Source of the DNA: Acidobacteriota bacterium
GTDB taxonomy: Bacteria; Acidobacteriota; Terriglobia; Acidiferrales; UBA7541
NCBI GenBank assembly: GCA_003224195.1
Contig: QHYP01000054.1
Coordinates: 2,240 to 37,619 of the forward strand
Length of the DNA stretch: 35,380 nucleotides
Direction of reading: 5' to 3'
Shown here: in pieces, positions 1-35,380 of the stretch
How the letters are laid out: each line of letters opens with the position of its first letter
Position numbering within the stretch: the first letter of the stretch is position 1
Notes under the pieces: model-generated
What the model was told of the DNA's origin: nothing
The model's input: the letters and a program-made list of their open reading frames with translations, nothing else
The model's database searches: none
Made by a program: the position numbers and the translations under genes

Positions 1-317
1 AACACCGCTCCCCAAGAAATAATCTGGCGCGCCCATGGCTGAGGTATTGCCGTTGCGAGCCATCGTCCGATCGTCAAAGTCGAGAAGCCGGGGAGTTGCA
101 GAACAAAGCTAAGGGTCACCAAGACCAAAAGCACAATGGCGAAGCGGTCTTGTGACACCCTGTCTCCGGGATCGTCCGCCGGAACGATACGCGCCCAGCC
201 GATGGCGAGCGGCACGGCGGCCCCGAGCAGCAAAGCGGACCAGCAGAGAAGTGCAAGACGGGGAATCATTCGCGGCGCCGTCAGAATAGCGAGCGCGCGC
301 TCGAATGGGAAGAGCAT
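1..317 (-). CDS. Putative multi-spanning membrane protein, truncated by the window's left edge (C-terminus missing)
   Basis: Manual translation of the minus strand from the CAT at 315-317: MLFPFERALAILTAPRMIPRLALLCWSALLLGAAVPLAIGWARIVPADDPGDRVSQDRFAIVLLVLVTLSFVLQLPGFSTLTIGRWLATAIPQPWARQIISWGAV..., open to the edge with hydrophobic segments. Start uncertain; the frame stays open further upstream. Confidence 0.45.
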   Translation of the reverse strand, partial: MLFPFERALAILTAPRMIPRLALLCWSALLLGAAVPLAIGWARIVPADDPGDRVSQDRFAIVLLVLVTLSFVLQLPGFSTLTIGRWLATAIPQPWARQIISWGAV

Positions 318-423
318 CCTGCTTACTGAGCTTGCGCGATAGAAAGCCGTGCAGTATAGAACCAGCGTGGGGAGCGCCGGAAACTTGCATCGCGCCGACG
401 AGATGCCGGCAGGGCGGTAAATG

Positions 424-918
424 CTACTTGCGCTGCGAGTCGGACGGCCCTCCAGAAGTGTTTGCCTTCGCGGTGAACGCGCGAAGCAGCAACACAAGTT
501 GCCAACGCTGCTCCTCCGTCAAGCGCTTTTTGAAGGCAGGCATGGGGCGCTTTCCGCCGGTGATTTTGTAGAAAAACTCGCCGTCGCTCTGTGGCTGCAT
601 GTGTCTCGCTTCCGTCAAGTCCGCCGGGGCCGGCTTGTATTTGTTTGCGTCGGGTCCGTCGCCTTTGCCTGTGTCGCCGTGACAGTGAGCACACTCATCC
701 CGATAGAGGTCGCGCGCGGCCCGGAGAGCGTCCGGCGAGGTCACGACGGGATTTTTCAGGGATTTGGCGCCTTCTGGTATTTTCCAATCCGAGTTTTGGA
801 AAACGGCGTAGAGAATCACACCAGCCATCGCTGTGAGAACAAGAACAAAGGCCACCTTCGGCAGGCGGCGACTTCTGGGCGGGCGCGCGCTCATAGGAGA
901 ATGCGAATTTTCCCACAC
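424..918 (-). CDS. Membrane-anchored class I cytochrome c
   Basis: N-terminal TM segment (VAFVLVLTAMAGVILYAVF) and heme motif CAHCH in RDLYRDECAHCHGDTGKGDGP; downstream Met ligand candidate GGKRPMPAFKKRL. Confidence 0.85.
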   Translation of the reverse strand: MWENSHSPMSARPPRSRRLPKVAFVLVLTAMAGVILYAVFQNSDWKIPEGAKSLKNPVVTSPDALRAARDLYRDECAHCHGDTGKGDGPDANKYKPAPADLTEARHMQPQSDGEFFYKITGGKRPMPAFKKRLTEEQRWQLVLLLRAFTAKANTSGGPSDSQRK

Positions 919-948
919 TACGAGCGCACGACAAAACCAACTTCAATG

Positions 949-2346
949 CTACTGCGCGCGGAGGGATAGCCAGACCAGCTCGGCGTTGAAGGCCAGGATC
1001 GCGGCCGCGACGAGCCAGGAAAGGACTGCCGTGAGCCGCGAATTCGCAAAGGCGCCCATCTTCCCGCGGTCGTTGGTGAAGCGGACGAGCGGGATGACGG
1101 CGAACGGCAACTGAAAACTCAGAATCACCTGACTAAAAATGAGCAGCGCAGTCACCTTTCCCTCTCCGGCGAAGCCGATGACGAAAACCGCGGGGATGAT
1201 GGCGAGCGCGCGTGTAATCAGGCGCCGCACCCAGGGCTTCAACCGCAAATCGAGAAAGCCTTCCATGACGATTTGCCCGGCGAGCGTGCCGGTGAGCGTC
1301 GAGTTTTGCCCGGAGGCGAGCAGAGCCAGTGCAAAGAGCGTGCTGGCCAAGCCCGCGCCCAGCACTGGAGTCAGCAATTGATAGGCGTCTTTGATTTCGG
1401 CGACGTGCGTGATGCCCCGCGAATGAAACGCGGCGGCAGCGAGAACCAGGATCGCGGCGTTGACGAAGAAGGCGAAGGCAAGGGCGAGGGTGGAATCGAA
1501 AACGGCGAAGCGGAGCGCTTCGCGTTTATTCGCGGAGGAGGACCCAAAAGCGCGGGTCTGCACGATGCTCGAATGGAGATAGAGATTGTGCGGCATCACG
1601 GTTGCGCCGAGGATGCCAATGGCAATGTAAAGCATCTCGCGGTCGCGCAGGATTTCCGCGCGGGGGAGAAGACCGCGGACCGACTGGTGCCAGAGCGGCT
1701 GGGCGAAGAAGATCTCGTAGGCGAAGCAAACCGCAATGGTGGCGATGAGCGTGATGACAAACGATTCGATCAGGCGGAAGCCGCGGCCCTGCAGCGCCAG
1801 AACGATCAGAACATCGAACGCAGTGATCAGGACTCCGGTGAGCAAGGGCAGCCCGAAGAGCAATTTCAGGGCGACGGCCGAGCCGAGGACTTCAGCAAGA
1901 TCGCAGGCAGCGATGGCGATTTCGCAGAGGACCCATAACACAATCGTGGTGCGGCGCGAGTAAGACTCGCGGCAGGCCTGCGCCAGATCGCGTCCCATGA
2001 CGATGCCGAGCTTGGCCGAAAGCGCCTGGAGCAACATGGCCATGAGGCTGCTGAGCAGGACCACGCTCAAGAGCGTGTAGCCGAACTTCGAGCCGCCACC
2101 CAGATCCGTGGCCCAGTTCCCTGGGTCCATGTAGCCGACAGCGACCAGATAACCGGGACCGGCAAATGCGAACGCCTTTCTCAGCCAGGAGCTTCCAGGG
2201 GCTACTGGGATGGTCCGATAGGCCTCGGGGAGCGTCGGTTGGATTCCCGCGCGAGCGCGGGCCAAAGCTGCTGCGGGGAGGGAGTGCTCGGCCGGGCCGA
2301 CGAGGTTCGATCCAGATTCAAGTTGTGGCGGTAGCGTGGAGGACAT
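949..2346 (-). CDS. mntH: NRAMP-family divalent metal (Mn/Fe) transporter
   Basis: 465 aa, multi-TM; NRAMP signatures [12 protein letters not shown] and [19 protein letters not shown]. Confidence 0.92.
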
Positions 2347-2541
2347 AGTCGAAGTTAACTAGAGTAAATCCCCCTACTAAACTACGCTTAACAGAGATTG
2401 CTGTCAACGGAGTTCGAGAGAGAATTTGCGTTCCCTGCAACCGGCCCCGGCTGGGAGGAACGGAACGCCGCTGGTTATGTTATTTTCGGGAGGCAACACA
2501 GGAGAAGAACATCCGATGGACCAACAGACGAAAAAGAGTTG

Positions 2542-2787
2542 ATGGGGCTGTACAGCAATCTGCTGATGATTCACCATAATGTGGAAGAGTTTACGCTCAA
2601 CTTCATCTACATCTTCCCGAACGGAACACAGGGAAAACTGCTGGGCAGCATGATCGTCAGCCCGGGCCACGCCAAGAGAATCTGGCGCGCCCTGGGAGAA
2701 AACATCGCGCGCTACGAAGCGCAGTTCGGCACGATCAAGGAAGCGCCGGAACCCGCTCCTGCGCCGAATGTGGGGTTTGTGCAGTAG
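2542..2787 (+). CDS. DUF3467-like small protein; start ambiguous (see findings)
   Basis: MGLYSNLLMIHHNVEEFTLNFIYIFPNGTQGKLLGSMIVSPGHAKRIWRALGENIARYEAQFGTI resembles the DUF3467 core (YSNLLMIHHN.EEF). The ORF track extends it to 2398 with low-quality sequence. Confidence 0.7.
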   Translation: MGLYSNLLMIHHNVEEFTLNFIYIFPNGTQGKLLGSMIVSPGHAKRIWRALGENIARYEAQFGTIKEAPEPAPAPNVGFVQ

Positions 2788-2898
2788 CCTCGCAGGGCGT
2801 GGACGGCCGCCGCTTTGTGAACTCGGAAACTCTATGGGGCGTTGGGCGTGTGCACAGCGCTGGCGCGCGTGCTAGAATTCGATGGTTGCATTTCGCCC

Positions 2899-2975
2899 GG
2901 GCCTGTAGCTCAGGTGGCTAGAGCGCACCCCTGATAAGGGTGAGGTCGGTGGTTCAAGTCCACCCAGGCCCACCA
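2899..2975 (+). tRNA. tRNA-Ile(GAT), CCA encoded
   Basis: Acceptor GGGCCTG/CAGGCCC, D-arm GCTCAGGTGGCTAGAGC, anticodon loop CTGATAA (GAT), T-arm GGTTCAAGTCC, discriminator A plus CCA. Confidence 0.96.
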
Positions 2976-3038
2976 TCTGCTCAGCAGAGGGTCATTCCTC
3001 TTTCCCACTAAATTTTGCAGTCTGGTTCGCCGGCACCG

Positions 3039-4367
3039 TTATGGCAAGGAGGATGCGCTGCGCTGGATGTGCGACTTCTTCGCGTAGAGGGCGCGATCTG
3101 CGGCCGCGAGGAGAGTTTCCGTTGTGCGGCCGTCGCCCGGGTACATGGCCACGCCGATGCTCACCGAAAGGGGCGGCTTCTCGCCGTCCGCAGCCAGCTG
3201 TTCGGCGATGCGCTCGGCCACGCGGGAGGCCACTTCCTTCTCCGTCTCGACCAAGAGAACGGCGAACTCATCCCCACCGTAACGTGCAGCCGTATCAATC
3301 GAGCGACAGTGGCCTCTGAGCACGCGAGCCAGCCGGCAGAGCGCCCGGCTGCCAACGAGGTGGCCATACTGGTCATTGACAGTTTTTAATGCATCCATAT
3401 CAAGCAGCAGGACGCAAAATGGGCGCCCAGTGCGGTCGGAGCGCCTCAGCTCGCCGTCAAAAGCCTCGACGAGCAGACGATAGTTACCCAAGTCGGTGAG
3501 CGAATCGTGCGTGGCCAGGTATTGGACACGTTCCTCGGATTTTTTGCGTTCGGTGATATCCAAGGCGACGCCGATGCAGCCGATAATGTTGGACTTAGCG
3601 TCGCGAAGGGCTTCGACCCTGGCGTGAAAGACGCGACCGAGGCGCGACGTTTCGTACTCGACCCGTTCGCCCGCGATGACTCGGCGATGGGCAACAACAG
3701 CGGGGGTCTCGGGAGAAGTTGTCGCTTCCCGGTCGAAGAGTGAAGCATCCTCAAACTGGTTTGGTTTCAAGCCGATAGCGGCGAGGGCCGATCCCCCGCA
3801 AGAGGTAATGCGGAGATCTTGATCGGTGGTCCAGAACGCGACCGGCACTTGCTCGATCAGCAGGCGCAGGTGCGCTTCTCTCTGGCGGGCTTCCTCCTCA
3901 GCGATTTTCTTTGCCGTGATGTCGCGAGCGATGACCGATGCGCCGAGGACCCTCCCACGAGGCCCGAGAATGGGTGAAATAGTCAAAGAGACATGGATCC
4001 GCGAGCCGTCCTTCCGCACGCGAACCGTTTCGAAGTGGTGGATTCGCTCGCGCCTCCGGATTCGCCACAGAATCAGAGCGAGCTCACCCGAGGCGTCCGG
4101 AGGGTAGAGGAACGTGATCGGCTTGCCGATGGCTTCCTGCGCCGAATAGCCGTACATTCGGTCGGCCGCAGGATTCCAAGCCACAATGATGCCGTCCAAA
4201 GTCTTGGCAATGATCGCGTCATCGCAGAAATCCACGATGGCGGACATCTGATTCTTCAGCAAATCACGGAGGGCCCGGGCGCGCGCGACAGTACGGTCAG
4301 GGACCGGTCCGGAGATGGCGGAAGAACTCCGCCCGGGTCGGCGGTCGATGATAGGTCGTGCGGTCAT
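3039..4367 (-). CDS. PAS-PAS-GGDEF diguanylate cyclase
   Basis: 442 aa; PAS (AKTLDGIIVAWNPAADRMYGYSAQEAIGKP), PAC-type linker, second PAS (VPVAFWTTDQDLRITSC), YGGDEF active site preceded by RSID (RxxD). Confidence 0.93.
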   Translation of the reverse strand: MTARPIIDRRPGRSSSAISGPVPDRTVARARALRDLLKNQMSAIVDFCDDAIIAKTLDGIIVAWNPAADRMYGYSAQEAIGKPITFLYPPDASGELALILWRIRRRERIHHFETVRVRKDGSRIHVSLTISPILGPRGRVLGASVIARDITAKKIAEEEARQREAHLRLLIEQVPVAFWTTDQDLRITSCGGSALAAIGLKPNQFEDASLFDREATTSPETPAVVAHRRVIAGERVEYETSRLGRVFHARVEALRDAKSNIIGCIGVALDITERKKSEERVQYLATHDSLTDLGNYRLLVEAFDGELRRSDRTGRPFCVLLLDMDALKTVNDQYGHLVGSRALCRLARVLRGHCRSIDTAARYGGDEFAVLLVETEKEVASRVAERIAEQLAADGEKPPLSVSIGVAMYPGDGRTTETLLAAADRALYAKKSHIQRSASSLP

Positions 4368-4550
4368 CGTCGTGCAGGGGTTAGGCTCCCTTCCCCCTTA
4401 CAGAATTATCCTCGGAAAGGCCGCAGGGGGCAAAGAGACGCAAACGGCTTGTATACAAAAGGTTATAGAGAAAAACCAGGGAGTTCCTACACAGGTTCCT
4501 ACCTGAGGGTGGGACAGTAAGCGAACAGGCGAATGTTCAGCGAAAACTGC

Positions 4551-6212
4551 TCAGACAGAGAGATCGCCCCGTTTTGCAAGGGCAGTGATGCGATCAGCAG
4601 CCCGGTAAGCGAGCGCCTGGATGGTCATGGTCGGCTGGCCGCGCCCCGAGGTAACAAAACTGCTCCCGTCGCATAGGAAGAGATTGGGGACATCGTGTGC
4701 ACGATGGTCGGCATTGATAACCGACGTTTTCGAGTCGTTGCCCATGCGGCAGGTTCCGAGGAGATGCACGAAAAACTGCGTTTCCTGGACGGGTTGGTGC
4801 CAAGTCTTGCGTGCACCGGCAGCCTGGTGGATTTCCAAGGCGCGGGCCATCAAAAAGGCAGTATTCTTCAGATCGTCGGGGTGGTCGGTGTAAGTGACGC
4901 GCAAAGCGGGCAGCCCCCAGGCATCCTTGAGGTCGGGATCGAGCGAAAAAGAGTTGCTCTCCACGGGGAGAGATGTTCCGTGGGTGGAGACGCTCATTGT
5001 GCGCGTAAAATATTCACGCAGAAGGGATTTATAGGCGCTGCCCCACGTTGGAGCATCACTCGGGAGGCCGCCGAGGCCGAAGCCAACAGGTGTGACTGCA
5101 AGGCGAGAGTCCAAACCCCCGCCGCCACAGTAACCGTTTTGAGCGCCAGCCTCATAAAAGTCGTGGAGGATACGAGAAACCGCTGCGCCCTTGTAATCAT
5201 TGAGCGGGTGCTCGTAGACTCCGAAGACTTCGAGGAAACTGTTCGGCATCAAGTACTTGCCGACCAAGCCAGAAGAATTGGCGAGGCCATTGGGGAAAAG
5301 CTTTGAGGCCGAGAGGAGCAACAGACGTGGTGTTTCCGCCCCATTGGCGGAAACCACCACCACTTTCGCCTTCTGGAACTGCTGGCGCTTCTGCGAGTCG
5401 AAGTAGGCCACACCGGTCACTCGACCGCGCTCATTCGTCTCGATGCGAAAGACGTTTGAATCCGGCCGAATCTCGCATCGGCCGGTACGTTCGGCGATGG
5501 GGATGACGCTTGCGACCGTGCTGGATTTTGCTCCAACTTCGCAACCGAATCCGAGGCAGTAGCCACAGTGCACGCAGGCGCCGCGCCCGGCAGCAGGCTT
5601 CGAGAGGATGGCCATCGGCGCGGGAAAGGGATGCCAGCCGAGTTTCTGTGCGGCGCGCTCGAAAATCACTCCGCCGGATTTTACCGGGAGCGGAGGGTAG
5701 GCGTAGGGCTTCGAGCGCGGGGGATCGAACGGGCTCGCGCCGGCGAGGCCGGAAACGCCAACTTCCCATTCCACTTTGGTGTAGTACGGCTCAAGATCCG
5801 CATAGGGGATCGGCCAGTCCGCGAAGCCCGTGCCAGCGACTGGACCGTGCTTGCTGCGTTCGATGAAATCGATCTCATGGAAACGCCAATAGTTGGCAGT
5901 GAAATGCACGGAGCTGCCGCCGACGCAGCGACCGTACATCACCGCCGGTTGCGGGTTGGCCTTGTCCGGCGAAGTCTTGCGGAAAGTAGTCGGCTGGAGC
6001 TGCGGCTTGTTGGTCAGAGCGTTCTCAAAGAAGACATGCAGATCGTCGTGATCGAACTGGTCGGGAGTCAGGTACGGCCCCTGCTCAAGGACCACCACGC
6101 GAAAGCCGTTGCTGGAGAGTTCCTTGGCGAGAACGCCCCCGGCCGCACCAGAGCCAACAATGACGAAGTCCACTTCGTCGGTGGTTTCGAACTTGGGTCC
6201 TGCCTGCCTCAT
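4551..6212 (-). CDS. GMC-family FAD oxidoreductase (gluconate-2-dehydrogenase / sorbitol dehydrogenase large-subunit type)
   Basis: 553 aa; FAD motif VDFVIVGSGAAGGVLAKELSSNGFRVVVLEQG; C-terminal HLLGTCRMGNDSKTSV...DGSSFVTSGRGQPTMTIQALAYRAAD. Confidence 0.93.
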   Translation of the reverse strand: MRQAGPKFETTDEVDFVIVGSGAAGGVLAKELSSNGFRVVVLEQGPYLTPDQFDHDDLHVFFENALTNKPQLQPTTFRKTSPDKANPQPAVMYGRCVGGSSVHFTANYWRFHEIDFIERSKHGPVAGTGFADWPIPYADLEPYYTKVEWEVGVSGLAGASPFDPPRSKPYAYPPLPVKSGGVIFERAAQKLGWHPFPAPMAILSKPAAGRGACVHCGYCLGFGCEVGAKSSTVASVIPIAERTGRCEIRPDSNVFRIETNERGRVTGVAYFDSQKRQQFQKAKVVVVSANGAETPRLLLLSASKLFPNGLANSSGLVGKYLMPNSFLEVFGVYEHPLNDYKGAAVSRILHDFYEAGAQNGYCGGGGLDSRLAVTPVGFGLGGLPSDAPTWGSAYKSLLREYFTRTMSVSTHGTSLPVESNSFSLDPDLKDAWGLPALRVTYTDHPDDLKNTAFLMARALEIHQAAGARKTWHQPVQETQFFVHLLGTCRMGNDSKTSVINADHRAHDVPNLFLCDGSSFVTSGRGQPTMTIQALAYRAADRITALAKRGDLSV

Positions 6213-6820
6213 TTCTTGCTCGCGTCCGCGGGATTTGGCTGCCAGCCGGGGTAATCTTTGTCGTAATAGCCGAACGGAGGCTGGAAAACATGGCTGCTAT
6301 CGAAACCGATCAGCTTCCAGCCCACTTCACTCCGGTTTCCGCCGCGCGCCGGGTCGCAAAAGAAACCGATAACCGTGGCGAAGCGGAACAGCCCGAAGAC
6401 GGGCGTGTTTTCCAGGGCTTTGAGCACCGCAATTTGCTGCTCCGGAGAGGCCGCAGAGAACTTCTGCACAGGTGGGAAAAGCTCCTTCGTTTTGGCCTGG
6501 ACCTGCGCGAGCCCGTCCGCGAAAGCCTCTTTCTGGCCGCTTGCAAAAGTCTTCAATGCGCGATCGATGAAATAGACGACGCCGGCTTGGCGCGCTCCAG
6601 GCGTGTCATCCGTGGGGATGATTTGCCCTGTTATGGCGTCGATTTCGACAGCCTGCTCCGGTGTGAGCACTTCAAACTTGGCCGGCGCTACCGCCTGCGC
6701 CGCTTTGTGCGCGTGCTGTGCTGCTGAAAGAATCGCGGGCCAGTTGGCGCTGAGCCATGCGGCGCTGAGGCCCGCGCCTGCTTGAATCAAGAAATCGCGC
6801 CGATTTTGCTCGCTCGCCAC
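6209..6820 (-). CDS. Gluconate 2-dehydrogenase subunit 3 family protein, Tat-exported
   Basis: Tat-like signal NRRDFLIQAGAG; body ALTPEQAVEIDAITGQIIPTDDTPGARQAGVVYFIDRAL; 4-bp (ATGA) overlap with the downstream GMC gene. Confidence 0.88.
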   Translation of the reverse strand: MASEQNRRDFLIQAGAGLSAAWLSANWPAILSAAQHAHKAAQAVAPAKFEVLTPEQAVEIDAITGQIIPTDDTPGARQAGVVYFIDRALKTFASGQKEAFADGLAQVQAKTKELFPPVQKFSAASPEQQIAVLKALENTPVFGLFRFATVIGFFCDPARGGNRSEVGWKLIGFDSSHVFQPPFGYYDKDYPGWQPNPADASKK

Positions 6821-7014
6821 GTTTCGCGCCTAGTCCTAGTCGGACAAAAGATTTCTGCAACTCTAGGACGGTTCGCGGAGCCCGTCAAGGCAGAATGCTG
6901 TGCAACGCTTCTCGCTTCGCAGCCAATGCGGCCTGTTTGCGGCGGAGCGCGGGCCTAGTGTACGATGCCCGAGGCCTGCGTTGCGCAGCGCGCCTTTTCC
7001 GCGAACCAAATCCC

Positions 7015-7638
7015 ATGGCAACTTTTACGGCAGCGATCGGAAGCGGAAGCAAGTGGCTGCTCGACAAGATTGTCGGAGCGCTGGCAGCCACAGGAATCAA
7101 CCCGAACCTTCTCACCTTTCTCGGTCTCGTAGTGAATTTCGGCGCTGCGGCCATGTTTGCCACGGGACGATTCTTCACCGGCGCGGTCCTCATCTTTCTT
7201 GCGGGCTTCCTGGACATGCTCGATGGCCAGGTGGCGCGGCGGCAAAATCGCGTCACCGCCTTCGGCGCGTTCTACGATTCAACGCTCGACCGCTATGCCG
7301 ATATGGCGCTGTACATGGGCCTGCTCGTCTATTACTCAGTGAACGGGAGAACGGCCTATGTTGTTCTCTCGGCGGTGGCTACGGCAGGTTCCGTCATGGT
7401 CAGCTACACACGGGCCCGCGCCGAATCGCTCATCCCGCAGTGCAAAGTGGGCTTCATGGAGAGGCCGGAGCGGCTGGTGCTCCTCATTATTGGCGGGCTG
7501 TGGCCTGGGAATCGGATGCCGCAGGTACTATGGGTCATTGCAGTCGTTTCGACGATTACGGTAATCCACCGCATCATGTACACCTGGCAGGAGACGCGCG
7601 CCAGCCGCACGCTACCCGGCATCAAGCTCTCCATGTAG
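7015..7638 (+). CDS. CDP-alcohol phosphatidyltransferase family protein
   Basis: Motif D-x2-DG-x2-AR-x8-G-x3-D-x3-D in DMLDGQVARRQNRVTAFGAFYDSTLDRYAD; multi-TM. In-frame ATG at 7015 preferred over the 6895 ORF start because homology-like sequence begins there. Confidence 0.9.
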   Translation: MATFTAAIGSGSKWLLDKIVGALAATGINPNLLTFLGLVVNFGAAAMFATGRFFTGAVLIFLAGFLDMLDGQVARRQNRVTAFGAFYDSTLDRYADMALYMGLLVYYSVNGRTAYVVLSAVATAGSVMVSYTRARAESLIPQCKVGFMERPERLVLLIIGGLWPGNRMPQVLWVIAVVSTITVIHRIMYTWQETRASRTLPGIKLSM

Positions 7639-7717
7639 CTACGCCCAGCCACGCTCCAGCAGCGACGTGAGATTCGCTGAACGCAAGCGCGCGTGGCGGT
7701 GTCTTGCTTACTGAACG

Positions 7718-7737
7718 CGGAAGGTACATGTCTTCCG
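7718..7737 (+). repeat. Inverted repeat CGGAAG-GTACATGT-CTTCCG just upstream of the RBS of the 7751 gene
   Basis: 6-bp perfect arms, 8-nt loop, abutting GAGGAGG (7737-7743) and ATG at 7751. Confidence 0.6.
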
Positions 7738-7750
7738 AGGAGGCAAGACC

Positions 7751-8293
7751 ATGAAGCGAGTGGGAAACTTCATCATTCTTATAGCTTTAGCTGTCGGCTC
7801 ATGCGGAATGCTTTACGCGCAGAAACCCGCCGAAAGGCCAGCCTCAAGCATCTCCGAACAGGAACTTTCGCGCTTCGATGCTTCGAAGCTGCGGGCGGAC
7901 TTCGCTGCCGCGCCCGCCGGAGCGAAAGATCAGGCGTACTCGCCCTTCGACGTCGTGGTGCAGTTTTTGCAGCTAAACTCCACACAGGCCCAACAATTCC
8001 AGCAGCTTCTCACAGCGCGCCAGAAGGCGCTCGAACCGCTCATACAGCAGATCACCGCGCTGAACACGCAATTGCAGGGACTTCTCGACTCAGACGGCCC
8101 CGCGCCCGCCATCGGGCAGACGGTGATTCAGATTCACCAACTGCAAGTTCAAGTCGGGCAAGTGCAGCAGAGCTTCCTCGAGCAGTTTCAGAACCTGCTG
8201 GATGCCGATCAGCGCCAGCGATTGGAGGCGGCACGTTTGGCCGCGCAACTGCAACCGATCGTCCCCGCGTTTCAGCAATTGCAACTCCTGTAA
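7751..8293 (+). CDS. Exported Gln-rich helical protein, CpxP/Spy-like
   Basis: Signal peptide MKRVGNFIILIALAVGSCGMLYAQ; Q-rich helical body (LNSTQAQQFQQLLTARQKALEPLIQQITALNTQLQ). Confidence 0.65.
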   Translation: MKRVGNFIILIALAVGSCGMLYAQKPAERPASSISEQELSRFDASKLRADFAAAPAGAKDQAYSPFDVVVQFLQLNSTQAQQFQQLLTARQKALEPLIQQITALNTQLQGLLDSDGPAPAIGQTVIQIHQLQVQVGQVQQSFLEQFQNLLDADQRQRLEAARLAAQLQPIVPAFQQLQLL

Positions 8294-8377
8294 CGGCCCT
8301 TTGCCGGCGTCAACCGGCTCACCAGGCCCGCCGGAAATGTATAGTGATGGTAACGCGGAAGCAGTGGCCGCGCCGGA

Positions 8378-8938
8378 ATGGGCAAGGGCAGGGTTAACGG
8401 AATGAGCGTTTGCGTGGAAACGATTCTGGCCACAGCAGAGGCGGACAAGCAAGACTCCGGATTCGCGGCTCGCGTGGCCGAGAACCAGCGCCGCATCTTC
8501 CAAATCGCTTACGGCGTGCTCAGAAACTCTTCGGACGCTGAGGAGGTCGCGCAGGAAGCGTTTTTGCGGGCCTATCGAAATTTCGCCTCGCTGCGCGATC
8601 CGGAAAAGTTTCGCGCGTGGGTGAGCCGGATCGCGTTCCGCCTTGCGCTCAACCGGATACGGCAACACCGGCGGCGAGCGGATCGAGACAGAGCGTGGCA
8701 GACCGCAAGTGCGAAAGCGGCGGTTGATGGAGCGCAAAGCGCCGAGGAATACGTGCTGCTAGAGCGATTGTGGAAGGAGATTGCAGGACTTCCGGAGAAA
8801 TTCCGCGTGGTGCTGTTGCTCTCCCTAACCGAAGATATGGACGCGGCCGCCGTGGGAGCAATCCTGCGGATTCCAGCGGGAACGGTGCGGTCGAGGCTGC
8901 ACGCAGCGAGAAAACTTCTTCTGAAGGTCATGACATGA
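8378..8938 (+). CDS. RNA polymerase ECF sigma-70 family factor
   Basis: Sigma2 (RRIFQIAYGVLRNSSDAEEVAQEAFLRAYRNFASLRDPEKFRAWVSRIAFRLALNRIR), sigma4 (LLLSLTEDMDAAAVGAILRIPAGTVRSRLHAARKLLL). Alternative start ATG 8402. Confidence 0.93.
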   Translation: MGKGRVNGMSVCVETILATAEADKQDSGFAARVAENQRRIFQIAYGVLRNSSDAEEVAQEAFLRAYRNFASLRDPEKFRAWVSRIAFRLALNRIRQHRRRADRDRAWQTASAKAAVDGAQSAEEYVLLERLWKEIAGLPEKFRVVLLLSLTEDMDAAAVGAILRIPAGTVRSRLHAARKLLLKVMT

Positions 8939-9459
8939 CGAATTCCTGCCCGGAGTGGACAGAACGGCTGATGGATGCGGCGCTGAGCAACGAGGTGCAC
9001 GCCGCTCTGGGCGACCACTTGAAGCGTTGTGAGAGGTGCGCGGCAGCGCTTACCGCACTGCGCAGGCGGCGCGAACAGATGGACTCGCTGCTGCCGCTTC
9101 TGGTGCGAGGCACTGAGCCGTCACCGGGGTTTCGCGCACGCGTACTCGCCGCAACTGAGTATTGCCTCCCGCGGCGTCGCCCGTGGCTGGCGCGCGCGGG
9201 GGCGCTGGCCGCAGCGACGGCGGTGATCGTGGCGGTGATCGTCCTGGGTTCGGTCTGGCGCTTCCATGTGAACAAGAACAAATCCAATGCAATCTTGTAC
9301 GCGAGCGTCGCGGAGTGGAGATCGCCCACGGAAGCCCTGCTACGCTCCGGATCCAGCGAGATTCTGCGATCTAGCCCACGTCTTGGTGAACTGTACTTCC
9401 CGCTGGCTGCCGCTTCCCCCGGCAAACAGTTGAAGAAAGTAGAACGGAGACATCCATGA
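8935..9459 (+). CDS. Zinc-finger (ZAS-type) anti-sigma factor, single TM
   Basis: ATG at 8935 overlaps sigma stop (ATGA); HLKRCERC (H-x3-C-x2-C) and TM segment GALAAATAVIVAVIVLGSVW. Confidence 0.85.
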   Translation: MTNSCPEWTERLMDAALSNEVHAALGDHLKRCERCAAALTALRRRREQMDSLLPLLVRGTEPSPGFRARVLAATEYCLPRRRPWLARAGALAAATAVIVAVIVLGSVWRFHVNKNKSNAILYASVAEWRSPTEALLRSGSSEILRSSPRLGELYFPLAAASPGKQLKKVERRHP

Positions 9460-9887
9460 AAACGAAAACGCTGATCTTGTGCGGGGCTCTGCTCCTGGCC
9501 GCCGCCGTGCGGGGACAGCAACCTCATCCGGAGAACGATCCAGTCGGGGAGAATTTGTTTCCACCCGAACTCATCATGCAGAATCAGAAAGCGATCGGGC
9601 TGGATGAGGCCCAAAAGAGTTACATCCGTACGGAAATCACCAAAACGCAGGGGCGATTCTCGGACCTGCAGTGGCAGCTTCAGGACGCGATGGAATCCCT
9701 CGGCGGTTTGCTGAAACAAGACGTGGCGGATGAACAGCAAGTCCTCGCGCAACTGGACAAGGTGCTCAATCTGGAAAGAGAGATCAAGCGCACGCAGCTA
9801 ACGCTGATGGTGCGGATCAAGAACAAGCTGAGCGGAGAGCAACAAGCCCGGCTGCGAGAGCTTCGAAGTCACGGTGGGCGAAACTGA
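9456..9887 (+). CDS. Periplasmic Spy/CpxP-like helical protein
   Basis: Signal peptide MKTKTLILCGALLLAAAVRGQQ; helical body; ATGA overlap with anti-sigma gene. Confidence 0.75.
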   Translation: MKTKTLILCGALLLAAAVRGQQPHPENDPVGENLFPPELIMQNQKAIGLDEAQKSYIRTEITKTQGRFSDLQWQLQDAMESLGGLLKQDVADEQQVLAQLDKVLNLEREIKRTQLTLMVRIKNKLSGEQQARLRELRSHGGRN

Positions 9888-9947
9888 GCGGTTATCGGCC
9901 TCGCGGCGGGCAAGGCAAGGAAACTTTGATTCGGCCCGGCCCCGGCG

Positions 9948-10679
9948 TTACTCGCGGAGCCGCTGCTCGATCGGCGCGGCGACGATTTTGCGCACGCGTT
10001 CGCGCAGCGCGGGCACTTCTTCTTTGGACATTCCGTTCGTTTCGATGGTGCCGTGCAGATAGACAGTGATCTTTGCCGGCCGAAGCATCCAGTGGCCGGT
10101 GCGGTGATGCTGGAAGGAGCCGACAAGGCTCACAGGAACAATTGGAAGGCCAAGCTGCTGCGCCACGCGGAAGCCGCCGTCCTGGAATTGGCCGACGCGG
10201 CCGTCGCGCGTTCGCCTCGCCTCCGGGAAGATGATCAGGCTCGTGCCTCCGTCCACCGCGTCCCGCGTCTTGCGCCACATGCGCTTCAGGTCCGAGGGGC
10301 GCCGCACGTCCGGGACCGGCACGTTGCCGAAGCGCTTCATCAGTCGGCCATAGACCGGAATTCTGAAATGAGACTCCAACTCCCAGCCACGAACCAACTG
10401 CGGAATCGCGCAGTAAAGGACAAACGGATCGAAGAGATTCACGTGATTCGCGATGAAGATGCAGGTACGCTGCGGGTCGAAATCCGAAGCGCGGCGCACT
10501 TCAAGTTTTGCTCCGGCAAAGAATACGATCCGTCTGCAAAAGGCGCGCTGCAACCAGTCATGTTTACGGGGATCGAGAAAAATCGCGAGGCCAATCAAAA
10601 CAGGCACGGTGATGCCGAAGTGCAACAGACTGATCGTCCACACAAGCGCGCTGCGCACCGCCAGCCAAGCGCGCCTCAT
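9948..10679 (-). CDS. 1-acyl-sn-glycerol-3-phosphate acyltransferase-like (PlsC family)
   Basis: NHVNLFDPF (H-x4-D) and IIFPEARRTRDGRVGQFQDGGFRVAQQLGLPIVPVSLVGS. Confidence 0.9.
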   Translation of the reverse strand: MRRAWLAVRSALVWTISLLHFGITVPVLIGLAIFLDPRKHDWLQRAFCRRIVFFAGAKLEVRRASDFDPQRTCIFIANHVNLFDPFVLYCAIPQLVRGWELESHFRIPVYGRLMKRFGNVPVPDVRRPSDLKRMWRKTRDAVDGGTSLIIFPEARRTRDGRVGQFQDGGFRVAQQLGLPIVPVSLVGSFQHHRTGHWMLRPAKITVYLHGTIETNGMSKEEVPALRERVRKIVAAPIEQRLRE

Positions 10680-11578
10680 ATGTACACGTCAACTGCGCCG
10701 GGCACCGCCTCCAGGGAGCGGCATTCGACAGTGACCACTTCCCCGTCCACCATCACGTCCACGGGCACGGGGATTTTGAACTCGATGCGGCGCACGGAGC
10801 GGCGCGAGGCCAGCGGATGCCGGATGTGCGAGCCGTCATAGAGCTTCGGCAAGGTGCGCAGCAGGCCGATGCGCCCGATCGGTCCCCAGCGAACCATCTC
10901 GATGAACCCGTCGGAAGGATCGGCGTGCGGCGCAATCAACATCGTTCCCCCCGTGTACTTGCTGTTGTTGAAGCTGAGGAACAGGCAGCGCCGCTCGTCC
11001 CAGTCGGGGTCGTCATCGCAGCGCAACGCAAAGGCGCGCCGGCGCAATTGCACCAGCCGCAGGAAAACTCCCAGCAAGTAGCCGAATTGGCCGAGCGGCT
11101 TGAAGCGGCGATTCGTGAGCGCGGCCACATCCGCCGTAAAGCCGAGGCTCAGCAGATTGAGCGAATAGAGCTCGCCGGAGGCGTGTTTCAGCCGGAGCAA
11201 GTCGCAGGCGCGAGTGCGACCTTCGAGAAGCGCCTGCAGGGCGGCGTCGGCCCCGTTTTGAGTGAAATCGCGCAGAAAGGAATTGCCCGTGCCCAACGGC
11301 AAAAACCCCAACTTCACTCCGTGGGCGATTGAATTGGAACCGTACACACCGTTCAGGATTTCATGTGCCGTGCCGTCGCCTCCCACGGCAAGGAATTTGC
11401 GATAGCCCTGCGCGTAGGCCTCCTGCGCGAGCAGCACGGCGTGGCCGGGGCCGGCGGACGCGATGGCATCCAGGCCCAGGCCGGCCTCGCGAAGCCGCGC
11501 CAGCGCCGGGCCGGCCAGCGATCCGCAGCGTCCTCCGCCTGCGGTTGGGTTGACGACAGCGAAGAAGCGTTCTTTCAC
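10676..11578 (-). CDS. Diacylglycerol / lipid kinase family protein (YegS-BmrU type)
   Basis: VKERFFAVVNPTAGGGR, FLAVGGDGTAHEILNGV, GFLPLGTGNSFLRDF. GTG start at 11578 preferred (avoids overlap with the ligase gene ending at 11586); ORF track extends to 11686. Confidence 0.9.
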   Translation of the reverse strand: MKERFFAVVNPTAGGGRCGSLAGPALARLREAGLGLDAIASAGPGHAVLLAQEAYAQGYRKFLAVGGDGTAHEILNGVYGSNSIAHGVKLGFLPLGTGNSFLRDFTQNGADAALQALLEGRTRACDLLRLKHASGELYSLNLLSLGFTADVAALTNRRFKPLGQFGYLLGVFLRLVQLRRRAFALRCDDDPDWDERRCLFLSFNNSKYTGGTMLIAPHADPSDGFIEMVRWGPIGRIGLLRTLPKLYDGSHIRHPLASRRSVRRIEFKIPVPVDVMVDGEVVTVECRSLEAVPGAVDVYI

Positions 11579-11585
11579 GGCGTGT

Positions 11586-13307
11586 TCACAAGGATTGTAC
11601 AGCAGAGGCGCGCTCGAGTTGCGCCAGTCGCTCGGCCAGAGCGTTGCGCTTGATCTTGACCGAGGCGGTGCGCGGAAAATCCTCATTCCACAAGACGACG
11701 CCGTGGATTCGCTTGTAATTCAGGAGCCGCTGATTCCGCGAATTGATTTCCCTCCGCAAGTCCTCGGTCATCGACTGCCCCGGCTCAAGATGCAGCACAA
11801 GGACGAGCTGTTCGCCGGCCATCGCGCGTCGCGGCCAGATGTAATTCGCCGCAAACACACAGAACTCTTTCACCGGAAGGCTCTCAAAGACCTTTTCGAT
11901 GTCCTCGGGATAGATGTTTTTCCCTTCCTCGGTGACGATCATGTTTTTCTTCCGGCCAAAGAGCTGCAAATGGCCGTCGCCGTCAAACCGCCCGAGATCG
12001 CCGGTCATCAGCCAGCCGTCCACAATCGCCTCCGCGGTGAGCTCCGCGTCATTCAGGTAGCCGGCCATGACCGTTTTGCTGCGAACCGCGACCTCTCCGA
12101 CGCCCTCGGCATCGGGATTCACGATGCGCACTTCCATTCCCGGCAACGGCTTACCGACGCGGAACGGTTTCAGGTCATTCACCGTAATGGCGGTGCCCGC
12201 TTCGGTGAGGCCATAGCCGTTCGCGACCGGGATGCCGAGATCGTAGAAGAATTGCAGCGTTTGCGGCTCCGTGAATGCTCCGCCGACGATGATGGCCCGC
12301 AGATCGCCGCCAAACGCATCATGCACCTGCCTGAGAAGCAAGCGGCTGATTGCCGGCCGCGGACGGCCCCGCGTCAGCACTTTGTTGATTGCGACGAGTG
12401 CGTTTAGGAGCTTGCGCTTACGTGACGGCAGCGCATCGAACCGAGCTTGCAACCCTTTCCGCAGATTCTTCAGCACCAGCGGAACGAGGCTCACGTAAGC
12501 GATCTTGTACTTCGGAAATGCCTCGCGCACGTATTCCGGCCGCAGCGTCCGCAAATGCACCACCGTCGCGCCGCAAATGAAAGGGCCGAAGAAGCCCACC
12601 ATGAAATCGATTGCGTGGTTCGTCGGCAGGATGCTCAGGTACCGGATGCCGGGCCAAAAGGGATAGAGCGAGGTCAGCGCGACGCATTGTTCGAGATAAT
12701 TCTCGTGCGTGATCATGCAGCCCTTCGGACGCCCGCCCGTCCCCGAGGAATACACGATGCACGCGATGTCGTGACGCTGACGCGCAACAAACGCGGGTTC
12801 GCCCGCGCCGCGGAATTCTTCCCAGCGCTCCGCACCATGGAGGTCCGCATCGGCGGGGGCTTCCGTGACGAGCACGGTGCGCACGCAACTTCCCTCGAGC
12901 GCATTCGACGCCGCAAGCTGGCGCCAGATCGGATACTCCGTGATGAGCACGCTCACGCCGGAATGCTTCAACAGTTGCCAATGTTCGTCGGGCGTCAGCT
13001 TGTAATCCAGGGGCACAAGCACGCCTCCACAATGAAAGATGGCATAGGCTGAAATCAGCCACTTCGGCTGATTCGTCATGATGATCGCGGCGGGGTTCTG
13101 TCCCGAAGCTGCGGTTCTTCCTCCCGAGAAATCGGAATCCTGCAGCCCTTTGGCGAGCGCATGTCCGCGCTCCCTGAATTCGCGGTAGGTCAGGCGTTCT
13201 GTCTCCCGCTCGCGGTCAGACTCAATCAGGCACACTTCATTCGCGAATTGGTCGAGCGCGTCACGCAGCGCCGCGCCAATCGATTGATATTTTGCGAGAT
13301 CGAGCAT
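11586..13307 (-). CDS. AMP-dependent acyl-CoA/acyl-ACP synthetase (ligase 1)
   Basis: 573 aa; ANL core motif [71 protein letters not shown]. Confidence 0.93.
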
Positions 13308-13549
13308 TACAAGCGGGTTTGGATGCGGTCGGCCAGTGTGCGGAAGTCGCTCACGCCCTGCATTTCGTAATCCGGCAGTTCGATACCGAAGTGATTCTCC
13401 AGCCGCGTTAGAAGCTCGAGCGCCTGGAGACTGTCAATCCCCAGCTTCTTGAAAAAGTCATCCTCGGGCGTGAGAGACCCGGGCTGAACATTGAAATGCC
13501 GGGAAGCGAGTTCCAGAACTTCCTTGGTGGTCTGCTCGAGCGTGCGCAT
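13307..13549 (-). CDS. Acyl carrier protein
   Basis: 80 aa; phosphopantetheine attachment motif [25 protein letters not shown]; 1-nt stop/start overlap (TAATG) with ligase 1. Confidence 0.93.
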
Positions 13550-13640
13550 GGCTCCTCAAATTTACCACCCCGCGTGGGGGTGCGCAAAACCGCTGCCCTT
13601 TGTCTCCCGATGCTGTTTCCTCAGTTCGCCCTCCTCTCTT

Positions 13641-14444
13641 TCAAGGCAGATACGGCATGGCGTCCGTGGATTCCACAAACTTCTTGAGGCCAGCCATCAC
13701 GGCGGGCTGCCGGAGCAGTTCGCAGAAGATCTCGATCTCCCGGCGAAGCTCTTCGCACGGAATCGGCTTGACGAACTTCTTTGCGGCGGCGCGCGCGCCG
13801 GGATCGAACTTTCTAATCTGCTCGGCGGTCGCCCGTGCCACGCGCAGCGATTCGCCTTCGGCGGCAAGCTGCGCCACCAGCCCGACCGCGTGCGCCCGCG
13901 CGGCGCTCACGCTCCGGCCCGTCAGCAGTAGGTCGCGGATGAACGCATTGCCGAGGTCGCGCTTCAGTCGCGGGATCCCGCCCCAGCCGGGGATCAGGCC
14001 GAGGCGCAGCTCGGGAAACGCAAATCGCGCCATCTTGTCGGCCACGATGATGTCGCAGGCAAGCGCGAGCTCGAATCCTCCGCCGAAGCATACCCCGTGC
14101 ACGGCGGCAATCGTGACGACCGGCGCGGCGTCAATCGCGTTCATCACGCGGTGCATGCGCTCCAGGAATTCTCGCGCTCCAGTATGAAACTCTTTTTCCG
14201 GCATCACCGCTGCCAAGCGGTACAGCTCGCGCAGATCGGCCCCCGCGCTGAAACCGCGCCTTTGAGCGCTCGCAAAGATGCACGCGCTCGTATCGGGAGA
14301 AAGCGCATCGAGCGCCGTGATGAACTTTTCCAGCTCGCCGAGCGCGGCCAAGCCAATCTCGTTCGCGGGTTCATGGTCGAGCGTCAGCTCAAGAACACGG
14401 TCGCGCCACTCCCATCGCAGCATCGCTCCGGTAAATGCTTTCAT
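13641..14444 (-). CDS. Enoyl-CoA hydratase/isomerase family protein
   Basis: FSAGADLREL, GVCFGGGFELALACDIIVADKMARFAFPELRLGLIPGWGG. Start ATG 14444 (MKAFTGAMLRWEW); ORF track extends to 14858 across the preceding gene. Confidence 0.92.
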   Translation of the reverse strand: MKAFTGAMLRWEWRDRVLELTLDHEPANEIGLAALGELEKFITALDALSPDTSACIFASAQRRGFSAGADLRELYRLAAVMPEKEFHTGAREFLERMHRVMNAIDAAPVVTIAAVHGVCFGGGFELALACDIIVADKMARFAFPELRLGLIPGWGGIPRLKRDLGNAFIRDLLLTGRSVSAARAHAVGLVAQLAAEGESLRVARATAEQIRKFDPGARAAAKKFVKPIPCEELRREIEIFCELLRQPAVMAGLKKFVESTDAMPYLP

Positions 14445-16099
14445 GCGCCTTTCCTCTGATACATCGCCGAGATCTCCCCTGTGTACCGCGCCGCAATTGC
14501 GTCGCGGCGCAACTTGCCGTTGACGGTCAGCAGGCCGTTTTCCACGGTGAACGCGTCGCGCAATACGGCAAAACTCCGCACCTGCCGGTAGTGCGGCAGG
14601 CCCGGATTCAGCCGGTCGAGCGCCGCCTGCACGTCGCGCGAATCGACATCGCCAGTCACAAGCGCGCACAAATATCCGCGTCCATTCCCCGCCAAGAATA
14701 TCTGCTGCGCTTGAGGAATCAACGTCCGGAGCTTCTCTTCGACCGGCTCCGGCGCAATATTGTGCCCTGAATTCAGAATGATGACGTCTTTGATTCGCCC
14801 GGTGATTCGCCAGTTTCCGCGGACGTTCACTTCGCCTTGATCTCCCGTGTGAAACCACCCGCCCTGCAGCACGCGCACGGTTTCCTCCGGGTGGTTCCAG
14901 TAACCCGGGAAAACATTCGGCCCGCGCACGAGAATCTCTTCTTTCTCACCGAGCTTCATCTCAATGCCGGGGATCGCCGTGCCCACGCGGCCCGGTTCGA
15001 CCGGTTGTCTGGGATCGTCCATGGTGCAAATGCCCGTCGTTTCCGTCAGACCATACACCTGCAAGACCGGGATCCCCAGCATCAAAAAGAACTGCTGCGT
15101 TCCCGGGGCAAGCGGAGCCGAGCCGCAAACCAACGCCCGGAGATGCGGCCCAAAGCGCGCCTTAATTTTCGAGAAAATCAGGATCCTGCCCAGATTCACC
15201 CAGACGCCGTCAAAAAAATTTCCGCGCCCAACATGCAGCCTTTCCCACGCCGCCTGCGCCTTGGCAAAAACGTTGCGCAGCGTCGCGCCGCGCTTCGAGA
15301 GCGCGCCTTCTACACCGCGCCGCACGCGCTCGAGAAATGTCGGCACATTGATGAAATAGTTCGGCGACGCGGCCCGGATTTCGTCGGCAAGGCGATTCAG
15401 ATCGGTGGAGAGCGTCAGCGCGCTTTCCCGCGAGAGGCACGACAGCATTAGAATCCACGACGCCGCAAAGTTGAAAGGAAGATAATGAAACACGCGGTCC
15501 GGCTCGCGCGTCGCGCCCATGAGTTGATTCAACCGCTCTGTCGTGCAGCTCAGAATGTGATTCACGTTACCAACGCTCAGGCAAACGCCTTTCGGCTCGC
15601 CGGATGTTCCTGAGGTATAGATGATTGTGACGAGATCGTCCTCTGCGCGCTGAACTGGCGGCACCACAATGTCCGCGCGAGCCGCCCCGGCCCCGAGCGC
15701 TTCTTCAAAAAGCGCGCACCGCGGCGCATCCGACCACGCGAAGGCAGCGGCATCTCCGAGCGGGGTTTCGCTGCACAGCAGCAAACGCGGCTGACAGTCT
15801 TTCATCATCGCCACAAGCTCCGCAGGGGCTTGCCGCGAGTAGAGCGGCACGACGATGATGCGTTCCGCCATCAGCGCCAAGTCAATGGCCACCCAGCGAA
15901 TCGAATTGGGGCCAAGCAGTGCGCAGCGATCTCCCGGCCGCAGACCCGCACGCAGCACAAACGCCCGGGCCGATTCGACCTGCGCCAGGAGTTCGCTCGC
16001 GGTCACGCGCACCACGCCGTCCGCATGCAGCTCTTTCAGGACGAGGCGGTGCGCAGCCCGCTGCAATTGTCCAAAAATGTGTTCGAGAAAATCGGGCAT
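14441..16099 (-). CDS. AMP-dependent acyl-CoA/acyl-ACP synthetase (ligase 2)
   Basis: 552 aa; IIYTSGTSGEPKGVCLSVGN, QVYGLTETTGI, GGWFHTGDQGEVNVRGNWRITGRIKDVIILNSGHNIAPEPVEE; ATGA overlap with the hydratase gene. Confidence 0.93.
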   Translation of the reverse strand: MPDFLEHIFGQLQRAAHRLVLKELHADGVVRVTASELLAQVESARAFVLRAGLRPGDRCALLGPNSIRWVAIDLALMAERIIVVPLYSRQAPAELVAMMKDCQPRLLLCSETPLGDAAAFAWSDAPRCALFEEALGAGAARADIVVPPVQRAEDDLVTIIYTSGTSGEPKGVCLSVGNVNHILSCTTERLNQLMGATREPDRVFHYLPFNFAASWILMLSCLSRESALTLSTDLNRLADEIRAASPNYFINVPTFLERVRRGVEGALSKRGATLRNVFAKAQAAWERLHVGRGNFFDGVWVNLGRILIFSKIKARFGPHLRALVCGSAPLAPGTQQFFLMLGIPVLQVYGLTETTGICTMDDPRQPVEPGRVGTAIPGIEMKLGEKEEILVRGPNVFPGYWNHPEETVRVLQGGWFHTGDQGEVNVRGNWRITGRIKDVIILNSGHNIAPEPVEEKLRTLIPQAQQIFLAGNGRGYLCALVTGDVDSRDVQAALDRLNPGLPHYRQVRSFAVLRDAFTVENGLLTVNGKLRRDAIAARYTGEISAMYQRKGA

Positions 16100-16113
16100 G
16101 GGTCTTGGCAGGC

Positions 16114-17553
16114 TCAGCGGGCCGCGGCCTGCACTGCCGTGGCAGAATCATGGCGCCCGGCGAGCGCGCGGAGGTTCTCGCTGAGCGGCGGCAGATAGTC
16201 CTCCCAGCTCCACACGCCCGTGCGAAGAGGAAATTCCGGATATTGACGCCGCACCGCTTCTTCGAAAAGCAAACCCATTCGCGCCATCACTTTCAGATTG
16301 CGCACGACCGTGCGTGCGATCCCCTCGCGCACCGATTCCTGCTCCTCGCGCAACGTTTCCATCACCGACAGGAGTTTCGCTTCGAGGTCCGGCTCGTCTA
16401 CGGTGAGCAGCAGATGTTGGTGGCCGCGTTCATTCATCAAATTGCGGATGCGTTCGTCCATCGTGACGCCCGCCGACGCGACCAGCGCAGGCATCGAGGT
16501 CACGATGCCGTGATACCGCGACGACACCATCAGGGAGCAACACCGTAGAATGCTCACAAGCTGGAACATGTCGTAATCGCCCGAAGTAAACACAGGCGCG
16601 CCGGGGAGCCGCCTGGCCAGGTCACGGCACGCCCGCGCGTCCAGCCGCTCCATGGCCACGAGGATCGGGAACACGCGGTGGCGCTCGCCGAACGCCCCCG
16701 CGGCTTTGCCGAAACCGGAAATGTAGTGCTCGTATTTTCGGTCCACCTCGGGGCCGGATTCATGGAAGTAAACCGTGCGGTACTGACTTTCCTTGTACGC
16801 GCCGGTGGCGGCGCGTGCGAGGTACTTCGCGATGGACGCCTTTACTGGCCAGGCAAACGGATGGATTGGGCAGAGCGCCAGGATGGGCGTCCGCTCATCC
16901 CAGCCCGCTTGGCGCAGCGCTCTGCGCCCATACTCGGGCGGGTGCGGGTCAAAGGTCCACGCCGTATCCGTTCCGAGCTCGGTATGAATGCCGAGTTGGC
17001 TCAACAGTGTCTGCGACTCCGGATTTCGCGTGATGACCAGCGAATCCCGGACGTAACGCCCGCACATCCGCTCGATGAGGCCGTCCATTTGGCCGGCCTC
17101 GGCGCCATAGCCGATCGACAGCTTGTTTTCCGCCGACGCCAGACCCAGCGAGCCGATCATCATGGTCGTCAGCGCGTTGGCGAATTTGCTCTTGAACATC
17201 GAGCCTTCGCACGCAATCACGCCGTGGTTCTGCCGCACTTCGCGGAAAAGGAAAGGAGGATAAACGTCGGGCAGATGCACTTGCTGCGTCCCCTCGAAGT
17301 AACCGCGTGTGCGGTCGAAGTTCTGCGTCATCACGCTGAACGCGACATTCTCTCCGCCGAGCACATGGCGAATCTGACGGATCATCTCCTGCACGCGCAC
17401 ATCGGAGCCGGTATTGCGCGTCCCGTTGTAGCCCGCAAAGAGCAGCTTCAGCTTTTCGCCCGATCGCCAACCGCGGCCGAGACCGAGCATCCAGCCGATG
17501 CGCCTAATCTCGATCAGAGCGCTGACGCAGGCCACGAGGAGAAAATCGGTCAT
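16114..17553 (-). CDS. Polysaccharide pyruvyl transferase family protein
   Basis: 479 aa; [22 protein letters not shown] near the N-terminus; [31 protein letters not shown] near the C-terminus. Confidence 0.85.
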
Positions 17554-18704
17554 GCGCGCGCACCTTTTACGGCGACCGCTGCCGCCGGAGCCTTCTCCGG
17601 CCAGGGAACATACGGATATTCGAAATGATTCTTGCGGCTGAACTTCAGAAGGGGGTAGGCATACGTCGAGAACGGCGCGGGCGTCTCGCCCAATTCCGCG
17701 ACGATGCGAGAATTGTCAAAAGCGGTATTCCAGACCAGGTACGGCCAGAATACTTTGAGCAGCGAAGCGCCATAGCCCACTGCCCCGTGGCGGCGCGAGA
17801 GCCAGTGCACGAGTGAAGCGAAGGGCCGCCTGAGCGCAGGCCAATAGAGAGGCCGGCGCCAGCCTGCGGCTGCGGCAAGCGCATCCGTCATTTCCCGATA
17901 GGTTTGCGAGGCAGTCCCCGAAGAAAGATGATAGATCTCGTGCGCGCGTACCTCCTTCTGGTGGATGGTTACGATCGCCTTTCCGACGTAGTTCGCCGGA
18001 ACTATGTCGATCTTATCTTCCGGGCGCAGAGGCAGCACAGGAAGACTGGCCAGCACGTCGAACGCGCGGACCATGTCGAACTGCGTGGTTTCCGGCCGGC
18101 GGCTGTCGCCCAACACGATTGCCGGCCGGAAGATGGTGCGGGGCACGTCCGGCAGTAGCTGCCGCACCATGTGCTCCGAGAATTTCTTGGTGCGCGCGTA
18201 CGGATCGAAGTCGGAGAGCGTCCAGTCGATGGCCTCATCTTCTTGCACAACGGCGTCCTGCCGCTTGCCGGCCACCGCCACTGTGCTGACGTGGCTGTAC
18301 CGCCGCAGGCCGTGCCGGTTCTGCGCGTGGCGGGCGAGCTGGATGACCTCGAGCGACCCGCGCAGATTTACGTTCAAGCACTGCTTTTCCGATTTTCGGT
18401 TGAGCGAAGCCGCGCAATGGATCAGCGAATCGGTTGTATCCACGAGAGTGTGGTATTCCCCGTCTTCCAACCCAAAGCGCTCGCACGTCAAGTCGCCGCG
18501 GTAAATGTGCACGCGCGTCTGCAAATGCTCGATGAATTCCGGAAACCCGAAATGAAGTTGCAGCGACTGCCACAGGCGTCTCTCCGCCTCCTCGAGCGTA
18601 TGCGCGCGCACAAGAAGGTTCAGGGTATCGCGGGAGTCCCGCAAAAGGCCGGCGACGATGTAGCTGCCGATGTAGCCCGTCGATCCGGTTACGAAGATCG
18701 CCAT
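17550..18704 (-). CDS. NAD(P)-dependent thioester-reductase-like / extended SDR protein
   Basis: [21 protein letters not shown] Rossmann start at 18704; YARTKKFSE (YxxxK); ORF track extends to 18821. Confidence 0.88.
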
Positions 18705-21061
18705 AGCGGGTCGGAGTGCGGCGAAGACGACGCTGCGGACGCGCCGACGGCTTCCCCGTTCCAGTCGAGCGCGCGCGGCACCCGTGGTTCGAGCGAGCGC
18801 CCCTCCATGAGCGGATAGCACCAGCGCCGCAGCGCCGGAATATGGATGTTAATCCAGTAGTCCCACCAGTCAATACTTTCCGGGTCGAAACCAAACCGTT
18901 CGCGCTCCTCCGGCAGAAGCGCCGCCGAAAGCAGCCGCGCGTTCTCGCATTCGAAGATATGTTCGTTAAGCAGAATGAACGGCTCGTACAGCTCGATGAG
19001 TTTTTCGATGCGTATGAGGTCGCGCTCCTGCTTCGCCAGCGGTGGCTTCTTCAGCCGCAGTGACGCAGCCACGCGATTGATCCCCGAGACGAAAGCTTTC
19101 TGCATGGGCACCGAAAGCCGCTCATAGCGCTGCTTCGAAACAGGGATGCTTTCGAGTTTCACCTTTAGCCAGCGGTCGATTCCCTGTTGCGAACGATAGT
19201 GCTTGCGGTGCGCCAAGCCGGTCAGCTCGATCGAGCGCCCCATGTCGCATGGGTTGATTGCCGAAGTTGCGAGCTGATAGAGCCGCGCGTGGCGCCGGGT
19301 CACGACCGCGGCGGCAATCAGCGTCATCCCGCGGCAGACCATGTCCACCGGAATCACGTCGAGGCACTTGCGCTCGTTCGAGGGCAACTGGCGGAAGTTT
19401 GTCCCGAGCAGGTAGGACAATGGCCCCGAAGTGTTGATGCCTTCGTTCCAGCCGGGAAATGGTGAACGCATGGAGCTTTCGACAATCGCGGGCCGCACAA
19501 TGGCAATGGGCAGGCTGCGCCCGCGCCGAGCCAGAATGGATTCGCCGAGGCTTTTTGTAAACGTGTAGGTATTGGGCCAGCCGAGGTACTGCGCGCGCCG
19601 CAGGCCCACGCGCGCCAGGCGGTTTCGCACCCAGCGCGCCCGGTTGCGCCGCATCACTCCGTCCAGCTCTCCGGCGGATGCTGCCGATGCGTCGCCCTTG
19701 CGCCCAAGCGCCTGGCGTCGCAGCGCCGCTTCGAGCTCAGCACCTTTGCCTCGCTCTTCCACGCGCCGGATGGTTTCCCGCAGGGATTCGATTTCGCGCT
19801 CGGCGTCAAACGTCGGATCGCCCGCAGGATTGTAGTTTTCCTGCAACTCCTCGGATACGCGCCCATCCCGCGCTCCAGCCACGTAGCAAGTGGAAAGATG
19901 CATCAAACCGGCGTGGTCGCAGTCTTGGAGAAATTCGAGAAGGTGGACCGCCGAATCGACATTCGATGAGAGGGCGTCGCGCAGATCGGGATTGAAATCG
20001 GTGAGCCCCGCGCTGTTCACAACGAGGTCGAGCGATGAGGCCAGGCGTCTCCGCGTGGCCTGATCGAGCCCCAAACCCGGCTGGCTGACGTCACCTTCTA
20101 CGACCTCGATCTTCCTTCGCAGGAACGCACCGAAGCGCTCGCCGTGAGTCTCGTATAGCCGGTCGAACGCGGGCGATTCCTCGGCGATTTTTTCGAAGCG
20201 TCTCTGCGCGGGAGTTGCGCGACTGCGCCGCAGGAGCAGCGTGATCTTGCCAATCTCCGGAAGGTCCTCCAGCAACTGCACCAGCCAGACTTTCCCGATA
20301 AACCCGCTGACGCCGACGAGCAGGATGTGCTTCCCCGCAAGCGTTTCGCGGACGCGCAGCTCACCGGTATGCGGCCTACCGTCAAAAAAAACTACGGGGC
20401 GATCCGGAGCGCGAGGGCAGCGCGCGGTTGCGTGAATCGCGGCCTCCAGACGATGCGGTTGACCGTTCCAGCCAAGCTGTCCAAGCAGTTTCCCTCGCTC
20501 GATCCGGCCATCCGTCGCCCCGCTGGCGAGCCACGCCAAGGGCCCTCGCGGGCGCACGACCGGATCAAGCAGCCGGCCGGTCGCGCGGCCATTTCGAAAT
20601 TCCAGGCGATTTGCGGCCAGCCATTCCGCGCCGAAGTGGTGCGCCAGCGGCCGCATCACGTGGTCGACGCCCTGGCTCACCAGAACGATTCGCTGTCCCT
20701 GCCGCACCGCCTCGCAGAGTTTTTCAGAAGCGCTGCGGCGAAGTTGCGGCCGCAGGACGTATTGGAAATACTCTTCGCCGAGCAGCTCCAGGCGGTCGCG
20801 GCTAACGCCGCGCAGAAGGGTGTGCAGCAAACGCGTGGCAAATTGGCGGCCGCTGGCGTAGGCGAAGGGTCGCACCAGCGCCATCGCCGCCATCCCCGCG
20901 CGGCGGGCCCAGCGTTCGGCAAAACTCTGCGCGTTCCAGGTGAAATAGCCGACCGACCGAAGTGCGCCCAGCTCGAGCAGGCTCCCTTCGACGCGCCAGA
21001 ATACGAACTCGCGCGTGTCCGCGGCAAGCTGACCCCGCACCGGATTGGCTGGCTCAGACAT
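18689..21061 (-). CDS. HAD-like (degenerate) domain fused to fatty acyl-CoA/ACP reductase (NAD-binding_4 plus FAR C-terminal region)
   Basis: 790 aa; N-terminal HAD-like segment ([15 protein letters not shown]...[45 protein letters not shown]); Rossmann [34 protein letters not shown] (YxxxK); FAR-type C-terminus [33 protein letters not shown]. Confidence 0.88.
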
Positions 21062-21229
21062 TCAAAAAATCGGCTCGTGACAGACGAAAGTGAAATTCAA
21101 CCCTTGGCGACGCACCGCTACTGGAAAAGACGCAGCTTCGACCTTGACCGGCCGCTCGTTGTGCTTGGGATCGTGACCTCGACAGGGACGGGCGTCCGAT
21201 CCTTTAGGAAGTGGAAAAGGTAGCATTCC

Positions 21230-21257
21230 GCGCAGCTTCCCGCAAGGCGGGCTGCGC
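21230..21257. repeat. Strong stem-loop between leuB and the nine-gene run (GCGCAGC...GCTGCGC with inner CCCGC/GCGGG)
   Basis: 7-bp outer arms and 5-bp inner arms, no U-tract. Confidence 0.6.
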
Positions 21258-21335
21258 ACCCGCTCAACATCGGCGGACTACGGTCCGGGAGAGAGCCGGA
21301 GCTCCCTCCCACGCCCCCCAAAAGGCCCACCCCGG

Positions 21336-22445
21336 TTATACGCCCCAGCCGTAACGGCCGGCGTGTTCGAGGGTGAGCTGCATCTCCTGCCGAAGGATTT
21401 CGGCGAAGTGTGATGTGCCGACGACGCGCCCGGCCGGCTCCGCAATATCCGGCGTGCGGTAGCCCGCGGCCAAGACGCGCTCGAGCGAGCGCTCGATCCA
21501 GTCCGCCTCGATCCCCAGACCGAAAGTGTCGCGGAGCATCATCGCCACGCTAAGGATTGCGCCGATGGGATTCGCCGCCTCTTTTCCTGCAAGCTGCGGC
21601 GCCGAGCCGTGGATCGGCTCGAACAGCGGCGTGCCCGTGCCGAAACTGGCCGAAGGTAGCAACCCAATCGAGCCCACCAGCGCTGCGGCCTCGTCGCTCA
21701 GGATGTCCCCGAACATGTTCGACGTGAGGATCACGTCGAACTGCTCCGGCCGCAGCACCAACTGCATCGCCGCGTTGTCCACATACAGGTGCTCAAGCCG
21801 CACCGACGGATAAAGCTGGCTCATGGACGTTACCGTCCGCCGCCAGAGCTGCGAGCTGATGAGCACGTTCGCCTTGTCCACCGAAGTGAGGCGCCGGGAG
21901 CGATTTTCTGCGCGCGCGTAAGCGAACGCGGCGATTCGCTCGACCTCCGGTGTCGAGTACGATTCCGTGTCGAATGCCCGCTCACCGCCGCTGATCTGCT
22001 GACTGCCGCGCTCACCGAAATACATTCCTCCGGCCAGCTCGCGCACAATCTCGATGTCCAACCCCCCGAGCCGGTCGTGCTTGAGCGGCGAAATGGCGCG
22101 CAGCGGCTGGTGCAAGCGCACGGGTCTCACATTCACGTACAAGCCGAGCTCCTGCCGCAACGCCAGCAAGCCACTCTCGGGCCGGTTCCCGACCGGCTGC
22201 GCATCCCATCGGGGCCCGCCCACGGCGCCGAGCAGCACGGCATTCGCCTTCTGGCAGGCCTCCAGAGTCTCGGCAGGCAGCGGCACGCCCTTTGCGTCGA
22301 TGGCCGCGCCGCCGAGCGGATATTCCGGAAGATCGAAGTGATGCCCGAACTCGTGCGCGCACTCGCGGAGGATGCCCGCAGCGGCGCGGATTACCTCCGG
22401 TCCAATGCCGTCTCCCGGCAGCATCACAATGATTTTCTTCAACAT
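21336..22445 (-). CDS. leuB: 3-isopropylmalate dehydrogenase
   Basis: MLKKIIVMLPGDGIGPEV, LLGAVGGPRWD, SNMFGDILSDEAAALVGSIGLLPSAS, EPIHGSAPQLAGKEAANPIGAILS. Confidence 0.95.
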   Translation of the reverse strand: MLKKIIVMLPGDGIGPEVIRAAAGILRECAHEFGHHFDLPEYPLGGAAIDAKGVPLPAETLEACQKANAVLLGAVGGPRWDAQPVGNRPESGLLALRQELGLYVNVRPVRLHQPLRAISPLKHDRLGGLDIEIVRELAGGMYFGERGSQQISGGERAFDTESYSTPEVERIAAFAYARAENRSRRLTSVDKANVLISSQLWRRTVTSMSQLYPSVRLEHLYVDNAAMQLVLRPEQFDVILTSNMFGDILSDEAAALVGSIGLLPSASFGTGTPLFEPIHGSAPQLAGKEAANPIGAILSVAMMLRDTFGLGIEADWIERSLERVLAAGYRTPDIAEPAGRVVGTSHFAEILRQEMQLTLEHAGRYGWGV

Positions 22446-22539
22446 CGTCGCGAAGATTCTCCTCGGGCCTCTCCCGGCCGCACAGGCCCGGCGGCTGTCA
22501 CCGGCAATTGCGCTCGGGTGGGGGGGTCGCGGCCAGGCG

Positions 22540-23730
22540 TCAGGCCGCGGGGGAAGCCGTCTGTGCGACGGCGGGCCGGCGGCGCATCACCTCGTGCGCA
22601 ATCGACACCACGTCGCGCGTGCGCACCTGTTTCGCTTGGTCGGCAAGCGCCGTGACGCGCCGGTAGCATTCTGCCAGCTCCGTGTCATTCGGCTCATACC
22701 CCAAGTCACGGAGAGTCACCCGCAGCGCGTTGCGCCCTGAATGTTTCCCGAGCACCAGCGAGCGCGACGGCACCCCGACGGTCTGCGGCGAAATGATCTC
22801 GTACGTGAGCGGATTCTTGATAATCCCATCCTGGTGAATCCCGGCTTCATGGGCGAACGCGTTTGAGCCGACAACAGCTTTGTTCGGCACCACCTGGATT
22901 CCCGTGATTTCCGAAAGCAGCCGGCTCGTGGGGAAAATCTCGTTCAGGTGAACGCCGGTGGTCACGCCAAAGCTTTCTTTGCGCACCGCCAACGCGACCA
23001 CAACTTCCTCCAGCGAAGCATTGCCCGCGCGTTCGCCGATTCCATTGATTGTGCATTCGATCTGCCGCACTCCCGCGCGGACCGCGGCCAGCGAATTGGC
23101 CGCCGCCAGACCCAGGTCGTCGTGGCAATGCGCGCTCAGGGTTATCCCCGGCGGGTCGCCCAAGTATTCGCGCACGCGACGGAACATCTCGGCGTATTCC
23201 TCCGGCACGGCGTAACCCACGGTATCAGGTAAGTTCAACACGCTGGCGCCCGCATCAATGGCGACGCGGCAGACTCGGCACAAAAAGCCGATTTCCGTGC
23301 GCCCGGCATCCTCGGCGGAAAACTCCACCTCCGCAACGTGCTGCCGGCCGAGCCGCACCATGGAATCGATCGCCTCCAGGACCTGCTCGCGCGTCATATT
23401 CAGTTTTACCCGCATATGCAGGTCGGATGTCGCCAGAAACACGTGCAGCCGGGGTTCGGCGGCCGATTTGAGCGCCTCGATGGCCGCTCGCACGTCTTCT
23501 TTCTTGGCGCGGGCCAACGCCGCAATCGGGACGTCCCGCACCTCCTCTGCAACCTTACGAACTGCTTCCAGGTCTCCCTGCGATGCGATTGGAAAGCCCG
23601 CTTCGATGACGTCCACGCCGAGCGCAGCAAGCTGCCTCGCCATGCGCACCTTTTCCGCAGTGTTCATCGAGAAGCCGGGTGATTGTTCCCCGTCGCGAAG
23701 CGTGGTGTCGAAAATACGGACTGCGTCCAT
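22540..23730 (-). CDS. leuA: 2-isopropylmalate synthase, short form without C-terminal regulatory domain
   Basis: [65 protein letters not shown]; ends at 396 aa. Confidence 0.9.
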
Positions 23731-23780
23731 GCGATCCCCCTTCCGGCAATGGTGCCAGCCGAATCGCCCTCCCGTCCAAT

Positions 23781-23804
23781 TTATCTTTATTCTACATTTG
23801 ATAA
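23781..23804. promoter_or_regulatory. Candidate LysR-type operator in the leuA/LysR divergent intergenic region
   Basis: Inverted repeat TTATC-N14-GATAA in AT-rich DNA between divergent starts 23730 and 23846. Confidence 0.4.
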
Positions 23805-23845
23805 TTCTGCCTTATACTCACCCGGGCGGCGAACCGAGGTGCTTC

Positions 23846-24721
23846 GTGGATCTGGCGGAATTACAGGTTTTTCTGACCGTGGCGCGCGAGAGCAGTTTCT
23901 CCCGCGCCGCCGAAAAGCTGTACCGCACCCAGCCGGCCGTCAGTCTGACGATCCGAAAGCTCGAAGACTCGCTGGGCCAGCCGCTCTTCGTCCGGGGCGC
24001 CCGGCCGGTGCGGCTCACCGATGCGGGCAAGCTGCTCCAAGAGTACGCTGAGCGCCTGCTGAATCTTCGCGATGAGGTCCGCAAGGGCATCGCGGATCTT
24101 GAGGGCCTGGAGCGGGGCGAATTGTCGTTGGGCGTGAACGAGAGCTCGATTCACGCCCTGTTGCCGGCGCTGGCCCGCATTCGGCAGGAGCACCCAGGGG
24201 TCCAGGTGCGTGTTCATCGCGTCTTTTCCAGAGACATCCCGCACGAAGTGCTGAACTACCGCCTCGACCTTGGGGCCGTCTCTTTTGTTCCGCGCGAGCC
24301 GCAGCTTCAGGCCACGGAGATATTCCGCGACGAGCTGAGCCTGGTCGCGCCTCCCGACCACCCGCTCGCGCGCCGCCGCGTGGTGGAGCTTACCGAGTTG
24401 GCCAAGGAAGTTTTCGTCGCGCATATTGTCGAATCACCGTTCCGCCGGCGCGTCATCGAACTGTTTGCGCGCCACCGCACGCCGCTCAATATGCACATCG
24501 AGTTGCCGACCATTGAGAGCATCAAACGCTTTGTGCAAATGGGCATGGGTGTTGCGATCATTCCGCGCATATGCGTGCGCTGGGAGCTTGAACGCGGCGA
24601 CCTGGCCGAAGTGAAGGTCAAGCAGTTGGCTATACCGCGCCATCTGTATCTGATCGTGCGCCGCGGGGCGCGGCTGCCGCATGTCGCATCGGAATTCGTC
24701 CGCCTCCTGAAAGAAAACTGA
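23846..24721 (+). CDS. LysR-family transcriptional regulator
   Basis: GTG start at 23846: VDLAELQVFLTVARESSFSRAAEKLYRTQPAVSLTIRKLEDSLGQPLFVRGARPVRLTDAG. ORF track extends upstream to 23258 over leuA antisense. Confidence 0.92.
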   Translation: MDLAELQVFLTVARESSFSRAAEKLYRTQPAVSLTIRKLEDSLGQPLFVRGARPVRLTDAGKLLQEYAERLLNLRDEVRKGIADLEGLERGELSLGVNESSIHALLPALARIRQEHPGVQVRVHRVFSRDIPHEVLNYRLDLGAVSFVPREPQLQATEIFRDELSLVAPPDHPLARRRVVELTELAKEVFVAHIVESPFRRRVIELFARHRTPLNMHIELPTIESIKRFVQMGMGVAIIPRICVRWELERGDLAEVKVKQLAIPRHLYLIVRRGARLPHVASEFVRLLKEN

Positions 24722-24939
24722 AGCGCGCCTGGACGTAACAGGGCGAGAACCGTGTCTCGGCAAACGTCCGGAGAAGCTCTCTATTTCCATTCGCCGCCAC
24801 TCCCTCTCGCTATTCCCGCTGAGCGAAGTCTCGCAATTTTTATTGACAAGCGAGTATACCCGGGCTTACTTTGCCGGGCAGTTAGGCCCCCTCTCAGAAC
24901 CTGCAACACACCGCGCGGTCAGCGGCCAAGGAAACGCGT

Positions 24940-27351
24940 ATGCCCTGCGTGCAAGTGCGAATTGCGGCGCACAGCAAGTCCCTGTCCACTCCGGTTCCAA
25001 ACCTTCGAGCAGTTTCCTCCGCTTTGGCACCAATTGTTCTCGCAATTCTGGCAAGCGCCTCCGCCCACGCGCAATCGCAAGCGCAACATGTATATGCCTC
25101 GGGTGGCACGGCCGTGTTCGGTTTCGCGAAGGACTCCACAACGGGCGCTCTCACCGCGACATCAGGCTCGCCGTATAGCCAAACCCTTGACGGCAGCGCG
25201 CTCGCTGTTGATCCGCTGGGACGGTTCCTATATGTATTGAATCCCAACGCGAACGACGTCTCGGTCTACGCCATCGATCAGACGACGGGTGCGTTGAGCA
25301 ATGTTCCCAATTCGCCCTTCACCGCAGACGACGCCACGACCCCACAGGTGCTCGCGGCAGAGGCCAACGGCAAATTCCTTTACGTCGGCAACCATCAGGG
25401 ATCCCAGTCCGGATTCACCACCGTCGGCGTCATCGACATCTACTCCATTGATGCCAACACCGGCGCGCTCGCCTCTGCCACTCCAACTCCCACGCCGGGT
25501 CCATTCAACCCTGTCAGCATGGTGGTGGACGCCAAGGGCCGCTTCCTATATGTCTATCAGGGACCCAATGGTGCTACCGGCGACGCTGGTGGCGCAATTG
25601 AAGCTTCCCAAATCGATCCAATTACCGGACTGCTCACCCCGTCCCTATCTTCATGTTCCGGCGGGGGGTTCGGGCTCGCACTCGCCATTGACCCAAAACT
25701 CCGCTTCCTTTTCGCGGGGCGCGGTGATCAGCAAGGGTACATCGATGCGTGCACGATATCGCCAGTAGATGGCTCTTTGCAATCGATTGGGACAGTAAGA
25801 TTTCCCGACGAAAATGTTTTCCCCGATGCGATGGCCATTGATTCCAGCGGTCAATTTCTCTACGTCGTTACGTCGCAGCGCACGATGCGAGCTTATTCCA
25901 TTGACCAAACTACAGGCGTTTTGACCGAACTTCCGAATTCCCCACTTCCGGGAATCCTGCTGGGGTTCTCCATCGTGGCCGACCCGCAGGGGCCCTTTCT
26001 TTACGCCTTGGGTGGCAAGGGCATTGTTGGGTTTCAGGTGGATCCGTTGACCGGCGCATTGACACAAATCGCTGAGGTTTTGACCACGGGATCCGTGGCC
26101 GTCGCCATTTCCGGCACGCCAGTGCTGGCCTCGTCGGGCCCCGTTGCAGCCTTGAGCCCAACTTCGGTTGATTTCGGCAACGTAACCGTCGGAAGCACGA
26201 CCGCCCCTTTGGTCGTTTATGTCGTCAACACGGGCGATCAAACTCTGGATTTTTCCAGCCCCGCCATTTCCATCACGGGAACAAACAGCAGTGACTTCCA
26301 GCCGACGAACACATGCGGCGCGACTCTCGTTCCCAATCAGAACTGCACCATAAGCGTGAACTTCACTCCGTCCGCAGCGGGCACGCGCTCCGCATCCCTC
26401 ACGATCAGCGACAATGCTCCGGGAAGTCCGCAGAGCGTCCCTCTCAACGGCCAAGGCGTTACGCCGCAGCCCGCGGTATACCTCGTGCCGGGCAACGTGA
26501 CGTTTCTCGAAACGCTGCTGGGTAACAGCAGCTCCGCAAAAACCGTTTCCGTGACCAATTCCGGCCAGGCCACACTCACCATCTCCAGCGTGGCGCTCTC
26601 GGGTTCTAATTCCAACGACTTCTCGCAGACAAATGACTGCACGAGTCTCGCTCCAGCCGCGAGCTGCGCCATTCATGTCACGTTCACTCCGCTCGCTTCC
26701 GGCCAACGCGCTGCGTCCATCCTCATCACCGACAACGCGGCGGGATCGCCGCATACGGTCGCGCTCTTAGGAGTAGGCGACGCGCCTTTCACTGTCGCAC
26801 CAAACGGCTTGAATCCCACTTCGCTGACGATCACTGCGGGCCAAACGGCTCAGTACGAGTTGCAACTGACGCCTGCAGCCGGATTCACGGGCGCAGTCAC
26901 CCTTGCATGTTCCGGCGCACCGCTCGAGGCGGCTTGCGCCGCTTCCCCGTCCTCCGCGCAGGTCAACAACGCAAACCCAATCCCCTTCAGCGTTTCGGTC
27001 GCGACAACTGCCCGTTCCTTTGCTGTGCCCTTCCAGCTTGCTCCGCGCCGTGCGCCTCTCGAAATGATTCGTTGGCCGCTGATTCTCTTCTTCGGACTGG
27101 TGATTTTATTCTTGAGAAGGATGGGGGCGAAAACTGCCGCGCGGACGACCATCCTCACTTGGTCCCGAGTAGCAGCGGGTTTTGCGTTGCTAACAATTGG
27201 TGGAGTGTGCGCTTGCGGAGGCGGCGGAAGTGGCATCCCTGTGCAGTCTCCGCCTCCGGTGGGGACGCCGGCGGGCAAGTCCACGATCACGGTGACGGCC
27301 ACACACGGCACAATCACCGAACAGCTTCAGCTCACACTGATTGTGAAGTGA
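24940..27351 (+). CDS. Exported lactonase-type beta-propeller protein with two choice-of-anchor-D (HYDIN-like) domains and a C-terminal Ig-like/TM region
   Basis: 803 aa; repeated propeller units (AVDPLGRFLYVLNPNANDVSVYAIDQTTGAL), SVDFGNVTVGSTTAPLVVYVVNTGDQTL..., C-terminal TM segments. Confidence 0.82.
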   Translation: MPCVQVRIAAHSKSLSTPVPNLRAVSSALAPIVLAILASASAHAQSQAQHVYASGGTAVFGFAKDSTTGALTATSGSPYSQTLDGSALAVDPLGRFLYVLNPNANDVSVYAIDQTTGALSNVPNSPFTADDATTPQVLAAEANGKFLYVGNHQGSQSGFTTVGVIDIYSIDANTGALASATPTPTPGPFNPVSMVVDAKGRFLYVYQGPNGATGDAGGAIEASQIDPITGLLTPSLSSCSGGGFGLALAIDPKLRFLFAGRGDQQGYIDACTISPVDGSLQSIGTVRFPDENVFPDAMAIDSSGQFLYVVTSQRTMRAYSIDQTTGVLTELPNSPLPGILLGFSIVADPQGPFLYALGGKGIVGFQVDPLTGALTQIAEVLTTGSVAVAISGTPVLASSGPVAALSPTSVDFGNVTVGSTTAPLVVYVVNTGDQTLDFSSPAISITGTNSSDFQPTNTCGATLVPNQNCTISVNFTPSAAGTRSASLTISDNAPGSPQSVPLNGQGVTPQPAVYLVPGNVTFLETLLGNSSSAKTVSVTNSGQATLTISSVALSGSNSNDFSQTNDCTSLAPAASCAIHVTFTPLASGQRAASILITDNAAGSPHTVALLGVGDAPFTVAPNGLNPTSLTITAGQTAQYELQLTPAAGFTGAVTLACSGAPLEAACAASPSSAQVNNANPIPFSVSVATTARSFAVPFQLAPRRAPLEMIRWPLILFFGLVILFLRRMGAKTAARTTILTWSRVAAGFALLTIGGVCACGGGGSGIPVQSPPPVGTPAGKSTITVTATHGTITEQLQLTLIVK

Positions 27352-27378
27352 GGAGTCTTCGGAACAGTCTCGGTCTCC

Positions 27379-27398
27379 TGTGAAACGTTTGTTTCACA
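27379..27398. repeat. Perfect inverted repeat TGTGAAAC-GTTT-GTTTCACA between convergent genes
   Basis: 8-bp perfect arms, 4-nt loop. Confidence 0.75.
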
Positions 27399-27463
27399 TT
27401 CGGGATGGGCGCGTTGTACACCCGTCCCTGAGCCTTGCCAACGGAATTGCCCCTGGAGACGCC

Positions 27464-28687
27464 CTATTTCTTCGACACGCGCCAGATCACGCCCGCGCCA
27501 TCGTCCGAGACAAGCAGCGAGCCGCCCGGCGCTACGGTCACGCCTACCGGACGCCCATATACGCCGGTTTGCTTGGGATCGGGAACGAATCCCGTCAGGA
27601 AGGGCTCGGGATTTCCGCTAGGCTTGCCGTTCTGGAATGGGATGAAAACGACTTGATAGCCCTGTCGCACCGCCCGGTTCCAGGAGCCGTGTTCCGCCAG
27701 AAACATCCCGCCGCGATATTTTTCCGGGAATTGTTCGCTGAGATAAAACGTGAATTGCAGTGCGGCCACGTGCGCCCCGAGAAGAACGTCGGGAACAATT
27801 GCGCGCGCTACAAGATCCGGCCGTTGCGGTTTGACGCGGTCATCCACGTAATCCCCGATGTAACTATAAGGCCAGCCGTAAAAGCCGCCTTCTCGGACCG
27901 AAGTCGCATAGTCCGGCGGCAGATCATCGCCCAGGCCATCGCGCTCGTTTACCGAAGCCCACAATTGTCCCGTCTTCGGCTCAAGACCGATCCCCACCGC
28001 GTTGCGCAATCCCGAAGCGTAAACGTGTGCATTCTTGCCGTCGGGGTCACAGACAGTGATGGCGGCGCGAATCGGGGGCTCAATGCCAATGTTGCTATCC
28101 GAGCCCACGCCGACAAAGAGATGCCTGCCGTCCGCGCTGAAAACCAGCGAACGCGTCCAGTGGCCGCCCCGCGGCACATCCAGGATGTGTTCCTTCTCTC
28201 CGGCGCGCTTCGAAGTCTTGGGATCGTACGCGAAGCGAATGATCTCGTTCTGATTTCCTATGTAAACGAAGTTCTCATGAAACGCGATTCCGAAGGGACG
28301 ATCGAGCCCCGAGGCAAAGACTTCTTGTTCGTGCGCGCCGCCGGTGTGGTGCGAGTCCCGCAGGACTAAAATCCGGCCGGCCCCGGATTCCGCCAAGAAG
28401 ATGTCTCCGTTCGGAGCAACGGCCAGCCAGCGCGGCTCCTCGAACTTGGCCGCGAAGAGATTTACCTGAAAACCTTCCGGCACGTTTGGCAGAAAGCCTT
28501 TGGGGGCCTCGATGATCTCGGGCGGATTCCCCGCTGACCGCGTTGCGTACGGTGCAGGAAGCTGCGCCTTCTTCCCACCGGTGATGCCGATGACCTGAGC
28601 CTGGGAATTTGAAATCATCATCAGGAAGAGCGTGATACAAGCTGGGAGGGTGATTCGCGGTCGCAGACTCATAATTCTCCTCGACAA
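27464..28687 (-). CDS. PQQ-dependent glucose/sorbosone dehydrogenase-type beta-propeller protein
   Basis: Signal peptide; PNVPEGFQVNLFAAKFEEPRWLAVAPNGDIFLAESGAGRILVLRD, GGHWTRSLVFSADGRHLFVGVGSDSN, GRPVGVTVAPGGSLLVSDDGAGVIWRVS. Confidence 0.87.
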   Translation of the reverse strand: MSRRIMSLRPRITLPACITLFLMMISNSQAQVIGITGGKKAQLPAPYATRSAGNPPEIIEAPKGFLPNVPEGFQVNLFAAKFEEPRWLAVAPNGDIFLAESGAGRILVLRDSHHTGGAHEQEVFASGLDRPFGIAFHENFVYIGNQNEIIRFAYDPKTSKRAGEKEHILDVPRGGHWTRSLVFSADGRHLFVGVGSDSNIGIEPPIRAAITVCDPDGKNAHVYASGLRNAVGIGLEPKTGQLWASVNERDGLGDDLPPDYATSVREGGFYGWPYSYIGDYVDDRVKPQRPDLVARAIVPDVLLGAHVAALQFTFYLSEQFPEKYRGGMFLAEHGSWNRAVRQGYQVVFIPFQNGKPSGNPEPFLTGFVPDPKQTGVYGRPVGVTVAPGGSLLVSDDGAGVIWRVSKK

Positions 28688-28914
28688 AATAATCGTTGTC
28701 CGACTCCACTATGATGCCTCAGCGCCGCGCCGAGTTCCATGCCGAGGATTTTTCAGAGGGTTTTCGGGAATGCGCGCAGGTTGGCGCGAGGAGCGACAAG
28801 CTTATCGCGCCTGGTGTCATTCCAGTAGGCTTCCGGGGAACTATTGCTAAGCCGGGCTCACCCGAACAGTCCAGGACTGCAAGGTGCAGTCGGACGCAAT
28901 GCAAGGGAACCGGA

Positions 28915-29409
28915 TTAGTCGCCGACGCCGAAGTACTCGACGTGAACGTAACGGCCGAGCCGCGCGTTGAACAGCAGATACCAGCCGGGATGGTGATCGT
29001 CGTCGTAAACATAAACGACATCACGGTCCCAGGCCCAGTCGCGGCACCGCGGTACGTCGTAAGAAGCGATCACCCACGTGGAGCGGTCGTAGAGAATCAC
29101 CTGGCGCGCGCGGACGTCGAACCTTCGACACTGCCACGCGTGTCTGACTTCCACATAGCGGCCGCGCGGATACGGATGGCCCGGACGAAAGCGGTCATGA
29201 TCGAAGTCCCAATTGCGGTGCTCGTCCCGCGCCTCATGTTTGTCCCAGCCCTTGTGCTTGCCCCTGTCGTGGCGCTCGTCATCATCGCGCTCGCGGCGCC
29301 CGCGATGTTCGTCCCGGTCGCCTTGGTCATCACGGTCCCGCTGCGGAAGGGCAAAGACAGGTGTCAGAGTCATACCCAGAACGGTTGCTGCCGCCAGAAT
29401 CTTGCGCAT
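28915..29409 (-). CDS. Exported highly charged Arg/Asp/His-rich protein of unknown function
   Basis: MRKILAAATVLGMTLTPVFALPQRDRDDQGDRDEHRGRRERDDDERHDRGKHKGWDKHEARDEHRNWDFDHDRF...; signal peptide; start ATG 29409 preferred. Confidence 0.65.
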   Translation of the reverse strand: MRKILAAATVLGMTLTPVFALPQRDRDDQGDRDEHRGRRERDDDERHDRGKHKGWDKHEARDEHRNWDFDHDRFRPGHPYPRGRYVEVRHAWQCRRFDVRARQVILYDRSTWVIASYDVPRCRDWAWDRDVVYVYDDDHHPGWYLLFNARLGRYVHVEYFGVGD

Positions 29410-29550
29410 AGTTTCCTCCCCAAGCTGTCGTCTCATTCGCTTCATCTTAGTTCAGCCCTCTGTCTGCCTCATTCAACCTCTGACGGTTTGTACCCGGCTG
29501 GTAACGTGGTCCGCTTTGGCACGCGCCGCAGACGGAGGAAAAGAATCGTG

Positions 29551-29604
29551 AAAAAATAGGGCGGGCGCCCGGCCCACTTGGAACACGGACTGCCCGCCCT
29601 TTTT
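29551..29604 (-). terminator. Bidirectional-looking intrinsic terminator downstream of the 29632-30252 gene
   Basis: A6 tract, GGGCGGGC (29559-29566), 25-nt loop region, GCCCGCCC (29592-29599), T5. Confidence 0.7.
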
Positions 29605-29631
29605 CATGCGGCTGGATTGCGCGAGGGGTGA

Positions 29632-30252
29632 TTAGCCCTTCGCGTTGATCGTGACGGGCTCCGCTAGCCGGAAAGTGAGCCGCGTCTCGGCGGGAAGCTT
29701 GATGTCATGCTTCCCGGTGATGAGGGCCACGGCTGTACCGGCTCCCGCCCCCACGGGCCCGCCGATGAGCGCGCCTTCACCGCCGCCGGCGAGGGCGCCT
29801 ATCAAGGCTCCTCCTCCCGCGCCCCCGCCGATCCACAGCAGATTGCGCTTCTTGTGCGCGCTGCCCTCTCGCGCATAAGAAGCCGTGCGGATGTCGTAGG
29901 TCTGGCCATTCACCTGGACGGCGTCAAGCGCCATGCGCAGGCGTGCCCTGCCCATCAATCTTCCGGATGGATGGGCATCTACGACCCGCCCCTCAACTTT
30001 TGCGCCCCGAGGAATGACCGTCTTGCCGTCCAGCATGACCGGCTCGGAAACGGTCGCCTCAAAGTGCTGCCCCGGCTTGCTGCGATTGCTCGCCAGGGTC
30101 TGGTTGAGGGTTATGTGGATGGGTGTTTGCTTCGGCACCATCATGGGAGCTGGGCTGCTCGCGTAAGTGGCGGCGCCCCAGATGAGCGCACCTACGAGCA
30201 CCAATGAACTGCCGAGCAGGATGTAGCTCCGTTTGGTCAGATGCATAAGCAC
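29632..30252 (-). CDS. Exported/anchored protein with glycine-zipper segment
   Basis: N-terminal TM (YILLGSSLVLVGALIWGAATYA), glycine-zipper LLWIGGGAGGGALIGALAGGGEGALIGGPVGAGAGTAVALITG. Confidence 0.75.
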   Translation of the reverse strand: MLMHLTKRSYILLGSSLVLVGALIWGAATYASSPAPMMVPKQTPIHITLNQTLASNRSKPGQHFEATVSEPVMLDGKTVIPRGAKVEGRVVDAHPSGRLMGRARLRMALDAVQVNGQTYDIRTASYAREGSAHKKRNLLWIGGGAGGGALIGALAGGGEGALIGGPVGAGAGTAVALITGKHDIKLPAETRLTFRLAEPVTINAKG

Positions 30253-30276
30253 CTCCCAGCTAAGTTAGAGGCACGC

Positions 30277-30298
30277 AGAAGGCCTGGGGCTGCCTTCT
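30277..30298. repeat. Stem-loop AGAAGGC-N8-GCCTTCT in the upstream leader of the 29632-30252 gene
   Basis: 7-bp perfect arms. Confidence 0.55.
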
Positions 30299-30419
30299 TA
30301 TATTGTTCATTCAAAATAAGTTAGCTCGTATGTACCCACCGGAACTACGGGCCACGCAAAAGGGCGGAGTGAGTTCAGAGCGGGCCCTTTTCAGACTTTT
30401 CCCGCGGAAAACGCCTGGG

Positions 30420-31028
30420 CTAGAGGTCGGGGCGCTCAGTCGGGGGCTTCGCACCGGGGCCGGGCACAGGCGATTTGGCGCCGCCGGAGGACTCGCCGCG
30501 GAGAAGTGCGTCAAGCGAGGGATACGAATAGACGGTCGGAGCGTGATTCTGCATTAGGCCGCCAGTGTCGGCGGTGGGGCCATAGTTGCTGTGGAGGTCG
30601 CGGCCCAGCATCCGCAGCATGGCCATTTGCTGGCCGCGATGATGCGCGGTGTGGGCGATGCGGCGGACCATGACCCAGGCGCGCGAGCGCTTCACGTCGA
30701 AAAACGCGACTTCGTCTTCCCACCAGGCTTCGCTCTTTTCGCGCAATACGGCGAGGCGCTTCCCGCTGTCTTCGGCGTAGCGCTTGATGAACTCCAGCCG
30801 AGTTTCCTCGGCGGGCAGCGGCGGCGCGGCCACTTCGATGCCGAGCATGTTGCGGAACCACAGATTTTCGCTGACGCATTGATGGACCATCTGCTCGCGG
30901 ACGCTGCGGCCGCGCCGGTCGGTGGCATGCGGGCGGAATTCGAGGTCGGCGTCGCGGAATTCGCTCCAGACGCTGACGACCTTGATGCGCTCGGTTGAGT
31001 ACGTCTCGACGAGGAAGTCGTATCGCAT
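30420..31028 (-). CDS. DinB-family protein
   Basis: MRYDFLVETYSTERIKVVSVWSEF..., SVREQMVHQCVSENLWFRNMLG, RRIAHTAHHRGQQMAMLRMLG (conserved His pattern). ATG 31028 preferred over the 31244 ORF start. Confidence 0.85.
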   Translation of the reverse strand: MRYDFLVETYSTERIKVVSVWSEFRDADLEFRPHATDRRGRSVREQMVHQCVSENLWFRNMLGIEVAAPPLPAEETRLEFIKRYAEDSGKRLAVLREKSEAWWEDEVAFFDVKRSRAWVMVRRIAHTAHHRGQQMAMLRMLGRDLHSNYGPTADTGGLMQNHAPTVYSYPSLDALLRGESSGGAKSPVPGPGAKPPTERPDL

Positions 31029-31233
31029 GGGACACTCCGTCAAATCGCGCAAGGCGGGCATCTTCACACCCGCGGGGGCAGGATACACCGATAGCCTGTG
31101 GAACCTCGTTGATTCCGAATGGAATTGGGGCGGTGGGAGAGACACGAGGCACAAGCCGTTCCCCAGGCTGAAGTGATACCATTCACATAGCTCCTCGCAG
31201 CCCCGCTCCCGATGCCTTTCCGCGGAGGTGAGT

Positions 31234-31590
31234 ATGCTCGACACGCGCCGCGCGTTCCTCCAAAACCTCGCCGGAGTTTCCAGCGCCTTTCTGCTCTTTC
31301 AAACGCAACCGCCCATCCCCACGCCGAGGCGCAGGACGCCGGTCAATCCTCCGGAGCCCGCTGAAAAGCAGGACGCTGAACAGCCTGGGAGCGCTCCACG
31401 AAGCGCGCAACTGCACGCGCAGGAAAAAGAATTCCGCTCAACGATGGACCAACTCTTTGTCAGGGTGCGTGACCTCAAACTCCAGCTTGACCGCATCCCG
31501 ACTGCCGAAATTTTTTCTGTGGCCGTTTTCAAACAAACACAGGAGATCGAGAAGCTGGCCAAGCGGCTGAAGAATTACGCCAGAGCGTGA
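31234..31590 (+). CDS. Small Tat-signal exported protein, unknown function
   Basis: MLDTRRAFLQNLAGVSSAFLLF twin-arginine-like signal; GGAGG at 31224-31228; C-terminal coiled helical segment. Confidence 0.6.
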   Translation: MLDTRRAFLQNLAGVSSAFLLFQTQPPIPTPRRRTPVNPPEPAEKQDAEQPGSAPRSAQLHAQEKEFRSTMDQLFVRVRDLKLQLDRIPTAEIFSVAVFKQTQEIEKLAKRLKNYARA

Positions 31591-31668
31591 GTGTGGTATC
31601 GAGCGATGATCACGGAATTGCCCCGCTTCCCAGGCCGACCGGCCAGGTATCGGGCCCTAGCCTGAAAC

Positions 31669-31698
31669 AAAAAGGGCCGCAAAAGATCACGCGGCCCT
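31669..31698 (-). terminator. Intrinsic terminator of the 16S rRNA transcript
   Basis: Minus strand: GGGCCGC-GTGATCTTTT-GCGGCCC followed by TTTTTG. Confidence 0.8.
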
Positions 31699-31886
31699 AA
31701 GTCGCACTGCTCAATTTTTTGGTCTTTGACTGCCGACCCTTCACGGAAAACTGTTCAGGGTGAATTTGCGCGAGGGCGCAATTTCATACGATCTGCCAGA
31801 ACCCGTCGGACCCTCCGGGCAAAGCCCTCGGGGTAAAAGTAAATCGAGCTCTGCCGAAGACCCGTGAGAGTCTCGGGCAGCCCCTG

Positions 31887-31906
31887 CGACGCAGCAAGCT
31901 GCGTCG
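31887..31906. repeat. Perfect inverted repeat CGACGCAGC-AA-GCTGCGTCG in the 16S trailer
   Basis: 9-bp perfect arms, 2-nt centre. Confidence 0.75.
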
Positions 31907-31965
31907 AAGAGTGGGCAATGCGTATCCCGCACACCTGCACGGGAAGGATTGCCATGTACTTTAGA

Positions 31966-33496
<1,531 letters not shown>

Positions 33497-33520
33497 AACC
33501 TGTCGCTTAGAAATACGAAA

Positions 33521-33538
33521 CCCCGGTTTGCACCGGGG
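33521..33538 (-). repeat. 16S leader hairpin CCCCGGT-GCAA-ACCGGGG (GNRA tetraloop) about 25 nt before the mature 5' end
   Basis: 7-bp perfect stem read on the minus strand. Confidence 0.7.
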
Positions 33539-33635
33539 CCAGCACTCCCAAGCAAATTGTTGTCGCTCGAATTACTCAACCGCTCCAGCTCGAAGACCGG
33601 AACGGTTCGAACGGATTCTGGCACATCGTATCGGT

Positions 33636-33648
33636 TGTCAAAGAGCGA
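33636..33648 (-). promoter_or_regulatory. boxA-like rRNA antitermination element (CGCTCTTTGACAA)
   Basis: Minus strand TCGCTCTTTGACAACC in the 16S leader resembles boxA (TGCTCTTTAACA). Confidence 0.6.
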
Positions 33649-33690
33649 TAAGCCCCCCTGTCCAGCAGAGTGGCATACGAACAATTGGCT

Positions 33691-33719
33691 ACTATACGGA
33701 GAACACACTCGAAAGTCAA
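33691..33719 (-). promoter_or_regulatory. 16S rRNA sigma-70-type promoter
   Basis: Minus strand TTGACT - 17 nt - TATAGT, about 195-200 nt upstream of the mature 16S 5' end and upstream of the boxA-like element. Confidence 0.8.
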
Positions 33720-33991
33720 CACGCGATTTACGTATTTCGCCTGTTTTCCACAGAGATCCACAACGTGAGCAGGGCCCGAAACACCTGCGTGTTCTGCAAG
33801 GAAACCTTTGTGGAGTCGCTAGCTGCACGTAGGTGTTTAGCCCTTTGCTCGAACAGGGCAAAACTCTGCCCGTTGGGCATTTTCCGCGTGCTGCCCGCGG
33901 ATTAAGGCATCGCGCCAACCTGAGCCGCAGCATTTCCCCGGGGCGCGGAGTGGAGTATGCTTCGCTCCGTCTTTCGGTATGGGGGTTAGCG

Positions 33992-34279
33992 ATGAAACGA
34001 AGAGAGTTTGCAAAGCGCGCGGTAGCGGCGGCAGTCGCGCCGATCGCATTGGTAGAGTGGCGAAGGAAGCCCACGCGGGCTCAAGACGCCGCGGCGAAGC
34101 AAGCAAATGCGCCGGCGTCACGGGCCGAGGAATTGAAGAAGCGGGCGGAGGGGCAAAGGGAGCAGATGAGCGCGGCGTTGCACAAGAGGCCTCTTCCGTA
34201 CGACCTGGAGCCCGCGTTCGTGTTCGCGGCGAAACCGAGAGAAAGGATGAAGCTGGGAAGCAAAGAATTCAGGAAATAG
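33992..34279 (+). CDS. Small Tat-signal protein upstream of the amidase
   Basis: MKRREFAKRAVAAAVAPIALVEW twin-arginine-like signal; 95 aa; ATG 33992 preferred over 33833. Confidence 0.6.
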   Translation: MKRREFAKRAVAAAVAPIALVEWRRKPTRAQDAAAKQANAPASRAEELKKRAEGQREQMSAALHKRPLPYDLEPAFVFAAKPRERMKLGSKEFRK

Positions 34280-34309
34280 AGCGAAGCGGTCGCGCAGGGG
34301 GGAGCGGTG

Positions 34310-35380
34310 ATGGTGGCGGAGGAAGTCCTATACCAGAGCGTGTGGGAGCTGAGCGGGCAGATTCGCGCGAGGAAGATTTCGCCGGTAGAGCTCACGGAGG
34401 CGTCTCTCGACCGGCTCGAGAAACTGGGGCCGAAGCTGGGTGCGGTGGCGACAATCACGCGCGAGCGGGCGTTGGAAGAAGCGCGCGCGGCGGAAAAAGA
34501 GCTTGCCGCAGGACGTTCGCGCGGCCCGCTGCACGGGATTCCGTATGGCGCGAAAGATCTGCTTGCGACGCGCGGCATACCGACGACGTGGGGCGCGCCG
34601 CCGTTCAAGGACCAGGTATTTGAATACGACGCAACCGTGGTGCGCAAGCTGCGCGAAGCGGGCGCGATCCTCGTGGCCAAGCTGGCGATGATCGAATTGG
34701 CGGGCGGGGGAGGCTACAACAACGGGAAGGCGTCTTTGCAAGGGCCGTCACGCTGCCCATACAACCTGGAGCACTGGGCGGGGGGCAGCTCGAGCGGGCC
34801 GGGCGCGGCGGTGCCGTCGGGATTGGTGGCGTTTGCCATCGGGTCGGAAACGCTCGGCTCGATCATCACGCCGAGCGCGTTTTCCGGAGTGAGTGGGCTG
34901 CGGCCGACCTACGGGCGCGTGAGCCGGCACGGCGCCATGGCCCTTTCGTGGACGATGGACAAGCTGGGACCCATGTGCCGGGCGGCAGTTGATTGCGGGT
35001 TGGTGTTGAACGCGATTGCGGGCGAGGATCCGCTGGATGCGACGTCGCGCCGCGAGGCCTTCCACTACTTTGTTCCGAACGATGAAAAGCGCGTGCGATC
35101 GCTTGCGGGGAAAAAACTGGGTGTGCTGCGCCCGGATTTTCCGAAGGATGGCGACCCGGAAGTGGGCGCGGCGTTTGACGAAGCGGTGAAGGTGCTGGAG
35201 AAATTGGGCGCAAAGACGGAAGAAGCCGACTTGCCGGAATTTCCGTACACGCCGGTTGCGGTCGCGTTGTACCAGGGGGAAGCGGCCGCGATTTTCCGGC
35301 CATTCATCGAAAGCGAGAAGCTGAACGAGCTGATCGACGACACGCAGAAGGCGGGATTGAAATCGGCGCTCGAAATGAAG
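34310..35380 (+). CDS. Amidase signature family protein, truncated by the right edge
   Basis: Manual translation from ATG 34310: MVAEEVLYQSVWELSGQIRARKISPVELTEASLDRLEKLGPKLGAVATITRERALEEARAAEKELAAGRSRGPLHGIPYGAKDLLATRG...HWAGGSSSGPGAAVPSGLVAFAIGSETLGSIITPSAFSGVSGLRPTYGRVSRHG..., open to the edge; Lys / cis-Ser / Ser triad region recognisable. Confidence 0.92.
   Translation, partial: MVAEEVLYQSVWELSGQIRARKISPVELTEASLDRLEKLGPKLGAVATITRERALEEARAAEKELAAGRSRGPLHGIPYGAKDLLATRGIPTTWGAPPFKDQVFEYDATVVRKLREAGAILVAKLAMIELAGGGGYNNGKASLQGPSRCPYNLEHWAGGSSSGPGAAVPSGLVAFAIGSETLGSIITPSAFSGVSGLRPTYGRVSRHGAMALSWTMDKLGPMCRAAVDCGLVLNAIAGEDPLDATSRREAFHYFVPNDEKRVRSLAGKKLGVLRPDFPKDGDPEVGAAFDEAVKVLEKLGAKTEEADLPEFPYTPVAVALYQGEAAAIFRPFIESEKLNELIDDTQKAGLKSALEMK

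Follow-up and report, generated by a model that had tools for sequence, protein, structure and literature searches.

The stretch of DNA analysed here (the window; 35,380 nucleotides of contig QHYP01000054.1 from an Acidobacteriota bacterium) carries on its minus strand a 790-residue protein in which a degenerate HAD domain is fused to a fatty acyl reductase (FAR), and this gene heads a conserved operon. The features of the fusion and the genes that follow it are listed below.

18689..21061 (-): pseudo-HAD/FAR fusion, 790 aa (Pfam HAD, NAD_binding_4 and Sterile)
20546..21004 (-): degenerate HAD domain, residues 20-172
20978..21001 (-): former catalytic motif I, residues 21-28, FWRVEGSL replacing FYDLDGTL (alignment with fused and intact relatives)
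20669..20683 (-): former motif II region, residues 127-131, LVSQG where intact relatives have LV[TS]G (alignment)
20531..20554 (-): former motif III region, residues 170-177, RPRGPLAW replacing AExEKARx
20360..20545 (-): variable linker, residues 173-234, at the site expected for motif IV (SDSxSD)
18791..20359 (-): FAR module, residues 235-757, apparently catalytically intact
17550..18704 (-): SDR/thioester-reductase-like NAD_binding_4 protein (Pfam), conserved beside the fusion
16114..17553 (-): polysaccharide pyruvyl transferase-like protein (PF04230), conserved in the operon
14441..16099 (-): AMP-binding acyl ligase 1 (PF00501), conserved in the operon
13641..14858 (-): crotonase, enoyl-CoA hydratase/isomerase family (PF00378 from residue 154), conserved in the operon
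11586..13307 (-): AMP-binding acyl ligase 2 (Pfam)
10676..11686 (-): YegS/DgkB-type lipid kinase (PF00781 and PF19279), conserved in the operon
9948..10679 (-): PlsC-type acyltransferase (TIGR00530, E 9.8e-21), final gene of the conserved operon

The initial annotation had read the first of these genes, from the letters alone, as a HAD-like domain without its catalytic aspartates joined to an alcohol-forming-type FAR. The open reading frame is genuine, and all the peptides that the annotation had quoted occur in its translation: the 16-residue N-terminal peptide is residues 18-33, the 39-residue HAD-like segment is residues 126-164, and the 18-residue FAR-type peptide sits in the Sterile (FAR_C) region. 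The HAD match (PF12710, residues 47-180, E 1.8e-13) covers only profile positions 27-161 of 189, so that the motif I start and the motif IV end of the profile are unmatched. The assignment of the C-terminal part to the FARs is supported, at the level of domains, by NAD_binding_4 (residues 248-578, E 2e-53) and Sterile (residues 683-748, E 2.5e-11). Both the nucleotide-binding GxxGFxxK and the catalytic YxxxK of such reductases are present, as GxxGFIGK (250-257) and YTFTK (Y499/K503), and are invariant in a nine-sequence alignment (G250, G253, F254, K257, Y499 and K503); with its catalytic residues intact, the reductase looks functional by prediction. The closest solved relative of this module is rice DPW (7eoz). 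Alcohol-forming FARs of this kind (PF07993 and PF03015) share with the fusion the Rossmann and Sterile domains, the nucleotide motif and YxxxK, whereas neither rice DPW nor the split bacterial FARs examined have an N-terminal HAD domain.

The SDR-like gene likely starts at 18704, as judged from the translation, and would thus overlap the end of the FAR by 16 nt, while the true start of the crotonase is probably downstream of the listed one. In one other lineage (L147), the second ligase, the kinase and PlsC lie nearby on the opposite strand. Neither an ACP (PP-binding domain) nor a Lar_N protein was found among the operon proteins scanned with Pfam, and scanning the operon for promoters yielded no signal better than chance. 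Elsewhere in the window, 22540-23730 (-) and 21336-22445 (-) hold a 396-aa 2-isopropylmalate synthase beside leuB and a LysR gene. This synthase, the sole match of its kind in the genome and conserved in two other loci (L049, L050), matches approximately positions 2-387 of 516-position models, and its C-terminal regulatory domain is apparently absent; a feedback-insensitive leucine-pathway flux feeding iso-branched fatty acids is a speculation that could be attached to it. An 803-aa protein with a lactonase-type beta-propeller and ASH/HYDIN-like Ig domains is encoded at 24940-27351 (+).

Motifs, fold and selection in the HAD-derived domain

Both aspartates of motif I are replaced, as the initial annotation had stated, DxDGT having become WRVEGS. 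The variant is conserved: an alignment of the 88 distinct fused homologues gives [FY]WR[VA][ED]G[SFC] in 86 and FVSADGG in the other two, and DxDGT, or even DxD, in none, whereas the intact relatives all have FYD[LF]DGTL. Homologues with DxDGT at the same position exist only as separate genes. In motif II, position 129 is Ser in 59/88 and Gly in 27/88, and Q130 replaces Gly in 86/88; the window's protein itself has Ser129, so the residue is present here yet not maintained across the fused clade. Motif III has the clade form RPRGxxAx in place of the AExEKARx of intact HAD proteins, and with it the catalytic Lys is lost in the fused sequences. No fused row of the alignment contains the SDSxSD of motif IV, the segment being deleted and a variable linker standing in its stead. 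The initial annotation thus understated the loss, because the motif II Thr, the motif III Lys and the motif IV Asp are missing as well. Of what characterizes a HAD phosphatase, the Rossmann-type fold with a C1 cap is present with a partial core only, and none of motifs I, II, III and IV remains; from the known mechanism, hydrolysis in the standard HAD manner is not credible.

Two sequences stand apart from this pattern. L031 and L032 (genomes G056 and G048, family f9) belong to a divergent lineage of the fusion, whose motif I reads FVSADGG, one Asp being kept at the second position, and which lacks the R-P-R-G segment at motif III; they are possibly an early-diverging or a separately decayed form.

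The fold was examined with an AlphaFold model of residues 1-237 built from 81 sequences (mean pLDDT 89.6, pTM 0.85). Its Foldseek matches in the PDB are HAD-IB/SerB proteins, including 3fvv (E 1.1e-8, TM 0.52/0.55 over approximately 156 columns), SerB2 (3p96) and the phosphoserine phosphatase of M. jannaschii (1f5s), among others, and a fold other than HAD is thereby rejected. The domain keeps strand 1, the C1-type helical cap, strands 2-3 and a beta-hairpin, while the C-terminal part of the core, approximately one third of it and including motif IV, is gone; in agreement with this, the Foldseek match spans about two thirds of a HAD. Compared with HAD-IB/SerB-like phosphatases (PF12710, TIGR01490; 3fvv, 3p96), the dead domain shares the fold, the cap and the N-R-L-E-F...A-T-G-R hairpin region, but it lacks every catalytic motif and the C-terminal core part. 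A full-length model from nine sequences was weak (pLDDT 64.8), and we therefore claim no HAD-FAR interface.

The dead domain is under strong purifying selection, and its dN/dS is no higher than that of the FAR. Mean site entropy is 1.00 bit in the HAD core (residues 20-172), 1.07 and 0.94 in the two FAR parts, 2.22 bits in the linker and 3.25 bits in the N-terminal tail. Median dN/dS, taken from the 40 least diverged pairs with dS > 0.15, comes to 0.058 (HAD core), 0.077 (FAR) and 0.325 (linker), and although these pairs are non-independent and a few have unreliable dS, the ranking is clear. In all, we regard the identification as almost certain: a conserved pseudo-HAD joined to an intact FAR.

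Distribution and the relation to elb

The fusion was found in 36/36 searched genomes of the window's genus (one copy being fragmentary at a contig edge) and in 7 others of 61. By our own count from the listing it occurs in 83/250 genomes of the class, and across the phylum in 11/297, including families outside the class. A profile search of genome contigs returned 80 loci, all of them with the fusion as a single open reading frame, although its query consisted of fused sequences only and the count is uninformative on the number of split types. The locus titles are acidobacterial except for one (L077), labelled Betaproteobacteria, which is possibly a mislabelled MAG, and the nearest relatives among the returned loci carry the label of either group 2 (gp2) acidobacteria or Candidatus Acidiferrum. 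A plasmid or phage origin was considered and rejected: a single weak FAR match lay on a Streptomyces plasmid, and phages gave none.

Other acidobacteria encode a separate, intact DxDGT HAD-IB protein together with a separate or ElbD-type FAR, at 35-39% identity. In two of these loci (L038, L040) the FAR gene is immediately preceded by the intact HAD gene; elsewhere the neighbours are FAR, an ACP-AMP ligase-acyltransferase, PlsY and Lar_N (L042), or Lar_N, FAR, SDR and a lipid kinase (L033). One split-type FAR frame (L041:5564-7918, minus strand, 784 aa) has approximately 290 aa without a Pfam match ahead of the reductase domain, and its start codon may be misplaced. A FAR tree separates 30 fused from 9 split sequences by a single long branch with full support, and the fused FARs are a single clade apart from the split ones. 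The program warned of long-branch effects, and because of this warning and the very long branch, direct descent from an elb operon is only a possibility.

The elb (ether lipid biosynthesis) operon of M. xanthus comprises elbB, encoding a HAD protein, elbD, encoding a FAR-ACS-ACP-acyltransferase protein, and the epimerase ElbE (Lorenzen et al., 2014, as reviewed in PMC9131029). Only some subdivision 4 acidobacterial genomes carry elb (PMC11868695), and Solibacter usitatus has no ElbD (PMC10087280). An elb-type operon in one genome of our set (G486, locus L146), made up of an intact HAD, Lar_N, a 1511-aa FAR-ligase-ACP-acyltransferase protein and an SDR, agrees in composition with the reviewed M. 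xanthus operon (PMC9131029) and with elb in some subdivision 4 acidobacteria (PMC11868695). Genes for an IS200-like transposase and an ORF6N-domain protein (L146:5712-6377 and 8730-9269) break into this operon.

It was this acidobacterial operon, rather than M. xanthus sequences, that served for the comparison with the window. When its ElbD was searched against the window's own genome, the best FAR match was the fusion (36%, E 1.1e-91) and the best ligase match was the second ligase of the operon (11586-13307; 34%, E 2.3e-57), with no full-length ElbD match in that genome; since both best matches fall here, the operon resembles the parts of elb taken apart. As in the myxobacterial operon, a HAD, a FAR, an acyl ligase, an acyltransferase and an SDR are grouped. 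The differences are that the window's homologous domain to the HAD-superfamily ElbB is dead and fused to the FAR; that the ElbD modules are separate genes, with no ACP or Lar_N protein; and that the operon has additional genes for a crotonase, a pyruvyl-transferase-like protein and a second ligase. The operon SDR had no match to the split-cluster SDR at the cut-off used, and the two are not closely related.

No genome examined held the fused and the intact or split types together, including 43 fused and 9 split genomes in which all or nearly all candidates were scored, and none of the 250 class genomes or the 297 phylum genomes had both fused and intact types. Because only 11 fused and approximately 26 intact genomes occur among the 297 of the phylum set, co-occurrence would be rare anyway and the exclusivity is suggestive only; in part it follows ancestry. 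In the window's own genome, whose assembly is 87% complete and which contains other HAD proteins, a search with an intact relative for an ElbB-like HAD elsewhere matched the fusion only.

Possible roles of the dead domain and of the operon

The dead domain differs in composition from its intact relatives. Over the same columns, and with an intact set of eight sequences, its Arg content is 13.1% against 9.2%, and its mean net charge is +9.6 against +1.4. The FAR parts are alike in Arg (9.7% and 9.3%), so the rise is not one of general base composition. The fused-specific conserved residues, taken from the alignment with intact relatives, include R23, R50, R53, R64, R77, R156 and R172. A positively charged, conserved and non-catalytic domain fits the binding of an anionic partner, and a putative binding or anchoring role is our best reading, at a probability of about 0.55. 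The initial annotation had suggested a pseudo-phosphatase used as a docking module, perhaps for acyl-ACP or lysophospholipid. The pseudo-phosphatase part holds, given a HAD fold seen by sequence and by model, lost motifs, a conserved replacement and a low dN/dS; the docking module is consistent with a domain that is conserved, has gained positive charge and was never seen lost from the fusion, and the choice of ligand was a guess.

Most likely, then, an ElbB-like phosphatase gave rise to this domain, which would now act without catalysis as an Arg-rich module for binding or anchoring and serve an active FAR in an elb-like pathway; its binding partner and the lipid product are what we infer. 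An ancestral ElbB-like HAD phosphatase gene adjoining a FAR gene would have been fused to it, after which the phosphatase chemistry would have been lost, the protein keeping its helical cap and some of its core. The retained module could bind an anionic partner, such as a membrane surface, a lipid phosphate, acyl-CoA or acyl-ACP, and in so doing position the substrate or the reductase. The PgpC of E. coli is a member of the HAD group. It has been described as a peripheral membrane phosphatase (PMC11629553), which indicates that related phosphatases can operate at the membrane surface. In outline, the lipid pathway is likely to be elb-like: the operon would act like a dismantled elb cluster, in which the ligases activate fatty acids, the FAR reduces these to the alcohol or aldehyde, and the acyltransferase and the kinase build a modified, possibly ether, lipid. 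An ether product may be regarded as a lead.

The operon could instead make another lipid, namely a wax ester, an alcohol-capped or polyketide-like lipid, or a signal molecule, its likeness to elb reflecting no more than common lipid enzymes. This alternative concerns the pathway and is compatible with a binding module. The crotonase and pyruvyl-transferase-like genes, to which nothing corresponds in the reviewed elb operon, and the lack of ACP and Lar_N speak for it, whereas the match of the HAD, FAR, ligase and acyltransferase modules to elb parts and the separation of the two types among genomes speak against it, and we consider it a serious possibility, though not the one we favour. A purely structural role, in which the domain binds no ligand and, packed against the FAR, maintains the fold or dimer of that module, would be expected to leave the same strong purifying selection, and the HAD domain was never seen missing from the fused clade, FAR-only members being truncated matches that lay at contig edges where checked (G014). 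However, homologous FARs exist as genes of their own, with no HAD covalently attached, and the many Arg among the conserved fused-specific residues, with a net charge raised by approximately 8, are more than packing alone seems to need; we think this role unlikely, though it ranks next after binding or anchoring. It is more improbable still that the old active-site cleft was rebuilt as a new catalytic site from the invariant W22, R23, E25 and Q130 together with Arg residues. Near-invariance of the replacements, beyond what simple loss would give, speaks for it. Against it, motif IV and in all about one third of the HAD core have gone, S-A-D-G stands at this place in two sequences, and we know of no HAD-fold enzyme that works in this way without the nucleophile Asp and the metal ligands. 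Local decay into a recently broken phosphatase domain without function, as the loss of both catalytic Asp in the window's protein might suggest, is rejected with near certainty, because a low dN/dS and the recurrence of one variant in nearly all the fused homologues, from several families and more than one class, point to neither chance nor decay.

The binding-module reading has a parallel in the pseudophosphatases of the PTP family (STYX, MK-STYX; PMC8269279), which kept a phosphatase fold for binding after catalysis was lost, the role here being putative; unlike the dead HAD, these have an unrelated fold and act in eukaryotic signalling. HAD members are unmentioned in a 2022 review of pseudophosphatases (PMC9464862), and a literature search found no report of a HAD-FAR fusion under the terms tried, which is weak evidence of novelty. 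The fusion, carried by soil acidobacteria, offers a clear bacterial HAD pseudo-enzyme, under strong selection within a lipid enzyme, and intact relatives in other lineages allow comparison.

In its fullest form, the proposal is of a new acidobacterial pathway for ether or related lipids, distinct from elb and never seen alongside it in the genomes examined. In this pathway a one-time lipid phosphatase would serve the FAR as a non-catalytic domain that binds substrate or partner. Taken whole, we hold this to be tentative and rather unlikely; if true, the new pathway could supply the ether-forming step in acidobacteria without elb. The fusion marks an uncharacterised lipid operon in Acidobacteriota, a concrete candidate gene set in the search for the genes behind the ether lipids and the brGDGT palaeothermometer lipids of this phylum.
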